From Fimbriimonadaceae bacterium (GTDB lineage: Bacteria; Armatimonadota; Fimbriimonadia; Fimbriimonadales; Fimbriimonadaceae), in NCBI GenBank assembly GCA_019638775.1, contig JAHBTD010000002.1, positions 1 through 64,000 on the forward strand: 64,000 nt of DNA. The letters are read 5' to 3'. A model generated the notes under the pieces. That model was not told the origin of the DNA. It did no database searches and saw only the letters and a program-made list of their open reading frames with translations. This document shows, piece after piece, positions 1-64,000 of this stretch. The position numbers and the translations under genes are program-made. How positions within the stretch are numbered: position 1 is the stretch's first letter; every line of letters begins with the position of its first letter.

Positions 1-18
1 GCGGAGGGATGAAACCTC

Positions 19-53
19 AAAGCGCGAATAAATTCGCGCACTCCCAAAAAGGA
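19..53. repeat. AATAAATT-centred palindromic repeat, copy 1
   Basis: The core GCGCGAATAAATTCGCGC (22-39) is a perfect palindrome with 8-base arms around AA, followed by CACTCCCAAAAAGGA. The same unit occurs at 15319-15353 and, on the other strand, inside miaB at 52667-52698. It ends just before the promoter region of the alcohol dehydrogenase gene. Copies and palindrome are seen directly; function is unknown. Confidence 0.85.
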
Positions 54-69
54 TCGGTAGACTCCCGGC

Positions 70-1200
70 ATGAAGATTCGTGCCGCCGTTCTTGAGGCTC
101 CCCACCAACCGTTTCAAGTCCAAGAAGCGGACCTTTCCGAACCGAGGGAGGGGGAAGTTCTCATCAAGGTTGCGGCGGTTGGGGTTTGTCACAGCGATTG
201 GCACCTGGTCGAAGGGGCGACGAACCACCCATTTCCGCTGGTCGCAGGACATGAGGGAGCGGGGACGGTGGTGGCTTTGGGTGGGGGTGGATCTCCGAAC
301 ACTGGAGAAGCAGCACCGAACGCAAAATTGGCCATCGGCGATCTCGTTGCCCTCAACTGGGCAGCGAACTGCGGGTCATGCTTTTACTGCCTTAACGGAC
401 GTCCAAGCCTTTGCGACACCTATGTAGACGCGATTTGGGCTGGCACAATGATCGACGGGACCACACGGCTGAGCCGAAACGGTGAGCCGATCTACCACTA
501 CTCGGCGCTGGCATGCTTTGCCGAATACTGCGTTGTGCCAGTTTCGTGCTGCGTGAAGATGCCATCAGCCCTGAATCCAGAGATCGCGGCGGTGATCGGG
601 TGCGCGGTCACTACCGGGGTCGGAAGCGTGCTGAATACGGCCCAGATGAAGCCCGAGTCGAGCGTGGTAGTGATCGGAGCAGGCGGGGTTGGTTTGAGCA
701 CGATCATGGGAGCAAAGGTAGCTGGGGCGAGCAAGATTATTGCGATTGATCCCTTGCAAAGCCGGCGTGATGCGGCGTTGCAGATGGGCGCGCATTTGGC
801 GCTTGACTCTGGTGCCGATGTTGTCCAGCAAGTTAGGACGGCTACAGACGGCCGAGGCGCGGACTATGTTTTTGAAGCGGTGGGCAAGCCGGTTTTGCAG
901 GAGTTGGCGTTGGAGCTTGCCCGTCCGGGTGGTGTGATCGTTTATAGCGGCTTGTCACCTTCGGGGTCGGCGACGAATATTCCGGGCGCGGTGCTGGTGC
1001 GGCAGGAGAAAACGGTGATGGGGTCTTACTACGGCACCTGTCATGCCGAGCGGGATTTCCCTTTGTATGCCGAGATGTTTGAGACGGGGCGGCTGCCGTT
1101 GGGGGATTTGGTGAGCCACCGGTATTCGCTCGACCAAATCAACGAGGCTTATGCGGATATGTTGAGCGGGAAGAGCGTGAGAGGCGTGATTGTTTTTTGA
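70..1200 (+). CDS. Zinc-dependent alcohol dehydrogenase (MDR family)
   Basis: Medium-chain, NAD(P)-dependent alcohol dehydrogenase of 376 aa, the usual length, probably oxidising a primary alcohol in the cytoplasm. The catalytic zinc ligands are visible at Cys40 and His61-Glu62 (GHE), the structural zinc cysteines are C101, C104, C107 and C115, and the Rossmann motif GAGGVG lies near residue 200. Compared with the family, the loop before the structural zinc site carries a short Gly/Pro/Asn-rich extension (about residues 71-85). There is no Shine-Dalgarno sequence; TAGACT lies six bases before the ATG, so the mRNA may be leaderless. It stands alone, followed by repeats. The substrate cannot be told from sequence. 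Confidence 0.9.
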   Translation: MKIRAAVLEAPHQPFQVQEADLSEPREGEVLIKVAAVGVCHSDWHLVEGATNHPFPLVAGHEGAGTVVALGGGGSPNTGEAAPNAKLAIGDLVALNWAANCGSCFYCLNGRPSLCDTYVDAIWAGTMIDGTTRLSRNGEPIYHYSALACFAEYCVVPVSCCVKMPSALNPEIAAVIGCAVTTGVGSVLNTAQMKPESSVVVIGAGGVGLSTIMGAKVAGASKIIAIDPLQSRRDAALQMGAHLALDSGADVVQQVRTATDGRGADYVFEAVGKPVLQELALELARPGGVIVYSGLSPSGSATNIPGAVLVRQEKTVMGSYYGTCHAERDFPLYAEMFETGRLPLGDLVSHRYSLDQINEAYADMLSGKSVRGVIVF

Positions 1201-1206
1201 GGGAGG

Positions 1207-1252
1207 AATGATGAGTGATGAGTGATGAGTGATGAACGATGAAAGATGAAAG
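1207..1252. repeat. GATGAGT-type heptamer array
   Basis: Tandem seven-base units (GATGAGT, GATGAAC, GATGAAA and variants) begin seven bases after the alcohol dehydrogenase stop codon. A larger array of the same type lies at 2362-2437. Confidence 0.85.
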
Positions 1253-1264
1253 AGGTATGGAACT

Positions 1265-1302
1265 CCCCTCCTCATTAAGCCTTCGGCGTTAACGAGGAGG
1301 GG
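1265..1302. repeat. CCCCTCCTC long hairpin repeat, copy 1
   Basis: Arms CCCCTCCTC (1265-1273) and GAGGAGGGG (1294-1302) pair, followed inside by TTAA/TTAA and GCC/GGC around a TTC loop. The copy at 7048-7087 has different inner bases that still pair. It lies between the alcohol dehydrogenase and the convergent CsgG-like gene and may also act as a transcription end. Confidence 0.75.
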
Positions 1303-1315
1303 GATTCCATGAACC

Positions 1316-1372
1316 CCCCCTGCCCCTACCCATCACCCCGACTTCGTCGTGGAGACAAGGAGGGGGGCCGGA
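1316..1372. repeat. Degenerate C-rich/G-rich hairpin repeat
   Basis: A C-rich left arm (from 1316) and a G-rich right arm (AAGGAGGGGGG) flank a small GAC-TTC-GTC hairpin. It resembles the CCCCTCCTC family but is less perfect. It abuts the end of the CsgG-like gene. Confidence 0.55.
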
Positions 1373-1374
1373 GA

Positions 1375-2304
1375 CTACTTGCTCCCGACTTCTTTCACGA
1401 TCGCGCCGGTTTCGAAGCCGTCGCCATCGACAACGGTCGCGATGGAGAACTTCTTATCCACTTCGATCACCTTGATCGTTCCGACCTTTGAGGTTCGTGT
1501 GCCGAGGATCGCGCCGGTTTCGGGGTCTTTGATCACGCGAACGATCTTGTGAACTTCGAAAGTGTCGCCCACGGAAACGCCCACTTCGGAACCCGCATTC
1601 AGGGTGACTTCCTTGGTTGGGGCATCAAAATCGGCGACCCGGCATGACCAAGCCGTTTTCTCAAGCTTCGCTAACACCTTTTCGACGGCTTGATCGATGG
1701 CTTTGGTTGTGGCTTCACCCAGCGGTGACTTCTCGAAGGACGCGAAGTCGGCGAAGGCGACTTTGCTGTTGCCATCGAACTTAAAGCTGGTCGAGCTGAC
1801 CTTTCCAGCGGCTTCTTCACTGGCGAGCATCTCGCTCGTATCCACGTTGAAGATTCGCACGTTGATCGCCATCTTGGCTTGGGTGACGGCTCCGCCAACC
1901 CGGCCGATGCCGCCGATATTGACACCGCCTCCGGTGGAGCTGCGGCTCATTTCGAAGTCAGTAACTTTGCCGCGTACTAATGCCTGAGCCGGGATAATCT
2001 TGCCCTTCTGGCTTTGCCCCGTGTTCTCTTCTTTGATGGCTTGCTCTTTTTCGAGCGCCTCCATGGCTTCGCGCTCGAGCACGACAAAGCGTCCGGTATC
2101 CATCAGCTTTTTGATGAGCTTCTCTTGGATCGCGTTTTTGAACTCGATTGGAATCTGCCATTCGTTCCAGTATTCATGGCTGTTCCAGTCGAGCTGTGCG
2201 ACGGCGATGCGCATTTTCAGCTTCTTCTCGGGTTTGGCTTGGTTGGCGTAACAAAGACCTACACCGAGTGTTGCGGCGAGCAAAAGCAATGAGATTCTTC
2301 GCAT
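1375..2304 (-). CDS. CsgG/HfaB-family secreted protein
   Basis: The protein has 309 aa with an N-terminal signal peptide (about 1-20, hydrophobic LLLLAATLGVGLC; the Cys at 19 could be a lipobox). The CsgG-like domain follows: an early beta strand (RIAVAQLDW), a helix reading FKNAIQEKLIKKLMDTGRF, then VVLERE and a Gly-rich segment (STGGGVNIGGIGRVGG), which in CsgG relatives precedes the membrane-inserting region. The C-terminal part (about 215-309) resembles a small beta domain. CsgG itself is an outer-membrane lipoprotein pore for curli secretion, but many relatives are only periplasmic curli-like assembly or penicillin-binding-protein-activator-like factors. No curli genes are nearby, so the role is open. 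Confidence 0.75.
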   Translation of the reverse strand: MRRISLLLLAATLGVGLCYANQAKPEKKLKMRIAVAQLDWNSHEYWNEWQIPIEFKNAIQEKLIKKLMDTGRFVVLEREAMEALEKEQAIKEENTGQSQKGKIIPAQALVRGKVTDFEMSRSSTGGGVNIGGIGRVGGAVTQAKMAINVRIFNVDTSEMLASEEAAGKVSSTSFKFDGNSKVAFADFASFEKSPLGEATTKAIDQAVEKVLAKLEKTAWSCRVADFDAPTKEVTLNAGSEVGVSVGDTFEVHKIVRVIKDPETGAILGTRTSKVGTIKVIEVDKKFSIATVVDGDGFETGAIVKEVGSK

Positions 2305-2361
2305 GGGTTTTCTCCTTCATGGACATTATGAGGGAAATCTCATGGCATCTGGTGTTCGGGA

Positions 2362-2485
2362 AGTGATGAAGGATGAAGGATGAGCGATGAGCGATGAAGG
2401 ATGAACGATAAGCGATGAACGATGAAGGATGAAGGAGGGCGTAGGCGTTCGGGCGCTGGCATTCGGGCTGTTCAGGCGTTGGAGG
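2362..2485. repeat. GATGARN heptamer array followed by GGCGTTCGG-type repeats
   Basis: From 2362 to 2437 about ten seven-base units (GATGAAG, GATGAGC, GATGAAC, GATAAGC) run in tandem. From 2443 to about 2482 a second degenerate array of GGCGTTCG / GGCGCTGG / GGCATTCGG units follows. Together they fill most of the gap between the CsgG-like gene and carB. Confidence 0.8.
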
Positions 2486-2621
2486 TACCCGTTTGGACCA
2501 ATTAGCCTTAGACGCGAACCACCCAAAATCGAACATCCAACACCCAATCACCTCTTCCCAAAAACAAAAGCCCCTTTCGCATCCGATCTGAGCGCGTCAT
2601 CTGTCAGACTCTACTTTTAGA

Positions 2622-5600
2622 ATGAAAGTCCTCGTGATCGGCTCTGGTCCCATCGTCATCGGGCAAGCCGCCGAATTCGACTACGCAGGAACGCAAGCCT
2701 GCAAATCCCTGAAAGAAGAGGGCCACGAGGTCGTCCTCATCAACTCCAATCCCGCCACGATCATGACCGATCCCGGCGTGGCAGACGCGCTCTACATCGA
2801 GCCGCTGACCCCCGAATTCTGCGAAAGGGTGATCGCCCGCGAAAAGCCGGACGCCCTGCTCCCAACCCTTGGCGGACAGACGGGCTTGAACCTCGCGACG
2901 CAGCTCGCTGATCTGGGCATTCTTGAGAAGTACAGCGTCAAACTCCTCGGTACGCCGTTGAGCGCGATCCGAAAGGCTGAGGACAGGGAAGAGTTTCGAG
3001 CTTTGATGCGGGAGATCAAAGAGCCCGTCCCCGAGAGCTTTATCATCGAAACGCCTGAGCAGCTCAAGGCGATTTTGGACACGCGCATCCCCGACGAGAA
3101 CGGACGCCTGATCGACTTTCCCTATCCCCGAATCGTGCGCCCTGCGTATACCCTTGGGGGTACCGGAGGTGGCATCGCCCACACCCCGGAAGAGCTTTGG
3201 GAGATCGGGCAAAAGGGCTTGCAGCTTTCGATGCGCTCGCAGGTCATGATCGAGCGGTCGCTGCTCGGCTGGAAAGAGGTCGAGTATGAAGTGATGCGCG
3301 ACAGCAAAGGCAACTGCATCACGATCTGCAACATGGAGAACTTCGACCCGATGGGCGTACACACGGGCGACTCCATCGTCATCGCTCCGAGTCAAACCCT
3401 GAGCGATCTGGAGTATCACATGCTCCGAACGGCCTCGCTGAAGATCATCAGCTCGCTGGGCATCGAGGGCGGATGCAACGTTCAGCTTGCGATCAATCCG
3501 GACAGTTTCGACTACTACGTCATCGAGGTCAACCCCCGCGTTTCTCGATCCTCTGCGCTGGCCTCCAAAGCCACTGGCTATCCGATTGCCCGTGTGGCGG
3601 CGAAGATTGCGGTTGGCAAAACGCTGGACGAGATTGAGAATCAGGTCACGAAGTCGACCAAAGCCTGCTTCGAGCCGGCATTGGACTACTGCGTCGTCAA
3701 GATTCCGCGCTGGCCGTTTGACAAATTCACCACCGGCGACCGTTCGCTCTTTACGCAGATGAAGGCTACCGGCGAAGTCATGGCGATTGACCGCACCTTT
3801 GAAGCCGCGTTCCTGAAGGCGATCCGGGGTCTGGAGGTGAAGCAGAAGGATCTGCGGCATGCGAAGTTTATGGGAATGGAGGACGCACCGCTTGCCCATG
3901 CCATCCAATTCCCGACCGACGAGCGCCTTTGGGCGATTGCTGAGGGCTTGCGGCGCGGTTGGGGCGTAGACGAGGTCAACCGACTGAGCAACGTCGATAA
4001 GTGGTTCTTGACGAAGATGCAAGGATTGCTGGACGTTGAGCAGCGGTTGGTGAAGGCAAGGGAAACGAATGGGCAGTCGGAACCGATAGAAAGCCTGGTC
4101 CGCGAGGCTTTCTTGATTGGATTCCCATCGCCGACGATTATGAGCCTCCTTGGAATACCGCCTGGACTTGGTTTGTCAAGCTTTGTAAATGATATGCCGA
4201 CGGATCAGGAGTTTGAGACCGCACTTAAGGCTCACGCAGATTTCCCGAATCTATCAAGTGCTCAGCTAGAGGACTTTGTAAAGCGATTCTCAGACAAGGT
4301 TACTTATCATCCGTCGCCCTTCCTACAGTTTTTGAAATCGAACGAAATCTCTTTTAGCTCGGCTGAGTCCATCTTCTTATTTGAAAGCCTGAGAGCAGTT
4401 GAGCGCCTCAAGACCAAGCCCGTCTTCAAGATGGTCGATACATGTGCTGCCGAATTTGAATCCGCAACCCCTTACTACTACGGAACCTTCGAGCAGGATG
4501 ACGACGCCACCCGCAACCTGACCGAGCTTGAGGACACGCGCAAGACCGTGCTTGTGCTCGGGTCCGGTCCGATCCGTATCGGACAGGGGATCGAGTTCGA
4601 CTACTCGTGCGTCCACTGCGTGTGGGCGCTTGAGGAGATGGGCTATCGGGCGGTTATCGTGAACAACAACCCCGAAACCGTCTCCACCGACTTTGACACT
4701 GGCGACGGCCTTTACTTTGAGCCGGTGACGCTGGAAGACACGATGGACATCGTGCGACATGAGCAGCCGATTGGGGCGGTGGTGCAGTTTGGCGGACAGA
4801 CAGCCATCAATCTCGCTCAAGGCTTGCACGACCAGGATGTTTCAATTCTTGGCACCAGTGCGGCAGCAATTGCGATGGCGGAAGATCGCGACCTTTTTGA
4901 AAAGCTGATGACCGAATTGGATATCGCCAAGCCGGCGGGCAGAGCGGTGCGCTCTTACGCTGATGCCGTCAAAGTCGCCCAAGAGGTGGGCTATCCGGTG
5001 TTGGTCCGCCCGAGTTTCGTCCTTGGTGGGCGGGCGATGGAGATCGTTTTCGACGAAGAGCAGCTAGAGCATTTCTATAGGGAAGCGGAGGATGCCAACC
5101 CCGGACAGCCGGTCTTGGTGGATAAGTACCTGCTGGGGATTGAGGCCGAAGTCGATGTCATCTCCGACGGCGTGGACACGCTGGTGCCGGGAATCATGGA
5201 GCATATCGAGCGCGCAGGCGTTCATAGCGGCGACTCGATGGCGGTCTATCCGGCGGTGCATCTGAGCGAGGAGATCCAGGCACAGATGGTGGTAAGCGCA
5301 TGCAAGATTGCGCGGGCGTTGAAGATTAAGGGGTTGATGAATATTCAGTTCGTGATCGCGCCGGAGGGACCTCCACCCCCTACCCCTTCCACTCCATCGA
5401 CTACTGTTTCGAGCGACGGAACCCCCACCCCCCACCGCCTCCCCCTCGCTCCTTCGTCACAGGGGGAGGGGAAGTTGCGGGCCTACGTTCTTGAGGTCAA
5501 CCCTCGTGGATCGCGGACCGTGCCGTATATTTCCAAGGTGACGGGGATTCCGATGGTCGATCTGGCGACGCGGTGCATGATGGGCCAAACGCTCAAGGGA

Positions 5601-6311
5601 ATGGGTTATGGAAGCGGTTTGTGGACTCTGGATGCAGGTGGAACCGTGGAAGGGATGTCGCCCAAGCCGCATGCAAAGGGCCGGATTATTCCTGAAAACG
5701 CCTTTATCAACGGGGAGCAAAATCTCATCCCAGAACCCTCACTCTACGCCATTAAAGCACCCGTTTTTAGCTTCCAAAAACTCGGCAAGGTAGAGCCAAG
5801 CCTTGGCCCAGAGATGAAGTCTACTGGTGAAATACTTGGAGTCGATAAGACTTACGAATCCGCTCTTTACAAAGCCCTCATCGCAAGCCACATTAACTTC
5901 AAGGCCAAGGGTTACGTTCTCCTCACGGTCCAAGACCCCGACAAGCCGGGGGCGATTGAGATTGCACGGAAGCTAGTGGCGAAAGGGTTTAAGATTGCTG
6001 CAACGGGGGGCACTCACGATGCGCTGTCGGAAGCCGGGATTGAGAGCCGGTGGGTGATGAAGATCAGCGAGGGTGAGCCGAACCTTTTGGACCTGATCCT
6101 GAAGGCAGATGTGAGCCTGATGATCAACACGCCATCGAACGACCGTCAGGCGGAAGAGGAGGCCGCGCGCATCCGTCGGGCGTGCATCGAAACGGGCGTG
6201 GCGTGCGTGACGAATATCGACACGGCGAATGCCCTGGTGCGGGCATTGGATGTGTTTGAGAACCCGATGAAGTCGAGCTGTGCGCGGTTGGAAGAGTATT
6301 TTCCGGTGTGA
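2622..6311 (+). CDS. carB: Carbamoyl-phosphate synthase large subunit, with two insertions
   Basis: Makes carbamoyl phosphate from bicarbonate, ammonia and two ATP for pyrimidine and arginine synthesis. Both ATP-grasp halves are present (first starting VLVIGSGPIVIGQAAEFDYAG, second VLVLGSGPIRIGQGIEFDYS near residue 643), as is the C-terminal MGS-like allosteric domain (about 1098-1229). The length is 1229 aa against about 1070 usual. Two insertions explain this: about 80 residues in the oligomerisation region (about 475-590), and about 38 Pro/Ser/Thr-rich residues (about 914-951) immediately before the conserved VLEVNPRGSRTVP. The second is made of a repeat found between genes elsewhere in the window. 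There is no Shine-Dalgarno sequence. The small subunit carA is not in the window. Confidence 0.97.
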   Translation: MKVLVIGSGPIVIGQAAEFDYAGTQACKSLKEEGHEVVLINSNPATIMTDPGVADALYIEPLTPEFCERVIAREKPDALLPTLGGQTGLNLATQLADLGILEKYSVKLLGTPLSAIRKAEDREEFRALMREIKEPVPESFIIETPEQLKAILDTRIPDENGRLIDFPYPRIVRPAYTLGGTGGGIAHTPEELWEIGQKGLQLSMRSQVMIERSLLGWKEVEYEVMRDSKGNCITICNMENFDPMGVHTGDSIVIAPSQTLSDLEYHMLRTASLKIISSLGIEGGCNVQLAINPDSFDYYVIEVNPRVSRSSALASKATGYPIARVAAKIAVGKTLDEIENQVTKSTKACFEPALDYCVVKIPRWPFDKFTTGDRSLFTQMKATGEVMAIDRTFEAAFLKAIRGLEVKQKDLRHAKFMGMEDAPLAHAIQFPTDERLWAIAEGLRRGWGVDEVNRLSNVDKWFLTKMQGLLDVEQRLVKARETNGQSEPIESLVREAFLIGFPSPTIMSLLGIPPGLGLSSFVNDMPTDQEFETALKAHADFPNLSSAQLEDFVKRFSDKVTYHPSPFLQFLKSNEISFSSAESIFLFESLRAVERLKTKPVFKMVDTCAAEFESATPYYYGTFEQDDDATRNLTELEDTRKTVLVLGSGPIRIGQGIEFDYSCVHCVWALEEMGYRAVIVNNNPETVSTDFDTGDGLYFEPVTLEDTMDIVRHEQPIGAVVQFGGQTAINLAQGLHDQDVSILGTSAAAIAMAEDRDLFEKLMTELDIAKPAGRAVRSYADAVKVAQEVGYPVLVRPSFVLGGRAMEIVFDEEQLEHFYREAEDANPGQPVLVDKYLLGIEAEVDVISDGVDTLVPGIMEHIERAGVHSGDSMAVYPAVHLSEEIQAQMVVSACKIARALKIKGLMNIQFVIAPEGPPPPTPSTPSTTVSSDGTPTPHRLPLAPSSQGEGKLRAYVLEVNPRGSRTVPYISKVTGIPMVDLATRCMMGQTLKGMGYGSGLWTLDAGGTVEGMSPKPHAKGRIIPENAFINGEQNLIPEPSLYAIKAPVFSFQKLGKVEPSLGPEMKSTGEILGVDKTYESALYKALIASHINFKAKGYVLLTVQDPDKPGAIEIARKLVAKGFKIAATGGTHDALSEAGIESRWVMKISEGEPNLLDLILKADVSLMINTPSNDRQAEEEAARIRRACIETGVACVTNIDTANALVRALDVFENPMKSSCARLEEYFPV
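5361..5475. repeat. Repeat-derived in-frame insertion within carB
   Basis: This tract of C-rich then G-rich DNA (CCACCCCCTACCCCTTCC early, CAGGGGGAGGGG at the end) looks like the C-rich/G-rich hairpin repeats between genes at 1316-1372, 7040-7087 and inside miaB. It codes for a low-complexity segment inside an otherwise conserved ATP-grasp region and keeps frame. Confidence 0.75.
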
Positions 6312-6322
6312 GAATCCGTTCC

Positions 6323-6344
6323 CTCCAGAACTGCTGTTCTGGAG
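6323..6344. repeat. CCTCCA hairpin repeat, copy 1
   Basis: Arms CTCCAGAAC (6323-6331) and GTTCTGGAG (6336-6344) with loop TGCT lie just after the carB stop. It could also end carB transcription, although no T-run follows. Confidence 0.75.
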
Positions 6345-6395
6345 AGTCCTAATGGGATAGTCAATAGGCCATCTTCTATCGAAAGTGTGGGAGAT

Positions 6396-6872
6396 TCATT
6401 TGCTTTGGTGCTTTACGATGATTGCGTGGATGTGAATCAGCATGACGCCAATAATCGCAAGCATAATCCCAAAAAGAAGTGCACTCTCAACGATGCCTAT
6501 AGCCGCGAAATCTCTTGAGCTCTCGCGAAAGTTGTCACCACTTGGCCTTCTGATTATTCCTGTAATTAAGGATATGAAGCTCATGTGCAGCATGAACCCA
6601 AAGATCGTTGCGGTTGAATAGAAGGACTGCGTCCGTTTGACACTGACTCTACAAGTATCTGGCAGCCTCTCCCTCGGATCACTCAATATGCCAATAGCCA
6701 CAATTGTCAACAAGAGCAGCAAGCTTGGAAGGAAAGCATAGAGCAAAACTCCATAGCCAAGGTCCCCATGAAATGTCCATCGGAACAAATATGCAGCCAA
6801 GCTTAACGTCGTCGTCAAGACGGCGCACAGAACGACAGCGAGACCAACTACTAGGTAAGGCGAGGTTGCCAT
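6396..6872 (-). CDS. Four-helix membrane protein of unknown function
   Basis: I do not recognise the family. The chosen start (Met of MATSPYLVVGL) gives 158 aa; an upstream extension to 7040 would read through repeat DNA and is unlikely. Four hydrophobic segments are seen, at about residues 6-30, 43-65, 90-112 and 126-150, separated by short charged loops, with a basic C-terminus (IVKHQSK). Its codon use is more AT-rich than that of its neighbours. It sits between carB and a repeat cluster and shares no obvious operon. Confidence 0.6.
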   Translation of the reverse strand: MATSPYLVVGLAVVLCAVLTTTLSLAAYLFRWTFHGDLGYGVLLYAFLPSLLLLLTIVAIGILSDPRERLPDTCRVSVKRTQSFYSTATIFGFMLHMSFISLITGIIRRPSGDNFRESSRDFAAIGIVESALLFGIMLAIIGVMLIHIHAIIVKHQSK

Positions 6873-6993
6873 GGTTGAATGTATTTTACGACACAAAAAA
6901 TCCTGGTAAAGCAGCGTTAAGGGAATCCACTCTTTGTTGCCTCCAGATGCGTCATCAGACGGCTTTATTGCAGTCAGTTGCAGGGATGATTTA

Positions 6994-7018
6994 GCCTCCA
7001 GACTGCGAGTCTGGAGGC
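6994..7018. repeat. CCTCCA hairpin repeat, copy 2
   Basis: Perfect 11-base arms GCCTCCAGACT and AGTCTGGAGGC surround loop GCG. The inner pair GACT/AGTC differs from other copies but stays complementary. Confidence 0.85.
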
Positions 7019-7047
7019 AAATAATCTTCCGGATCTCCACCCCCTAA

Positions 7048-7087
7048 CCCCCTCCTCATCAAGTCTCCGACGTTGACGAGGAGGGGG
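7048..7087. repeat. CCCCTCCTC long hairpin repeat, copy 2
   Basis: Arms CCCCCTCCTC and GAGGAGGGGG are followed inside by TCAA/TTGA and GTC/GAC around loop TCC. Against copy 1 (1265-1302) the inner pairs have changed together: TTAA/TTAA to TCAA/TTGA and GCC/GGC to GTC/GAC. Confidence 0.85.
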
Positions 7088-7092
7088 AATCA

Positions 7093-7124
7093 GTACCCTC
7101 CAGAACTGCCGTTCTGGAGGGTAC
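7093..7124. repeat. CCTCCA hairpin repeat, copy 3
   Basis: Perfect 14-base arms GTACCCTCCAGAAC and GTTCTGGAGGGTAC surround loop TGCC. Confidence 0.85.
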
Positions 7125-7152
7125 TAAGTGGGATTGTTAGGATGCGAATGTA

Positions 7153-7178
7153 CCCTCCATATTAACAAATATGGAGGG
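7153..7178. repeat. CCTCCA hairpin repeat, copy 4
   Basis: Arms CCCTCCATATT and AATATGGAGGG surround loop AACA. The outer CCCTCCA/TGGAGGG is kept while the inner pairs are changed to TATT/AATA. It lies 73 bases beyond the trpS stop. Confidence 0.85.
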
Positions 7179-7250
7179 ATCGTTAGACTATAGTTATGGT
7201 TCAGAACGCAGATTTCCGAAAGCTGACACCAGTTCGCTGATCGCCAAGAA

Positions 7251-8228
7251 CTACCGAATCCCCATCGCGGAGCGGACTTCGGTCATGGTCTGGGAGGCGA
7301 ATGCACGGGCTTTGTCAGCGCCGTCGTCCAGAATCTTCTCGACCGTGGGCAAATCCAGCAACGCCCGCCGCTCCCGAATCTCCATCAGCGACGCATTCAC
7401 CGCTTCCGTACACTCGCGCTTGCACTGCACACACCCGCGCGCGCCTGATTCGCATTCGGCCCGCACCGTCGCCACGTTCTCCTTGTTGTAGACCGTGTGG
7501 AGGCTAAACACCGCACAGCCATCAGGGTGTCCAGGGTCGTCCTTGCGGATTTTGGTGGGGTCGGTGAAGGCGGTCTTGATCTTGTCAGCCGTTTCGTCGG
7601 CAGTGTCGGCGATGTTGATCGTGTTGCCGTAACTCTTGCTCATCTTACGGCCGTCGAGCCCAAGCATTGTCGGCACTTCGCCGATGATGTTTTTGAACTC
7701 GGGGAACACCTCGCTGTACAGATGGTTGAACGAGCGCCCGATCTCACGGGAGAGCTCCAGGTGCGGCGCTTGATCCAGCCCGACAGGAACGCCGTAAGGC
7801 TTGTAAAGCAAGATGTCGGCGGCCTGCAGAACGGGATATCCAAGGAGACCGTAGGCTTCGTTGTCGATCTGCAGATTCTCCTTTTTCTCTTTGTAAGTGG
7901 GTACCCGCTCCAGCTTGCCGAGGGAAGTGATCATGCTCAGCAGCAAAAACAGCTCTGCGTGTTCCTTCACGTGCGACTGGATAAAGACCACCGACTTGTC
8001 GGGGTCGATGCCTGCCGCAAGGTAGTCCATCGCGATCTGGCGAGCGTTGTCGCTGATCTCGGTGGGGTTCTTCGCCATTGTGGTGAGCGCATGCCAATCG
8101 ACGACACAGCAGTAAAGGTTATAGTCATCCTGATGCTTCACCCAATTGCGCAAAGCCCCTTCAAGATTGCCTAAGTGCAGCTTCGCTTGCGTTGGCTGCA
8201 TTCCGCTGAGTAGTCGTTGTTTTTCCAT
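7251..8228 (-). CDS. trpS: Tryptophanyl-tRNA synthetase, Fe-S cluster type
   Basis: Class I aminoacyl-tRNA synthetase charging tRNA-Trp in the cytoplasm; 325 aa, the normal size. The two class I signatures are present: HLGN at residues 18-21 and KMSKS in LDGRKMSKSYGNT. The C-terminal anticodon-binding part holds four cysteines in a C-x20-C-x6-C-x2-C pattern (ending GCVQCK). This resembles the [4Fe-4S]-binding TrpRS known from Thermotoga maritima, so a cluster is likely here too. A Shine-Dalgarno-like GAAGGA precedes the ATG. It may be read alone or from the M50/lysA side, as a hairpin (8299-8337) separates them. Confidence 0.95.
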   Translation of the reverse strand: MEKQRLLSGMQPTQAKLHLGNLEGALRNWVKHQDDYNLYCCVVDWHALTTMAKNPTEISDNARQIAMDYLAAGIDPDKSVVFIQSHVKEHAELFLLLSMITSLGKLERVPTYKEKKENLQIDNEAYGLLGYPVLQAADILLYKPYGVPVGLDQAPHLELSREIGRSFNHLYSEVFPEFKNIIGEVPTMLGLDGRKMSKSYGNTINIADTADETADKIKTAFTDPTKIRKDDPGHPDGCAVFSLHTVYNKENVATVRAECESGARGCVQCKRECTEAVNASLMEIRERRALLDLPTVEKILDDGADKARAFASQTMTEVRSAMGIR

Positions 8229-8298
8229 TTTGTGTTCCTTCGATAATCAGGTACGGACATCCCAAGTCGGGCTCACCACAGGCCGATGAGGGATATTC

Positions 8299-8337
8299 CC
8301 AGCCCTGGCAAGAGTTATGCCTTGCCGCGTGGGCTGG
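8299..8337 (-). terminator. Nested stem-loop between the M50 protease gene and trpS
   Basis: Outer arms CCAGCCC/GGGCTGG (8299-8305, 8331-8337) enclose inner arms GGCAAG/CTTGCC (8307-8312, 8321-8326). No T-run follows, so this may be a Rho-assisted end of the upstream operon or a leader structure of trpS. No T-box sequence was recognised. Confidence 0.4.
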
Positions 8338-8346
8338 TGGACAAAT

Positions 8347-9018
8347 TTACCATCCCATTAAGATGCCGCGTAGGAATTGCGTTGGACCGTCGAGAATCAT
8401 CCCCAGAATGTCGGGGCCACCGTTGTTGCGAAAAGCTTGAAGGACAAGGATCAGAACGATCAGTCCGATCATTCCTATGCCTTGGTTGAACTTGTACCAA
8501 TAGAACCTCTGCTTCTCGGGCAGCAACTGACCAACAAGCCAGTGACCATCGAGAGGGCCGATGGGGATGAGGTTAAACATGGCGAGCCGGAGATTGATGA
8601 CAACTCCGAGGAAGAATATCCAACCCAGCAGGCTCAGATTGTCGACGCCCGAGACCAGCAAATCCGGCGCTGCGATGGCCGTGACACGGTAGAGGATGCC
8701 GTAAGCAATCGCTTGCATGACGTTGCTAAGCGGTCCGGCGGCTACGGTCATAAAAGTGTCCCAACGCGGATTGTTCATCTTTGAAGGGTTGATCGGTGCA
8801 GGACGTCCCCAGCCAAGGCCATAACCTGACCACGCGGTCATGATCATCATGATCGTGCCCATCGGTTCGAAGTGCTTGGTGAGGTTGAGCGTCACGCGTC
8901 CATAAAGGCGCGGTGTGGGGTCGCCGGCAAGATCAGCGATTTTGCAGTGGGCGTATTCGTGGATACCGACCCCAAGAAAGAGGACGATGATCGCGGCGAT
9001 GACCTGCATCGGATCCAT
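8347..9018 (-). CDS. Site-2 protease family (M50) membrane metalloprotease
   Basis: Zinc metalloprotease embedded in the membrane, 223 aa. The zinc motif HEYAH is at about residues 20-24 in the first helix, and the third ligand is the Asp of NLIPIGPLDGHW near residue 160. Both fit the short SpoIVFB/YwhC-like branch, which lacks PDZ domains. Four to five further hydrophobic segments are visible. The family cuts transmembrane substrates; the target here is unknown. It begins four bases after the lysA stop, so the two are almost certainly co-transcribed, a pairing that does not by itself explain its job. Confidence 0.88.
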   Translation of the reverse strand: MDPMQVIAAIIVLFLGVGIHEYAHCKIADLAGDPTPRLYGRVTLNLTKHFEPMGTIMMIMTAWSGYGLGWGRPAPINPSKMNNPRWDTFMTVAAGPLSNVMQAIAYGILYRVTAIAAPDLLVSGVDNLSLLGWIFFLGVVINLRLAMFNLIPIGPLDGHWLVGQLLPEKQRFYWYKFNQGIGMIGLIVLILVLQAFRNNGGPDILGMILDGPTQFLRGILMGW

Positions 9019-9021
9019 TGC

Positions 9022-10323
9022 TTAAAGGTCCCCCGGAACGCTTTCTCTGGCGAGTATTTGGCTGTAAGTTTCGGGAGCTTGCGCGCGGAAGAGGCTTCCA
9101 TCGGGCCGCAGAAGCAGCGTTTCCGGGCGCGGATAGCGGTTATAGTTGCTCGCCATGGAACTGTTATACGCCCCTGTACTCAGTATTTGCAGAGAATCCC
9201 CAGGACGAACGTCGGCGGGCAGGGCTATATCCTCAAACAGCGTGTCGGTTTCACAGTGCCTTCCTGCAACGGTGAATATCTCCATCTGCGGGCTCAGTTT
9301 GCGCCCGAACCCGCGTGCGATCACCTCATATTCCGCGCCGTACATTGCGGGGCGGGGATTGTCGGCAAGGCCGCCATCGACGATGAGATAGGTGCGCTGG
9401 CCTCCGCCGGGAAGGGGCACGGTTTTGCGGACGCCAACCCTGTAGAGTGTGACTCCGGAATCGGAGATGAGCGCGCGCCCTGGCTCCTGCATCAGGGTGG
9501 GCTCCAGGCCCGAATCGCCAAGCCCTTCCTTCACTGCTTTAGAGATGAGCATGCAGTAATCCTCGATGGGCATGGGGGACTCGGCCTTGGTCTGCACGCC
9601 CAATCCTCCGCCGACGTTGATTACTTCTGTCCTGAACCCGTGCTTGTTCAGCATCTCCACGGCGAACTCGGCGAGGGTGCGCCCGCCTGCTTCTTGGGCT
9701 TCGGGGTCGATGAGCTGGCTGCCGACGTGACAGTGGAAGCCGATCACGGGAAGTTTAGATTCCAGACACTTCAGGAGCGCCTTTTCAGCTGAGCCGTCGG
9801 CGATGTTGAAGCCGAACTTGGTGTCTTCCTGCCCAGTCGAAATCTTCTTGTGGGTTTTGGGATCGACGCCGGGGGCAAGCCGCAAGACAAGCGGAGGCTT
9901 CTCACTCTTGAAGCTGTGAAGAAGGTCGATCTCTTCAAAATTGTCGACGACAATCTGACCGACCTCGGATTCGATAGCGAAGCTAAGCTCTTCTTCCGAC
10001 TTGTTGTTGCCGTGGAAGTGGCAATCTTCGGCAAACACTCCGGCTTGGAGGGCGGCCATAAGCTCACCCTTGCTGGCTATGTCGATCTTGCAGCCTTCGT
10101 CGTCGGCTATGGCAAGCACCACGAGTGTGCTGTTGGCTTTGGAGGCGTAGGCGAGCTCTGTTTTGGGGTAGGAAGCCTTCAGCGCGGCTTTGTAGCGGCG
10201 GATGCGCTCGCGAAGATGGGGCTCGCTGAGCACGTACAGCGGTGTGCCGCGTTCACACAGGATTTCGGACACAGCTTCATCGCCCAGAATGAGGCGCTCT
10301 TGGGGTGGGCTTATGTCCTTCAT
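9022..10323 (-). CDS. lysA: Diaminopimelate decarboxylase
   Basis: PLP enzyme converting meso-diaminopimelate to L-lysine, the last step of lysine synthesis; 433 aa. It shows the PLP-lysine strand (AYASKANST, about residues 58-66), the glycine-rich phosphate-binding motif (NVGGGLGV), GCHV-type FHCHVGSQ, and the C-terminal active-site Cys in GRHCETDT followed by GAYNSSMAS and YNRYPRPE. These fix the family as LysA, not arginine decarboxylase. It leads a two-gene unit with the M50 protease gene. CATAAT lies nine bases before the ATG. Confidence 0.95.
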   Translation of the reverse strand: MKDISPPQERLILGDEAVSEILCERGTPLYVLSEPHLRERIRRYKAALKASYPKTELAYASKANSTLVVLAIADDEGCKIDIASKGELMAALQAGVFAEDCHFHGNNKSEEELSFAIESEVGQIVVDNFEEIDLLHSFKSEKPPLVLRLAPGVDPKTHKKISTGQEDTKFGFNIADGSAEKALLKCLESKLPVIGFHCHVGSQLIDPEAQEAGGRTLAEFAVEMLNKHGFRTEVINVGGGLGVQTKAESPMPIEDYCMLISKAVKEGLGDSGLEPTLMQEPGRALISDSGVTLYRVGVRKTVPLPGGGQRTYLIVDGGLADNPRPAMYGAEYEVIARGFGRKLSPQMEIFTVAGRHCETDTLFEDIALPADVRPGDSLQILSTGAYNSSMASNYNRYPRPETLLLRPDGSLFRAQAPETYSQILARESVPGDL

Positions 10324-10374
10324 GGAGCCCCAATTATGCGCATAGCAGGTTCAAAAGGGAATAGGACCTGCCAC

Positions 10375-11325
10375 TTACAGCGTCTCTGTCACCTTTTGGA
10401 TGTGTCGAGGATCGTCGGGGTTAAGGCCCCTTGCCCGTGCCGCGAGGAGGGCGATGGCCTGACCAAAAACGATCTCTTGGATGGGGCGAAGGCATTCGGG
10501 GGCGTCATCGACTGGAGCTTCGAGGATGTGAGCGCCTTGGGCGGCCAAGGCTTCCTTGTGTCCGTCGAAACTGATAACGGCGCTGCCATGACCGGCGAGG
10601 GCTTTGGGGCCGTGCTCAAAGTCGGCAGAGGAGTAGCTCTTGCAGGCGATAAGGGCACACTCCATAAGCTTTAGAGCTGTCTCTTGAGCTGTGCAAAAAC
10701 CATACCCTCGTGCTAAGGAGAAAACGGGATTTGAGCGGACGACGATTCCGCTTTCTTCGGCGGCCTGCTCGAACATGGCATCGACAAAGTAGTCGGTGGG
10801 GAGGTGCGTCATCGGGTCGGGCAGGTTTGCGCCCAACGCCCGTACGAGCTGATACAGGGCGAGCAAGGAAGCTGAGTAAGTCTTCGTCGCGGCGACCGAC
10901 TTCTCGGGGCCGGTATCCATCAGGAGCGAGAACTCGGCGGCTTGGGTGATGCGGGAATTTTCGGTGTTGGTGATTCCAAGTGTGGTGTGGCCCGCTTCTC
11001 TACACGAGGCAAGGACCTCAGCGACATCTGGCGCGGCTCCGCTTTGGGAGATACCTATGGCGAGGCAGTTGGGATACTTGACGTGGGTGCCGTAGCGGGT
11101 GAGGACGGATGGAGCGGCGAGACTAACGGGAATGCCGAGATGGATCTCAAACAGGTAACGCGCATAAAGCGCTGCGTTGTCGGATGACCCTCGGGCGACG
11201 AGGACTGCCATATCGAATCGGCGATTGGATAGTCGATGATGAAGTTCCTCAAAATAGCGCTGACCGTTTGTTGTGAGTACGAACGGCTGTTCCAGTATCT
11301 CCTTTTCCATCCATTGTCCGAGCAT
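10375..11325 (-). CDS. Double SIS-domain sugar isomerase/deaminase (GlmS C-half or NagB-II like)
   Basis: The protein has 316 aa with two SIS (sugar isomerase) domains, like the isomerase half of glucosamine-6-phosphate synthase but without the glutaminase half. The first SIS site is ARGSSDNAALYARY and ISQSGAAPDV; the second begins near VFSLARGYGFCTAQETALKLMECALI. The C-terminal signature PRHIQKVTETL is typical of GlmS and NagB-II type deaminases acting on aminosugar phosphates. A role in breaking down aminosugars, perhaps from peptidoglycan or chitin, is inferred. The gene is divergent from a Gfo/Idh/MocA oxidoreductase. TAATCT lies seven bases before the ATG and no Shine-Dalgarno sequence is seen. 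Confidence 0.85.
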   Translation of the reverse strand: MLGQWMEKEILEQPFVLTTNGQRYFEELHHRLSNRRFDMAVLVARGSSDNAALYARYLFEIHLGIPVSLAAPSVLTRYGTHVKYPNCLAIGISQSGAAPDVAEVLASCREAGHTTLGITNTENSRITQAAEFSLLMDTGPEKSVAATKTYSASLLALYQLVRALGANLPDPMTHLPTDYFVDAMFEQAAEESGIVVRSNPVFSLARGYGFCTAQETALKLMECALIACKSYSSADFEHGPKALAGHGSAVISFDGHKEALAAQGAHILEAPVDDAPECLRPIQEIVFGQAIALLAARARGLNPDDPRHIQKVTETL

Positions 11326-11375
11326 GGTGGAGAGATTACCGTTTCGAGGCTAAACTGTCGCTTGAAGCACAGACT

Positions 11376-12443
11376 ATGAGCCACCACACCTTCCGACAAG
11401 ACCCAGAGCTTCCGAATACCGCCCGACCGATCGTGTTCTTGGGCGGGGGTGGGATCGTGCGGCATGGGCACATCCCGGCCTACCGGATGATGGGATTGCC
11501 GATGTATGGGGTTTATGACGTCGTGCCTGAGACAGCCCAGGATTTGGCGCGGGATTTTGAACTGCCGAACGTCTATTCCAGCTTGGAAGAGGCCTTGTCG
11601 AACCCCCCGGAGAATGTTATTTGGGATGTGGCGGTTCCGGCGGCTTCTTTGCCAGAGATTCTTTCTGCGTTGCCCGAGGGTGCGGCGGTGCTGATTCAAA
11701 AACCGTTCGGCGAAGTATTGGAGCAGGCTCGTGCTTTGCGTCAGATCTGCCGCGATAAGAACTTCGTTGCGGCGGTGAATTTCCAACTACGATGGTCGCC
11801 GAATGTTATGGTGGCGCGGGACATCATTGAGCAGGGGCTGATCGGGGATGTCCTGGATTTTGAAGTTTATGTGAACGTCAACATGCCTTGGCACTTGTGG
11901 GAATGGCTAAAAGCCGCGCCGAGAATGGAGATCCTTTACCATTCCATCCACTATGTCGATCTGGTGCGATCATTCCTTGGCGATCCGAAAGGGATGTATG
12001 CGAAGACGGTGAAACACCCCAACTCGCCCGATCTGCATTCGTCACGATCGTCGATCATTTTCGACTATGGCGACTGGGTTCGCGCTGTCATCAACACCTA
12101 TCACGGGCACGATTACGGCCCACGACATCAGCAGAGCTTCTTCAAAATTGAGGGCACAAAGGGCGTTATTCGAGGGCAGCTCGGACTGAATTTGGACTAC
12201 CCTAACGGGCGTCCCGATGAGCTGGAATACTGCTTGCAAGGATCGACAAAGTGGGTTCCCGTGCCGCTGATCGGAAGCTGGATCCCTTATGCTTTTCGTG
12301 GGACGATGGCCGCTTTGCAATGCCATCTTGAGGACCGGACGAAGCCCCTACCGACTCACTTTGAGGATGCGTATCGGACCATGGCGGTGGTTGAGGCGGC
12401 GTACATTTCCAGTGAGAGTGGGGCGGTTGGGGTGCCTGACTAG
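11376..12443 (+). CDS. Gfo/Idh/MocA family oxidoreductase
   Basis: NAD(P)-dependent sugar or polyol dehydrogenase family, 355 aa. The N-terminal Rossmann fold has the motif FLGGGGIVRHGHIPAY (about residues 21-36), then the EKP-like motif QKPFGE that holds the catalytic lysine, and the C-terminal beta-sheet dimer domain with an HYVDL-type segment (YHSIHYVDLVRSF). The substrate is unknown. Divergent placement with the SIS gene over a 50-base gap suggests joint control and a shared aminosugar or sugar-acid pathway. Confidence 0.87.
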   Translation: MSHHTFRQDPELPNTARPIVFLGGGGIVRHGHIPAYRMMGLPMYGVYDVVPETAQDLARDFELPNVYSSLEEALSNPPENVIWDVAVPAASLPEILSALPEGAAVLIQKPFGEVLEQARALRQICRDKNFVAAVNFQLRWSPNVMVARDIIEQGLIGDVLDFEVYVNVNMPWHLWEWLKAAPRMEILYHSIHYVDLVRSFLGDPKGMYAKTVKHPNSPDLHSSRSSIIFDYGDWVRAVINTYHGHDYGPRHQQSFFKIEGTKGVIRGQLGLNLDYPNGRPDELEYCLQGSTKWVPVPLIGSWIPYAFRGTMAALQCHLEDRTKPLPTHFEDAYRTMAVVEAAYISSESGAVGVPD

Positions 12444-12446
12444 GGG

Positions 12447-12499
12447 CGTTGGCAGGTTGTCGGCAGGTAGTTGGCAGGTAGTCGGCAGGTGGTTGGTAG
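12447..12499. repeat. 11-base GGCAGGTNGTT repeat array, short copy
   Basis: About four units of the form TGGCAGGTAGT / CGGCAGGTGGT begin four bases after the oxidoreductase stop. A longer array of the same unit is at 34307-34390. Confidence 0.85.
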
Positions 12500-12600
12500 C
12501 GCTTTTTCTAAAGCGATCAATTTTCCGATTGTTGCAAAACAATCCTCTCCCATGATCTGATCCTGCGTAGAAGGCAGCATTCTCTTGGAGAGGTTTATTT

Positions 12601-13089
12601 ATGTTTACAGCCCTTATCGCATTTTCGTCAATCGCCGTTGGTCAGACGGCCGCTGCGGTTCCGAACGACATGGACTTTTGGGTGGGGAATTGGGAGTGCA
12701 CAGGCAAGTCGCGCACCGCTCCCGGCAAGGACGAATGGACCGATACGAAGTCCACAAACGTGATCAAAAAGACTTTGGGTGGCAAGGTGATTGAGGAGAA
12801 CTTTTCCATGCAGGGGTTCAATGGCAGGTCTTGGTCGGTGTGGTCAGCACAGAAGAAGAAGTGGAGTCAGACCTGGGTTGATGATTCGGGTGGATATTTG
12901 CTCTTTGAGGGTGGAAAGGTTGGGGATACGGTAGTGCTGCAGCAGACGAATGTGATCCGGGCTGGCGTTTCTATGCGGATGGTCTTTTCGGAGATCAAGA
13001 AAGAGAGCTTTACATGGTCTTGGCAGATGTCGAAGGATGAGGGGAAGAGCTGGGAAGATCAGTGGGTGTTGAAGTATAAGAGGCGTTAA
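12601..13089 (+). CDS. Secreted DUF1579-like protein
   Basis: Protein of 162 aa with an N-terminal signal peptide (about 1-19, ending VGQTAAA). The mature part starts NDMDFWVGNWECTGKS, and the pattern of an F/W-rich WVGNW opening, repeated beta strands and a closing YKRR resembles the lipocalin-like DUF1579 family, whose function is not established. It should act in the periplasm. GAGAGG upstream of the ATG serves as a ribosome binding site. It is followed at once by GCGTTAG repeats. Confidence 0.65.
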   Translation: MFTALIAFSSIAVGQTAAAVPNDMDFWVGNWECTGKSRTAPGKDEWTDTKSTNVIKKTLGGKVIEENFSMQGFNGRSWSVWSAQKKKWSQTWVDDSGGYLLFEGGKVGDTVVLQQTNVIRAGVSMRMVFSEIKKESFTWSWQMSKDEGKSWEDQWVLKYKRR

Positions 13090-13186
13090 GCGTTAGGCGT
13101 TAGGCGTTAGGCGTTAGGCGTGAGGTCCTATAGGACGTATATGACCTATAAGTCCTATGTGTCCTATCTGTCCTATAAGTCCTATC
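13083..13186. repeat. GCGTTAG heptamers followed by TCCTAT nonamers
   Basis: Five to six GCGTTAG-type units (13083-13125) overlap the stop codon of the DUF1579-like gene. They pass straight into about seven nine-base units of the form GTCCTATNN up to 13186, two bases before the end of the VOC gene. Two unrelated arrays are joined end to end, filling the whole gap between the convergent genes. Confidence 0.85.
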
Positions 13187-13187
13187 A

Positions 13188-13706
13188 TCACTCTGCATGC
13201 GGGGGCTTGACCTCTACTCCATCCACCGACCCCCACAGCCTCCCAGCGGGAGGCTGAAGCATCTCCAGCGTGATGTCGTCGGGGTCGAGGAAGTACACCG
13301 TATACCCGCCCTTGTTGATCCCGGCTTCGATGGCGACGGGTTCTGGAGCTCGGAACCTCACGCCCATCTCTTTCATGCGGGCGTAGTCGGCGAAGATGTC
13401 GTCGGTGACGAAGGCAAGGTGGGGCGCGCCGGGGCGGTTGGTGCTGACGTCGGTGGGTTCGCCGCGCGGGTGGACGTATTCCACCAGCTCCAGATGGTGG
13501 TTGGAGGGTCCGACGAACGCGCTCGGAATGCGCAGCATGGCGACCTTGAGATTGGCACCCTCGTAGCCTACGAGTTTAGCGGTGTACTCGTTGTGCTGGA
13601 TTTGATAGTTCATTACTTCTAATCCAAGTACTTCGGTGTAGAACTTGATCGAACGGTCGATATCCGCGATCGTGAAGCTTGTGTGCCAGATTCCGTTAAA
13701 TGCCAT
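13188..13706 (-). CDS. VOC-family (glyoxalase/dioxygenase fold) protein
   Basis: Metal-dependent VOC superfamily protein, 172 aa. It has two beta-alpha-beta-beta-beta modules: the first begins IWHTSFTIADIDRSIKFYTEVLGLEV (His at about residue 8 as metal ligand), the second begins PHLAFVTDDIFADYARMKEMGVRF (His), with the Glu of ITLEMLQP as a final ligand. This fits lactoylglutathione-lyase-like or methylmalonyl-CoA-epimerase-like enzymes. The exact reaction is not predictable. A good Shine-Dalgarno (AAGGAAAG) precedes the ATG. Confidence 0.85.
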   Translation of the reverse strand: MAFNGIWHTSFTIADIDRSIKFYTEVLGLEVMNYQIQHNEYTAKLVGYEGANLKVAMLRIPSAFVGPSNHHLELVEYVHPRGEPTDVSTNRPGAPHLAFVTDDIFADYARMKEMGVRFRAPEPVAIEAGINKGGYTVYFLDPDDITLEMLQPPAGRLWGSVDGVEVKPPHAE

Positions 13707-13722
13707 GTCTTTCCTTTTGTTT

Positions 13723-13917
13723 CTCGCAGAGACGCAGAGTACGCAGAGTTCTCATTTCACACTATTGCTTTCGATCTAAGGCTGCTCGCATCTCTAATGT
13801 GAATCTTAATCTCGTAGAGACGCAGAGTTCTCATTCCATACTATTACTTTCGATCCAAGCTTGCCTGCATCTCTAAAGTGAATCCTTCCTCGCAGAGGCG
13901 CTGAGTACGCAGAGTTT
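13723..13917. repeat. CGCAGAG-bearing tandem repeat, two and a part units
   Basis: Unit 1 is 13723-13810 and unit 2 is 13811-13888. Both start with CTCGNAGAGACGCAGAG and continue with a similar 60-base body containing ACTATT-CTTTCGAT and GCATCTCTAA-GTGAAT. A third start (13889-13917) reads CTCGCAGAGGCGCTGAG. This last part mirrors the block on the far side of the GxxExxY gene. Confidence 0.85.
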
Positions 13918-13941
13918 GATGCGCGGGACTCATTCTGAGCG

Positions 13942-14334
13942 CTAATCCTCCACATTGTTTGCGACTCTCCTAATGCCATCTTTGATGAGATCAACGTTGA
14001 AGTTGATCAACAATCCCAGGCTGATGTTCGTTAGCCTCAGATAGGTTAGCAATGTCTTGTATGCAACCGGCGGCACTAAGTCCAAGGACTTGATTTCGAC
14101 AATGATTATGTCGTTTACAATCAGATCGGCTCTGAATCCGACAGCAAGCTTAGTTCCCTCATAGATAACGGGGATAGGTCGCTGACGCTTGACTTTGAGC
14201 CCACGAGAGGCAAGCTCATGCTCCAAAGCTGCTTCGTAGACAGATTCCAGCAACCCAGGGCCTAATGCAGTGTGCACTTTGAAGGCCGCATCGACGATGA
14301 TGCCCGAGAGTTCGTTGATATGCACCCGTGCCAT
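13942..14334 (-). CDS. GxxExxY family protein, PD-(D/E)XK nuclease-like
   Basis: Protein of 130 aa with the signature GPGLLESVYEAAL (GxxExxY) at about residues 24-36. The likely nuclease core follows: GFRADLIVND with the acidic residue, then IIIVEIKSLD, the E-x-K of the PD-(D/E)XK fold, and LTYLRLTNISLGLLINFN. The family is known as a PD-(D/E)XK superfamily member (PDDEXK_3) with no firm function. The start carries GGAGAGGAG just upstream. The gene lies between inverted copies of the CGCAGAG repeat (13889-13917 and 14352-14398), which suggests that gene and repeat travel together. Confidence 0.88.
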   Translation of the reverse strand: MARVHINELSGIIVDAAFKVHTALGPGLLESVYEAALEHELASRGLKVKRQRPIPVIYEGTKLAVGFRADLIVNDIIIVEIKSLDLVPPVAYKTLLTYLRLTNISLGLLINFNVDLIKDGIRRVANNVED

Positions 14335-14351
14335 GGACTCCTCTCCGTTTT

Positions 14352-14398
14352 TCTCAGCGTCCTCTGCGCCTCTGCGCCTCTGCGCCTCTGCGTGAGAC
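14352..14398. repeat. CGCAGAG repeat, inverted copy next to the GxxExxY gene
   Basis: On the + strand this reads TCTCAGCGTCCTCTGCG and then three further CCTCTGCG-type units, i.e. CGCAGAGG units on the minus strand. It is the inverse of CGCAGAGGCGCTGAG at 13893-13907. Confidence 0.85.
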
Positions 14399-14409
14399 AG
14401 GATCCGAGC

Positions 14410-15189
14410 CTACCGCATCAAAAAACCGCCGTCGACCACATATGTCTGCCCGGTGATGTAGCTCGCTTCGTCGCTGGCGAGGAAGACCGCCAGGTTCGCC
14501 ACCTCGTCAGCCGAACCGATCCGGCGCAGGGGTGTTGCCGAAAGGACGGGCTCCAAAGTCTCTTTCGGAGACACCCCCCGCAGCTCGGCCCTTTGCTGTG
14601 CGATGGACTGGGTAAGCGGCGTCTCGATCACTCCCGGCGCGATGGCGTTGACGCGGATTCCGAGCGGCCCGAGGCACAGCGCGGTCGAGCGTGTGATGCT
14701 GATGAGAGCCGCCTTGCTCGCGCCGTAGTCGATCTGCTCCAGCTTGGGCAGCATCCCGGAGATAGAGGCCATGTTGAGGATCACCCCATACCCGCGCGGG
14801 ATCATCCGTTTGGAGGCAGCCTGGGTTAGGAAGAAGGGCGCGTGGACGTTGACGTCGAAAACGGCACGCCAGGTCTCTTCATCGATGTCCATCATCGCTC
14901 GCGTTGGGCAAACGCCCGCGCAGTTGACGAGAATGTCCACTTCGCCGAGGTCGGTTTCGGCCCGGTGAATGACGGCGTCGAGGCTGTGGATGTTGGCAAG
15001 ATCACAGCCCATGTCGATGGCTTTGACGTCGTAGCTGGCGGCCTCTTTCAGGCTATCTTCGAGCCGTTCTTCGCTAAGGTCAACTGCGAGGACGTTGGCT
15101 CCGGCTTTTGCGAAGGCGATGAGGATTGCGCGTCCGATACCCTGGGCCGCACCGGTGACGATTGCGTTTTTGCCGGAGAGTCTGTTCAT
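14410..15189 (-). CDS. Short-chain dehydrogenase/reductase
   Basis: Classical SDR, 259 aa, NAD(P)-dependent. It has the cofactor motif TGAAQGIG (about residues 11-18), NNAG-equivalent VNCAGV, the catalytic Ser-Tyr-Lys set (MASISGM, then YGASK), and the C-terminal GQTYVVDGGF typical of FabG-like enzymes. The start was set at MNRLSGKNAIVTG. The open frame continues 67 codons upstream, but that part is translated repeat DNA. The gene is downstream of the E1 alpha/beta pair in the same direction, separated by a repeat block. Substrate unknown. Confidence 0.9.
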   Translation of the reverse strand: MNRLSGKNAIVTGAAQGIGRAILIAFAKAGANVLAVDLSEERLEDSLKEAASYDVKAIDMGCDLANIHSLDAVIHRAETDLGEVDILVNCAGVCPTRAMMDIDEETWRAVFDVNVHAPFFLTQAASKRMIPRGYGVILNMASISGMLPKLEQIDYGASKAALISITRSTALCLGPLGIRVNAIAPGVIETPLTQSIAQQRAELRGVSPKETLEPVLSATPLRRIGSADEVANLAVFLASDEASYITGQTYVVDGGFLMR

Positions 15190-15202
15190 GGCTTTTTCTG
15201 GT

Positions 15203-15353
15203 TTCTCGCAAGGCGCTAAGACGCAAAGGGGGACTTGGTCATTGTGAACAATGACCCTCCAGGGGAAGGACACGTAAGTCGTTGAGAGGTCTCGACGCGA
15301 CGATAAATCGTCGCGTTTGAAAGCGCGAATAAATTCGCGCACTCCCAAAAGGA
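15203..15353. repeat. Composite repeat block with four elements
   Basis: In order: a CGCAAGGCGCTAAGACGCAAAG element (15203-15231), a CCTCCA-type hairpin with arms GGTCATTG/CAATGACC (15237-15256) followed by CTCCAGG, a palindrome CGCGACGATAAATCGTCGCG (15296-15315), and a copy of the AATAAATT palindrome repeat (15319-15353). The last two palindromes share an ATAAAT centre but differ in compensated arms. The block fills the gap between the SDR and E1 beta genes. Confidence 0.85.
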
Positions 15354-15361
15354 TTGTAAGG

Positions 15362-16354
15362 TCACAACACCCTCCGTACCGTCTCGACAATCCGTTCTAC
15401 AGACGGGAGGACCTGATCTTCCAACCCCTTGTTGAACGGGATTGGAACGTCTTTTCCGGTGATGCGCAAGATGGGAGCGTCGAGATCGTCAAACAGCTTC
15501 TCCTGAATCTGCGCGGCAAGGTCAGCTCCAACGCCCAAGCGTCCATGAGCCTCGTGCGCGATCACCGCCCGATGCGTCTTGCGGATGGACGCGGCAATCG
15601 TTTCGAAGTCCAAGGGGTTCAGCGTGCGCAGGTCGATGACTTCCGCGTCTACGCCCTCTTTCGCCAAAGCCTCCGCCGCTTCCAGGCAAAGCTGGAGCGT
15701 GTACGAATAGCTAATGAGGGAGACTTGCGAGCCCTCCCGGACCACAGCCGCCTTGCCCAAAGGCACCACATGCTCTCCGGCTGGAACCTCGCCCTTCATG
15801 GTGTAGAGCTGCTTGTGCTCGATGAAGACGACTGGATTGTCGTCGCGGATGGCGGCGGCGAGGAGGCCCTTGGCGTCGGCAGGGGTGCTTGGGGCAACGA
15901 CCTTCAGCCCCGGCACATGCAGGAAAAGCGCTTCCAGCATCTGCGAGTGCTGAGCCGCCGCACCCTTGTATCCGCCCCCTTGGGTACGGATGACGAGCGG
16001 AACCTTGGCATGGCCTCCGGTCATATAGCGGGTCTTGGCGATCTGGTTCAGGATCTGATCCATCGCCACCAGACTGAAGTCGATAAACATCAGCTCGGCG
16101 ATGGGACGCTTTCCGGTCAGGGCCAAGCCCAGCGACATTCCGATAAACCCGCTCTCCGAGATCGGCGTGTCCCAGACCCGCTTCTCGCCGAACTTGTCCA
16201 GCAGGCCTTCGGTGACGCGGAACATGCCGCCGTAGTGGGCGACGTCTTCGCCGAGGAGGATCACGTTCGGGTCGCGCTCCATCTCTTGAGCGATCGCGGC
16301 GTTGATCGCCTGCACCATCGTGAGCGTCTGCGTCTTATCGGCAGCCTTGCTCAT
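15362..16354 (-). CDS. TPP-dependent 2-oxoacid/acetoin dehydrogenase E1, beta subunit
   Basis: Transketolase-like beta chain of the E1 component, which with the alpha chain decarboxylates pyruvate, acetoin or branched-chain 2-oxoacids. It has 330 aa from MSKAADK, the family size. Typical parts are the opening LTMVQAINAAIAQEMERD, the TPP-contacting GEDVAHYGG (Glu), DTPISESGFIG, and the C-terminal domain with VIDLRTLNPLD and VIAHEAH. Its ATG overlaps the alpha-subunit stop (ATGA), so translation is coupled. No E2 or E3 gene is in the window, so the substrate is open. Confidence 0.92.
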   Translation of the reverse strand: MSKAADKTQTLTMVQAINAAIAQEMERDPNVILLGEDVAHYGGMFRVTEGLLDKFGEKRVWDTPISESGFIGMSLGLALTGKRPIAELMFIDFSLVAMDQILNQIAKTRYMTGGHAKVPLVIRTQGGGYKGAAAQHSQMLEALFLHVPGLKVVAPSTPADAKGLLAAAIRDDNPVVFIEHKQLYTMKGEVPAGEHVVPLGKAAVVREGSQVSLISYSYTLQLCLEAAEALAKEGVDAEVIDLRTLNPLDFETIAASIRKTHRAVIAHEAHGRLGVGADLAAQIQEKLFDDLDAPILRITGKDVPIPFNKGLEDQVLPSVERIVETVRRVL

Positions 16355-17352
16355 GCGAAAACGTCCTCCTTCCAAGATTCGACGGTGAGCTCTGGGCTTG
16401 CCAGCGCGGCTTTGTAGGCAGCCTGCACCTCAGCCAGAGCATCGGCAGAAAGGGATTCCAGCTCCTTCGCCGTGCAGACTTTGCGAGCCGTCAGCTCCTT
16501 CGCAAACCGCAGGATCGGCGACTTGGCCTCCCACTCGGCGACCTCCTTTTTGGTACGGTAGGATTCCGAGTCGGCTTGGTAGTGGCCCGATGTGCGATAG
16601 GTCATCGCTTCGATGAAGGTCGGGCCCTGGCCCTTTCGCGCCCTTTCGGCGGAGAGCCAGACGGCGTCGTAAACCGCGAGGGCATCGTTGCCGTCGATGC
16701 GCAGCGCGTGGATGCCGTAGCCCGCGACGCGGTCGGAGACCTGCGTGATCGCCGAGCTTCGGCTGAGCGGCGTCATCTCGGCGTAAAGGTTATTCTCGCA
16801 AAGGAAGATGACGGGGAGTTTCCAGAGTCCCGCCATGTTCAGGGCTTCATGGACGGCGCCCTGGTTGATCGTCCCATCCCCAAAGACCGTCATCGCCAAG
16901 CGTCCGTTGCCGTCGATCTTGGCCGACATCGCGGCCCCCACCGCCGTCGGCACGCCCCCGCCGACGATGCCGTTTGCGCCAAGCAGTCCGTGGTCCAGGT
17001 CGGTCAGGTGCATCTTTCCACCCTTGCCCCGGCCCAAGCCCGACTCCCGGCCAAGAATCTCGGCGAGCACGCGGGTGAGGTCGCAGCCCTTCGCCAGCAC
17101 ATAGCCGTGCCCTCGGTAGGTGCAGGTGAGATAGTCGTCGGGGCGCAGGGCCGCGCAGGCGGCGGCAGGCAGGGCCTCCTGCCCAGTGGCAAGGTGGAGC
17201 GAGCCACGCAGGTCGCCGCTTTGCGATGCGGCGGTGAGCTGCTCCTCAACGTGCCGCATCAGCATCATCTGCCGATAGATGGCTTTGAGCGCCGCCGAAT
17301 CGAGCTGGTCTGAAGGTCTATTTTCAACCTTGGCGATGGGTTTTGATGACAT
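16351..17352 (-). CDS. TPP-dependent 2-oxoacid/acetoin dehydrogenase E1, alpha subunit
   Basis: Alpha chain of the E1 component, 333 aa. The TPP-binding motif GDGTINQGAVHEALN ending in CENN is clear, preceded by the conserved ATGQEA and GHGYVLAKG stretches and GKGGKMH. The regulatory loop TYRTSGHYQADSESYR is of the alpha2beta2 type, close to PdhA and AcoA. It forms an operon with the beta gene downstream. The subfamily (pyruvate or acetoin) cannot be settled without partner genes. Confidence 0.92.
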   Translation of the reverse strand: MSSKPIAKVENRPSDQLDSAALKAIYRQMMLMRHVEEQLTAASQSGDLRGSLHLATGQEALPAAACAALRPDDYLTCTYRGHGYVLAKGCDLTRVLAEILGRESGLGRGKGGKMHLTDLDHGLLGANGIVGGGVPTAVGAAMSAKIDGNGRLAMTVFGDGTINQGAVHEALNMAGLWKLPVIFLCENNLYAEMTPLSRSSAITQVSDRVAGYGIHALRIDGNDALAVYDAVWLSAERARKGQGPTFIEAMTYRTSGHYQADSESYRTKKEVAEWEAKSPILRFAKELTARKVCTAKELESLSADALAEVQAAYKAALASPELTVESWKEDVFA

Positions 17353-17593
17353 TAGATTTTGAGCCTAAGAAGGGATCAGATTACCTTCCGCGAGCCTTGG
17401 AACGGTTGGGCGGGCGCTATCGTTGTCTTTGCAAAAGAGTGAATCCCAAAGGATTTGCCGAGCGTACGCATTTTTTGAACATTCGACACGTCCAATACAC
17501 AAACGCTTAGTATGAGAATATTAGTACTTGGGTGAAGGAATTCGGCGTTATCGGTCTCGTAGACTAAGGATAGAGCTTAGGCAGTTGAGAACA
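17353..17593. other. Divergent intergenic region
   Basis: The 241 bases between the E1 alpha gene and the large + strand operon must hold both promoters. On the minus side GTAATCT lies about 30 bases before the E1 alpha ATG. On the + side an AT-rich stretch (TATGAGAATATTAG, near 17510) lies about 80 bases before the operon. No clear repeat or hairpin was seen. Confidence 0.4.
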
Positions 17594-19525
17594 ATGAGGG
17601 CAAGCCGATCTATCCATACCGTGTTGGCGCTCTTCGGAGCGTTTCTTCTTGCGCCTTCGATCCTAGTGGCTCAAGACCGCACGATCATCACCAAAACCAC
17701 ACCCGTGTTCGAGGGGGCTCGCGGATCGGGCATCGTCCCATTCGCTTTAACGGTGAGGAACAACGGCGCCGATACACAGGCGCGGATTGTCGTGCCTGTT
17801 ACGGGCGGCACTATTGAGTACCCTTTCTCGCTTCCTTCAGGAAGTGAAAAGCGTGTGGTCTTCTTTTCGGAGGGTTACGGCGGATATGGATACAGCGATG
17901 CTCCAACGCTAAGGACAGATCGCTCTTCGATCAAACTCAAAATGCCCGAGGACAGCTACAGCCGGTCCGAGAACATCATTGGAATGATCAGCGATGTCTC
18001 GGGCTTGCTCGGGTTCTTAAGCACACCGACCAAAGAGGAACAGAACTCCGGATACCTTGGAATCCAACCCGCCTATGTGTCGCCCAAAGATGCACCCGAC
18101 CGGTTCGGAGCTTACGAATTCTTGACTTCTTTGGTGCTGGGAGAAGGCTGCGAGCGGTTGAGCGACGATCAGGTTGAAGCGATTCAGCGGTGGACGTTGG
18201 CAGGCGGCGCTTTGATCATCTCGACGGGCGCCAATACAGCGTTGCTGCACGACCCGCGATGGCAATCCATTCTCCCGCTCTTGAATCCTCGTCCTATCAC
18301 GATTCCGAGGATGGACGCTATCAAGAGCTACGCGGGCGGGCAGGCTCCGTCGGGAGCTATCACGATTGTTACGGGGGATGTTGCACCGGACACCGTCTCC
18401 ATCAAGCAGGGGGATAAGCCGGTCATCCTGACAAGAAGATTTGGACTCGGTGCGGTGACTCTATTTGCATTCGACGCCTTTGCGGGTCCGATGGAGACGT
18501 TCGAGGGCAGGCGACGGTTGTTTACGCGCTACTCACGCATTAGTGAGGAATCGGTTATCCAGCAGATTATTAGCCGCAATGCTTACTTGGCAGGCTCGAA
18601 TCCTTATGAAAGGTTTTCCGTTTATAGTGGGCCAGCGGGTCCTTCAAGCGGCTCCAGCTTTCCTACCGTCTCGAACGAAAATCCCTTTAAAGTAGAGACT
18701 CCCCCGGCTGAACGGATCATTTGGATTCTTGTCGCGTATTTTGCCGTGGTTGTGCCCCTCAACTTTACCGCCCTCCGGCTTATGAAGCGGGGAGAGTGGG
18801 CTTGGCTCTCTGCGCCATTGATCAGCATTGGCTTTGCCATCGTGTTCTTTCAGTTCGCTTCTGGACTCTACAGTTCAGAGATGGCGACCAATACTGGAGG
18901 AACGCTGATTGTCGATTCCAAGAGTCCGCATTCTGTTTTTATCGGATCGTCTCAGATGTTCTTCCCGCGCGGGGGCGGTTACGACCTCGGTTTGAAAAAT
19001 GTGGAGTATGTTCGCAGCGATCTTGAGGATTATGGCTATTACTACTATGGCGGCGATGGTCTGGCGCAGTCGATTGAGGCGATGAGGCCGGTTGACGTTG
19101 GAGAGGTGATCTCCAAGAATATGCGCTGCAACAACCTCGCGTTTTATCAAGTCTCCTATGCCCAAAACTTCGAACAGCGGTGCATTCTGCGCATCAAGCC
19201 CGTGGCAGGGGAAAAGTTCACGGCAAAGGGCGGCCAGGTTCAACTTACAAACGATTCGCCGTATGAACTTGCCGATGTTACTGTGAGCTACAGTCAGTGG
19301 TCTTCACGAATCCCTCTGGGAACGATCGGGCCCGGAGAGACGGCTACGGTTGTCTTGACAACCTCCGAATACGAGATTCCGACCACGCTCTCGCGGGATG
19401 CTTGGGTTGTACAGGGCGCAGTCTCAAAAGGGCTCCGCCCTGGCCCACAGGTCGGGAAAGAGTCGAACGCCAGAGGTATCCGGCTCTTTGCGATCCCTAT
19501 TGTTGAGGGGGTGAAGGTTCCTTGA
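17594..19525 (+). CDS. Signal-peptide membrane protein with amidotransferase-like domain, ABC-operon leader
   Basis: I do not recognise a named family. From Met of MRASRS it has 643 aa: a signal peptide (to about 30, LLAPSILVAQ), an Ig-like beta region (about 35-130), a domain with flexible GYLGIQPAY and GGALIISTGANTALL strands like class I amidotransferase-like folds seen in bacterial membrane proteins, then transmembrane helices at about 380-402 and 415-435 (RIIWILVAYFAVVVPLNFTALRLMKRGEWAW), and a second extracytoplasmic beta domain. It overlaps the next gene and begins the eight-gene operon, so it probably works with the ABC-2 exporter in the envelope. Confidence 0.7.
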   Translation: MRASRSIHTVLALFGAFLLAPSILVAQDRTIITKTTPVFEGARGSGIVPFALTVRNNGADTQARIVVPVTGGTIEYPFSLPSGSEKRVVFFSEGYGGYGYSDAPTLRTDRSSIKLKMPEDSYSRSENIIGMISDVSGLLGFLSTPTKEEQNSGYLGIQPAYVSPKDAPDRFGAYEFLTSLVLGEGCERLSDDQVEAIQRWTLAGGALIISTGANTALLHDPRWQSILPLLNPRPITIPRMDAIKSYAGGQAPSGAITIVTGDVAPDTVSIKQGDKPVILTRRFGLGAVTLFAFDAFAGPMETFEGRRRLFTRYSRISEESVIQQIISRNAYLAGSNPYERFSVYSGPAGPSSGSSFPTVSNENPFKVETPPAERIIWILVAYFAVVVPLNFTALRLMKRGEWAWLSAPLISIGFAIVFFQFASGLYSSEMATNTGGTLIVDSKSPHSVFIGSSQMFFPRGGGYDLGLKNVEYVRSDLEDYGYYYYGGDGLAQSIEAMRPVDVGEVISKNMRCNNLAFYQVSYAQNFEQRCILRIKPVAGEKFTAKGGQVQLTNDSPYELADVTVSYSQWSSRIPLGTIGPGETATVVLTTSEYEIPTTLSRDAWVVQGAVSKGLRPGPQVGKESNARGIRLFAIPIVEGVKVP

Positions 19526-20442
19526 AGTGGTGGCGTGAGCTTGTTGTTGAAAACCCGATGACGGTCGAGACGAAGCGTTTTCGGAATCGATTCTTTACGC
19601 CCGGCCGGATGAGTACGTTCAACACCCTCGTTCTCATCATCGGTGCGATAGGATTCTTTATTCTCACCCTCATTAGCTTGACGATTCCGGGTTTTGGCGC
19701 GGAGATGATCGTCTATTCAGAGTTGTTCATTTTGAGCTTGCTCATCCCCGCCATGACCCACGGCGCAGTCGCCGCAGAGCGAGAAAAGGGGACTTGGGAT
19801 GTTTTGATGACCGCCCCCGTCAGCAGAGCCCAGGTGATCATGGGCAAATTTATTGGGGCGGCCTATGGCATTCTCCTCGTTTGGATTCTGCTCTGGATAC
19901 CGACTTTGCTTGCCTATGTGACCAGCGTTTACGGGTCAAATAGTTACACTTCGTACATGCCAGAAGCGATCAGCTTTTGGGCTTTGGCGCTCGGAAAGCT
20001 GGATGTTCTTCTTTATGGGCTTGCGCTGGCGGCTTTCTGTATTCTCATCTCGGCGCGAAGCAGGCGAGCTTTTGGCGCGTTCTTTATCGCCTTTGGGATC
20101 ATCTTTTTTGTTCTCGTCGTGTTCCCTAGCATGATAAGCAGCGTTTCAATGAGCAGCATGCGAGGCGTGTTCCTCGGGATCGGGATGGCATGGCACCCGT
20201 TTTTTGCGTTGATGCACGTGTTCTCTGTGGGTCGCAATATCAATTACTACAACTACGATCCTTACGACGATTACTCTGGCGCGTCTGGGGAGGACCTCAC
20301 CCAGACCTTCATGCTGGTCGCTCCCGCTTTCTTCTCTATCTTCTTTACCATTGTCTTCCTTATCTGGGCTTCCCACACTATTCGTTTCCTAGATTTTGAA
20401 ACCCGATTCCTCCCAAGGTCTAAAGATGCTCCAAGTCAATAA
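19522..20442 (+). CDS. ABC-2 type permease (GldF-like)
   Basis: Membrane subunit of an ABC exporter, 306 aa. It shows six hydrophobic segments and the family hallmark between TM2 and TM3: AAEREKGTWDVLMTAPVSRAQVIMGKF (the E-rich coupling helix of ABC-2/GldF permeases). The start is a TTG whose first bases overlap the previous stop (TTGA), with GAAGG upstream; an ATG at 19558 is the alternative. The pairing with an ATPase and a second permease makes a complete exporter. In Bacteroidetes GldF goes with GldG in gliding, but here the context does not show motility. Confidence 0.83.
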   Translation: MKWWRELVVENPMTVETKRFRNRFFTPGRMSTFNTLVLIIGAIGFFILTLISLTIPGFGAEMIVYSELFILSLLIPAMTHGAVAAEREKGTWDVLMTAPVSRAQVIMGKFIGAAYGILLVWILLWIPTLLAYVTSVYGSNSYTSYMPEAISFWALALGKLDVLLYGLALAAFCILISARSRRAFGAFFIAFGIIFFVLVVFPSMISSVSMSSMRGVFLGIGMAWHPFFALMHVFSVGRNINYYNYDPYDDYSGASGEDLTQTFMLVAPAFFSIFFTIVFLIWASHTIRFLDFETRFLPRSKDAPSQ

Positions 20443-21352
20443 TTTGCACAAAACGTACGGCAAACTGACAGCCGTAAATAATCTCAGCTTCAGTCTGAAG
20501 CCGGGAGATATCTTCGGGTTTATTGGGTCGAACGGAGCGGGGAAGACGACCACGATTCGGATGATTTCGACGTTGCTTGAGCCAAGTTCGGGGACGGCTT
20601 CGATCAATGGATACGACATCAGCAAAGATGTGATGGACGTTCGTCGGCAGATCGGTTATATGCCCGACTTCTTTGGACTTTACGACGACGTCAAGGTGTG
20701 GGAGTATCTCGATTTCTTTGCGACGATCTATCGCGTGCCCGCCAATCGCCGTCAAACCATCATTCGCGATGTTTTGGAGTTGACCGACCTCACGGTTAAG
20801 TACGACGCAATGGTTCAAACCCTGTCTCGTGGTATGCAGCAGCGGCTTTGCTTGGCGAGGTGTTTGGTTCACGATCCGGCCCTGCTGCTGCTGGATGAAC
20901 CCGCATCGGGTCTGGACCCTCGGGCTCGCGCTGAATTGAGAGAGCTGATTTTGGAACTCGGGCGGATGGGGAAGATCGTGGTTGTGTCTTCGCATATCCT
21001 CCCTGAGCTTGCTGACTTTTGCAACTCTGTGGGCATCATTGAGCGCGGCAACATGGTCGCCTTCGGGCCGGTTGCCGATATCGTGCGGCAAATTCAGCCT
21101 GTACGCGTGATCGAAGTTCGTGTGCTATCAGAGCAGAGCACAGCCGTCGATTTTATTGGCGCAAATGCTTCAGTGAAGGATGTGATCGTCACTGATCGGG
21201 CGATCCGGGTGGAGTTTGAGGGCGACCTTGAAGCCCAGGCTCAACTGCTCGAAGAGATGATTAAGCGTGGACACAAGGTCGTCGATTTTCGAGAAACCCA
21301 AGCAAATCTTGAGGATGTGTTCTTGAAACTCACAACGGGGGCGGTGCAGTAG
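20426..21352 (+). CDS. ABC transporter ATP-binding protein
   Basis: ATPase of the exporter, 308 aa from ATG at 20426, inside the end of the permease gene. Walker A is GSNGAGKTT, the signature is LSRGMQQRL, Walker B is LLLLDEPASGLD with its catalytic Glu, and the switch His is in SSHILPELADFC. The C-terminal extension (about 225-308) is the DUF4162-like tail seen in drug and lantibiotic-type ABC-2 ATPases. All motifs are intact. Confidence 0.93.
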   Translation: MLQVNNLHKTYGKLTAVNNLSFSLKPGDIFGFIGSNGAGKTTTIRMISTLLEPSSGTASINGYDISKDVMDVRRQIGYMPDFFGLYDDVKVWEYLDFFATIYRVPANRRQTIIRDVLELTDLTVKYDAMVQTLSRGMQQRLCLARCLVHDPALLLLDEPASGLDPRARAELRELILELGRMGKIVVVSSHILPELADFCNSVGIIERGNMVAFGPVADIVRQIQPVRVIEVRVLSEQSTAVDFIGANASVKDVIVTDRAIRVEFEGDLEAQAQLLEEMIKRGHKVVDFRETQANLEDVFLKLTTGAVQ

Positions 21353-21353
21353 G

Positions 21354-22928
21354 ATGGCGTTCAATCCGGTCGCTTCGATTCAGAACTGGGCACGAGCCTA
21401 TGTTGGGAATGCGACATCGGTGCGTGACTACCGTTCGCAGCTTCGCGGCAATCGGGCGATATGGCTGTGGTCGAGCTATCTGATTATCCTGATTATTATT
21501 ACTTCGACCGTTTATTCGACCAACGTTTCGGGCAGCAGCTCTATTGTCGAAATCCAGGCGGAGCTTCGCACGTTTTATCAGGTGCTAATGGGGCTGTTGG
21601 GTGGACTGGTTTGCCTCATCGCCCCGGCTATGACGGCGACTTCGGTAGTCGCCGAGCGTCAGCGCAAGTCTCTTGATCTCGTGTTTTCTGCGCCAGTCGA
21701 AACAAGCTACTACTTGATGGGCAAGATGCTCAGCTGTTTTCGTTACACGTGGATTCTGCTCATTCTCTCGCTCCCGGTCGTGTCGGTGGCGATCGTTATG
21801 GGCGGCGCTTCTTGGGGCGACGTTCTTGCCTCGTTCGCGATGCTCTCGATGATCGGTTTGGTTTTCTCGGCGATTGGGCTGTTGATCTCGACGCTGAGCA
21901 CCAACATGGTCTCCGCGATCATCTACTCCTATGTTGCGGTTGCTGCGTACAACGGGCTGACGGGGATATTTTATAGCGCGACAGCGTTTACGCCGTTCCG
22001 CAGTACGACACAAGAGGCCTCTTTCACTGGTGGCATGAACCCGTTTACGGTGGGTGTAGCCGCACCAACGCATACAGTTTTGTTTGGAAGCGAAGTTCCG
22101 AACTGGATCATCGCCTCAGTTTTGTGCCTGCTGATCACGAAGACCCTTGTGATGGCGGCGGCCTCGATCATGAGCCATTTCAAGTCTCGCGACACGGTCA
22201 TCTTCCGTTCGTGGTCGCTTGGATTTACAGCTCTGTTCTTCGCAATTGTCATCGGTGCGGTTGATATGAGTGTTATAGGCGGCTCTCCTACCACCGTATA
22301 CATTCCCGGAATCATCATTGGCTACATCTACGCGATCTCTTCCTTCTTTCAAATGCCGCATCTCATGTCTTATGGAAGCGATGCGGACAGGCGATACTGG
22401 TTCGATGGCGACTTTAAGATCAAGGCAGCGTTTTTAGGTACTCCTGCGGGAGCGTTGCCCTTTATGCTGATGCAGTGGCTCGCGATGATTGCGGGCACCA
22501 TAGCCGGCCTTTACTTCTTTCAGTCAACTTTGCCGAGCCCGTTCTTCTGGTTGGTTGCTTTCTGGTGCTTGGGCTTCAACTATCTTTGGTGGTGCGTCGG
22601 TCGCTGGACCTCCGAACTCGCGAATAACCTGCGTTCGGCGCGAATAGGCGTCTTCATGTCCATTTTAGTTGTAGTCGTCCTGCCGATTCCCATGCTTTCT
22701 ATTCTGCAGATGAACTCATACAGAGGCGACTATGCGCTTTGGGTACTGTACGTTATGTATCCGATTATGACGACCACAGAGATGGCCTATGCGGGAGGTT
22801 ATGCGGTTGTCATGGGCGCCATAGGAACTGTTTTGTACTCAATTGCTGTTTCTCGCCGTAAGCTAAAGAGAACGAATGTAATACAGACTCCACCATCGAC
22901 GCCTCCGTCGATTGGATTCGAGGTGTAA
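21354..22928 (+). CDS. Large ABC-2 type membrane subunit
   Basis: Protein of 524 aa with about eleven or twelve hydrophobic segments. The N-terminal half has the ABC-2 hallmark VVAERQRKSLDLVFSAPVETSYYLMGKML (about residues 100-128), like the permease at 19522 but twice as long. The C-terminal half (about 270-500) is a further bundle of helices of unknown type. It starts one base after the ATPase stop. It probably pairs with the 306-aa permease as a heterodimeric pore. Confidence 0.83.
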   Translation: MAFNPVASIQNWARAYVGNATSVRDYRSQLRGNRAIWLWSSYLIILIIITSTVYSTNVSGSSSIVEIQAELRTFYQVLMGLLGGLVCLIAPAMTATSVVAERQRKSLDLVFSAPVETSYYLMGKMLSCFRYTWILLILSLPVVSVAIVMGGASWGDVLASFAMLSMIGLVFSAIGLLISTLSTNMVSAIIYSYVAVAAYNGLTGIFYSATAFTPFRSTTQEASFTGGMNPFTVGVAAPTHTVLFGSEVPNWIIASVLCLLITKTLVMAAASIMSHFKSRDTVIFRSWSLGFTALFFAIVIGAVDMSVIGGSPTTVYIPGIIIGYIYAISSFFQMPHLMSYGSDADRRYWFDGDFKIKAAFLGTPAGALPFMLMQWLAMIAGTIAGLYFFQSTLPSPFFWLVAFWCLGFNYLWWCVGRWTSELANNLRSARIGVFMSILVVVVLPIPMLSILQMNSYRGDYALWVLYVMYPIMTTTEMAYAGGYAVVMGAIGTVLYSIAVSRRKLKRTNVIQTPPSTPPSIGFEV

Positions 22929-22932
22929 GAAG

Positions 22933-24555
22933 ATGACCGAGCTGAAGAAAAAACTGGTGCCCTTCGAGAAGCGCGTGCGTATCGTTCGCGCATGGAAGGG
23001 CTTGGCGATCGGAGCCTGCGCGGGCGCAGGGCTTTCCCTTGTGTGGGCGATCCTTGACTTTTTCCGGGTGTGGTACACGGAATGGCTTTGGCTTGGGATT
23101 GTGGCGGGAGTGTGTGCGATTGTCGGCGCGGTCGTCGGCTTGCTGATGAAGGTCCCCGCCGAGGGACTTGCCGACAGCATCGACCGTCGGGCTGAGCTTC
23201 GGGAGCGGCTTTCGACAGCCCTTGAAGACGACAAAGGCACGTTTCACGATGCGCAGGAGAGCGATGCCATGCAGCGCGTCTCCGGCCTCAAGCCTACGCA
23301 GGTCTATCCGATCCGGGTAGGGCGTCAGCACGGCCTCTTCTTGGCGATAGCGGCTGTCGCGTCCACGATCTTCCTGCTCGGCAACACCCCCCTCTTCCTG
23401 AGCGACAAGGACAAGGCGGCGATGAAGGAGCTGAAAGAGGCTTCGGCGGCAGTCGAGCGCGTGATGAAGCCGATCCTGGACGACAAGGAGAAGGGAGAAA
23501 CGCCTGAGAAGGACCTTGCGCGGAAGATTCAGCAGTTCGCCCGGGAGATGGAGCGCGCCCGAATGAACAAGGAGGAGGCCCTTGAACGCGCCAACGAACT
23601 CGCCAAGGAGGCTGAAAAACTCATTAAGGAGCGAGCGGAGGGCATGGAGAAGAACATTCTCAACGCCGAAAGCGCCTGGCAGAAGTTTGAGCAGGAAAAG
23701 CTGAAAGAGGCCGGGTTCGAGAACGTGAACCCCGAAGATTTGGAAAAGACCGACGCCCAGCTGGACGCTGAGATGATGCAGCTTCAGCAGCAGATCAGCC
23801 AGATGGAGCAGAAGCTGAAAGACCCCAGCCTGAGCAAGGCCGAGCGCGAAGCCTTGGAGAAGCAGCTGAACGAGGCCAAGAACGAGATGGAAGGCCTCAA
23901 GATGTCGAAGAAGGCCAAGGAGTTCCTGAAGAAGCTTTCCGAGATGAAGGAGTTCAAAGAGCTTCAGGAGATGCTCAAGAAGATGAAGCAGGCCGCGGGC
24001 GAGTGCAAGGGCGGCAAGTGCAGTCTCACCAAAGAGCAGATGGAAGAGATGATGAAAGCCCTTGAGGAGCTTGCCGACAAGCTCAAGGGCGAGAAGGAGA
24101 TGCGCGAATTCCTTGAGGCCCTCAAGAAAGCGATGGAGGAGGGCGAGGGCGCATGCGAGGGCGAAGAGATGGGCATGTGCCTGATGGGAATGCTCGGTCT
24201 GGGCAACGGCCCCAGCGGGCCTGGGCAGGACAACTGGTTTAGGGACACGGGCCAGCTTCCGATGTCCGAAGAAGCCACCACTATCGAAGGCAAGTCGAAC
24301 GCCATCAAGGCGAGCGGCCTCAAGCGCGAAGCCGAAGACCCCGGGATGTACATCGAGGTCAAGGGTCCGGCGCAACTCAACGGTCCGTCCAGCGTCCCGC
24401 TCGGTCAGGCCCTGCCCAAGTACAAGAAGCAGGCCGAAAAGGCGCTCGACAAGCAGGCCATCCCCAAGCAGTATCAAGGTCGCGTGCGCGACTATTTCGA
24501 CTCGCTGAGCGGCGGATCGACGCAGAAGAAGACAGAACCCAAGAAGGACAAATAG
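22933..24555 (+). CDS. Membrane-anchored long coiled-coil protein
   Basis: Protein of 540 aa from Met of MTELKKKL. Three hydrophobic segments near the N-terminus (about 22-45, 54-75 and 130-150) are followed by a very long, Glu/Lys/Gln-rich coiled coil (about 160-420), and then a Gly/Met/Cys-containing stretch (CEGEEMGMCLMGMLGLGNGPSGPG). The segment after TM2, SIDRRAELRERLSTALE, resembles the DUF4175 type of membrane coiled-coil protein, but I am not sure of the family. It lies four bases after the exporter gene and one base before MoxR, and could be a structural scaffold linking the two sets. Base use (many GAG/AAG codons) follows its composition. Confidence 0.7.
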   Translation: MTELKKKLVPFEKRVRIVRAWKGLAIGACAGAGLSLVWAILDFFRVWYTEWLWLGIVAGVCAIVGAVVGLLMKVPAEGLADSIDRRAELRERLSTALEDDKGTFHDAQESDAMQRVSGLKPTQVYPIRVGRQHGLFLAIAAVASTIFLLGNTPLFLSDKDKAAMKELKEASAAVERVMKPILDDKEKGETPEKDLARKIQQFAREMERARMNKEEALERANELAKEAEKLIKERAEGMEKNILNAESAWQKFEQEKLKEAGFENVNPEDLEKTDAQLDAEMMQLQQQISQMEQKLKDPSLSKAEREALEKQLNEAKNEMEGLKMSKKAKEFLKKLSEMKEFKELQEMLKKMKQAAGECKGGKCSLTKEQMEEMMKALEELADKLKGEKEMREFLEALKKAMEEGEGACEGEEMGMCLMGMLGLGNGPSGPGQDNWFRDTGQLPMSEEATTIEGKSNAIKASGLKREAEDPGMYIEVKGPAQLNGPSSVPLGQALPKYKKQAEKALDKQAIPKQYQGRVRDYFDSLSGGSTQKKTEPKKDK

Positions 24556-25560
24556 ATGCAGGGTCAAGAAGCTGCGGCATGGTTCCGCGAGACGTTCGTC
24601 AAGGTTGAGAGCGAGGTTCGCAAGGCGATCGTCGGTCAGGATGAGGTCGTCACCGGCGTGCTCGCCGGAATGGCGGCGAACGGGCACGTCCTCCTCGAAG
24701 GCATGCCGGGACTTGGCAAGACGATGCTGGTGCGTTCGCTCTCCAGCGCGCTGAACCTCAGTTTCAGCCGCATCCAGTTCACCCCCGACCTCATGCCCGC
24801 CGACGTTGTCGGCACGAACGTGCTCACCCAGAGTGACGGCGGCGCGCGAGCGTTCGAGTTTCGGCGCGGACCGATCTTTGCCCAGCTGATCCTTGCCGAC
24901 GAGATCAACCGCGCCACGCCGAAAACGCAGTCGGCGATGCTGGAGGCGATGCAGGAGCGGTCGGTGACGGTGAGTGGGAAGCGGTACGAGCTGGACGAGC
25001 CGTTCCTCGTGATGGCGACGCAGAACCCGATCGAGCAGGAGGGAACCTATCCACTCCCCGAAGCCCAAGTGGACCGCTTCTTTATGAAGCTCCTCGTGCC
25101 TTATCCCACCAAGGCCGAGCTCGCCGAAATCGTGAACCGCACCACCGGCACAAAGGAGCAGGAGCTTTCAGCCGTCGCCAGCGGGGAAGACATACTCAAG
25201 ATGCGGCAGATCGTGCGTGAGATCCCCGTTGCCCAGAATGTGATGGACTTCGCGCTCAGCATGATCGTGGCGACCCACAGCGGCGCGCCGGAAGCCTCGC
25301 CGCTGGTCAATCGCTACGTCCGGTTCGGCTCAAGCCCGCGCGGCGCACAGGCTTTGATCTCTGCCTCCAAGGTTTATGCCCTGCTCGACGGTCGGTTCAA
25401 CGTCTCCAAGGACGACCTCAAGAAAGCGGCAAAGCCCACGCTGAGACACCGCCTTCTTCTGAACTTCGAGGCCGAAGCCGACGCGATCACCGCCGACCGC
25501 ATTCTCGAAGACGTCGTGTCGCACATCGAGGCGAAGGACCGCGACCCGATCAAGGTGTAA
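24556..25560 (+). CDS. MoxR-family AAA+ ATPase
   Basis: AAA+ chaperone-like ATPase of 334 aa. Walker A is GMPGLGKT (residues 49-56), Walker B is ILADEINRATPKTQSAMLEAMQE, sensor 1 is MATQNPIEQEGTYPLPEAQVDRF, and the C-terminal lid is DLKKAAKPTLRHRL. These match the MoxR proper branch, usually next to DUF58 and VWA genes, as here. The family helps mature or load metal cofactors or assemble surface complexes; the client here is unknown, but the next three genes are the usual partners. Confidence 0.95.
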   Translation: MQGQEAAAWFRETFVKVESEVRKAIVGQDEVVTGVLAGMAANGHVLLEGMPGLGKTMLVRSLSSALNLSFSRIQFTPDLMPADVVGTNVLTQSDGGARAFEFRRGPIFAQLILADEINRATPKTQSAMLEAMQERSVTVSGKRYELDEPFLVMATQNPIEQEGTYPLPEAQVDRFFMKLLVPYPTKAELAEIVNRTTGTKEQELSAVASGEDILKMRQIVREIPVAQNVMDFALSMIVATHSGAPEASPLVNRYVRFGSSPRGAQALISASKVYALLDGRFNVSKDDLKKAAKPTLRHRLLLNFEAEADAITADRILEDVVSHIEAKDRDPIKV

Positions 25561-25566
25561 CGAACG

Positions 25567-26463
25567 GTGAGCAGCCTTGCCGACCTGCCGACGTTCGTGC
25601 TGGAATCGCGCGAATTTCGCGTGCTGGAAGGCTTGCACATCGCCCCCCGACGCACGTTCACCGGGCGGGTGCGCGGCGAACGGCTGACCAAGCGCAAGGG
25701 CATCAGCATCGAATTTGCCGACTACCGCGACTACACCGACGGCGACGACCTGCGCCATCTCGACTGGAACGTCTTTGCCCGCCTGGAAACCCCGGTCATC
25801 AAGACGTATCAGGACGAAGAGGACCTTGCCGTGCATGTGCTGGTCGACTGCTCGGCGTCGATGGATTTTGGGCAGGTTCACAAGCTGAGAGCGGCGGTGC
25901 GGATGGGCTCGGCTTTGGCCTATCTGGGTCTGTGCGGGCAGGATGCGGTCTATCCCCGCGCGCTCGGAATCTCCGAAAGCCCGATGCCCGCGCTGCGAGG
26001 ACGTTCGGCATTTCCCCGATTCGCCAAGTGGGCGCAGAGTCTGGAGCCCGCTGGGCAAGCCCCACTCAGCAAAACCCTCAAAGACTTTGCCGGGACGAGC
26101 GCGCGGCCTGGCGTTGCCATCGTGATCTCCGACGCGCTCGACCCGGAGGTGTTCTCGGCGATCCGGGTGCTCGGTGGGCGGGGGCACGAAGTCTGGATGA
26201 TCCAGGTCCTCAGCGACGAGGAGCTTGATCCCGACATCGAAGGCGATCTGCGGCTTTTGGATGCGGAGGCGGGTTCGCCCGTCGAGATCACGGCGAACAG
26301 CTATGCGCTGGAGGCCTATAAGAAGAACCTTAAGGCGCACTGCGACCAGCTTGAGCAGGAGGCCCTGCGCGTGGGCGGGCGGTATGCGCTGTTCAACTCG
26401 GCAGGCTCGCTGGAAGACTTCGTCAAGATGACGCTCAAGCGTCATGGGTGGGTGGCCTCGTGA
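25567..26463 (+). CDS. DUF58 domain protein
   Basis: Protein of 298 aa from a GTG start, six bases after the MoxR stop. It carries the DUF58 signature DYRDYTDGDDLRHLDWNVFARLETPVIKTYQDEED and a VWA-like fold with HVLVDCSASMDFG. No N-terminal membrane helices are present, so it is the shorter soluble form. DUF58 proteins accompany MoxR and VWA proteins almost everywhere, and are taken to be part of the same machine. The GTG of the next gene overlaps its stop. Confidence 0.93.
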   Translation: MSSLADLPTFVLESREFRVLEGLHIAPRRTFTGRVRGERLTKRKGISIEFADYRDYTDGDDLRHLDWNVFARLETPVIKTYQDEEDLAVHVLVDCSASMDFGQVHKLRAAVRMGSALAYLGLCGQDAVYPRALGISESPMPALRGRSAFPRFAKWAQSLEPAGQAPLSKTLKDFAGTSARPGVAIVISDALDPEVFSAIRVLGGRGHEVWMIQVLSDEELDPDIEGDLRLLDAEAGSPVEITANSYALEAYKKNLKAHCDQLEQEALRVGGRYALFNSAGSLEDFVKMTLKRHGWVAS

Positions 26464-28286
26464 GCTTTGTCAGCGCAGGGGCGTTGCTGTGGATGATCCC
26501 GTTGGCGGGGATCATCGTGGCCCTGTATCTGCTGAAGATGCGGCGCAAAGACCTCAAGGTTCCGGCAACGTTCCTGTGGCCTTCGATGGTCTACGAAATC
26601 CGCGCCAATGCCCTCTTTCAAAAGCTGAAATTCTCCTGGCTGCTGGTGCTCCAGCTGCTGGCCCTCGCCGCCATCGTCTTCGCTTTGGCCCGACCGCAGG
26701 TCCGCACAAAGGGGCTCGGCGGCGAACTGACCGTGATCGTGCTGGACACGTCGGCGAGCATGTCGGCTAGGGAAGGCGGGCAGACCCGATTTGAGATGGG
26801 CCGCAAGATTGCACAGGACATCGTGTCGTCGGTCAAGATGGGCGACCGGCTGGCGATCATCGAAGCCGGGCCGACGCCCAAGATCGTCTCCCCGCTCTCC
26901 GAAGACCCAGCCAAGATGCAGCGCGCGCTGAACGACCTGAACCCAACCGACGCCGAGAACGACGTCGGAGAGGCGCTCCGACTGGCCTCGTCCATCGTCA
27001 GCCAATACTCCGGCGCAAGGATCGTGCTGATCTCCGACGGCGTGTTCTCCGACATCCGCGACTTCTCCCCTGGCAAGGCCCAGCTTGTGTTTCAGAGGGT
27101 CGGAAAGTCGGACAAGAACGTCGCCATCGCCGCATTCGGGGCGGGGAGCACCAGCGAAGGCACCCAGCTTTTCTTCAGCCTCAAGAACTACGGAAGCCTG
27201 CCCTCGCTGGGCACGCTGCGACTCTTTGCCGACGGCGAAATCTTCAACGCTCTCAAGGTCGAGGTTCCGGCAAAGGGCACCTACGGCAAGTCGGTTCCGA
27301 TCCCTACCGGCGCGAAAGTGCTGAGGGCAGAGTTGGAAGCTGAGGACGACCTGAAGTCGGACAACTTTGCCGTGGCCCTCAGCGATCCCGACGCCCAGCT
27401 ACGCGTGCTTCTGGTGAGCCAGGGCGACATCTTTCTGGAGCGGGCTCTTTCCCTCGATCCCCGCGTGATCCTTGACCGCGCCCAGAGCCTGCCCGAAACC
27501 GAAACCCGCACCCAGACCAGCTACGACATCATCATCTTCGACGGCGTGCCTGCGCAAGAGGTCGCCGCGCGGGGCGTGATCTGCTTCGGCAGCGCGGGAG
27601 CGGGGTCGCCCGTCCGTCGAACAGGCACGGCGAGCAAGCCCGCCTATCAGGGGAGCGAGGGCAACCATCCGGTGATGCGGTCGGTCGATCTGCGCGACAC
27701 CTACATCGACAAAGGCGAGAAGGTGGAGCCCACCGCAAGGGGAACGGTGGTGGCGACTTCCGACGCAGGGCCGCTGATCGTCGTCGCTTCCCAGCCCAAG
27801 CGCTCGATCTACGTCTCCTTCAAGCCGATGGATTCGGATTTTCCGCTCCAGGTCGCCTTTCCGATCTTCATCGCCAACGCCATCGACTACCTCATCCCGC
27901 GCGGATCGTCGGGCGAGACGTTCGTCGTCGAGGCGGGCAAGCCGTTCTCCATCCCCGCCGTCGAAGCCGATCAGAAGCTGACGGTGACCACGGAGAAGGG
28001 GGACAAGACGGAGATCGCTCCGGCGGGCGGCTCCTACGTTGTGCGGTCGATGGAGCAGATCGGCAGGTACACGCTGGAGGTGGGGGGCAAGAAGACTACC
28101 GCCTACGCCATCCTGCGCAGCGACCTCAAATCGAACATCAAGCCGCAGGATCGGGTGCTGATCGGGCAGAACGCGGTCGCGGCTGAGAGCACAACCCTCC
28201 GCCTTTCCGACTTCTACAAGCCGCTGTTGCTCTTGGCCTTGCTGGTGCTGGCGGGCGAGTGGTGGCTGTTTATGAGGAGGAGCTAG
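26460..28286 (+). CDS. BatA-like VWA-domain membrane protein
   Basis: From the GTG at 26460 (GTGA overlap with the DUF58 stop) the protein has 608 aa; an alternative GTG at 26448 adds four residues. It opens with two transmembrane segments around the BatA N-terminal motif (ALLWMIPLAGIIVALYLLKMRRKDLKVP, and LKFSWLLVLQLLALAAIVFALARPQ), then a VWA domain with the metal-binding VLDTSASMSA, an amidotransferase-like region (about 315-470), a beta domain, and a final helix (LLLLALLVLAGEWWLFM). Most of it faces the periplasm. Confidence 0.88.
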   Translation: MSFVSAGALLWMIPLAGIIVALYLLKMRRKDLKVPATFLWPSMVYEIRANALFQKLKFSWLLVLQLLALAAIVFALARPQVRTKGLGGELTVIVLDTSASMSAREGGQTRFEMGRKIAQDIVSSVKMGDRLAIIEAGPTPKIVSPLSEDPAKMQRALNDLNPTDAENDVGEALRLASSIVSQYSGARIVLISDGVFSDIRDFSPGKAQLVFQRVGKSDKNVAIAAFGAGSTSEGTQLFFSLKNYGSLPSLGTLRLFADGEIFNALKVEVPAKGTYGKSVPIPTGAKVLRAELEAEDDLKSDNFAVALSDPDAQLRVLLVSQGDIFLERALSLDPRVILDRAQSLPETETRTQTSYDIIIFDGVPAQEVAARGVICFGSAGAGSPVRRTGTASKPAYQGSEGNHPVMRSVDLRDTYIDKGEKVEPTARGTVVATSDAGPLIVVASQPKRSIYVSFKPMDSDFPLQVAFPIFIANAIDYLIPRGSSGETFVVEAGKPFSIPAVEADQKLTVTTEKGDKTEIAPAGGSYVVRSMEQIGRYTLEVGGKKTTAYAILRSDLKSNIKPQDRVLIGQNAVAAESTTLRLSDFYKPLLLLALLVLAGEWWLFMRRS

Positions 28287-28287
28287 C

Positions 28288-31137
28288 TTGCGGTTTACCG
28301 ATCCCCTCTATCTGCTCCTCCTGATCCCCGTCGCCTACGGGCTGTTCTGGACCTATCGGCGCACGGGCGGCATGATGAAGGGCCGCAAGCGGCTGGCCTT
28401 CGGCATTCGGTTTGTCCTGGCCTCGCTGCTGATCCTGGCTTTGGCGGGGCCGCAGCTCTATCGCCCGAACGTCGGCACCTGCACCGTTTTCGTGCTCGAC
28501 CGCTCCGACTCGATCCGCGATGTGGATCGCCGCAAGCAAGAGACGTTCGTCAAGGAGGCGTTGAAGTCGCTGAACGATGACGACGTTGCCGCCGTGGTCG
28601 TCTTCGGCAAGAATTCGAACATCGATATCGCCCCGTCGAAGCTCAGCGGACTTCCCAAACTCACCGCCATCGCCGACCCTTCCGCTTCCGATCTCGCCGC
28701 CGCGATCCGCCTCGCCAGCGCGACCTTTCCCGACGGCAAGGCCAAGCGCATTGTCGTGCTCAGCGACGGTAACGAGACCAACGGCGACGCCGCCGATGCG
28801 GCGACTGTCGCGGCGGCGGACGGCATCCAGATCGACCATGTGGCTTTGGGCTCGGTCCAGGAGGACGCAGAAGTCGCCGTGCTCTCGACTGAGGTTCCCA
28901 ACGAGACGCGGGTCGATCAGCCGTTCGACGTCCGCGTCGTCGCGACCGCGACCAAGGCGACGCGCGGCGAATTGGTTCTTGATCGCGACGGTCAGATCGT
29001 GGCCCGCCAGCCGGTCCAGCTTAACCCCGGATCGAACACGTTCGTGATCGCCCAGCGGCTGGAACGCCCCGGCTTTGCCCGCTATCGCGCCACGATCCAG
29101 GCCGAAGCCGACCGCGACAACCGCAACAACGTCGGCGCGGGGTTTGTGTCGATCAAGGGCAAGCCGAAGGTGCTGATCCTGCAGCAGAAGCCGGAGATCA
29201 CGGCCCTGGCCCGAGCTTTGAACGAGCAGGGGATCGACACCGACCTGCGCGGTCCCGGGGGAATGCCCGCCCGTCCCGAATCGTTTCAGGCTTACGACGC
29301 GGTGATCTTCAACGACATTAACGCCGCGACGATGACGCCGACGCAGATGAAGATGATGCAGTCGGCGATCCGCGACAGCGGCATCGGGTTTGCGATGATC
29401 GGGGGAGAGAACTCCTTCCTGCCGGGCGGGTGGTACGGAACTCCGATAGCAGAGGCGTTACCCGTCGACCTCAACATCCGCCAGCGCAAGAACTTTCCCT
29501 CCACCACCATCCTCGTCGTCGCCGACACGTCCGGCTCGATGGGGATGATCGAGGACGGCGTGCCCAAGGTCAAGCTCGCCGCCAAAGCCGCTGAGCAGAC
29601 CGTGCTCCTGCTCTCGCCGATGGACCGCGTCGGCGTGGCGGGCAGCACCGACGCCATCGAGTTCTGCGCGCCGATCCAAAAGCTCACCGACAAGCAGGCT
29701 GTCATCAACCAGATTCGCAAGCTGGATGTGGGCGGCGGCGGCATCTACATCAAGCCGTCGCTTGAGTTTGCCCGCAAGCATCTGAACAATGAGAACACGC
29801 AGGTCCGACACCTGATCCTGCTTGCCGACGGTCAGGACTGCGACCTGATCGACGGCTGCATCCCCTACGTGACAGCGATGCGCGGTGAGAAGATCACCAC
29901 CTCGGTGGTGAGCATCGGCGACGGGCAGTTTGTACCTTTCCTCAAGCAGCTTGCCGCTGCCGGAGGAGGGCGGTTCTACCTGGCGACCAAGGCCTCCCAG
30001 CTTCCTGCGATCTTTACGCAGGATGCGGCGGTGATGTCGCGCTCGGCGATCGAAGAGGGCGCGTTCTTCCCCAAGGTGATGATGGGCGAAGAGGTGACGC
30101 GAGGGATCGATCCCGGCGCGTTCCCGGCCCTGCTCGCCTACTGCCTAGCCGACAGCCGCCCCATCGCGCGGACGGGGATGCGCACGGGCAAGGACGATCC
30201 TCTGCTGGCAAGCTGGCAGTACGGCCTTGGCACCAGCCTCGCCTTCACCAGCGACGCCCAGCCGCGATGGGCGCAGCGATGGACGACCTGGAGCGGATTC
30301 AGCACGTTTTGGGCGCAGGCGGTGCGCTCGATCAGCCGACGGGCTACCAGCAACCAATATCAGATCGAGGCTATCCAGGAGGGCACGAAAGGGAAGATCA
30401 CGATGCGGGCGACCGATCCGAACGGAAACCCGATGAACAACCTTCCGGCGAAGGTTCGTGTGGCGAGCCCGAGCGGCAACGCGCAGGAGCTGACGCTGAG
30501 CCAGGTGGCCCCCGGTGAGTACGTGGGCACCTTCGAGGCGAGCGAGATCGGCTCGTACATCGTGACCGTCGCCGAGAACGACGCACAGGGCGTTCGGGTG
30601 AACGCCTCCGGCTTCTCCGTCCCTTATCCCCCCGAGTATCGCTATTCGCGCCCGAACCTTCCGCTGCTGTCGGGCCTCAGCACCGTCACGGAGGGCAAGG
30701 AGCTGAAGACCCCCGCCGAAGCGCTGCGGCCTGTGGAGAGCCCCGGCTCGTCGCTTACCGAGCTTTGGGCGCTGTGCGTTCTTCTTGCCGCGCTGTTGCT
30801 GCCGCTGGATATTGCGGCCCGACGCATCGCGCTCCCGGTCGGGGAGATTCTGGCGAAGGCGCTGGCGTGGATCCGCGCCAAGTCGCTCAAGGCTCGCGCT
30901 CCGACGGAGACGGAGGCCGCGATCGGGCGGCTACAGTCGGCGAAACAGCGGGTGGCGAAGCGATCGGATGCGCCGTCCGCGACAGTGTCTTCCTCCGATT
31001 CCTCTTCCTCGGCTTCCTCGCCTGCCGCCAAGGCGGATGAAAAGCCCGCGCCTCGACCGGCGGCTTCGGTCGGGGGGTCTGCGGCAGGGTCGAAGCTTCT
31101 TGAAAAGAAGCGCAAGCGCGACAGCGGGGAAGAGTGA
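28288..31137 (+). CDS. Large VWA/amidotransferase-like membrane protein
   Basis: Last gene of the operon, 949 aa from a TTG start with a strong Shine-Dalgarno (AGGAGGAG, 28275-28282). Order seen: two N-terminal helices with a first VWA-like domain holding VLDRSDSIRDVD, a beta domain, an amidotransferase-like domain (AVIFNDINAATMT, FAMIGGENSF-PGGWYG), a second VWA domain with an intact MIDAS (VVADTSGSMG), another beta domain, a helix (LTELWALCVLLAALLLPLDIAARR), and a Ser/Ala/Pro-rich tail with basic end. Two VWA domains with an amidotransferase-like one between them is the pattern of Planctomycete/Armatimonadota MoxR operons. Function unknown. Confidence 0.85.
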   Translation: MRFTDPLYLLLLIPVAYGLFWTYRRTGGMMKGRKRLAFGIRFVLASLLILALAGPQLYRPNVGTCTVFVLDRSDSIRDVDRRKQETFVKEALKSLNDDDVAAVVVFGKNSNIDIAPSKLSGLPKLTAIADPSASDLAAAIRLASATFPDGKAKRIVVLSDGNETNGDAADAATVAAADGIQIDHVALGSVQEDAEVAVLSTEVPNETRVDQPFDVRVVATATKATRGELVLDRDGQIVARQPVQLNPGSNTFVIAQRLERPGFARYRATIQAEADRDNRNNVGAGFVSIKGKPKVLILQQKPEITALARALNEQGIDTDLRGPGGMPARPESFQAYDAVIFNDINAATMTPTQMKMMQSAIRDSGIGFAMIGGENSFLPGGWYGTPIAEALPVDLNIRQRKNFPSTTILVVADTSGSMGMIEDGVPKVKLAAKAAEQTVLLLSPMDRVGVAGSTDAIEFCAPIQKLTDKQAVINQIRKLDVGGGGIYIKPSLEFARKHLNNENTQVRHLILLADGQDCDLIDGCIPYVTAMRGEKITTSVVSIGDGQFVPFLKQLAAAGGGRFYLATKASQLPAIFTQDAAVMSRSAIEEGAFFPKVMMGEEVTRGIDPGAFPALLAYCLADSRPIARTGMRTGKDDPLLASWQYGLGTSLAFTSDAQPRWAQRWTTWSGFSTFWAQAVRSISRRATSNQYQIEAIQEGTKGKITMRATDPNGNPMNNLPAKVRVASPSGNAQELTLSQVAPGEYVGTFEASEIGSYIVTVAENDAQGVRVNASGFSVPYPPEYRYSRPNLPLLSGLSTVTEGKELKTPAEALRPVESPGSSLTELWALCVLLAALLLPLDIAARRIALPVGEILAKALAWIRAKSLKARAPTETEAAIGRLQSAKQRVAKRSDAPSATVSSSDSSSSASSPAAKADEKPAPRPAASVGGSAAGSKLLEKKRKRDSGEE

Positions 31138-31161
31138 TTCTTGGAGTGCGGGGCTTTCTTT

Positions 31162-31186
31162 GCCTCCAGATTCGCAATCTGGAGGC
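31162..31186. repeat. CCTCCA hairpin repeat, copy with TT/AA inner stem
   Basis: Arms GCCTCCAGATT and AATCTGGAGGC surround loop CGC, 25 bases after the operon stop. Compare GACT/AGTC in the copy at 6994-7018. Followed by TTGTCTTT, it may also terminate the operon. Confidence 0.85.
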
Positions 31187-31238
31187 TTGTCTTTAGCTCA
31201 GACGAGTGCATTGGGATCGCCTACAGACGAAGTGTGCG

Positions 31239-31286
31239 CTGACAATACATCGCTAACAGTTTCTGATAACACATCGCTTACACTCT
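31239..31286. repeat. 24-base imperfect tandem duplication
   Basis: Two adjacent 24-base units share about 19 of 24 positions, with a common core ACATCGCT-ACA and a common start CTGA. Purpose unknown. Confidence 0.6.
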
Positions 31287-31310
31287 GAGGGCGCTTGGCA
31301 ATGCTCGCCT

Positions 31311-31369
31311 TGGAGGGCCACTGTCCTCAGTGACCTGTATTTGGACATTGAGGACAATGTCCCTCCAGG
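31311..31369. repeat. Double hairpin between TGGAGGG and CCCTCCA
   Basis: TGGAGGGC (from 31311) and CCCTCCAGG (to 31369) are the outer pair. Inside are hairpins CACTG/CAGTG (loop TCCT) and GGACATTG/CAATGTCC (loop AGGA). It belongs with the CCTCCA family. The rest of the gap (31387-31602) has a C-rich/G-rich remnant near 31386-31424 and otherwise nothing I recognise. Confidence 0.7.
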
Positions 31370-31602
31370 CAGGAATTGGTGCTTCCATTTCTCCCTAGCG
31401 GAGCGAGTGGATGGGGCAAGGAGTGGCGGTGCTGATCGGGAGACCCTACACGACTAGCTGTCATAACACGGGACACAGGCGACGGTGGGATGGTTTGCAA
31501 CAACCTACGCCGCCTCTTCACATGCCGATTTGACCTTGTCGAGTCTTCGTGGTAGATTTGATTTTGCGGGGGCAAATACACTACTCGAATGGGGATTCGT
31601 CG

Positions 31603-32001
31603 ATGAGAGTACAGGAAGAGAAGATAACCAAGATCAAAGACAGCTTTCCGATTTTTCTTGTTTCGCTGGCGGTCGCCACGTTCGGAACCGTGATGAATGG
31701 CGAGGGGCTTTCGATCTTTTACCTTCTGGTCTTGATCGTTGAAGGGTGCAGCGTCGGGCTGCTGGCAAAAGCGAATATGTCGGATAAGCTCGCCTGGCTG
31801 CACATCCTTTTCCGTACGCTCAGAAGCATCGGCGCGAGCTTTATTCTGGCTTTTGCGATCGTGCTTGTTGCCCCAGCGGTGCGCAGCGACATTGCCGACC
31901 CTCGATCCGTGTTTACCTTCGGCCTGATCTACGGAGCGTTGCTGGGAATTGTCGGGACGATTGCGGTTGAGGCGCTGCGGAGGGAAGCGGAGAAGAGCTA
32001 G
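31603..32001 (+). CDS. Small four-helix membrane protein
   Basis: From Met of MRVQEEK it has 132 aa. Hydrophobic segments lie at about 16-35, 39-57, 73-92 and 103-122, with charged ends (EEKITKIKDS and EALRREAEKS). I do not recognise the family. It stands alone after a long repeat-filled gap and is convergent with the porin gene. Confidence 0.6.
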   Translation: MRVQEEKITKIKDSFPIFLVSLAVATFGTVMNGEGLSIFYLLVLIVEGCSVGLLAKANMSDKLAWLHILFRTLRSIGASFILAFAIVLVAPAVRSDIADPRSVFTFGLIYGALLGIVGTIAVEALRREAEKS

Positions 32002-32002
32002 G

Positions 32003-32073
32003 AGCGATCAAGAATTAGCGATCAGCTATCAGCTATCAGCGATCAGCTATCTGCGATCAACAATCCAAAATCC
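32003..32073. repeat. GATCAGCTATCAGC and ATCCAAA heptamer arrays
   Basis: Seven-base units of the GATCAGC/TATCAGC kind (32003-32059) are followed by ATCCAAA units. The same two families occur inside miaB. Confidence 0.85.
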
Positions 32074-32104
32074 AAATGGCCCCGGCAAACTGCCAGGGCC
32101 ATTT
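32074..32104. terminator. Bidirectional intrinsic terminator
   Basis: Fourteen-base arms with one mismatch (AAATGGCCCCGGCA / TGCCAGGGCCATTT) and a three-base loop. TTTT follows on the + strand and ATTTGGATTTT on the minus strand. It lies between two convergent genes. Confidence 0.8.
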
Positions 32105-32126
32105 TCATTCGTTTCCAAGCGTTAGC

Positions 32127-34124
32127 TTAGAAGCGCACCGAGATCTGAGTGGTGAAGAGTCCACCGCTTTGTCGTCCACCATTTCCAAACGGAAGGTTGA
32201 ACGCGTTCAGGCCGTCGGCGTGGTAGTCGCTGCGCTCCCACATAAACATGAGCTTCGTGTTGTTGCCCATGCTGTGATTGAGGCCAATGCGATACCAGTG
32301 CTCGTTCGGGCTTGCGCTGGTTCCATCAAAGTCCCAGTAGACGCATTCGGAGCCAAGCAAGAGACTCCAATCTTGGGCAAATTGATGCTCAAGCTTGAAT
32401 TGGAGCCGTGATAGGCTATCGTCTGCTGTTAGGACGCTGCTATCTGTGTCTCGTCCGCTGTACCACTCGCCACCCGCGTGAATCCGCGTTCGCGAACTCA
32501 GGTCGTAGCGAAGACCGGCTTGGAAGCCTTGGATGTCCACCGGATTCCAGAACAGGCCGACTCGTCCCCAATCGCCAGGCGCGGCGAACTGCGGGTCGAT
32601 GCTTCGGTAGCCAAGGTAGCCACCCCATCGTCCGCCATCATACTTCAGCTTTGCCCACCATGCCGAGTTGTCCTCGTCAAGTCGGATGTCGCTGTTGAGC
32701 ATAAGGTTCGACTGCGAATATCCAGCGTTGAGGTTGAGCCTACTGTTGACCTTCCAATCGAACTCTCCGCCGAAGACCACGACGCGGTTGAAGACGTCGG
32801 AGCTGCCGACGATACCTGCCGTGCTGTTGGAGTCGAAGATGAGGTAGTTCAGGTTCAATCTACCGCGATCCGTCAACGGCAGTCCAAGCTGGAAGCCGAG
32901 GTGCTGATCGATGAAGATCTGGTTGCCACTCTTGTCGAGGCCAAGGTCGCGGGCTGAGCCGTTGAACCACTGACCGGACTGTCCGGCTCTCATCGGGTTG
33001 AGGTCGATGCCATTCGTCGAATAGCGATCGCTTTGACGTCCTCCGAATACGGTGAGATCAGCGCTGCCGAGCGAGAAGTCGAAGACTCCGCCGTCGAAGT
33101 ACCAATCGCCGTTGTCCCAGCGCTTGTTCTTGAAGTACGGTGTGGTGTCCGGGCGCTCCATGAAGTAGCTGCCGACCTGGTGTCCGACACGTCCGAGAGT
33201 CGCAGAGAAGTTCTGGCCCCAAAGGCTGGTGTCGTACTTCACCCAAAGGGTCTGCCACCAAACGTCGGTGTTGCCCTCTGAGAACGGCGAACCGCTCCAG
33301 GTCATCGACTGGTTGCCGAAAGCAACGCGGTCGAGAGCGATGGACTGCGGGATCAGGCTGCTAAACGGAGCTCCGAGCGTGTTACCAACGACGAGGGTGC
33401 CGCCCCACTTGGGACCGGTCTCGTTAGTGCCTTCAATCTCAAGGCCCATCTCGTGCAGAACGGTAAAGTCACGACCGATGCCCACTTTGTTGCCGTTCTT
33501 GATTCCGGTAGGACGTCCATCAACGGTGACACCGTATCTCTCTTCGTCCGAATAACCGTTGCCCATCCACAGGTTCAGATCGCCAGAAACAGCGATCGGG
33601 AACTTGCGATCCTCAAGAGCCTTAACGCGCTTCTCAAGGTCGGCAAAGCCCTTCTTCATGGCTTCGACATCGACACCCATGGAAGCAAGCTCTTTCTCAA
33701 AAGTTGCTGCCATGCGCTTGAGGTTGGCGATTTCGTCTCCCCAAGCCTTCATGCCGTCGATCTGGGATTGTGCTGCAGCCAGAGCGTCTCGCACCTGGCG
33801 AAGCTCGGCAGCGGTGGCGAAGCCACCCTGGTTGATCTTGTCTTCCAGAGCCTTGATCTGTCCAGCAAGACCGTCCGTCACACCCATCATCTTCATGTAG
33901 AGGGCGTTAAGGGCGACTGCCATTTCGTATCGGGAAGCCGGTCTTCCGCCTCGGAAGAGGCCATCCGGGTAACCGACCAAGAGGCCGGCGTTCTTCAGTC
34001 GTGCGAGGGCTTCGTATGCCCAGTGATTGTCCGGGGTATCCGGAAATGCGTCCTGCGCGGATGCGGGAGCGGCCAAAGCCACTGCCATCACGGCGCTGAG
34101 CGCGTAAACGAACGTTCGTTTCAT
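32127..34124 (-). CDS. OmpM-like porin: SLH domain, coiled coil, beta barrel
   Basis: Outer-membrane protein of 665 aa. A signal peptide (1-23, ending APASA) is followed by one S-layer-homology domain (about 28-76: FPDTPDNHWAYEALARL, LVGYPDGLFRGGRPASRYEMA), a coiled coil (about 84-172), and a beta barrel to the end, closing with the C-terminal aromatic residue Phe (TTQISVRF) needed for Bam insertion. This order matches OmpM of Veillonella and cyanobacterial Som/Omp porins. In OmpM the SLH domain binds modified peptidoglycan, so the protein tethers the outer membrane and lets small solutes through. It is monocistronic with its own terminator. Confidence 0.88.
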   Translation of the reverse strand: MKRTFVYALSAVMAVALAAPASAQDAFPDTPDNHWAYEALARLKNAGLLVGYPDGLFRGGRPASRYEMAVALNALYMKMMGVTDGLAGQIKALEDKINQGGFATAAELRQVRDALAAAQSQIDGMKAWGDEIANLKRMAATFEKELASMGVDVEAMKKGFADLEKRVKALEDRKFPIAVSGDLNLWMGNGYSDEERYGVTVDGRPTGIKNGNKVGIGRDFTVLHEMGLEIEGTNETGPKWGGTLVVGNTLGAPFSSLIPQSIALDRVAFGNQSMTWSGSPFSEGNTDVWWQTLWVKYDTSLWGQNFSATLGRVGHQVGSYFMERPDTTPYFKNKRWDNGDWYFDGGVFDFSLGSADLTVFGGRQSDRYSTNGIDLNPMRAGQSGQWFNGSARDLGLDKSGNQIFIDQHLGFQLGLPLTDRGRLNLNYLIFDSNSTAGIVGSSDVFNRVVVFGGEFDWKVNSRLNLNAGYSQSNLMLNSDIRLDEDNSAWWAKLKYDGGRWGGYLGYRSIDPQFAAPGDWGRVGLFWNPVDIQGFQAGLRYDLSSRTRIHAGGEWYSGRDTDSSVLTADDSLSRLQFKLEHQFAQDWSLLLGSECVYWDFDGTSASPNEHWYRIGLNHSMGNNTKLMFMWERSDYHADGLNAFNLPFGNGGRQSGGLFTTQISVRF

Positions 34125-34306
34125 ATGGTTACACTGCTCCTTGTGTTTTTAGATGAAGCAGAGGAAACGAACGTGGCGATGATAGCCGGAGTGAAAACTT
34201 TCCTAGTTTCCTTTCACAACCAGCTGCCCCGTCGCGAGCGCATCCCTGCTTACAACTTACCGGCAAGTATAGCAGGGTGCGCCGGAGAAGGCAAATGGGG
34301 GATAAG

Positions 34307-34390
34307 TCGTCGGCAGGTGGTTGGCGGGTGGTTGGCAGGTAGTTGGCAGGTGGTTGGCAGGTAGTTGGCAGGTGGTCGGCAGGTGGTTGA
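34307..34390. repeat. 11-base GGCAGGTNGTT repeat array, long copy
   Basis: Seven units of the type TGGCAGGTGGT / TGGCAGGTAGT / CGGCAGGTGGT lie in perfect 11-base register. With 34125-34306 (the porin leader, nothing else seen) it makes up the gap between the porin and the glycosyltransferase gene. Confidence 0.9.
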
Positions 34391-34412
34391 CAGCAACTTG
34401 ACAGCGCCCATC

Positions 34413-36062
34413 CTACGCTGCCCAGACATCGAACGTTGGCGTGAACCAGTCGATTCCCCAAAGTTCGTACTGGCCCGGAACCTGTCCTTTGCCATAGTGT
34501 TCGATCAGCTTGCGGCCGAGGGCGTCGGTGCTCTCCTGATTCAGTTTCTGCACGAGCTGCGATGGCTCGGAGTCAAAGCTCACGTGTCCATCGTGATGAA
34601 CGAATACATCCGTGGCGATGAGAAGCCGATATCCGGCAAGGCGAAGTCGCCATGAGATATCGAGATCGTCCATCCCGAGGAAAAGATCGTTGTCGAGCAG
34701 ACCAACCTTGTCCAGGGCGCTTCGGCGGATCATCATGGCAAAGCCGATAAGAAGCTTTGTTTCTATTGCGCGCCGTGAATTCACCTGCCCAAGCATTTCG
34801 GCAAAGCGATCATAGTTAAATCCGCCCGTTGCCTGGACCGGTGCATGGAACTCGGCCTTTTGGAAACCAGCGACACAATCGGAAGTTGGTCCGACCGCAC
34901 CGACTGTTGGGTCGGCAAAGTGCTCGACGAGTTTGCCCAGCCAGCCAGGGGTTACGGCGGTATCTGGATTCAGCAAGACAATAAAGTCGCCTTTTGAATT
35001 CTCGATTCCAAGGTTGGTGCCGCCAGAAAAGCCAAGGTTCTTGTCGCTCAGGATGACTTTGACCCTGTTTCCGATGCCGGTCAGTTGCTTGAGGAACTCG
35101 GGAGTACCATCGCGAGAGCCGTTATCGACGATGATGAGTTCGTCGAACAGTCCGAGGTTGGCGACAACGCTATGGACGCACGCTTCGATGGTCTTCATCG
35201 AGTTGTAGGTGACGACGACAATGCTGCATGTGCCGTCGGTCGGTTTTCGATGAGCCAGAGTTTCCCAGTTCTCTGCCGAGACTGCGGAGGAGGCTTGATT
35301 CGCATATCGCCAAAAGCCAAATCGTCCGGGGTGGATGCGGCTCACGCCATCGGCGGTGCGGATGTTATCTGGGATAAATGTTCCGTAATACTTGCGGACG
35401 AAGTCTTGGTATCCGCCGACATCGGAGGCTTCTCCAGAGCACGTCGGGGAGGTGGGCGATGTGTGAAAAAGCATGTCGCCACGGACACCGATCTGCCATA
35501 GCAGACCCTTGATCGCAACCCCTAACGCGAGCCCGAGCAGATCTTCGCTGACTTCGGTATCCCATCCTCCCGCACCCCAAAAGGCTTGCTTACGAACGAG
35601 GACGCAATCGGGTCGGAAAGCCGAAACGCTGGCGAGGCCTTGGGTCGGCTGGTCAGCAGGAATGGAGGAGAGAGGCATCCGATTGAAGTGATCTTCAATG
35701 ATGCTGAAACCGTTCGTGATGGTGTGGCCGTTGGGCAAGGCGACCGGACAGGCTATTGCTGCGAGAGTCGGGATCGACTCCATGTCGTTTTTGAGGGCAA
35801 TCAGGGTAGAAGCATCGCACCAACCGCCAAACGGTGCGAAGAAGAGAAACTCACCTTCTGCTTTTTTGGCAGCTTCGTTCAAGCACTCTGCACGTGAGCC
35901 TTTCACTTGTACAGTCAATACCTCTATGCCTTGCTGCTGCAAAGATGCTTGCCAAGAGGTGGGCGCTTGGATCGGCTCAGCAACAATCACGCTAAGGATA
36001 GGTTTTGAAGGCCCGGAGGACACAAGGGCTGTTCCGGCGGTCGGTAGAGTTTGAATTCGCAT
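34413..36062 (-). CDS. Glycosyltransferase with degenerate N-terminal and active C-terminal GT2 domains
   Basis: Protein of 549 aa. The C-terminal part (about 278-540) is a full GT-A family 2 domain: VVVTYNS, IIVDNGSRDGT, the sugar-nucleotide-binding LLNPDTAV, FGMDD-like DLFLGMDDLDISWRLRLAGYRL. The first part (about 22-200) has the same fold outline, with GEFLFFAPFGGWCDAS in place of the DXD region, and looks inactive. It probably transfers a sugar onto a surface polysaccharide or protein. It starts four bases after the stop of the next gene upstream and belongs to the five-gene cluster. Confidence 0.85.
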   Translation of the reverse strand: MRIQTLPTAGTALVSSGPSKPILSVIVAEPIQAPTSWQASLQQQGIEVLTVQVKGSRAECLNEAAKKAEGEFLFFAPFGGWCDASTLIALKNDMESIPTLAAIACPVALPNGHTITNGFSIIEDHFNRMPLSSIPADQPTQGLASVSAFRPDCVLVRKQAFWGAGGWDTEVSEDLLGLALGVAIKGLLWQIGVRGDMLFHTSPTSPTCSGEASDVGGYQDFVRKYYGTFIPDNIRTADGVSRIHPGRFGFWRYANQASSAVSAENWETLAHRKPTDGTCSIVVVTYNSMKTIEACVHSVVANLGLFDELIIVDNGSRDGTPEFLKQLTGIGNRVKVILSDKNLGFSGGTNLGIENSKGDFIVLLNPDTAVTPGWLGKLVEHFADPTVGAVGPTSDCVAGFQKAEFHAPVQATGGFNYDRFAEMLGQVNSRRAIETKLLIGFAMMIRRSALDKVGLLDNDLFLGMDDLDISWRLRLAGYRLLIATDVFVHHDGHVSFDSEPSQLVQKLNQESTDALGRKLIEHYGKGQVPGQYELWGIDWFTPTFDVWAA

Positions 36063-36065
36063 TGT

Positions 36066-36737
36066 TTAGGCTCTCTTGGGCAGGCGCTTGGTGAGTGTTG
36101 AATATTGGTTGTGGCGAATGCGGTCGGCTGAAAATGCGCTGTGGATTGGGCGCACACCGTATCCGCCTTTGATGAATGCGAAGGCCCAGCCGCGCTCCAT
36201 CGCCTGTTGCTCGTGTTTATTCGATGGGATTACATTGAGCAAGCCTTGAGATTCGAGATCGCTTAACGCATCATGGGTCGTGGCGAACATCGGCCCGAAA
36301 ACGCCGAATGGAGCAAGGTCTGTGGTTTGAAACTTTTCGGTGACAAAGCCAACCTGCTCTTCGCTGTCCCATTGAAGCGGGAAAGTGAGCCACGGAACTG
36401 CGCCGACGCCGAAGCTTAATCTCGACTCGAACTCTTTGGTCCAGCCTGGCTGCTTGACGAGCACGCTGTCTTGCATAAAGATGTAGGTGTCGGCGGGGAA
36501 GTTTCGGAAAGCCCAAAGGTATGCCCCGGTGTCATAGCCTTTATACGGCGTCTGGGTGACCATGAGTTTGAACGGGCCATTGTAGCTTTCAAGGGCGCCA
36601 AGATACTCCGTCGCTGCGGGGTCGCTTGATCCCGTGTCCACGATCAAGACATCGTGGCCATCGGTTCCGTAGGTCTCTAAACTTTCAATCAGTTCAGGCA
36701 GAAATTTGTGTCCATTGTTCGTTGCTATAGCAATCAT
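36066..36737 (-). CDS. GT2-like glycosyltransferase of 223 aa
   Basis: A short GT-A-like protein. It opens MIAIATNNGHKFLPELIESL, then VLIVDTGSSD (nucleotide-binding strand) and DTYIFMQDSVLVK, with MQD in the usual DXD position. No membrane helix is seen. I place it as a family-2-like glycosyltransferase of unknown sugar. Its start lies inside the 3' end of the preceding gene (44-base overlap). Confidence 0.7.
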   Translation of the reverse strand: MIAIATNNGHKFLPELIESLETYGTDGHDVLIVDTGSSDPAATEYLGALESYNGPFKLMVTQTPYKGYDTGAYLWAFRNFPADTYIFMQDSVLVKQPGWTKEFESRLSFGVGAVPWLTFPLQWDSEEQVGFVTEKFQTTDLAPFGVFGPMFATTHDALSDLESQGLLNVIPSNKHEQQAMERGWAFAFIKGGYGVRPIHSAFSADRIRHNQYSTLTKRLPKRA

Positions 36738-37284
36738 TCCAGCGCTCCGGGAAGTCTGTGCAGATGCCTTCGAATCCAGCTCGAAGCGCGGCTGCCTTAA
36801 AGTCTTTGTCGAGCGTCCAGCCGTGGAGCTCAGGAGAGACGAGAAAAGTGTGTTTGGGGACGTGGGTGAACGGCTCAGTGTCCTTCACATAGTCCAGCCA
36901 ATAACCGTAAAAGGGGCCACTGATAACCTCGTAAGGGCTCAATCGGGCTAGAGTCTTGAGTTCGTTTCGCTCGGCACGGATCATGTCGGGAACGATCATG
37001 TCGGCGGCGTAGCACTTGTTCAAATCGAGCCCTGCCCATTTGATCAGCTTGATGGTGAGGTCTACGATTCCTGACTCTTTGAAATCGAAGATCACGGGTC
37101 CGGGGAAGCCCTTGAGCAAGTCAAGGCCGGTAAAGCTTGGCGCTGATAGGATCGGATCGTGGGCCAGGTAGATATCGTGCTCGTAGCTACGGATATCGAC
37201 TTCGATACCCCAGCCCTTGTCCGCAGCTTTGCGGATGGAGGCTTCGTCATTGGCTCTGTGTAGATAGAGAGTTGGCAAATTCAT
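36694..37284 (-). CDS. Glycerophosphodiester phosphodiesterase-like TIM barrel protein
   Basis: From Met of MNLPTLYLHRANDE it has 196 aa. It has the GDPD pattern: LHRANDEAS, GIEVDIRSYEHDIYLAHDP (E, D and HD as metal and catalytic residues) and strands GPVIFDFKESGI and GICTDFPERW. It is shorter than normal GDPD enzymes, with no signal peptide, so it acts in the cytoplasm on a phosphodiester or phosphosugar. Some residues of the classical active site (HRG) read HRA here, so activity is not certain. It is located between an NTP transferase and a glycosyltransferase. Confidence 0.68.
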   Translation of the reverse strand: MNLPTLYLHRANDEASIRKAADKGWGIEVDIRSYEHDIYLAHDPILSAPSFTGLDLLKGFPGPVIFDFKESGIVDLTIKLIKWAGLDLNKCYAADMIVPDMIRAERNELKTLARLSPYEVISGPFYGYWLDYVKDTEPFTHVPKHTFLVSPELHGWTLDKDFKAAALRAGFEGICTDFPERWNDCYSNEQWTQISA

Positions 37285-37288
37285 GGGC

Positions 37289-37987
37289 TTATGCGGCGAT
37301 ACGGTCGTAGTTCGCTTGCAGGTCTTCGGGTGTTCCGAGTCCGTACATCGCTTCGACGTCGAAGTTTTTGATGAGCTTGGTTTCGACCAGTTCGTTGAAG
37401 ACTGGGCATACGTAGAACTCACCGTTCACGCGAGTATCGTTGCTTATCATTTGTCTAGCCCCCCAAACGAAATCGGCTCCATGACGATAGTAGTAAACGC
37501 CGACGGTGGCTTTGTCGCTGATGACTTGCTTCTCGGCAACACGAACGACTCGGCCTTTCTCTTCAAGGGAATAGCTCCACTTGGGGTGATTTGCACGGAA
37601 GGTCATGATTGCGCCATCCAAACCTTGCAGCCTGTTCTGCCAAGCTTCCTTGTCGTAGCTGACCCACTGATCGGAGTTTGCGATAATCAGCGGCTCGTCG
37701 CTGTCGATGAACTTCTCAGCGAGCAGGACGGTGCATGCTGCGCCTTCTGTTGGGTGTACGACCGGCACGAATGCAACGTCGTGGCGCTCCATCATGCGAG
37801 TCTCATTTAGGTGAGAGAGGTGCTCCATGCGGCAAAGAAGAAAAAACTTTGCGCCCGGAATTGCGACGTTTTCGATCACGTGCTCGATCATCGCCTTGCC
37901 TTTGATCGGGATAAATGGCTTGGGGGTGTGATATCCAGCGACGACAAAGCGCGATCCTGCGCCGGCCATAGGAATAACGATGTTCAT
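37289..37987 (-). CDS. Sugar-nucleotide / NTP transferase
   Basis: Nucleotidyltransferase of 232 aa. It has the N-terminal PMAGAGSRF (G-x-G-x-R type) and KPFIPIKGKAMIEHVIENV, then IIANSDQW in place of the DGD motif, as in glucose-1-phosphate thymidylyltransferase-like enzymes. The substrate is not predictable. It overlaps the HAD gene by four bases (ATGA), so the pair is coupled, and together they could make an activated sugar or polyol. Confidence 0.85.
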   Translation of the reverse strand: MNIVIPMAGAGSRFVVAGYHTPKPFIPIKGKAMIEHVIENVAIPGAKFFLLCRMEHLSHLNETRMMERHDVAFVPVVHPTEGAACTVLLAEKFIDSDEPLIIANSDQWVSYDKEAWQNRLQGLDGAIMTFRANHPKWSYSLEEKGRVVRVAEKQVISDKATVGVYYYRHGADFVWGARQMISNDTRVNGEFYVCPVFNELVETKLIKNFDVEAMYGLGTPEDLQANYDRIAA

Positions 37988-38628
37988 GCGGCTTTTGCTC
38001 TCTCCTTTGAATCAAGGGGTCCGATGAGTTTGGGCAGGAGCCCGACATTGACCTCATCTGGACTGGAAACTTTAACGATCTTGGCGGGGTTTGCGGCGTG
38101 GGCGGCGAGCAATCCAACTGGCGAGTCTTCGACGATCAGACACTCTTTGATGGAAATCCCAAGTCGACGCGCACCTTCGAGGTAGATATCAGGCGCGGGT
38201 TTGGCTTTTTTTACGTCGTCGTTGCCTACGATGATGTTCACGTAGTCGAGCAGCCCAATGGCACGCAACATCCGGTCGAGGGTTTGCCGTAATGAGTTCG
38301 AACAAACGGCGACAAGAAACTCGTGTCCAAGCAACTCTTTGACGAGTTGGACCTTGGTCATATCGGGGCGCAAGACCTCTTCGATCAACTCGACCGTGAG
38401 CTGCTGCTTCTGTTCGTGTACGGTTTCGTGAAGGTTTTTGGGGAAGCCTTTTTCGTCGGTGAGCTTGCCTAGCTTCACGCGTGTAGGGAGACCATTGTAG
38501 GCTCGAATGTGCTCTTCGCGTGTGATTTCGTATCCGTGCTCGGCGAGTGCACGGTTCAGCGCAACGTAATGCAACTCGCATGCATCTACGAGAACTCCGT
38601 CTGCGTCAAAGAGAACTGCCTTGATCAT
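37984..38628 (-). CDS. HAD-superfamily hydrolase (beta-phosphoglucomutase / phosphatase type)
   Basis: From Met of MIKAVLFDADGVLVD it has 214 aa. HAD motif I is DADGVLVD, motif II VCSNSL, motif III around KAKPAPDIYLEGARRLGI, and motif IV CLIVEDSPVG. The cap is the alpha-helical C1 type found in beta-phosphoglucomutase and phosphoglycolate phosphatase. It is the first gene of the polysaccharide-type cluster and probably dephosphorylates or isomerises a sugar phosphate that the NTP transferase then uses. Confidence 0.87.
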   Translation of the reverse strand: MIKAVLFDADGVLVDACELHYVALNRALAEHGYEITREEHIRAYNGLPTRVKLGKLTDEKGFPKNLHETVHEQKQQLTVELIEEVLRPDMTKVQLVKELLGHEFLVAVCSNSLRQTLDRMLRAIGLLDYVNIIVGNDDVKKAKPAPDIYLEGARRLGISIKECLIVEDSPVGLLAAHAANPAKIVKVSSPDEVNVGLLPKLIGPLDSKERAKAA

Positions 38629-38730
38629 AAGTGGGCTTACCACCGATAAGTTCGTCTTGCGAACCTAAGCTCCAGGTAATTTTTCGGGGAAGTTGACGAA
38701 CTTCTTTAGGTTTTCGACCCTGTTTTTGAC

Positions 38731-38752
38731 CGTTGCGCCTATTCGCGCAACG
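38731..38752. promoter_or_regulatory. Palindromic hairpin between divergent operons
   Basis: Perfect eight-base arms CGTTGCGC and GCGCAACG with a six-base spacer (CTATTC) lie about 100 bases from the HAD start and 67 bases before the next + strand gene. An operator or a hairpin; unproven. Confidence 0.45.
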
Positions 38753-38818
38753 ATTTAATGTGGGATTGCGTGTTTACATTAACGCGCAGCCTGCTTCTGA
38801 GCTAGGCTGAGGAGAGGC

Positions 38819-39307
38819 ATGGAGCTCATCCGCTACAAACCAGGAGAGGCGATCCGCTGGATTCACACCGGCGCAGAGGACTTGCGCAAGCAGGCCGTGC
38901 GGCAAGGCAAGAGCGTGATTAAGCGCGAAGGCGACCGGACGATTGGCAAAGACCTCAAAGACGTCGCGAGCGCGCTTGTGGACATGGGGAAGAGCACTTG
39001 GGCCGAGGTTCTCCACCATCAGGCTGAGGCAAGCGAATATGTGCTTCATGCCGAGAAATTCGACGTCGTGACGCCAGGGAATATCAAGACTGTCCGCTAT
39101 GACGAAGTCGTCGATATGAAGCAGCGTGGCGACCGAGTGACAGTCGTGCTTAAGCAGGGCAGCGTTACCATTAAGCCTCACGCCTATATCGTCGCCGGGA
39201 AACTCAAGGCCCCGGTCGGCTGGGCAAGAAACGGGCTCGAAGTACCCTATGAGACCTTGCTCGATGAGCTTTCGGCTCGTTGCAAGGTAAACATAGAATA
39301 CTTGTGA
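38819..39307 (+). CDS. Hypothetical protein of 162 aa upstream of nadC
   Basis: I do not recognise it. It begins MELIRYKPGEAIRWIHTGAEDLRK, with a charged N-terminal half (about 1-70) and a beta-rich second half (about 78-130: VVTPGNIKTVRYDEVVDMKQRGDRVTVVLKQGSVTIKPHAYIVAG) that resembles a small PH-like domain. No signal peptide or helix for the membrane is seen. The ribosome site GAGGAGAGG is good. Its stop overlaps the nadC GTG, so it is the first gene of an operon with nadC and birA. Confidence 0.75.
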   Translation: MELIRYKPGEAIRWIHTGAEDLRKQAVRQGKSVIKREGDRTIGKDLKDVASALVDMGKSTWAEVLHHQAEASEYVLHAEKFDVVTPGNIKTVRYDEVVDMKQRGDRVTVVLKQGSVTIKPHAYIVAGKLKAPVGWARNGLEVPYETLLDELSARCKVNIEYL

Positions 39308-40158
39308 GTATATGGCTGCAACCTGAGCCCCTTAGCTGGTGGCATAACGTCGATGACGCGATTCAAGAAGATGTCGGCAGCGGCGATCTTTCTGGCGGAT
39401 GCATCGACCCTGAATTGATGTCCTCTTACTATATCGAAGCGCAAGCCGAAGGCACGGTCTGCGGTTTGGGCATCGCCGAATATCTTCTCGCGCCCTACCC
39501 GACCGATCCCGATGGCGTAAAGATCGACATTGGGTTTAAGGATGGCGATCGGGTGAGCCGTGGCGACATTTTGGTCAGCGGGCGGACATCGGCGCGGAGG
39601 GCGTTGCTTGCCGAGCGGACGGTCCTCAACTTCATGATGCATCTGAGCGGGGTGGCGACTTTCACACGAAAGTTCGTCGATCAGGCTGGTGAAAGCAACG
39701 TCCGAATCGTGGATACACGAAAAACTCTCCCGGGCCTTCGTGCGCTTCAAAAGTATGCGGTGCGGTGCGGTGGCGGGCACAGCCACCGGATGGGGCTCTT
39801 CGACGGTGTGATGATCAAGGACAATCACATTCGCGCTTGCGGCAGTATTAAGGAGGCGGTGGAGAAGGTGAAGGAATATGCGCCGCATACGGTTCGGATT
39901 GAGGTGGAGTGCACAAGTTTAGAGCAGGTGGCGGAGGCCGTCGATGCGGGAGCCGACATCGTGATGCTCGACAATATGGACCCCTTCATGATGCGCGAAG
40001 CCGTCAAGGACTATCGGGGCAAAGTCATCTTTGAGGCGAGCGGGGGGATCTCACTCGACACGGTTCGCGGCATGGCCCAGACTGGTGTGGACATCATCTC
40101 GATTGGCGCGCTCACCCATTCTGCCCCGGCTTTGGCGATGCACATGGAGTTTGAATGA
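39304..40158 (+). CDS. nadC: Nicotinate-nucleotide pyrophosphorylase (carboxylating)
   Basis: Quinolinate phosphoribosyltransferase, forming nicotinate mononucleotide from quinolinate and PRPP in NAD synthesis; 284 aa from the GTG at 39304 (GTGA overlap). Family motifs: EDVGSGDLSG, RTVLNFMMHLSGVAT, DTRKTLPGLRALQKYAVRCGGGHSHRMGL and MIKDNHI, then the barrel strands IEVEC, IVMLDN and FEASGGI. An alternative TTG at 39280 adds eight residues. Confidence 0.95.
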   Translation: MSIWLQPEPLSWWHNVDDAIQEDVGSGDLSGGCIDPELMSSYYIEAQAEGTVCGLGIAEYLLAPYPTDPDGVKIDIGFKDGDRVSRGDILVSGRTSARRALLAERTVLNFMMHLSGVATFTRKFVDQAGESNVRIVDTRKTLPGLRALQKYAVRCGGGHSHRMGLFDGVMIKDNHIRACGSIKEAVEKVKEYAPHTVRIEVECTSLEQVAEAVDAGADIVMLDNMDPFMMREAVKDYRGKVIFEASGGISLDTVRGMAQTGVDIISIGALTHSAPALAMHMEFE

Positions 40159-40868
40159 CCGATCTGCGTGTTGAGCCATGGATCGAACTGGATTCGGCAG
40201 GATCGACGCAGGATGTTGCCGCCGAATTCTTGCAAGGTACACGCTCGGGTGAGATTCCGGGTGTGATTTGGACTACCGATCAAAGGTCGGGTAGGGGGCG
40301 ATTTGGGCGCAATTGGTACGGGCGACCGGGTGACTCTCTGGCGATGACTCTGGTGCTACGAGACTATCCCGACCATCCGAAGCCCTGGCTGGTGGGGATG
40401 GGCGTGGCGATTGCGGCTGCGGGGGTTCTGCATTGTCAGTTGCGTTGGCCAAATGACCTTTCCATCGGCACGAAGAAGGTCGGGGGGATTCTTACTGAAC
40501 TTGTCAAGGACGTTGCGGGACGGAGTATTCCGGTAGTTGGGGTCGGGCTAAACCTCAACCACGACTCCTTTCCTACTGAGATCGAGGACATTGCAACGAG
40601 CCTTAAGATCGAGCGTGGGCACGATCATTCGCCTTTGGAGATTGCGCAGAAGATTGCCGAACGGTTGGCAGGGATTCCTGAGCCGGAGAGCTGGCAAGCG
40701 CTGGAGTCGGTGTGGATGCTGTTTGACGCTACGCCGGGCAAGCGCTTCAAACTGCCCGATGGGGAGGAGGCAGTGGGATTGGGTTTCGGGCCGGATGGGG
40801 AGCTGATCTGCTCGGTGAATGGGGAGACGAAATCGGTACTGGCGGCAGATGCGGTCTTTGGTGTGTAG
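40155..40868 (+). CDS. birA: Biotin-[acetyl-CoA-carboxylase] ligase, short form
   Basis: Attaches biotin to the carboxylase carrier protein; 237 aa. The BPL motifs are GRGRFGRNWYG (about residues 47-57), LRWPNDLSIGTKKVGGIL, and GVGLNLNH. It begins directly with the catalytic domain, so the N-terminal helix-turn-helix of the E. coli bifunctional repressor is absent and it should be enzyme only. ATGA overlap with nadC. Confidence 0.93.
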   Translation: MTDLRVEPWIELDSAGSTQDVAAEFLQGTRSGEIPGVIWTTDQRSGRGRFGRNWYGRPGDSLAMTLVLRDYPDHPKPWLVGMGVAIAAAGVLHCQLRWPNDLSIGTKKVGGILTELVKDVAGRSIPVVGVGLNLNHDSFPTEIEDIATSLKIERGHDHSPLEIAQKIAERLAGIPEPESWQALESVWMLFDATPGKRFKLPDGEEAVGLGFGPDGELICSVNGETKSVLAADAVFGV

Positions 40869-41049
40869 GCTGGTCCGTTACCCCAAACAACAATGGGGTG
40901 GCCTTTGTAAGAGGAATTGCGGAAGTGCTCGTCAAATTCACTATTTTTTATTGCAAAGTGTTAGTTTGCCTTTTTAGAGTCCGTTTTGTACTATAGTTAG
41001 ACTGGATGGCGAAAGCCTAGTTTAGCGTTCATATAGTGGAGGCAGTCGA

Positions 41050-41589
41050 GTGCTTTTTAAGATTCGATCTTTACGTGAGAAGGTCATGGGGAACGATACG
41101 TGGAATCGGCCCTTGATGTCGGAGCATGACTTCTTTAAGCTTAGCGAAGAGTTAGATAAGGGCCGTCACAAGCGAAAGATGGAGCTTATCCTGGTTTGGA
41201 TCATGACGGGGATTGTAGGTTCGGCTGTTGTGATTCTCATCTTTCCGGGGCTGATTTTCTATATTGCCGACAAGATTTCAAATGCATCGTCTCCGAGCGG
41301 GAGCGCGACAGCAACGGAGTTTAACGGTGAGAGCTATAAGCTTGCGCAACAGTGGGCGATTACGACGCTGACAACCGTTGTTGGTTTTGTTATCGGTTAT
41401 GTCAATGGTCGAAGGGTTGACGCAGATAAGTCGCGGGGCGGTGGCAATTCAGACGACAGTGGCAACGCTGGTAATGGTGGCAATGCAGGGGATGGAGGTT
41501 CTGGACAGCAGGTCAATCCAGATGCGAACTCTCAGTCTGATGATTCCGGTAACGAGGATACAGAAGAGACAAACCAAACGCAAACTTAG
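41050..41589 (+). CDS. Two-helix membrane protein with Gly/Asn/Asp-rich tail
   Basis: From GTG with GGAGG at a proper distance it has 179 aa (alternative ATG at 41086). Hydrophobic segments lie at about residues 50-77 and 100-118. The last 55 residues are very rich in Gly, Asn, Asp, Ser, Gln and Glu (SGNAGNGGNAGDGG), and likely disordered. Not recognised. The gap 41590-41802 up to the next gene shows no other credible gene. Confidence 0.6.
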   Translation: MLFKIRSLREKVMGNDTWNRPLMSEHDFFKLSEELDKGRHKRKMELILVWIMTGIVGSAVVILIFPGLIFYIADKISNASSPSGSATATEFNGESYKLAQQWAITTLTTVVGFVIGYVNGRRVDADKSRGGGNSDDSGNAGNGGNAGDGGSGQQVNPDANSQSDDSGNEDTEETNQTQT

Positions 41590-41791
41590 ATAGCTTGGCA
41601 AGGACGGCATGACGGAGAGACATCCACGGCAGTCAATGTTTCCCTATATTCTTGCGGCGATTCCAGCCTATCCGTGGAGAGGGCAGGGCTTGCGACCGTT
41701 GCCCGATGAGTTTCCTCATCGACGTCGGATGTGTCGTCAAGTTCTTCATACGCTGAACTGAAGGTACGGCACGACTCCTTGAGTTTGCGAG

Positions 41792-41797
41792 TATAAA
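41792..41797 (+). promoter_or_regulatory. -10-like TATAAA, candidate leaderless promoter
   Basis: TATAAA ends five bases before the ATG of the GHL10 gene, with no Shine-Dalgarno sequence between. This spacing would start transcription at or next to the start codon. Confidence 0.45.
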
Positions 41798-41802
41798 GAA
41801 CC

Positions 41803-43017
41803 ATGCTCTCGGTGGTTTTGGTCTCGGCAATGGCTCTTCTTCAACCTTCAACCCCTGCTGTTCCGCGTGAGTTTCGCGCGGCATGGGTCGCCACGGTTGA
41901 CAATATCGACTGGCCCTCGAAGCGCGACCTCACGACCCAGCAGCAGCAGGCCGAGCTTCAGGCCATCATCGATAAGGCCAAGGAGCTAAACCTAAACGCG
42001 CTGATCTTTCAGGTGCGCCCGTCAGCCGACGCGCTTTACGAATCCAAACTTGAACCGTGGTCGGAGTATTTGACAGGCCAGCAGGGCAAAGCGCCGTCGC
42101 CGTTTTGGGACCCGCTCAAGTTTGCGGTGGAGAAGTGTCACGAGAAGGGGATTGAGCTCCACGCATGGTTCAACCCGTACCGGGCGAAGCACCCGAGCAT
42201 GAAAGGGCAGTGCGACCCCAGCCATATCGCCAAGACGAACCCGGGGCTGGTGAAGTCCTACAGCACCCTTCTTTGGATGGATCCAGGCGAGCCAGCCGTT
42301 CAAAAGCGGTCGATGGATGTGATGATGGATGTGGTGAAGCGCTACGATATCGACGGCGTCCACATCGACGATTATTTTTATCCTTACCCGGTCAAGAGCG
42401 GTGGCAAGAATGTCCCCTTCCCTGATAGCGCTTCTTACGCAAAGTATCAGAAGGCGGGAGGCAAGCTCAAGGTGGACGATTGGCGACGGAAGAACGTCGA
42501 TGACTTCATCGAAGGGCTTTACAAGGCCATCAAGAAGGAGAAGTCTTGGGTGAAGTTTGGGATCAGCCCATTCGGTATTTACCGTCCGGGAGTGCCTCAA
42601 GGGATCAAGGCTGGAATCGACCAATATGCCGAGCTGTATGCCGACGCAAAGAAGTGGTTTAACAACGGTTGGTGCGACTATATGACGCCTCAGCTCTATT
42701 GGGCGATTGGACAAAAGGAGCAGGCTTACAAGGACCTGCAGGATTGGTGGATCGGCGAAAACACGAAGGGTCGGCACCTTTGGGTGGGCAACTATACGAG
42801 CCGTTTGGTCACTGGGGCAGGGGGCTGGCAGGCTCAGGAACTGATTGATCAGATCGAAGCCACACGAGGGTCGAAAGCAACCGGGAACGTGCACTTTAGT
42901 ATGAAGGCGCTGATGAGGGATGCGAAGGGGATTGCGACGGCTCTAAAGAATGGGCCGTACAAGGAACCGGCTTTGGTGCCGGAGTCGCCTTGGCTTAAGG
43001 GTCGGCCGGGAAGCTAA
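41803..43017 (+). CDS. GHL10-family glycoside hydrolase (DUF187)
   Basis: Exported hydrolase of 404 aa with an N-terminal signal (LSVVLVSAMALLQPS, cleavage near residue 18). The domain begins EFRAAWVATVDNIDWPSKRDL and has LNLNALIFQVRPSADALYES, GIELHAWFNPYRA, YDIDGVHIDDYFYPYP (acid residues of the barrel), and GISPFGIYRPG. These mark the GHL10 (YddW-like) family, whose characterised members cut denuded peptidoglycan glycan strands. It likely acts in the periplasm in cell-wall turnover. Confidence 0.92.
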   Translation: MLSVVLVSAMALLQPSTPAVPREFRAAWVATVDNIDWPSKRDLTTQQQQAELQAIIDKAKELNLNALIFQVRPSADALYESKLEPWSEYLTGQQGKAPSPFWDPLKFAVEKCHEKGIELHAWFNPYRAKHPSMKGQCDPSHIAKTNPGLVKSYSTLLWMDPGEPAVQKRSMDVMMDVVKRYDIDGVHIDDYFYPYPVKSGGKNVPFPDSASYAKYQKAGGKLKVDDWRRKNVDDFIEGLYKAIKKEKSWVKFGISPFGIYRPGVPQGIKAGIDQYAELYADAKKWFNNGWCDYMTPQLYWAIGQKEQAYKDLQDWWIGENTKGRHLWVGNYTSRLVTGAGGWQAQELIDQIEATRGSKATGNVHFSMKALMRDAKGIATALKNGPYKEPALVPESPWLKGRPGS

Positions 43018-43018
43018 A

Positions 43019-43062
43019 TGGGATTTTAGATTTTAGATTGGGGATCGCCGTTCGCTGATTGT
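43019..43062. repeat. GATTTTA heptamers and GCTGATTG remnant
   Basis: GGATTTTAGATTTTAGATTG then GGGATCGCCGTTCGCTGATTG follow the hydrolase stop at once; these are the families found inside miaB. Confidence 0.7.
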
Positions 43063-43087
43063 CAACCGTTGTCTTGGTCGGTTCCAG

Positions 43088-43093
43088 TAAAAT
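43088..43093 (+). promoter_or_regulatory. -10-like TAAAAT, candidate leaderless promoter
   Basis: TAAAAT is six bases before the GTG of the zinc-ribbon gene, with no Shine-Dalgarno sequence between. Confidence 0.4.
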
Positions 43094-43099
43094 CGATTT

Positions 43100-43324
43100 G
43101 TGGATCGCATTAATTCGGAAGGGATTCCGAGGGACCTTCTGAAAGTGGCGCTCAAAGAGCCTGAGATCATACGCGTCGCAGTGAAGAACGACGCCTGCCT
43201 GCTGTGCCGCAATCGTAAAGTGAACGAAGCAGGGATTTGCCAAGTCTGCTTTACAATGCTCAACGATGAAGAGGTCAAATTGGCGGAGGCCTGGATGTCG
43301 GGCCGAGGAGCCGTTGGCTGGTGA
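43100..43324 (+). CDS. Small zinc-ribbon protein
   Basis: Protein of 74 aa from GTG. It has two Cys-x2-Cys knuckles: CLLC at about residues 33-36 and CQVC at about 47-50, with 10 residues between, a zinc-ribbon pattern. The N-terminal half reads PRDLLKVALKEPEIIRVAV. The family is not recognised. Its stop overlaps the GTG of the next gene (GTGA), so it heads a three-gene operon ending in hisF. Confidence 0.75.
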   Translation: MDRINSEGIPRDLLKVALKEPEIIRVAVKNDACLLCRNRKVNEAGICQVCFTMLNDEEVKLAEAWMSGRGAVGW

Positions 43325-44106
43325 AATGGCCGTTCGGCAAGAAGGGAGTGCCCTACCTTGCCGTTATCGAATATTGGGTCTACGTTCAGGGAGATAAAAT
43401 CCCGCCCCAAGATTTGCTGACGGGGCGAATTCTGCGCTCTAGTCCATTCAAAGTGGACGGACACCCTGCCTGCGGTCCCCCGGAAGGGCTGCTCTTTAGC
43501 GATATTCGCCTGCATATGGCGATGGTCTTGAAGGCCAAGAATCCGCACCTGTTCCGACCCGATCTCTTTGACCGACACGTTGAACCGACAGCCGCTGTTT
43601 TGGAAGCGCTTTCGAATGCTTCCGCGCTGGTGAAGCTTCGCTATCTGAGCGCCGTAAAGCTGGCCGACGAACGGCATCTGCGTTTCCTCCCTCACCTCGC
43701 CGAAGCGGCGGCGTATTTTGGCAAGAGCGAGGTTATTTTCGACAGCATTTCCGAGAAGCTTATTGGGATCGCAGAGTTTCGCGAGCAGCTTGCCGAGCGC
43801 CCAGATACGGCAAACCCCGACTTCCATTTGCGCACGATTTGGGTTGAGGAAGAAGAGGGTGGGCACGTGGAGACGCGGGGCTTGATGAAAGTAGGATTTC
43901 CAGAGCTAAGAACCCATGCCGCTCCCAGCGATCATCGGGTGGTCATTCTTGATGTTGTTGCGGAGGCCGCCGCGAAACTCTGGAAAGAAACGACGCTGCC
44001 CGACCAGATCGACGTGGAGGCTTTTGGGGATGAATTCGTTGTCCAGCTTGAGCCGAAGAGCAAGGGTCCCATTCAGGTCCGTGTGATTCGGAGACACCCG
44101 GTATGA
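43321..44106 (+). CDS. Hypothetical protein between zinc-ribbon gene and hisF
   Basis: Protein of 261 aa from a GTG overlapping the previous stop, itself overlapping hisF by ATGA. Not recognised. No signal peptide or transmembrane segment. It has a hydrophobic start ([14 protein letters not shown]) and a mid-part rich in Ala/Leu helices ([32 protein letters not shown]). Its tight overlaps show a genuine gene that is translated with hisF. Confidence 0.75.
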
Positions 44107-44873
44107 GGTCGATCCGTGTTATTCCTTGTTTGGATATCAAGGATGGGCGCGTTGTCAAAGGCGTCAACTTCGTCGGCCTCAGAGATGCCGGTGACCCTGT
44201 TCAGCTTGCCAAGTTTTACAACGACGAGGGCGCTGATGAGCTCGTTTTTTTAGACATTGGGGCAACTCATGAAGATCGTCCTTCGGTAGTGGAATTGGCG
44301 AGTCGGGTAGCTGAAGAGATCTTTATTCCTTTCACGGTTGGTGGCGGGCTCCGTACCGTCGAAGACATCCGCCAAGCTCTGCTCGCTGGAGCGGACAAGG
44401 TCAGCCTGAACAGCGCGGCAGTGGCAAACCCCAATTTGATTTCGGCGGCTGCGGATAAGTTTGGGGCGCAGTGTGTTGTGCTGGCAATCGACGCCAAGCC
44501 CGTTGACACTGGCAAGTGGGAGGTGTACACTCACGGCGGAAGGAAATCGACCGGGTTAGACGCGGTTGAGTGGGCGCGCCGAGGAGTCGAGCTCGGAGCA
44601 GGGGAGATTCTGCTGACGAGCATGGGTGGCGACGGCACACAAGCGGGTTACGACCTGGGAGTGACTAAAGCCGTTAGCGAAGCAGTAGGGGTGCCTGTAA
44701 TCGCTAGCGGAGGAGCGGGCAAGCCTGAACATCTCCTTGAGGCAGTGAGTCTTGGCAAGGCGGACGCCGTTTTGTTGGCGAGCATCTTGCATGACGGTCT
44801 CTATCGCATTGCCGATCTAAAACAGGAGATGCATCAGGCAGGGCTCCCGGTCAGGTTGGTACAGAAAACTTAG
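44103..44873 (+). CDS. hisF: Imidazole glycerol phosphate synthase cyclase subunit
   Basis: Cyclase of histidine synthesis; with HisH it makes imidazole glycerol phosphate and AICAR. It has 256 aa, the usual size, a (beta-alpha)8 barrel with the catalytic Asp in [15 protein letters not shown] (about residue 11), the second in VLAIDAK (about 130), and phosphate sites GGGLRT and [10 protein letters not shown]. hisH is not in the window. Confidence 0.96.
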
Positions 44874-44950
44874 GCTGAACGGTAACGAACGTGCGGTCTA
44901 TCGATGCTCCAAAAGTCATAGCCTAACGTCATAGTGTAAAGGCGAGAGGC

Positions 44951-44956
44951 TATATT
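44951..44956 (+). promoter_or_regulatory. -10-like TATATT, candidate leaderless promoter
   Basis: TATATT lies five bases before the ATG of the DinB-like gene, with no Shine-Dalgarno sequence between. Confidence 0.45.
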
Positions 44957-44961
44957 GAGCT

Positions 44962-45501
44962 ATGACGTCAAAGGAGTACCTGGCTGGATATCCGGACCGA
45001 GTGAATGCACTGGTTGAACGGCTGAAAAAGGCGGTTGACGGGCTCACCGACGAGCAATTCAACACGAAACAAGAGGACGGCTGGTGGAGCATTGGGCAGA
45101 TCATCGAGCACTTGATGATCGCCAACGGGCCGTACTTGGTTGAAATGGCGCACGTGGCCAAAAGCGCCCCACGATCAGGCGGTACTGACGAGATCAAGCA
45201 CACCTGGTTTGGCAGGTTTCTCATCAATGCGATGGACAAACCGAACATTCCGGCTCACCGGTCGATGCACCCTGGTCCCGGTCCTATGGAGAAGTCGAAA
45301 GTGGATGATTGGGCAGCGCAGTATTCTGAGCTCGTTTCAATCGCCAAGAATTCGGATGGGATAAATCTAACCGAGGCAAAGATTCGGAATCCCTTTGTGA
45401 AGCTCGCGAAAATGAACGTCGCCGATATGTTCGAGATCATTGCCGCTCACACCGAGCGACACGTGAAGCAGATAGAGGAGTTAGCTCTCCGGTTCGCCTA
45501 A
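44962..45501 (+). CDS. DinB-family protein
   Basis: Four-helix bundle of the DinB/YfiT-like type, 179 aa. The three metal-ligand His are in the family positions: IGQIIEHLMIANGP (first helix, about residue 50) and AAHTERHVKQIEEL (H-x3-H near the C-terminus). Members include bacillithiol or mycothiol transferases and damage-induced proteins, so a thiol-transfer or hydrolase role is possible. The 3' end overlaps the histidine kinase 3' end by 21 bases, so the two are convergent. Confidence 0.87.
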   Translation: MTSKEYLAGYPDRVNALVERLKKAVDGLTDEQFNTKQEDGWWSIGQIIEHLMIANGPYLVEMAHVAKSAPRSGGTDEIKHTWFGRFLINAMDKPNIPAHRSMHPGPGPMEKSKVDDWAAQYSELVSIAKNSDGINLTEAKIRNPFVKLAKMNVADMFEIIAAHTERHVKQIEELALRFA

Positions 45502-47514
45502 CGTGAAGTAGAACGTTGCACCACGGCCTATTTCCGACTGCGCCCAAATCCGTCCTCCGTGACGTCGTAAGATTCTCGCAACGGTGGCTAGCCCGATGCC
45601 GCTCCCTTCAAATTCCTGTGCACTATGCAGCCTTTGAAATGGCTCGAACAGCTTGTTTGAGTGCTGCATATTGAATCCAACCCCGTTATCGCGGACGAAG
45701 AATGCGCCGTCGGTTTTGCCAACCGTGATAATGGCTGGATCGCTTTTCGCGCTAAACTTTGCCGCGTTGCCCATGAGGTTTTGAAGAGCAAGAAAGAGCA
45801 AGTTACGATCACCGTGAGCCATCAGTCCGCTCTCGATTTCAAACTCGATTTTCCGGTCCTTCTCCGAAGACTTGAGGTCCTTGGCAATGTCTTCGGCAAT
45901 CGTCGCGAGGTTAACGTTTTGGATGCGCAAGGGCGACTGGTTGATGCGTGAGAGGCTGAGGATATCGTCAATCAAGTGTCCCAGCTTTTGTGTGGCTCGA
46001 CGGATGGCGTGTAAGTACTCCTTGGGGCCATCCGAGAGTTCGTCGCCGTAGTCGTACTCGATGGCATGGCTGTAGCCGTCGATAGTGCGCAATGGTGAAC
46101 GCAAGTCGTGTGAAACCGTGTAGCTGAATGTTTCTAGTTCGCTATTGGCGGTTTCAAGCTCTTCATTTCTTGCCGATAGGTTTCGGTTTAACTCCTCGAT
46201 CTGAGTCTCAAAGCTGACTCGATCGGTGAGGTCCATATGAGTTCCGATGTACCGTACTGGCTTACCATCGTCGTCGTAGGAAACCGGTCTTCCTCTCGAA
46301 AGGATCCACTTGTAAGTTCCGTCTTTGGCCCGCAATCTGTGGATGCATTCGTAGTGGGTGGCTTCTCCCTCAAACAAGCGTCGCTCGGCTTCATAGATAG
46401 CAGGCCAGTCGTCGGGGTGGACACGAGAGGACCACTCTTCGTGACGGGGTGTGATCTCATCGTCGTCATAGCCGAGCATTGCCTTCCAGGTTGGAGAGTA
46501 GTAGGACTCGTTGGTCGATGGACGCCAGTCCCAAACTCCGATGCCGCTTGCATCCAGGGCGAATTGAGATCGAACTTCGGCAACTTTGAGATCGCGTTCT
46601 GCCTTTCTGCGTTGGCTAATATCGCGCACGATCATGTAGGAGGTGACTTCGGGGTCGCCAGAGTAGGCGGCGGCGTAAACCTCGACTTCGAGTGTCTCTC
46701 CATTTGCGCACAGGAGCTGATGATCCTCTTTGAGCCGACCGTAGGTTTCTGGGGAGTCAATGGCGGCCTGCACTTCTGCTCGGCTCGTGCTGTCGAATAG
46801 GTCAACAACGTTTGTGCCGATGAGACTTTCACTCGAAGGGAGCCCAATGAGAGCTCCGATCGTTTTATTGGGTGAAACGATGATTCCCCGACTGAGGATC
46901 ATGATGCCGTTTGGCGAAAGATCAATCAACTGACGATAGCGCGACTCGTTGTCGCTCAGCGCTCCTTGAGCAGCTTCATGTCGTGTTTGTTCTTGATCCA
47001 GTTTGCGCGTTGTCGCGTCAAGTTGGAGGGTTCTTTCTTCCAGGCAATCCCAAGTTCGTTCAAGGAGATGACGAACGGCGGGATCAAGGTTGTTGAAGGT
47101 CTGACTCTCCACGACCATCACTTCGAACAAAGCTTTTTTGTCGCGGGTCGATTGGAGGCTAAAAGCCTTGACCTCGATCGTTTCTCCATCGGCACGGCGC
47201 ACAACTCTGTCGTAGGGAAGCGGCGAGCCATCCGGGGCTGAAGAGGGCAAGAGCACATCGGCGATGTCCTTGCCTATCCAGTGGTTCACATCGGGATTAC
47301 CGCACAGGACACAAAACGCATTGTTGACGCGAATGACACTGCCTTCGCGCACGACAGCGGTTGGGCAGGCCGAATTAAGGCTGGCCGGTCCAGTGGGGAG
47401 TTCATTATCACTCAAAGTACAACCGTCTTCGACTCGGTCTGTGGGGCGACCGTCTTTCCCAAGGTTAGCTTGGATCATCGTTTTTTTCAAGTTTATGAGG
47501 TGACAGTACGTCAT
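45481..47514 (-). CDS. PAS-domain sensor histidine kinase
   Basis: Cytoplasmic hybrid of 677 aa: a weak first PAS (about 46-140), a coiled region, a second PAS (190-300) and a third PAS/PAC (317-430, WDWRPS and YKWILSRGRPV), a coiled coil, then the HisKA domain with phospho-His469 (FSYTVSHDLRSPL) and HATPase with N box around 579-583 (LQNLMGNAAKFS), G1 DNGVGFNM and G2 GSGIGLATV. No transmembrane segment, so it senses something inside the cell (light, redox or small ligand). No response regulator gene is adjacent, so it is an orphan kinase. A second Met at 47478 is an alternative start. Confidence 0.92.
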   Translation of the reverse strand: MTYCHLINLKKTMIQANLGKDGRPTDRVEDGCTLSDNELPTGPASLNSACPTAVVREGSVIRVNNAFCVLCGNPDVNHWIGKDIADVLLPSSAPDGSPLPYDRVVRRADGETIEVKAFSLQSTRDKKALFEVMVVESQTFNNLDPAVRHLLERTWDCLEERTLQLDATTRKLDQEQTRHEAAQGALSDNESRYRQLIDLSPNGIMILSRGIIVSPNKTIGALIGLPSSESLIGTNVVDLFDSTSRAEVQAAIDSPETYGRLKEDHQLLCANGETLEVEVYAAAYSGDPEVTSYMIVRDISQRRKAERDLKVAEVRSQFALDASGIGVWDWRPSTNESYYSPTWKAMLGYDDDEITPRHEEWSSRVHPDDWPAIYEAERRLFEGEATHYECIHRLRAKDGTYKWILSRGRPVSYDDDGKPVRYIGTHMDLTDRVSFETQIEELNRNLSARNEELETANSELETFSYTVSHDLRSPLRTIDGYSHAIEYDYGDELSDGPKEYLHAIRRATQKLGHLIDDILSLSRINQSPLRIQNVNLATIAEDIAKDLKSSEKDRKIEFEIESGLMAHGDRNLLFLALQNLMGNAAKFSAKSDPAIITVGKTDGAFFVRDNGVGFNMQHSNKLFEPFQRLHSAQEFEGSGIGLATVARILRRHGGRIWAQSEIGRGATFYFTLGEPES

Positions 47515-47633
47515 TTTGGCGTAAGTCCCGCAATTTCAGACGGGCACAATAATCCCTTAGCCTTATTTCGGCTTATTTGTATATTTGCTGCAAGGGGGTT
47601 TTCTTTACCTGTAGAGTCCGCTCTGACCATGAG

Positions 47634-47672
47634 AGATAGCGCTTGCAACGCATACCGCTCAACCCGCTATCT
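47634..47672 (-). terminator. Stem-loop downstream of the first LolA-like gene
   Basis: Arms AGATAGCG (47634-47641) and CGCTATCT (47665-47672) with a 23-base spacer lie 29 bases past the stop of the minus-strand gene. There is no clear T-run. The remainder of 47515-47700 shows nothing I recognise. Confidence 0.4.
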
Positions 47673-47700
47673 GTCAAAGTGGGTGTCCCAGTTGTTTTCA

Positions 47701-48327
47701 TTAGGGAAAGTCGAAGAATCCCGGCCCGAACTTCGGTTTTAGGTTTAGGTTCTTGAGTTTGGTGTTGGAGTAGGGCTTGGCTTCTTTGTTGCGGAATTCT
47801 GTCGTTTTCATGATGAGGAAAGTTTTCTTGTCCACTTCATAAAAGATGATCCTGTCTGGCTGCGTGACGGTCTCTTTGAGGATGTAGAGGTCCGACTTCT
47901 CCTGAACCGACAGAACGCTCTTTTCCATGTTGTTGCCTTTCTCGGTCGAGAGTTCACGACCCGCGTTGAGAAAACATATCGATTCAAGATTCACGGGCAT
48001 TCCGCCGAATTGATTCAGCTCGGTCATCGGAGATTTGGCGGCGGGTTTTGTGAGGTCGCTGAGCGCCATCTGCTTTCCGTCGCTAACCGTTCTGATCTTT
48101 GCCCCACCCTTCATTTGGATGTCAACTCGGGCAAAGCTCGGTTTCCTAATGCTCACCGTCATGGGAGCTTGATAGTTGTAAAAGGGATGGGAGACTTCGA
48201 CGGTGAATTGGGCGGCTTCAATGCCGTCGTAGGCCTTGCGCATTTTGGCAAGGAGGTCGGCAGGCTTTGGTGTGCTATCTGAAGCAAGGATTCCGGCGGC
48301 AAGTACCGCGCATGTTACGATGCCCAT
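47701..48327 (-). CDS. LolA/DUF2092-like periplasmic protein, paralogue 1
   Basis: From ATG at 48327 it has 208 aa with a signal peptide (MGIVTCAVLAAGILASDS). The mature part begins ADLLAKMRKAYDGIEAAQFTVEV, with the beta-strand pattern of outer-membrane-lipoprotein-carrier-like proteins (LolA, RseB, LppX fold) and a hydrophobic cavity. It matches the next gene along its length (LLxKMRxAY, SVSDGK, STEKGxNME, YEVDKKTFLIMKTT, LKPKFG). An alternative TTG start (48345) adds six residues. Role: probably lipid or lipoprotein binding. Confidence 0.75.
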   Translation of the reverse strand: MGIVTCAVLAAGILASDSTPKPADLLAKMRKAYDGIEAAQFTVEVSHPFYNYQAPMTVSIRKPSFARVDIQMKGGAKIRTVSDGKQMALSDLTKPAAKSPMTELNQFGGMPVNLESICFLNAGRELSTEKGNNMEKSVLSVQEKSDLYILKETVTQPDRIIFYEVDKKTFLIMKTTEFRNKEAKPYSNTKLKNLNLKPKFGPGFFDFP

Positions 48328-48453
48328 GCCCTTACATACCCCCAATTGGCGTGCAAAGGCGAAATGTTTTGTCGTTTCTGTGGGTGAGTTATGCTGTGAA
48401 GGCTTCTTTTCTCCATGCCGTTGTTGATCGCTCGAAAGGAAGCAGAAGCCGAA

Positions 48454-48477
48454 AGCCCGGCTCCACCATGCCGGGCT
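48454..48477 (-). terminator. Intrinsic-like terminator of the second LolA-like gene
   Basis: Arms AGCCCGGC and GCCGGGCT with an eight-base loop lie 25 bases after the minus-strand stop, followed by TTTCGGCTT on that strand. Confidence 0.65.
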
Positions 48478-48501
48478 CAGGTTTTGCCTGCATTGCCAGG
48501 A

Positions 48502-49146
48502 CTACTGCTTGGGCAAGTCGAAGTGGTCCTTTGCGAACTTGGGCTTTAGGTCCATTTTCACAACCGTGAACTCGGCGAAGACCTCCTTCTTACCTTCGAG
48601 TTTGACGGTGGTTTTCATAATGAGCATCGTCTTCTTGTCAACCTCATAATCGACGACGACTTGCTGGGCAGGCGCCTCTTCGTGAAGCAAGTATCGACCG
48701 TCTTTCTCGGTCACCGTGAGCTTGCTTGTCTCCATGTTTGCGCCCTTTTCTGTCGAGAGTTCTTTGTCGGCTCGAAGGAAGCTCATCACTTCAAGGTTGA
48801 GTGGAAAGCCACCAAAGACGTTCTGATCGTTAGCATCTACCTGCATTGGACTGGCATCGGGTTTCGACAGGGAGACGGTCTTTCCGTCGGAGACAGATTT
48901 GAATGTGCTTCCGTTTGCTAAGTTGAGCTCGATGCGGATGCTGTTGGGCTTTTTGTAGCTGACTTTCATCGGCTGGCCAACGAGGCTTCCCTGAACTGCG
49001 GGGTGCTTGGCTTGGACCTCAAGATAGGCTTCGCTGACTTTGTGATACGCGTCGCGCATCTTTGAAAGGAGTTCTTTAGGTTCGATGGGTGCGCTCACGG
49101 TTGGCATAAGCCCGCTTGCGGCACAGATAAGGGTTAGAATTGCCAT
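48502..49146 (-). CDS. LolA/DUF2092-like periplasmic protein, paralogue 2
   Basis: Protein of 214 aa, tandem duplicate of the preceding one, with a signal peptide (to about residue 19, LICAASGLMPTVSA) and the same layout: PKELLSKMRDAYHKVSEAYLEVQA, FKSVSDGKTVSL, ELSTEKGANMETSK, YEVDKKTMLIMKTT, MDLKPKFAKDHFDLP. Each gene seems to have its own terminator, so the two can be expressed apart. TTTTAT lies five bases before the ATG. Confidence 0.75.
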   Translation of the reverse strand: MAILTLICAASGLMPTVSAPIEPKELLSKMRDAYHKVSEAYLEVQAKHPAVQGSLVGQPMKVSYKKPNSIRIELNLANGSTFKSVSDGKTVSLSKPDASPMQVDANDQNVFGGFPLNLEVMSFLRADKELSTEKGANMETSKLTVTEKDGRYLLHEEAPAQQVVVDYEVDKKTMLIMKTTVKLEGKKEVFAEFTVVKMDLKPKFAKDHFDLPKQ

Positions 49147-49251
49147 GCCTCATAAAACGCAGACTGCGTTTCCGATAGCAACTTGGCATGTGTTTTTTAG
49201 GCCGAATGATAAAACAATCTGCATGCTGTGGCCGTCGAGTTGTCTCAGCGC

Positions 49252-50052
49252 CTATCTCGGCGTCGGGCTGCGCCTTCCTCCGAAGGGGCTTGCCGATACC
49301 GCGGCGGGAAGCTGGGCCGTCTTCAACTTTTCGACAAGCGCAGAGAAGTGCTCTTCGGTGATCTGCAGCCCTTGCACACGCTCACGAAGGTAGGATCCGC
49401 AAAGGTTGATTGCGCTGAAGCTGCGGCCGAACTCCTGAGCGTAAAGACTCCACCACGGGCCGCCTCCCTGGATCAAATCCATGATGACAAGCGGACTCAG
49501 CAACGCCACGCTTTCGGCCCTTGGGAAGTGCGCAAAGCGGTCGAGGTGGGTCAGCAGGTCGGGCCCAAACTCGATCTTGGCGATGGTCTTTGCGGCTTCG
49601 GCGTGGCGCAGGCAGCACTCGGTCAGGAACTCCAGCACATGCTGTTGGCGCGTGAAGCCCATGAAGGCGTTGTTAACCTTCTGGACGGCGATCGGGCGGC
49701 CCGCCGGAGAACGGTCGATCCAGACCTCTTTGCACACGAAGCACGGCGCGTCGGGGACGGTGAGGCTGTCCGGTTTGAGAACGAGCAGGTCGGCGTCCGC
49801 CCAGACCGCTCTTTCGAACCCCTCCTCCAACAGTTCGCGGGCGAGGATAAGCCGCGCGAGATCGGACATCGGGAGCTTGTCGTGTCGCACCTTCTCTTTG
49901 AACCAGTCAGGGACCCGGTCGAAGAGGTCATCGTCGTAAAAGCGGTATTCAAAGCCGCTCTGATCGGCCCACGCGCGGACTGAGTCGAGGCAGTCGGCAA
50001 TAAAGAGGGGCACGTCGAACGTGCGATAGGACTGATAAACGACGGTGCGCAT
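49252..50052 (-). CDS. Glycosyltransferase-like protein, DXD type
   Basis: From Met of MRTVVYQSYRTFDVP it has 266 aa. The GT-A-type strand VWADADLLVLKP (DXD at about residue 94) and PMSDLARLILARELLE identify a nucleotide-diphospho-sugar transferase fold, similar to proteins of capsule or mannosyl-transferring (OCH1-like) type. No membrane helix. Function by analogy only. It follows the repeat-solenoid gene in the same direction after 16 bases. Confidence 0.72.
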   Translation of the reverse strand: MRTVVYQSYRTFDVPLFIADCLDSVRAWADQSGFEYRFYDDDLFDRVPDWFKEKVRHDKLPMSDLARLILARELLEEGFERAVWADADLLVLKPDSLTVPDAPCFVCKEVWIDRSPAGRPIAVQKVNNAFMGFTRQQHVLEFLTECCLRHAEAAKTIAKIEFGPDLLTHLDRFAHFPRAESVALLSPLVIMDLIQGGGPWWSLYAQEFGRSFSAINLCGSYLRERVQGLQITEEHFSALVEKLKTAQLPAAVSASPFGGRRSPTPR

Positions 50053-50068
50053 ATTTTGCGCTGAAATT

Positions 50069-51682
50069 TTACTTGGTCGCGCTCGCCCTTCCATCGCCTA
50101 TATCTTTAGGAGGGTTCTTCTTAATATCCTCCAGCATTTTGATAGCTATTTCGGCAAATTCATGGATTTGGATATCATCAGATGTCAGATACTTGCTGAT
50201 CATCGTCTTTGTCTGCGCTTCTGGTTGCTCCGTTGCCCTAAAAATCAGTTTCCGAATGGTCTCGCGGTTAGCATCATGCTTGGTTTTTGGGGCGTAATAC
50301 TTTGCGCCCGCACGTATCACCAGGTTCTTGTCTTGCTTCATTCGCGGATATGTCCATTCAAGGATATCAGCTTCTGAGTCCAGTCCCAGAAAGCCTCCCT
50401 GTGTGAGTAAGTCGAATGCAATACGACGCACACGAACATCCGTCGACTGAGCAAGCTCTTTCAGTTGCTTTGAAGTGAAAGCCTTCCAAAGGGCATTCGT
50501 GACATTTGGATTCATGTAAGGACGTCGCACTTGCCGTATCCAATCTGCAAACACGACGGCAAGGTCCGCGACCTTCTTTTTCCCAAGGAAGTGAAGCGCT
50601 TGAAACCGACACCCCTCAGGATCGGTGAGTAGGATCCTACGGCAAACTGCTTCCAGTTGTGGGTATTTACGTCGTTCGAGCTCTTCGAGACAAAGCGTGC
50701 ACATAACCGCAGAATAAGCTTGCGTACCCGCTATCAACTCTGAATCCGAAAGGCTTTCTAACTCCCAATAAGTACTATAATGAGAAGCCAACCTAACCAT
50801 AGGATCGCGATCTCCGCGTGCTATAGCCAAGAATGGGTTAGTCTCTTGCCAAGGGCTCCCATCGACGACAAAATATCGAGCATGGGCAGGCATCCGGTTG
50901 AACAGGCTCTGGTCAGTTCCGAGATAATCTTCAATTCGGAAGAAAGTATCCAGCGCCGCAAATGAAACCCAATGATCTGGATCGGAGAGCATTGCGCTCC
51001 GTACCTTCTGGCTGTATTCGCTCTCGTTGTCAGACAGCAGATGGAGCGCCACCGCACGAAACTCTGGCTTGGGGGAATGCAGCCATCTGTCCAGGCAGTC
51101 TTGTCTGATCGGAGAAGGGTCAGGCAAAACGTTACAGGCCTTGTAAGCCGTTTGATAGTCGTTCGAAGATAGCCGCGTCTTTAGGCACGAAGGGTTGTCA
51201 CGAGCGATTTTTTCAAGCCCAAGAGTGTACGCATACTCGAGCGTTTGATCGTACCCTGTGCCACAGTTTGCCCGGTACGGTGAGGTTGTAAGGTCTATGT
51301 CTCGAAGTTCGCCAAACAGTACATCCAAGGCCTCTTCACGAACCTTTGAGTCGCCATGAAGAGCCGCCTCGGCAAGCGCTCTCCCCCAATCGAGCCTCCA
51401 CTGGCGGACTTTCTCATAGACATCCTTGGTGCGTGCATCAAGCCCATAGGCATGGCTCAAAAACTGTAAATCGCTCCAATAAGATGAGTAGTCATGACTT
51501 AGCTTCTGGGCAACCAAGAGAATTCGATGGCGATCTGCATTCGAGCCTGAATCAAGCGTTGAAACGATCTTCTCAAATCCCGCGATCGTGGGAGGCTGGT
51601 TGAGGATGGCGTTGATCTCTGTTGTCTTGCCCTGGGTTTGCAAGGAAAGTAAGCATAACAAGGTTGTGGCAACAAGCGGCAT
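50069..51682 (-). CDS. Secreted alpha-helical repeat (HEAT-like) protein
   Basis: Protein of 537 aa with a signal peptide (about 1-17, LVATTLLCLLSLQTQG). It is all-alpha, with repeated units of 35-45 residues such as GDSKVREEALDVLFGEL, SPKPEFRAVALHLLSDN and RDPMVRLASHYSTYWEL, in the manner of HEAT/armadillo repeats, and several Cys. More AT-rich than its neighbours. No enzyme motif is seen; likely a binding scaffold in the periplasm. It is not related to the nearby miaB. Confidence 0.6.
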   Translation of the reverse strand: MPLVATTLLCLLSLQTQGKTTEINAILNQPPTIAGFEKIVSTLDSGSNADRHRILLVAQKLSHDYSSYWSDLQFLSHAYGLDARTKDVYEKVRQWRLDWGRALAEAALHGDSKVREEALDVLFGELRDIDLTTSPYRANCGTGYDQTLEYAYTLGLEKIARDNPSCLKTRLSSNDYQTAYKACNVLPDPSPIRQDCLDRWLHSPKPEFRAVALHLLSDNESEYSQKVRSAMLSDPDHWVSFAALDTFFRIEDYLGTDQSLFNRMPAHARYFVVDGSPWQETNPFLAIARGDRDPMVRLASHYSTYWELESLSDSELIAGTQAYSAVMCTLCLEELERRKYPQLEAVCRRILLTDPEGCRFQALHFLGKKKVADLAVVFADWIRQVRRPYMNPNVTNALWKAFTSKQLKELAQSTDVRVRRIAFDLLTQGGFLGLDSEADILEWTYPRMKQDKNLVIRAGAKYYAPKTKHDANRETIRKLIFRATEQPEAQTKTMISKYLTSDDIQIHEFAEIAIKMLEDIKKNPPKDIGDGRASATK

Positions 51683-51732
51683 CTGGAACCCTCATCAGTG
51701 GGACGTATCAGCGCTGATTTCTGTACAGTTGT

Positions 51733-53544
51733 TCAAATTAGCTGGCCCTTCAAGCCCCACAAGAACGACTCTTCCAGCTTCACTTCCACAAGCTGCCCGA
51801 TCAGGGTTTCGGGTTCGGCAGGAGCAGGGAAGTGCACCATCTTAAACTCTCGACTGTAGCCTTTCAACAGACTCGGGTTCTTGGGTGACGGGCCTTCCAC
51901 CAAGACCTCAACCGTCTGCCCGACACATGCTTCATTTCTCTCAATCGTGATCGAATTCTGTAGGTCGCTAAGGACCTTCAATCGTGACTGCTTGAGCGCA
52001 TACGGCAGCTGCTCCATCTCAGCGGCGGGAGTGCCCGGCCGGGTGGAGTAGATGAAAATGTAGGCCCCGTCGAACCGGACCTCACGCACCATCTCCAGCG
52101 TTTTCTCGAACTGCTCCTCGGTCTCGCCGGGGAAGCCGACGATGATGTCGGTGGTGATGCCGACGTCGGGCACGGCTGCGCGCAGGTCCTTCACGATCTC
52201 CAAAAACGACTCGGCGGTGTAGAGCCGGTGCATCGCCTTGAGCATGTCGTTGTCGCCCGATTGCAGCGGCAAGTGAACGTGCTCCATGACCTTCGGGTTG
52301 TCGCGGATGCATTCGATGAGTTCTGCGGTGAAATCGCGTGGATAAGGGCTGGTGTAGCGGATGCGCTGAAGACTGGGGAGGCCTTCGAGCAGCCAAAGGA
52401 GTTTGGCAAATGGCACGCGGCCTTCGGCGAGGTTCTTGCCGTAGGAGTTGACGGTCTGGCCCAAAAGGGTGACCTCTTTGACTCCATTCTCGCTGAGCGC
52501 GTAAACCTCGGCGACAATGTCCTCGGTCGGGCGGCTGCGCTCGCGTCCGCGGGTGGTGGGGACGATGCAGAAGGTGCAGAACTTGTCACAACCGTATTGG
52601 ATGGGGACGAAGGCTTTGATTTTGGATTTTGGATTTTGGATTTTGGATTGGGCTTTGGTGTGTGCGTTTTGGGAGTGCGCGAATTTATTCGCGCTTTCGC
52701 TATCGTTGTCACCCCTCCCCGGTTCGCTTTGCTCACCGACCCTCCCCCTCAAGGGGAGGGGGTTTAACTCTTGATTCGCGATTGCTGATTGTTGATTGCT
52801 GATTGCTGATGGCTCGCTTACCCCACCCCCAACCCCCTCCCCATTTTCGCTTCGCTCAAACAAGGAGGGGGCTCCGGGATTCCGATTTCCGATCTCCGAT
52901 TTCTGATTTCCCGCATTCTGATCGCCGATAGCCGATAGCTGATTGCCCAGGTTCCGGTCTCCGATCTGCGATCTCTGATCTCCAGCGCCCTGATCTCCGA
53001 TAGCCGACAGCTGATCGCTCAGAGTAGGCGCATAAGGGACCTCTCCATCAACCCTTGGTGCCACCAAACGTTGCGGGATGTCGGTCACCACCGCGCCCTT
53101 TCGTTCGGGAAGATCGAGCCGGGTTTGGAATCTGCGGGTTTGGGCGGCCTCTTCAACCAGTCCAGGAATCGTGGAGAGTTGCCCAGTGCCAACCACAAAG
53201 TCGACAAAATGCGCTCGCTGATGAATCTCTTTGGCTCGGAGCTGGGCCATGCAACCGGCTACGCCGACGATGATCTCGGGCCTTTGCTTTTTCAGCAATG
53301 CCAACTCGCCCAACATTGAAAACGCTTTGTCCTCTGGCTTCTTGCGCACTGAGCACGTGTTCAGCAAAATCACATGTGCGCTCATCATATCGCCAGCGGG
53401 CTCAAACCCTATCTGCTGCAGATACAGCCCGATCTGCTCAGAATCCTCTTCGTTCATCTGGCACCCCCAGGTTTGAATGAAGTAGGTTCCGCGACGGGCC
53501 TTTGGGCGTCCGGACTTTGCAACGGTAAGCGGCGAAATGGTCAT
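51733..53544 (-). CDS. miaB: tRNA-2-methylthio-N6-dimethylallyladenosine synthase with large internal insertion
   Basis: Radical-SAM methylthiotransferase that modifies A37 of tRNAs reading UNN codons. From Met of MTISPLTV it has 603 aa (two earlier Met, at 53589 and 53622, are possible). The N-terminal MTTase domain keeps its three cysteines (C28 in TWGCQMN, C64 in NTCSV, C98 in AGCMAQ), the radical-SAM C-x3-C-x2-C is at 319, 323 and 326 (YGCDKFCTFC), and a C-terminal TRAM domain is present. The usual size is 440-470. Residues about 175-310 are an insertion made of repeat DNA, in frame, between the two domains. The catalytic parts seem intact. Confidence 0.96.
   Translation of the reverse strand: MTISPLTVAKSGRPKARRGTYFIQTWGCQMNEEDSEQIGLYLQQIGFEPAGDMMSAHVILLNTCSVRKKPEDKAFSMLGELALLKKQRPEIIVGVAGCMAQLRAKEIHQRAHFVDFVVGTGQLSTIPGLVEEAAQTRRFQTRLDLPERKGAVVTDIPQRLVAPRVDGEVPYAPTLSDQLSAIGDQGAGDQRSQIGDRNLGNQLSAIGDQNAGNQKSEIGNRNPGAPSLFERSENGEGVGGGVSEPSAISNQQSAIANQELNPLPLRGRVGEQSEPGRGDNDSESANKFAHSQNAHTKAQSKIQNPKSKIKAFVPIQYGCDKFCTFCIVPTTRGRERSRPTEDIVAEVYALSENGVKEVTLLGQTVNSYGKNLAEGRVPFAKLLWLLEGLPSLQRIRYTSPYPRDFTAELIECIRDNPKVMEHVHLPLQSGDNDMLKAMHRLYTAESFLEIVKDLRAAVPDVGITTDIIVGFPGETEEQFEKTLEMVREVRFDGAYIFIYSTRPGTPAAEMEQLPYALKQSRLKVLSDLQNSITIERNEACVGQTVEVLVEGPSPKNPSLLKGYSREFKMVHFPAPAEPETLIGQLVEVKLEESFLWGLKGQLI
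52615..53022. repeat. Mosaic of intergenic repeats inside miaB
   Basis: Read on the miaB strand: GATCAG/GATCGG-type heptamers (53022-52878), a C-rich/G-rich hairpin element (about 52873-52820), further ATCAGCA heptamers (52812-52768), a second C-rich/G-rich element (52766-52712), one AATAAATT palindrome copy (52698-52667) and ATCCAAA heptamers (52650-52615). Each matches repeats found between other genes. The sum keeps frame and has no stop. Confidence 0.93.
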
Positions 53545-53672
53545 GTTTAAGTTCGATTCAGGTTCAAAAGGATACCCTTTGAAGCTCATGAGACAACGGG
53601 CCGCTCGACGGTCTGGTTTCATGCGAAGAAAACAATCGCTGACTCATCGCTGTGAAAATGGCTTATGATAGA

Positions 53673-53699
53673 GTTGTAGCTGGCTGGGCTACAACTTTT
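53673..53699 (+). terminator. Hairpin with T-run upstream of the flavin oxidase gene
   Basis: Perfect arms GTTGTAGC and GCTACAAC with a seven-base loop, followed by TTTTAGGGGGG. It looks like an intrinsic terminator on the + strand, yet no + strand gene precedes it; a leader of the oxidase gene is possible. Otherwise 53545-53946 shows nothing I recognise. Confidence 0.4.
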
Positions 53700-53946
53700 A
53701 GGGGGGGCGGCCGTCGTGGACGGAATGACTCGATTCAAACACAAGCGGGGCTCGGAGCTAAGAGTCCGAAAGTCGATCACTTTGTGGCGATCCGTTTTTA
53801 TGTCTGTGTTTCTGAATGGGATTTCTTCCTGATGATTCGGGTCCCTAGTGAATATTCACGGACGCCCGCTTAATGTAAGGGTGTTTACGAATAGGCAATG
53901 AAACTGCCCTGCGTGTGAAGGCGCACTCGGGCAAGAGGAGGCAACG

Positions 53947-55395
53947 ATGAAAAAAAGTATTAAGGGATTGACCGGAAGAATTATTCAGCCTGGGGACCCG
54001 GTGTGGCAGGAGGCATGTATCGGCTTTGCACTACGCGCCGACTATGCAGCAAACGAGCCCCGAGTGATCGTGTTTTGTCAGGATCGGCTCGACGTCGCAA
54101 ATGCAGTGAAGTGGGCCGTGAAGAACAAGGTTCCGATGCGCGCCCGTGCGGGACGCCATAACTATGAAGGCTATTCCTCGCTCGTCAAAGACGGCATTAT
54201 TATCGACATCAGCGAGATGGAAACCGTTAAGGCATCTAGCAGTTCCGATACAGCGGAGGTCGGTGCGGGCATCGACATGCTGGAGTGCTTTGAGGAGTTG
54301 AACGACCTCAACCTTACGTTTCCTATGGCAACCGGGCCCAGCGTCGGCATGGCTGGCCTAACGCTTGGCGGAGGGGTGGGCGTCACCACACGCAAGTTTG
54401 GTCTGACCTGTGACAATCTCCTTGAGGTCGAGATGGTCAACGCCGAAGGGGAGATTATTATCGCCAACGAGACCAAGAACTACGACCTGTTTTGGGCTTG
54501 CCGTGGGGGTGGCGGTGGCAACTTTGGAATCGCAACCAAGTTTAAGTTCAAGGTTCATCCTGTCAACAACGCGGCGATCTTCAGCATCGGCTATCCGTGG
54601 GAAGCGTTCGAGTACGTGGTCGATAAATGGCAGCGGTGGAACTTTGAAGCGGACTGGAATATGTCCTCCTTCATCGCTTTGGTGGGCGATCGCACGATCA
54701 CAGTACAGGGCCAATACACCGGCACCGACGAAGAGCTGGCCGGTTTTATGGGCGTTATCGCTCCGATGCTTTCCGAGCCTTCGCCGATCTCCGTTAATAT
54801 CCAAATGCTCCCGTTCCGAATTGCCACCCGTGTGATCCTGGGAGTTGATCCCTTCAATCCGCTGTGGCGAGTGCAGCAACACAGCGACAATCAGATATTC
54901 AAGAGCACGTCGGCCTTTGCGATGGAGTACTTCAGCATGGATGCCATCTCTATCTTGAGGAAGTACCTGGAGACTGTTCCACAACTCTCAGCGCCTCCGA
55001 GCCAACCGACGATGGTGCAGCTATTGGGAGGCGGCGGAGCGCCCGACCAAGTGAATCGAACGGCAACGGCTGTCTGGGGAAGAGGAACCAAATTCATCGT
55101 TCAGTACGACGGGTATTGGACGGCTCCGGAGGACGGTCCCGAAACGATCAAGTGGGTCGAAGATTTGCGGCATGAGCTTTCTCCGCACACCAGCGGCGCG
55201 TATGTCAATTACAGCGACGCGACAATCCCCAACTATCTGCAGCAGTACTACGGCGGGAATCTGGAGCGGCTGGTCAAGGTGAAGGCTCACTATGACCCGA
55301 ACAACGTGTTCAACTATCCGCAGAGCATTCCTGTCTCGCTTTCATCCAAGGCTGTGGTTTCCGCCGAAGGACGAAAGAGCACCGCCAAAAAATGA
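53947..55395 (+). CDS. FAD-linked oxidase of the BBE-like family
   Basis: PCMH-type flavoenzyme of 482 aa. The N-terminal FAD domain has the covalent His71 (RAGRHNYEGYS) and the FAD-binding LTLGGGVG; the second covalent-link Cys found in bicovalent enzymes is Gly130 here (ATGPSVGMAG), so the flavin should be bound by one bond. The substrate domain and the C-terminal BBE motif (YYGGNLERLVKVKAHYDPNNVFNYPQSIP) follow. No signal peptide. Such enzymes oxidise sugars or alkaloid-like rings with O2. A very good ribosome site (AAGAGGAGG) precedes the ATG. A hairpin at 55413-55437 ends the gene. Confidence 0.92.
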   Translation: MKKSIKGLTGRIIQPGDPVWQEACIGFALRADYAANEPRVIVFCQDRLDVANAVKWAVKNKVPMRARAGRHNYEGYSSLVKDGIIIDISEMETVKASSSSDTAEVGAGIDMLECFEELNDLNLTFPMATGPSVGMAGLTLGGGVGVTTRKFGLTCDNLLEVEMVNAEGEIIIANETKNYDLFWACRGGGGGNFGIATKFKFKVHPVNNAAIFSIGYPWEAFEYVVDKWQRWNFEADWNMSSFIALVGDRTITVQGQYTGTDEELAGFMGVIAPMLSEPSPISVNIQMLPFRIATRVILGVDPFNPLWRVQQHSDNQIFKSTSAFAMEYFSMDAISILRKYLETVPQLSAPPSQPTMVQLLGGGGAPDQVNRTATAVWGRGTKFIVQYDGYWTAPEDGPETIKWVEDLRHELSPHTSGAYVNYSDATIPNYLQQYYGGNLERLVKVKAHYDPNNVFNYPQSIPVSLSSKAVVSAEGRKSTAKK

Positions 55396-55412
55396 CGGTC
55401 TAAAAATCCAAA

Positions 55413-55437
55413 GGCGCGCCAGCCTCGCTGGCGCGCC
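55413..55437. terminator. Strong GC-rich hairpin after the flavin oxidase gene
   Basis: Eleven-base arms GGCGCGCCAGC and GCTGGCGCGCC with loop CTC; no T-run. Symmetry suggests it serves both strands. Confidence 0.7.
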
Positions 55438-55481
55438 CCGGAACCCTTTCTCTCATCGTAAGCCCAATGCTAGGCTTGTTG

Positions 55482-55577
55482 TCAATTGGGCCGTTCTCCA
55501 TGGGCGGCGTCCTTTACAAGACCCCAAGCCCCTGCGACGGCTGCGACCGCGATCAATGCGGCGACAATTTGGTACAA
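55482..55577 (-). CDS. Possible 31-aa single-helix membrane peptide
   Basis: From a TTG at 55577, preceded at the normal distance by the near-perfect Shine-Dalgarno GGGAGGTGATC, the frame gives 31 residues: YQIVAALIAVAAVAGAWGL forms one helix, then VKDAAHGERPN. The longer frame upstream in the same phase has no such signals. No homologue is known to me. The rest of the 409-base gap has nothing else I can support. Confidence 0.42.
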   Translation of the reverse strand: MYQIVAALIAVAAVAGAWGLVKDAAHGERPN

Positions 55578-55804
55578 CCGATCACCTCCCGATATTCTAT
55601 TCCTCTCATCGTAAGCCACGCACCCATCGTCGGCACGCTTCACAAATGTTTTGCCGCATTTGGAATAAGCCGGAGCCGATAGGGATACCAGGGTCGCCAA
55701 AACCCGGTAGATGTTGGGGCCGAATACAGCATGGTGTTTGACAGTTAAAGCTGAATTTGGTCCCACGGGTCGTATTTGGCAGTCCCTCCCGGACAAACTA
55801 GTAC

Positions 55805-57706
55805 ATGCGCTCTTTTCGGCGCACGCTGGAGTTCCTTCGCCCGTATCGCTGGCGAATGGTCTTTGCGGTTGTGCTGACATTAACGGTGACGTTGCTCCAG
55901 ATCATCCCGCCCCGGATGTTCCAGCTTGCCATCGACAGCGCCATTCAGCCCGCACTTTCTGCCCGTGCTCAGCTCAAGGAGATTGAAGCGGAGGCCGCCA
56001 AAGCCCCGCCGTCGGTCACCGCCCCAACCGGTGCACGCAATCCTGATGGAACTCAAGAACCGAACAAAGCAACGCCTCGCGAGATCGCCAAGCTCAAGAA
56101 GACGATCGAGAAAGATGCTCCGTCGATGCTTTGGCTCATCGCGGGGTTCTTGATCGTCGTGATTGCCGCGCGCAATCTCCTCAGCTATCTCTTGCACTAC
56201 AGTCTGACGTGGGTCGGTCATCGCTTTTGTTTCGATCTCCGATTTGCGACGTGGAGGCACCTCCACCGGCTTAGTCTTGCCTATCACAACCAGACCCAGG
56301 TCGGCAAGATCATGTCCCGCGTTACCGCGGATATCGAGTTGATCCAGTCGCTCATTCAGGGTCAGCTTGTCACCTTCATCAGCGATCTGGTTACCATTGT
56401 CGCGGTCTTGGCGATGCTGTTCACGCTCCAATGGAAGCTGGCTCTGATCATCCTCGGGCTTGTGCCGTTTTATGTTCTTAGCTATCTCTTCTTCCTCAAG
56501 CACATTCGCGAAGTGAGCAACGAACAGCGACGACTTTGGGATGAGATGCTCGGCAAATTGGCCGAGAAGATCGCGGGGATTGGGGTCGTAAAAGCCTTTG
56601 TGAAGGAGAAGTACGAGACCCGAAACTTTATGACAACGGTTCGTGAGAAGTTTGCGGTGGACATGCGGCAAGTGCACCTGAACCGTCGACTGGGTCTCGT
56701 CAGTGGCACCATCTCGGCGCTCGGAACAGGTGTAGTTTATGCGTATGGTGGTTCGCTCGTGCAGCACGGACAGATGACGACCGGCGTTCTGGTGGCGATC
56801 ACTTTCTACATTGGCTATATCTTCAATCCGGCTGTTCGTGTGGTGGACTTCAACAATAGCCTTCAATGGGCCGTCACGGCGATGGACAGAGTGTTCCAGA
56901 CCCTCGACACCAAGCCGGAGATTCAGGATAAGCCAGATGCTCCCGCTTTAGCGCCGATCACCAGTGGCGTCCGGTTCGACAACGTTTCGTTTAGCTATAT
57001 CGAAGGCGTTGCCGCTGTCCATGAATTGAACTTTACGGTCGGAGCGGGAGAGATCATCGGAATCGTTGGTCCAACTGGGGCGGGGAAGACCACGTTGATG
57101 AACCTGCTGATGCGCTTTTACGACCCTCAGCACGGACGGGTGCTCATCGACGGGACCGATTTGCGCGACGTCAGGTTGGAGTCGATCCGTCGGCAGGTGA
57201 GTATGGTCGCTCAAGAAAACCTTCTCTTTAGCGTAAGCATTATGGAGAACGTCAAGTACGGCAAGCGCGATGCTCAAGACGAAGAGGCGATTGCGGCTTG
57301 CCAAATCGCCGATCTTCACGACTTCATCGTAGGGCTGCCAGACGGGTATGAAACTAAGATCGGAGAGGGGGGCATCAAGCTCTCTGGCGGACAGAAGCAA
57401 CGCCTTGCGCTTGCACGAGCATTGATAACCAACCCGTCCATTCTGATCCTCGACGACGTCACGAGCGCTTTAGACGGCGAGACGGAAGCGAGAGTACAGG
57501 GGTCGCTCAAGAAGGCGATGCAGGGTCGTACGACGTTTATCATCTCGCATCGGCTGTCGTCGGTTGTCGAGGCCGATAGGATCTTCGTCGTTGACGGTGG
57601 TCGCATTGTCGATATCGGGACGCACCACGAGCTCGCTCACCGAGGCGGCATCTATCAGCAAATTTATGAAGAGCAGTTTAAGAGCGCTCTGCAGATGAGG
57701 GGCTGA
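55805..57706 (+). CDS. ABC exporter, permease-ATPase fusion (MsbA/LmrA-like)
   Basis: Half-transporter of 633 aa with six membrane helices. TM1 and TM2 are separated by a long Ala/Pro/Lys-rich extension (about residues 50-105). The ATPase domain has Walker A GPTGAGKTT, signature LSGGQKQR and Walker B ILILDD, with Asp551 in place of the catalytic Glu, then the switch IISHRLSS. Asp at this place is found in the degenerate site of heterodimeric exporters, so a second half-transporter gene elsewhere, or a weak homodimer, is possible. It ends four bases from a convergent methyltransferase gene. Confidence 0.92.
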   Translation: MRSFRRTLEFLRPYRWRMVFAVVLTLTVTLLQIIPPRMFQLAIDSAIQPALSARAQLKEIEAEAAKAPPSVTAPTGARNPDGTQEPNKATPREIAKLKKTIEKDAPSMLWLIAGFLIVVIAARNLLSYLLHYSLTWVGHRFCFDLRFATWRHLHRLSLAYHNQTQVGKIMSRVTADIELIQSLIQGQLVTFISDLVTIVAVLAMLFTLQWKLALIILGLVPFYVLSYLFFLKHIREVSNEQRRLWDEMLGKLAEKIAGIGVVKAFVKEKYETRNFMTTVREKFAVDMRQVHLNRRLGLVSGTISALGTGVVYAYGGSLVQHGQMTTGVLVAITFYIGYIFNPAVRVVDFNNSLQWAVTAMDRVFQTLDTKPEIQDKPDAPALAPITSGVRFDNVSFSYIEGVAAVHELNFTVGAGEIIGIVGPTGAGKTTLMNLLMRFYDPQHGRVLIDGTDLRDVRLESIRRQVSMVAQENLLFSVSIMENVKYGKRDAQDEEAIAACQIADLHDFIVGLPDGYETKIGEGGIKLSGGQKQRLALARALITNPSILILDDVTSALDGETEARVQGSLKKAMQGRTTFIISHRLSSVVEADRIFVVDGGRIVDIGTHHELAHRGGIYQQIYEEQFKSALQMRG

Positions 57707-57710
57707 GCGG

Positions 57711-58466
57711 TCACGGCTTATCTGCGACGATTTGAAGCTCGCCAAGATGGAAGAAGAACCCGTCGGGTCCATCAGTCGGCTGAAGATACTCTCGCAAGGG
57801 TCCTTCCGATTCCCGCATCTGCTTCTCTAATGAGGCGGCCGTCTCAGGCTCGACATGCATTCGCTGGACCCAAGAGTCGAATGGGATCGGCTTCCAAGTG
57901 GGAGTTGAAGAGCGCAGACTAAATCCCGCTCGCTGGATCATCATGTTCCACTCGCCGATCTTTAGGCTGCGTCCGTGCGAAGGATCGCGCGTCTTCTCAA
58001 TGTTCTGGAGCGCCAAATCGGCTTGCGGATCATCGATGCCAAAGTTATCGACAATCGCCAGCCAGCCGCCAGGCTTCAATATCCGGTAGGACTCAATCAC
58101 GAATGCCTGAATCGAACGGAAATGATGAGCGGCAAGGCGGCATGTTACGCCATCCACGCTGCTCTTCTCGAATGGGAGTTCTTCCGCCCAAGCATGCTCG
58201 GTTCGAATATTGGTGTAGCCTCGGTCAATAGCTGCTAGCGCGGTGACCTCAAGCATTTCGGGCGTGATATCCGTCGCGATCACGGTGCCGACTTTGTGGG
58301 CGAAAGCAAAGGCCGTGTGACCGGCGCCGCATCCTACATCAACCACGATTCCACCCTTCGGACGCACGGCGTTGACCATGTCGTCGAGGGCCGATTTATT
58401 GCCGTGGACAGAGCTTGTTAGGTACTGCCCGGCAGAGCGGCCAAATTGGGTGCGCGGGTCAGCCAT
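57711..58466 (-). CDS. Class I SAM-dependent methyltransferase
   Basis: From Met of MADPRTQFGRSAGQYLTSSVH it has 251 aa. Motif I is VVDVGCGAGHTAFAF (about residues 40-54), then ATDITPEML, and post-I VDGVTCRLAAHHF and LKPGGWLAIVDNFG. This layout is close to UbiE/MenG-like and to the YcgJ-like methyltransferases. The substrate is not known. Upstream it is separated from rho by 70 bases. Confidence 0.87.
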   Translation of the reverse strand: MADPRTQFGRSAGQYLTSSVHGNKSALDDMVNAVRPKGGIVVDVGCGAGHTAFAFAHKVGTVIATDITPEMLEVTALAAIDRGYTNIRTEHAWAEELPFEKSSVDGVTCRLAAHHFRSIQAFVIESYRILKPGGWLAIVDNFGIDDPQADLALQNIEKTRDPSHGRSLKIGEWNMMIQRAGFSLRSSTPTWKPIPFDSWVQRMHVEPETAASLEKQMRESEGPLREYLQPTDGPDGFFFHLGELQIVADKP

Positions 58467-58536
58467 AGTATCAGCATGACACCGATTTGAGTCGCAAAGA
58501 CCAATAAGCCTGATAAGTCCCATTGGTCTTTACAAA

Positions 58537-59916
58537 TCAAACGGTGGCTTTCATTCGCTGCATCACACTCTCCAGGAACACCGTATTTGTGGGCGTTCGC
58601 TTAAGCAGCTTGATGAGCGAATCGGTGGCCTCCCAGGCGTTCTGCTGGTTGGCGAGAAGTCGGTGAAGCTGGATAACACCTTCGAGTTCGTTTGGAGCGA
58701 AAAGTCGCTCTTCGTGACGTGTCGAGCTTCGTTTGACGTCGATGGCGGGCCAGAGGCGACGCTCGGCAAGCTCGCGGTCGAGCACGATTTCCATGTTGCC
58801 GGTGCCCTTGAACTCTTCAAAGATCGCGTCATCCATCTTGGAGCCGGTCTCCACCAAAGCCGTTGCGACGATGGTGAGCGATCCACCTTCCTCGATATTT
58901 CGTGCCGAGCCGAAGAATCGGCGCGGGCGATAGAGCGCGGCGGGGTCCAAACCTCCCGAGAGCGTTCGTCCTGAGGGGTTGATCGTCAGGTTGCTGGCTC
59001 GCGACATACGCGTGAGCGAGTCTAACAAGATAACAACGTCTCGGCCTGCTTCGACCAAGCGCTTTGCTTGCTCAAGACAAAGCTCGGCAACGCGCATGTG
59101 GTTCTCGGCGGGCTCGTCGAAGGTTGAGCTGATGACCTGGCCCTTGACCGACCGCTTAAAGTCGGTGACCTCTTCTGGGCGCTCGTCAACGAGGAGCACC
59201 ATCAGATAGACGTCTGGGTGGTTTGTTGTGACGGCGTTTGCGATCGTTTTAAGGATCGTCGTCTTTCCAGCCTTCGGAGGAGCCACGATGAGGGCGCGCT
59301 GGCCTTTGCCAATTGGGGCAATCAGATCGACGACGCGTCCAAGGATGTTCTCTGGGTGCGTCTCCATCCGAATGCGCTCGTCGGGATGGAGCGGAGTGAG
59401 CTCGTCGAAGTTTCTTCGACGCTGCATCTCTTCAGCAGCGGTACCGAATCCGTTGACGCATTCGACACGCAGCATTCCTTGATACTTTTCGCCCTCTTTT
59501 GGCTGGCGGACAAGGCCAAAGACCGAGTCGCCATTGCGGAGTCCAAATCGTTTTATCTGTGACTGGGAGACATAAACATCTGCGGGTGAAGGGGAGTAGT
59601 TGTCACGTCGCAGGAAGCCCCAGCCATCGTTGAGGATGTCCAGCACACCTCGAGCATAGAAGGACTCCTCGTTGGTCCCTTTCAAGAGCTCAACGATAAG
59701 CTCTGTGCGATCCATATCCAGCGATAGTTTCTTCGCTTTTGCGGCCTTTGCCAGGTTCGCGGGGGTCATCTGATCGAAATGATTAAAATCGATTTCGGGC
59801 AGGTTTTCGAGATCGGATGCATTATCGAGTCGCGGTTCTTGGCGTCGATTGCGTGGGCGGCCTTTGTTAGGCTGCTTAGAGCCGTCCGATTTACGGGGTC
59901 GGAATGTATGCGTCAT
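58537..59916 (-). CDS. rho: Transcription termination factor Rho
   Basis: Hexameric RNA helicase that ends transcription; 459 aa. It has a basic, Arg/Lys/Asn-rich N-terminal extension (1-40), the Rho N domain (about 48-82, [29 protein letters not shown]), the cold-shock RNA-binding domain with [20 protein letters not shown], Walker [10 protein letters not shown], Walker [15 protein letters not shown] and the Q-loop and R-loop segments ([23 protein letters not shown]). The presence of Rho fits the many terminators here that have no T-run. Confidence 0.97.
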
Positions 59917-59971
59917 AGCGTGTCCGAAAAGGGGTATCAGAATCGCCTTGCGGCTGAATCATGGGAGAGGG

Positions 59972-60490
59972 TTAGTCGCGCAGGTTCGCAATAAACGGAA
60001 GATTGCGATACCTTTCTGCGTGATCTAAACCATATCCTACCACAAAATGATCAGGAATCTCAAAGCCGATGTATTCGACTGTTGTATTTATACGACGAGC
60101 TTGGGCCTTGGATAGGAGCGCCACAACCCGTAGACTCTTCGGCTTTCGCAACTGAAAAAGTTCCCGCAAGTGATTTAAGGTTGTCCCAGTATCAATGATG
60201 TCCTCGACGATGAGTACATTCTTCCCTTCGATCGAATCGTCGAGGTCTTTCACAATTTGGACTGTCCCGCTGGAAGTTTTGGCATCCCCATAACTGCTGA
60301 CCTTCACAAAGTCGATGGTCACATCGTCGCCAAGTTTGCGGCTAAGGTCAGCCAAAAAATAAGCAGAGCCCTTGAGCACCGCAATGAGGTGAATAGGAGC
60401 GTTTTGGTAATCCTGGCGAATGCGTTCGGCTAGCTCTGCCACCTTCTTCGCAATCTGCTCCTCCGTGATAATAGTTTCCAGTTTTGGCAT
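59972..60490 (-). CDS. hpt: Hypoxanthine phosphoribosyltransferase
   Basis: Purine salvage enzyme joining hypoxanthine or guanine to PRPP; 172 aa, type I PRTase fold. PRPP motif VLIVEDIIDTGTTL, the flexible loop with VKVSSYG, and the C-terminal FEIPDHFVVGYGLDHAERYRNLPFI are all standard. CATAAT lies about 35 bases before the start. Confidence 0.95.
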   Translation of the reverse strand: MPKLETIITEEQIAKKVAELAERIRQDYQNAPIHLIAVLKGSAYFLADLSRKLGDDVTIDFVKVSSYGDAKTSSGTVQIVKDLDDSIEGKNVLIVEDIIDTGTTLNHLRELFQLRKPKSLRVVALLSKAQARRINTTVEYIGFEIPDHFVVGYGLDHAERYRNLPFIANLRD

Positions 60491-60579
60491 GTGCCCGTTG
60501 AGCTTTGTTCGGATAGCTCAATCTTCATTATGCTCGCTCACTAATCTTGTCGGGGCTTGGTGCCAGATCGCAAAAGTAT

Positions 60580-60605
60580 GGCGGACCTATAGGAAGCGGT
60601 CCGCC
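60580..60605 (-). terminator. Intrinsic-like terminator between lipoprotein gene and hpt
   Basis: Arms GGCGGACC and GGTCCGCC with a ten-base loop, followed on the minus strand by ATACTTTTG, 20 bases past the lipoprotein stop. Confidence 0.65.
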
Positions 60606-60625
60606 GTTTGCTAAGAAGAGTTTCT

Positions 60626-60880
60626 TTAGTGAGTCTGCGTTTGCTCAGCGCCAGCAACGGCCCTTTGCTGAGCTTCGACAGCAGCGTCTCTCTGCTTGAT
60701 CCGCTGATATTCCTCCCACTTGTCGTCGCCTGCCTTCTTTAGTTCACGCTCCATTTCATCCTCACTCGGCTTGCTTCCATAAGCTTCCTTGGCTTCAGCA
60801 GCAGAGATTCCCGTTTGCGTGCAGCTTGATAAGGCCAGAACCGAGGCAACAACGACAACTAACAGCCAGAGCTTTCTCAT
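60626..60880 (-). CDS. Small lipoprotein, paired with a pseudopilin-like protein
   Basis: Protein of 84 aa: lipoprotein signal with lipobox LSSC (Cys20), then a charged, Glu/Lys-rich helix (DEMERELKKAGDDKWEEYQRIKQRDAAVEAQQRAV). Its ATG overlaps the stop of the pseudopilin-like gene (ATGA), so the two are coupled. No family name known to me. Confidence 0.8.
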   Translation of the reverse strand: MRKLWLLVVVVASVLALSSCTQTGISAAEAKEAYGSKPSEDEMERELKKAGDDKWEEYQRIKQRDAAVEAQQRAVAGAEQTQTH

Positions 60881-61854
60881 TCAAAGCCCCACATCGGCCA
60901 TGGCTCCGTCCAGCGCGGCGTTACGATCCCGACAGTCCCGGCTCCGCCGCTCATACCGTGACAGTCATCCTGATAGGTATATCCTGCGCCAACCCCCGAG
61001 CCGGCGATGCCAAGATCGGCTTTGCGTGGGGTTTTGGCGAGAAAGGCGCCCACCTTCATGAACTTTGCGCTTCCATCTCCAAAGGCGATGGTCACACCTT
61101 CGGTGATAGCTTTGCGCTGATCGATGGTGGTGAGGGGGATTTGAGCATAGCAGTCGACTACACCGCGCGGTGTTTTATAGAATTTATAGACGTAATACTC
61201 GCGAAATGCCATCGGATAGGCTGTAATGTCGGGTCCGCTGATGGTGGTGTCATCGGTTGCGGTGGGCAAGAACCCTAAGAAATGGCTCATCTCCATCAGC
61301 AAGAGCGCTTCGGAAGGCCTGGGAATGGCGGTGAGCGTACCTCCAAGGAACGGATTCCGACGCCCACGCAGCGCGACGGGTGCTCCGCTCGATGTAATGT
61401 CGAGTCCACCAGTCAGGCCCATGTTGAGCATGTATTGGTTGCCCAGCTGCCCGTTGTTATTCCAAGCATTGGGCTCCCGTTCGCGAAGCGGGTTGAAGTA
61501 GATTTCGACATTCTTGATATACGGCTGTGTCCACTTTTGCCAAGAGAAGTGGTTCAAGCGGTTGTAAAACCCTCCGTTGTAGCAACCTTGCAACGGGTTA
61601 CTGTTGTAAGCCGGTGTATGGAACTTTGAGTTGAGCGAACTGTACGGTTCACAACCATCTTGTCGCGGGAGAGTATCGTCGTAGTCGATGGCATACATCA
61701 TATAAGAAAGGCTTTGCTGTTTTAGGTTTGAAACAGCAACGATCTTCTTTGCCGAGACTTTGGCTTGGGCGAATACGGGAAATAGAATGCCAGCAAGGAT
61801 CGCAATGATTGCGATGACAACAAGGAGTTCAATAAGAGTGAATCCCTTTTTCAT
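60877..61854 (-). CDS. Prepilin-like protein with N-terminal methylation motif
   Basis: From Met of MKKGFTLIELLVVIAIIAILAG it has 325 aa. A type IV/type II secretion prepilin signal (G|FTLIE) with the hydrophobic helix is followed by the globular domain typical of Planctomycetes/Armatimonadota pseudopilins of the H-x9-DG kind, ending with AFGDGSAKFMKVGAF. These are exported and may be surface subunits or secretion parts. The ribosome site GGAGGAAC is strong. In one run with the lipoprotein gene. Confidence 0.9.
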   Translation of the reverse strand: MKKGFTLIELLVVIAIIAILAGILFPVFAQAKVSAKKIVAVSNLKQQSLSYMMYAIDYDDTLPRQDGCEPYSSLNSKFHTPAYNSNPLQGCYNGGFYNRLNHFSWQKWTQPYIKNVEIYFNPLREREPNAWNNNGQLGNQYMLNMGLTGGLDITSSGAPVALRGRRNPFLGGTLTAIPRPSEALLLMEMSHFLGFLPTATDDTTISGPDITAYPMAFREYYVYKFYKTPRGVVDCYAQIPLTTIDQRKAITEGVTIAFGDGSAKFMKVGAFLAKTPRKADLGIAGSGVGAGYTYQDDCHGMSGGAGTVGIVTPRWTEPWPMWGFE

Positions 61855-61945
61855 TTCAGTTCCTCCTGATCCTGTCGTTGGGGTCCGGTTTATGGGCGGA
61901 CTCTCTTTTGCTAACGATGTCTGTTCGTAAGCAAGGATTTGGGCT

Positions 61946-61970
61946 TTCCCGCCGTTGGAGACGGCGGGAA
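61946..61970 (-). terminator. Stem-loop between PEP-CTERM and prepilin-like genes
   Basis: Arms TTCCCGCCGT and ACGGCGGGAA with a five-base loop lie between the two genes, some 50 bases after the PEP-CTERM stop; no T-run. May serve as a terminator. Confidence 0.5.
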
Positions 61971-62021
61971 GGCGGCGGCGCAGAGTGCGCCAATGGGACA
62001 TGTGCACTCGGCTAAGCGGGT

Positions 62022-62663
62022 TCATTTACGATTGGATTGATTTCTTCTACGAAGTCGAAGAGCGCCGCCAAGACCGACCGCAAGCGCCAGCATCGAAGCA
62101 GGCTCGGGGACCGGTGTTGCCGTTGCATTGACCTGGAGATTGTCGATTCGGTTATTGCCCGACGCTCCCGTCGCACCATCGAAAGTAAGCCGAAGCCAAA
62201 CATTCTGCTCGCTTGCCAGAGGTGTGAACGCGAATGATCGAGTAACGAAGACCGTGTCGCGCTGGTCGTAAGTCGAGCCAGCAAGTGTGTTGAAGTTCAC
62301 GCCGTCGGTGCTGTAAGACCAGCTATTGTTGGCAAAGCCAGTGCTGGTCCCACGAGTGTCGTAGCTGACGACAATGTCGCTGAAGGACATTGCGGCTGAG
62401 CTGAACGAGACTGTCATCGTCCGACCGTTCTGTACATTTCCTACCGGGCAAAAGGCAACACCGGCGATATCGCCATTTAAGGCGTTCAGCGTTGACCCAG
62501 AAAACCAAGAGATGTTATCAACGGTCGTCGTAACCTGCGCACCAGCAGCGGCAAGTCCATCGTTTCGAGTGAAGTCTTGATTATTGAAATTCCAATAACC
62601 TATTAAAGTAGCATGAGCGCTCGCGCTAACACCAACAATCACACACAGAAGTAATTTTTTCAT
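62022..62663 (-). CDS. PEP-CTERM sorting-domain protein
   Basis: From Met of MKKLLLCVIVGVSASAHA it has 213 aa with a signal peptide, a jelly-roll-like beta domain (IGYWNFNN start, ending with RIDNLQVNATA) and the C-terminal signal TPVPEPASMLALAVGLGGALRLRRR: VPEP motif, hydrophobic helix, Arg-rich end. Exosortase would cut and process it, so it is a surface or extracellular matrix protein. A strong ribosome site (AAGGAGGAGG) is seen. The exosortase gene is not in the window. Confidence 0.95.
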   Translation of the reverse strand: MKKLLLCVIVGVSASAHATLIGYWNFNNQDFTRNDGLAAAGAQVTTTVDNISWFSGSTLNALNGDIAGVAFCPVGNVQNGRTMTVSFSSAAMSFSDIVVSYDTRGTSTGFANNSWSYSTDGVNFNTLAGSTYDQRDTVFVTRSFAFTPLASEQNVWLRLTFDGATGASGNNRIDNLQVNATATPVPEPASMLALAVGLGGALRLRRRNQSNRK

Positions 62664-63075
62664 ATATCCTCCTCCTTTCAACCAGTACATGGAGTGAATG
62701 AGTTGACTGCCTCATCCCAGACATACTGTACTGTGGCTCGTCGATCAAAACGAGGAAGTATTCATGATCTTAATTTCTTATTAAAGATGTTTAACTTTCT
62801 ATTAAACGGTTGAAGTCAAACAAGTAATAAGCTTAATCTTGCGATAACATAAACTCCAGTCAACCAATAGGACTGTTGGAGATGCTTAGCTTCGCGGTTC
62901 TGGCCGCATGTTACCGGCTGGTTGCCAGCCGGCTCGTTCACGGGGTGAACAGGTGCAAACCAACTATTGTGTTCTGCCAAGTTTTGCGCAATGATTCAGA
63001 TGGGTCTACGCGCATGGTAGAAAACTTCCGAATAATTCTTGATTGGCGCGGAATAACGCCAACGGTGTCTGAAGC
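62664..63075. other. Long intergenic region, partly AT-rich
   Basis: The 412-base region between the PEP-CTERM gene and the next + strand gene. An AT-rich stretch (62763-62850) with near-repeated TTTCTTATTAAA / TTTCTATTAAAC may hold the PEP-CTERM promoter. Two perfect hairpins lie at 62914-62950. A short hairpin TTGGCG/CGCCAA is at 63043-63062. The 67-codon frame 62876-63079 is not convincing. Confidence 0.5.
62914..62950. repeat. Two adjacent perfect hairpins with three-base loops
   Basis: CCGGCTGG/CCAGCCGG around TTG (62914-62932), then GTTCAC/GTGAAC around GGG (62936-62950), separated by CTC. They resemble the hairpin families elsewhere in the window in architecture, but the sequence is not shared. 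Confidence 0.75.
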
Positions 63076-63426
63076 ATGAGCAGGAGCGAAGAGGTCAAGT
63101 TGACGCACTCAGAGAGAATGAAAGAGGAACGCTTTTGGCGGCTCTGGGGAATTGGTGTTGAGATCCTTCAGAATCACGAAGGTTCGGTTCAGCTCGCCGT
63201 AAAGGAAGCTTGGCAAAGCGCCTTGGGCCTTATCGAGATGCGCGAGGTGCCAGAGGATGCCTACGAAGACTTTATTCGTCTGAGAGCGGAGTATGTTGAC
63301 TTCCGAATCTCGACACGAGAGTTTAGCGTTCCAGAATCCCTGATTACTGAAGCGGCGGCCCGCAACAACGCCGATGCCGTGATCCGGCTATATCAGAGTT
63401 ACCTTGACCGTCAGATGACCGCGTAA
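63076..63426 (+). CDS. Hypothetical alpha-helical protein of 116 aa
   Basis: Not recognised. Mostly helical and charged (RMKEERFWRLWGIGVEILQNHEGSVQLAVKEAW, VPEDAYEDFIRLRAEYVDFR), no signal peptide or membrane helix. Shine-Dalgarno is weak. Alone between a PEP-CTERM gene and guaA. Confidence 0.55.
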   Translation: MSRSEEVKLTHSERMKEERFWRLWGIGVEILQNHEGSVQLAVKEAWQSALGLIEMREVPEDAYEDFIRLRAEYVDFRISTREFSVPESLITEAAARNNADAVIRLYQSYLDRQMTA

Positions 63427-63473
63427 GGTTTGGTCTTTATAGGAAGGCAGTTTGAGCCGAACAAGACCCAGAG

Positions 63474-64000
63474 CTATTCCCACTCAATCGTCGCTGGGGG
63501 TTTGCTGGTGAGATCGTAGACCACTCGGTTCACTCCGTTCACCTCGTTCACAATTCGCGTTGCGATGTGCTCGAGAATCTCAAACGGAATGTGCACGGCT
63601 CTTGCCGTCATCGCATCTTCGCTCTGGACAGCGCGCAGCACGATCGGCTGTTCATAGGTGCGCTCGTCACCCATCACGCCCACACTGCGAACGTCCAAGA
63701 GCGCCGCGTACGATTGCCAAATCCCCTTGTGCAGGTCATGTTTTCGAAGTTCCTGCCGGAAGATCCAGTCTGCGTCTTGAGTCATCTTCACCCGCTCAGG
63801 AGTAACCTCGCCAAGGATGCGCACGCCCAAGCCGGGGCCGGGGAACGGCTCGCGATCCACCATATCGTCGGGCAGACCGAGCTTTCGTCCAACAGCACGG
63901 ACCTCATCCTTAAAAAGCCAGCGCAAAGGTTCGATTAGCTTCATCTGCATCCATGCAGGTAGGCCGCCGACGTTGTGGTGAGTCTTGATCTTTGCCGCTG
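63474..64000 (-). CDS. guaA: GMP synthase (glutamine-hydrolysing), C-terminal part, runs off the window
   Basis: The last 175 residues of GuaA are in the window; the frame continues past 64000. They hold [35 protein letters not shown], the dimer-domain [20 protein letters not shown], and the C-terminal [12 protein letters not shown], all diagnostic. The enzyme makes GMP from XMP, with glutamine as nitrogen donor. It is partial only because of the window edge. Confidence 0.96.

Follow-up and report, generated by a model that had tools for sequence, protein, structure and literature searches.

The miaB gene and its insert

The window, by which we mean the whole stretch of 64,000 nucleotides that was analysed, comes from a Fimbriimonadaceae (Armatimonadota) genome and carries a miaB gene with a long insert between the parts encoding the MTTase and radical-SAM domains (Table 1). 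An ATG at 53544 is favoured as the start, other in-frame starts lying upstream at 53589 and 53622. The product scores 493 bits against the MiaB equivalog model of NCBIfam (TIGR01574; cut-off 355), and the match is broken into two stretches around the insert, the MTTase domain ending near residue 161 and the radical-SAM domain beginning near residue 307. A sequence-only reading of the same DNA had described an insert of 136 codons at 52615-53022; its place is borne out, and its length is close to the net extra length of about 142 codons found here. The edges of the insert are uncertain by a few codons, and repeat sequence continues to 52615.

Table 1. Features of the window, with positions counted from its first nucleotide.
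Feature	Position	Strand	Basis
miaB, tRNA-2-methylthio-N6-isopentenyladenosine synthase with insert	51733-53544	-	TIGR01574, alignment of 30 relatives, MiaB structures
MTTase (UPF0004) domain, residues ~18-160, Cys27/Cys63/Cys97	53062-53490	-	invariant alignment columns
Radical-SAM and C-terminal domains, residues 309-602, Cys318/Cys322/Cys325	51736-52617	-	alignment, structure match
miaB insert, about 142 codons, residues ~162-303	52633-53058	-	absent in 109 relatives, predicted disordered (AlphaFold2)
Insert start, no repeat family found	53023-53058	-	not repeated in 1.26-Mb sample
ATC-phased heptamer block (GATCAGC type then GGAGATC type), copy 1	52952-53022	-	TRF, genome search
ATC-phased heptamer block, copy 2, 82% alike to copy 1	52880-52950	-	TRF, genome search
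C/G-rich hairpin element 1	52818-52879	-	90% identical copy in stretch L207, 6 other places; folds as hairpin
AGCAATC heptamer array	52771-52817	-	TRF, genome search
C/G-rich hairpin element 2	52709-52770	-	92% identical copy in stretch L199, 6 other places
AATAAATT palindrome element (GCGCGAATAAATTCGCGCACTCCC)	52668-52708	-	about a dozen other copies; 31/31 nt identical at 15319-15349
ATCCAAA heptamer array encoding IQNPKSK	52615-52650	-	44 other places; TRF 4.6 copies, 100% match
AATAAATT palindrome, intergenic copy	19-53	+	genome search
AATAAATT palindrome, intergenic copy	15319-15353	+	genome search
Intergenic heptamer array, GATCAGC type then in-phase ATCCAAA	32003-32076	+	TRF, pattern search
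Intergenic C/G-rich element	1316-1372		direct reading, genome search
Intergenic C/G-rich element	7040-7087		direct reading, genome search
carB (carbamoyl-phosphate synthase large chain), second in-frame case in window	2622-6311	+	Pfam CPSase_L_D2 and others
carB insert, about 37 codons, with C/G-rich hairpin element at 5421-5472	5367-5477	+	five same-family relatives

The comparison of miaB across related genomes that the earlier reading had proposed as a check found the insert at none of 109 related loci, from Fimbriimonadaceae and their relatives. The linker between the compared positions is mostly of two residues and at most eight in these loci, versus 144 here; where relatives read IPQRxVxRxxKLKAFVPIQYG, the present protein reads IPQRLVA, then the insert, then KIKAFVPIQYG. 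The host genus is represented in the comparison set by one genome only. Across the insert the miaB frame contains no stop, versus four and five in the other two sense frames and four, nine and four in the antisense frames, which upholds the claim of an in-frame insertion that adds no stop. The chance of an open miaB frame, as estimated from the other sense frames, is about 1%, to which a further factor of 1/3 for length would still apply. As the insert breaks up an otherwise conserved enzyme, it might be supposed that the segment never stays in the final protein, being spliced out as an intron, bypassed in translation or excised as an intein. However, an excised segment needs neither an open frame, nor a length divisible by three, nor a protein-safe orientation, and all three are observed; Pfam and NCBIfam searches of the affected proteins gave no intein or intron feature. 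Removal is therefore considered highly improbable.

The AlphaFold2 prediction for MiaB (30 sequences) has pLDDT values of 85-98 over most of the core and of 20-35 at residues 181-305, where the insert is predicted to be disordered and to form no folded domain, in agreement with the earlier description of the segment as not protein-like. All six catalytic cysteines (27, 63, 97, 318, 322 and 325) are retained, as had been claimed, and are invariant in an alignment of 30 relatives. The core matches the solved MiaB structures 7mjv to 7mjz with E values down to 4e-42; their MTTase, radical-SAM and C-terminal domains align over it, but they are without the 142-residue insert. This MiaB sits on a terminal branch of ordinary length (0.229 versus a median of 0.221 for the others), and no second MiaB was found in the genome, the remaining matches being paralogues of at most 38% identity. 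From the intact predicted core, the invariant cysteines and the ordinary branch length we infer that this MiaB is folded and probably active. An insertion of 142 codons is often inactivating, and the gene could on that account be seen as a decaying pseudogene, but the invariant positions and cysteines that it has kept, its ordinary rate, the lack of a second MiaB and an insert frame that chance would rarely leave open make decay very improbable.

Repeat families within the insert and their copies

In the sense of miaB, the insert begins with about 36 nt that match no repeat family found, followed by two copies of a 72-nt heptamer block, which constitute an internal duplication, and then by hairpin element 1, the AGCAATC array and hairpin element 2. 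Its 3' part consists of the palindrome, 18 nt that fit no family, and an ATCCAAA array of four and a half units. The palindrome, which in this sense is GCGCGAATAAATTCGCGC with an ACTCCC tail, thus lies between the second hairpin and the 18-nt stretch. Seven of the nine pieces recur in 1.26 Mb of the same genome (E<1e-3), at 5, 33, 6, 4, 6, 12 and 44 other places respectively; the two without another copy at this threshold in the 1.26 Mb are the first 39 nt (53023-53061) and the 18 nt at 52650-52667. A search with the whole insert gave 57 genomic matches, counting its own. There are 139 occurrences of the GATCAGC double heptamer versus 0 of a reversed control, and by pattern the AATAAATT palindrome has ten close copies, that in miaB being the sole one in a gene. 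Hairpin element 2 also has weak matches in Rhizobium and further replicons, and a plasmid collection yielded short hairpin or heptamer matches only and no protein match. A literature search on Armatimonadetes and repeats found nothing on that phylum.

It had been suggested that at least four intergenic repeat families are joined at this one spot, and a pattern test gives four (code ABCD). The copies cited for comparison at 19-53, 15319-15353 and 32003-32073 are indeed present, as are those at 1316-1372 and 7040-7087, which are looser C-rich relatives. Among dispersed copies the palindrome is near-identical, the hairpins are about 90% identical and the heptamer arrays are phase-locked; where ATCCAAA and GATC-type heptamers are neighbours on the same strand, ATCCAAA is the 3' one in all 17 cases. 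Neither an inverted repeat pair spanning the insert nor a 150-nt palindrome was found.

Two Y1_Tnp-like genes were found, near which (about 1.5 kb) resemblance to the insert is limited to bare C-rich 7-mers. The palindrome and heptamer families of the insert are absent within about 1.5 kb of either gene, and no link between a transposase and the elements of the insert, such as RAYT-driven mobility, was seen. One of the two, a Y1-transposase-like ORF (L247:1341-2115), has other inverted repeats, CCCTCCATAAC, on both sides, resembling a RAYT with its own REP elements.

Repeats inside other genes and their orientation

Sixty stretches of 20 kb were examined together with the window for heptamer arrays and for parts of genes that match intergenic DNA, amounting to 1.264 Mb or 29% of the genome. 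This sample holds 159 heptamer arrays, of which 116 are intergenic though genes make up 84% of the sequence, and 30 lie strictly within 13 called genes. When heptamer and hairpin families are considered together, 22 of about 1065 called genes contain internal repeat-derived segments, a proportion biased upward because several of the stretches were picked for matches to the insert. Genes were called by our own codon-usage script, which is ORF-based and for this reason under-counts frame-broken insertions; short in-gene pattern matches (10-13 nt), which are probably due to chance, were left out of the 22. The affected genes include carB, argS, leuS, metG, mutS, trmFO, glcD, hisH and lpxK, as well as those for GH20, GH38, GH65 and GH127 enzymes, a rhamnosidase, an FGGY kinase, a LUD protein and a CCG protein. 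The earlier idea of one tolerated linker is supported in that four families sit in frame in the linker of miaB, and is not supported in so far as it made miaB special, since repeats are also found in carB, argS, leuS, metG, mutS, trmFO and glcD, among others.

Comparison with relatives places several of these segments. In carB, the match to five same-family relatives runs up to residues 913-915 and resumes at 953-954, and in the relatives only 3-7 nt separate the two parts. For mutS, leuS and trmFO, relatives match both flanks and have little or nothing between them where the inserts sit here; a few carry extra sequence of another kind close to the leuS site. In mutS (L055:9388-12177, - strand), heptamer repeats add about 73 residues immediately ahead of the ATPase domain, and one may speculate that a mismatch repair weakened by this insert would favour repeat growth. 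Three separate heptamer inserts are found in argS (L048:7454-9916, + strand), and three repeat sites in trmFO. None of ten ORF pairs flanking arrays shares one Pfam family, as a gene split by an array might; five pairs were decidable, and these have different Pfam families on the two sides.

Several further observations were made at these loci. The halves of CarB are separate ORFs in the five same-family relatives and one ORF here. Residues 209-353 of ArgS (about 145) are without a match in relatives and are not built of these repeats. Another in-gene repeat family, the GGGCGAGACGCCC palindromes (L223:16341-16432, L228:15268-15359 and L053:14762-14798), encodes peptides such as HGRDAHAT and TGVPPV; literature searches on the encoded peptides IQNPKSK and HGRDAHAT found nothing. 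At L065:17157-17914 a heptamer array separates a gene for a 23S rRNA intervening-sequence-type protein from the neighbouring isocitrate dehydrogenase C-terminal ORF.

The spread of these segments bears on two other accounts of the miaB insert. An assembly or binning artefact might be suspected in an assembly of 126 contigs, in which repeats promote misassembly, but the miaB locus lies inside a 1.16-Mb contig and four large contigs show the same pattern, with frames kept, in 22 genes, so that an artefact is scarcely credible. Co-option, by which the disordered segment or its RNA hairpins would regulate MiaB or bind a partner, could be favoured by the presence of repeats in several RNA-related enzymes (MiaB, TrmFO, ArgS, LeuS and MetG) and by the view that Borg repeats give functional disordered regions (PMC9879509). 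Against this, the mixtures of repeats and their places differ from gene to gene, many of the affected genes encode sugar or lipid enzymes, and the insert as a whole shows nothing out of the ordinary in its RNA folding (z -1.5); we regard co-option as improbable.

The orientation of the arrays within genes was informative. GATC-type heptamers have TGA stops in the antisense reading, and these stops alone would lead one to expect the sense orientation of such arrays within genes. A pure ATCCAAA array, by contrast, has no stop in any of the six frames, reading IQNPKSK in sense and FGFWILD in antisense. Within genes ATCCAAA arrays are nevertheless sense in 13 cases to 0 (11 of 11 genes), while between codirectional genes five are on the same strand and 12 on the opposite one (Fisher p 9e-5; by gene 2.5e-4). 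Only part of this 13:0 ratio is independent, because ATCCAAA arrays in composite nests are coupled to the orientation of the stop-bearing GATC heptamers; however, where a GATC-type array is slight or missing (argS site 1, metG, GH65 and the L198 ORF), the orientation is likewise always sense. In their reading frames the inserts are hydrophilic, with GRAVY values of -0.4 to -1.9, whereas most ATCCAAA antisense readings are hydrophobic. Strand-linked insertion was considered as a cause of the sense orientation and is not supported, the intergenic ratio being 19:24. The best reading of the sequence data is that selection at the protein level would have kept soluble, stop-free orientations in tolerant loops.

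Across the phylum, exact ATCCAAA triplets are present in five of 291 genomes, of which three lie outside the Fimbriimonadaceae; 23 stretches of IMG/VR contigs contain them too. A distant relative (G226) has ATCCAAA arrays inside genes for ValS, UvrA and a BadF-type ATPase, and a viral contig contains a Mu-like phage portal gene (L168:152-1474, + strand) with a sense array. Outside the present genome, 11 in-gene arrays are sense and three antisense, two of the latter being halves of inverted pairs. In one further genome (G118; L229-L236) ATCCAAA arrays often occur as inverted pairs about 70-120 nt apart, which look like the ends of a small hairpin element.

Clustering of repeats raises the question of whether one insertion prepares the way for others. 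The earlier reading had entertained such a receptive site, in which a first repeat would draw more by recombination, slippage and insertion into repeats; this is a stronger version of the explanation that we prefer. It accords with the four families and the 72-nt internal duplication at a single miaB site, and with the number of affected genes that have two or more separate sites, five of 22 compared with 0.55 expected (maximum of four in 2000 simulations). Composite sites, however, are not significantly commoner in genes (7 of 47) than between genes (11 of 141; p 0.16, pattern test), and in intergenic DNA the families gather weakly and mostly near chance, two GATC-type heptamers excepted. Unequal tolerance among genes would account for the same clustering, and the excess of multi-site genes fits either cause alike. 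We consider a receptive site possible, though doubtful.

Interpretation and comparison with known systems

The explanation that we favour, with a probability of roughly 80%, is that dispersed small repeats landed or expanded in frame in the linker of miaB, and that selection at the protein level retained the tolerated outcome here and genome-wide. ATC-phased heptamer arrays, C/G-rich hairpins and the short palindrome may have arrived through the mobility of small elements together with slippage or unequal recombination of arrays. The translated insert would remain in the protein and loop out of a folded, probably active MiaB. Most insertions within genes would be purged, leaving those in tolerant loops and in protein-safe orientation, and the miaB insert would have been kept because its length is a multiple of three, its frame is open and its peptide is hydrophilic and predicted to be disordered. 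The first 36 nt of the insert, which fall in no repeat family found, count against this explanation. It could be argued further that certain bacterial heptamer repeats, ATCCAAA foremost, are a selfish DNA compatible with protein, which invades conserved genes repeatedly and of which each insertion may seed more. Such repeated invasion of the interiors of conserved genes would follow from six stop-free frames and the soluble sense linker IQNPKSK; several lineages and a Mu-like phage portal gene would have been invaded, and essential enzymes would slowly gain disordered loops. We put this forward as a tentative and rather doubtful suggestion.

If the inserts are translated, non-coding repeats would have become protein sequence in housekeeping enzymes of a bacterium outside the Rickettsiales. 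The enzymes concerned are aminoacyl-tRNA synthetases, MutS, CarB, TrmFO and MiaB, with essential ones among them, and the footprint of selection may be read in orientation and hydropathy. It seems that working proteins can accommodate small selfish repeats as floppy loops; this would offer a natural experiment on the amount and place of disordered sequence that a working enzyme tolerates, and possibly a route by which disordered loops in bacterial proteins originate. The findings also counsel caution against dismissing such segments as assembly or annotation errors.

Among known systems, the Rickettsia palindromic elements (RPEs; Ogata et al. 2000, 2002) are found both in intergenic DNA and, in frame, in housekeeping genes that are otherwise unrelated, and a structure compatible with the host protein has been proposed for them (PMC10969869). 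The repeats described here share this double occurrence, intergenic and in frame within unrelated genes. An RPE, however, is a palindrome of about 150 nt with its own conserved peptide, present as one element per insertion in obligate intracellular hosts, whereas heptamer arrays and hairpins of 30-60 nt stand here in varying order, with several families stacked, in a Fimbriimonadaceae genome. The present repeats work like RPEs and yet are not RPEs, since a palindrome of about 150 nt with its own peptide was sought and not found.

Heptamer repeats have been described in bacteria before, TAACTGA in Beggiatoaceae and cyanobacteria (PMC4679880) and GGGAATC/GGGGATT in Xanthomonas and Nostoc (PMC4692102). 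The arrays in this genome resemble them in having tandem units of 7 nt, a mostly intergenic and patchy distribution and one orientation with stops, and, as 159 arrays in 1.264 Mb, they show the dispersal of tandem 7-nt units in many copies that is typical of STRR-like repeats. In Beggiatoaceae most heptamers in ORFs fall at the ends of proteins or within hypothetical ones, and interior insertions were expected to be usually deleterious (PMC4679880); here the repeats stand inside conserved enzymes and form mixed nests. Borg tandem repeats in ORFs encode disordered regions with the frame kept, but their unit length is divisible by three and they are formed newly in place (PMC9879509), while the unit here, of 7 nt, is no multiple of three and the families seen in genes are intergenic as well. 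What is new, in comparison with these systems, is the combination: conserved housekeeping enzymes contain heptamers and hairpins of several families, and the orientation of these repeats bears a footprint of selection at the protein level.
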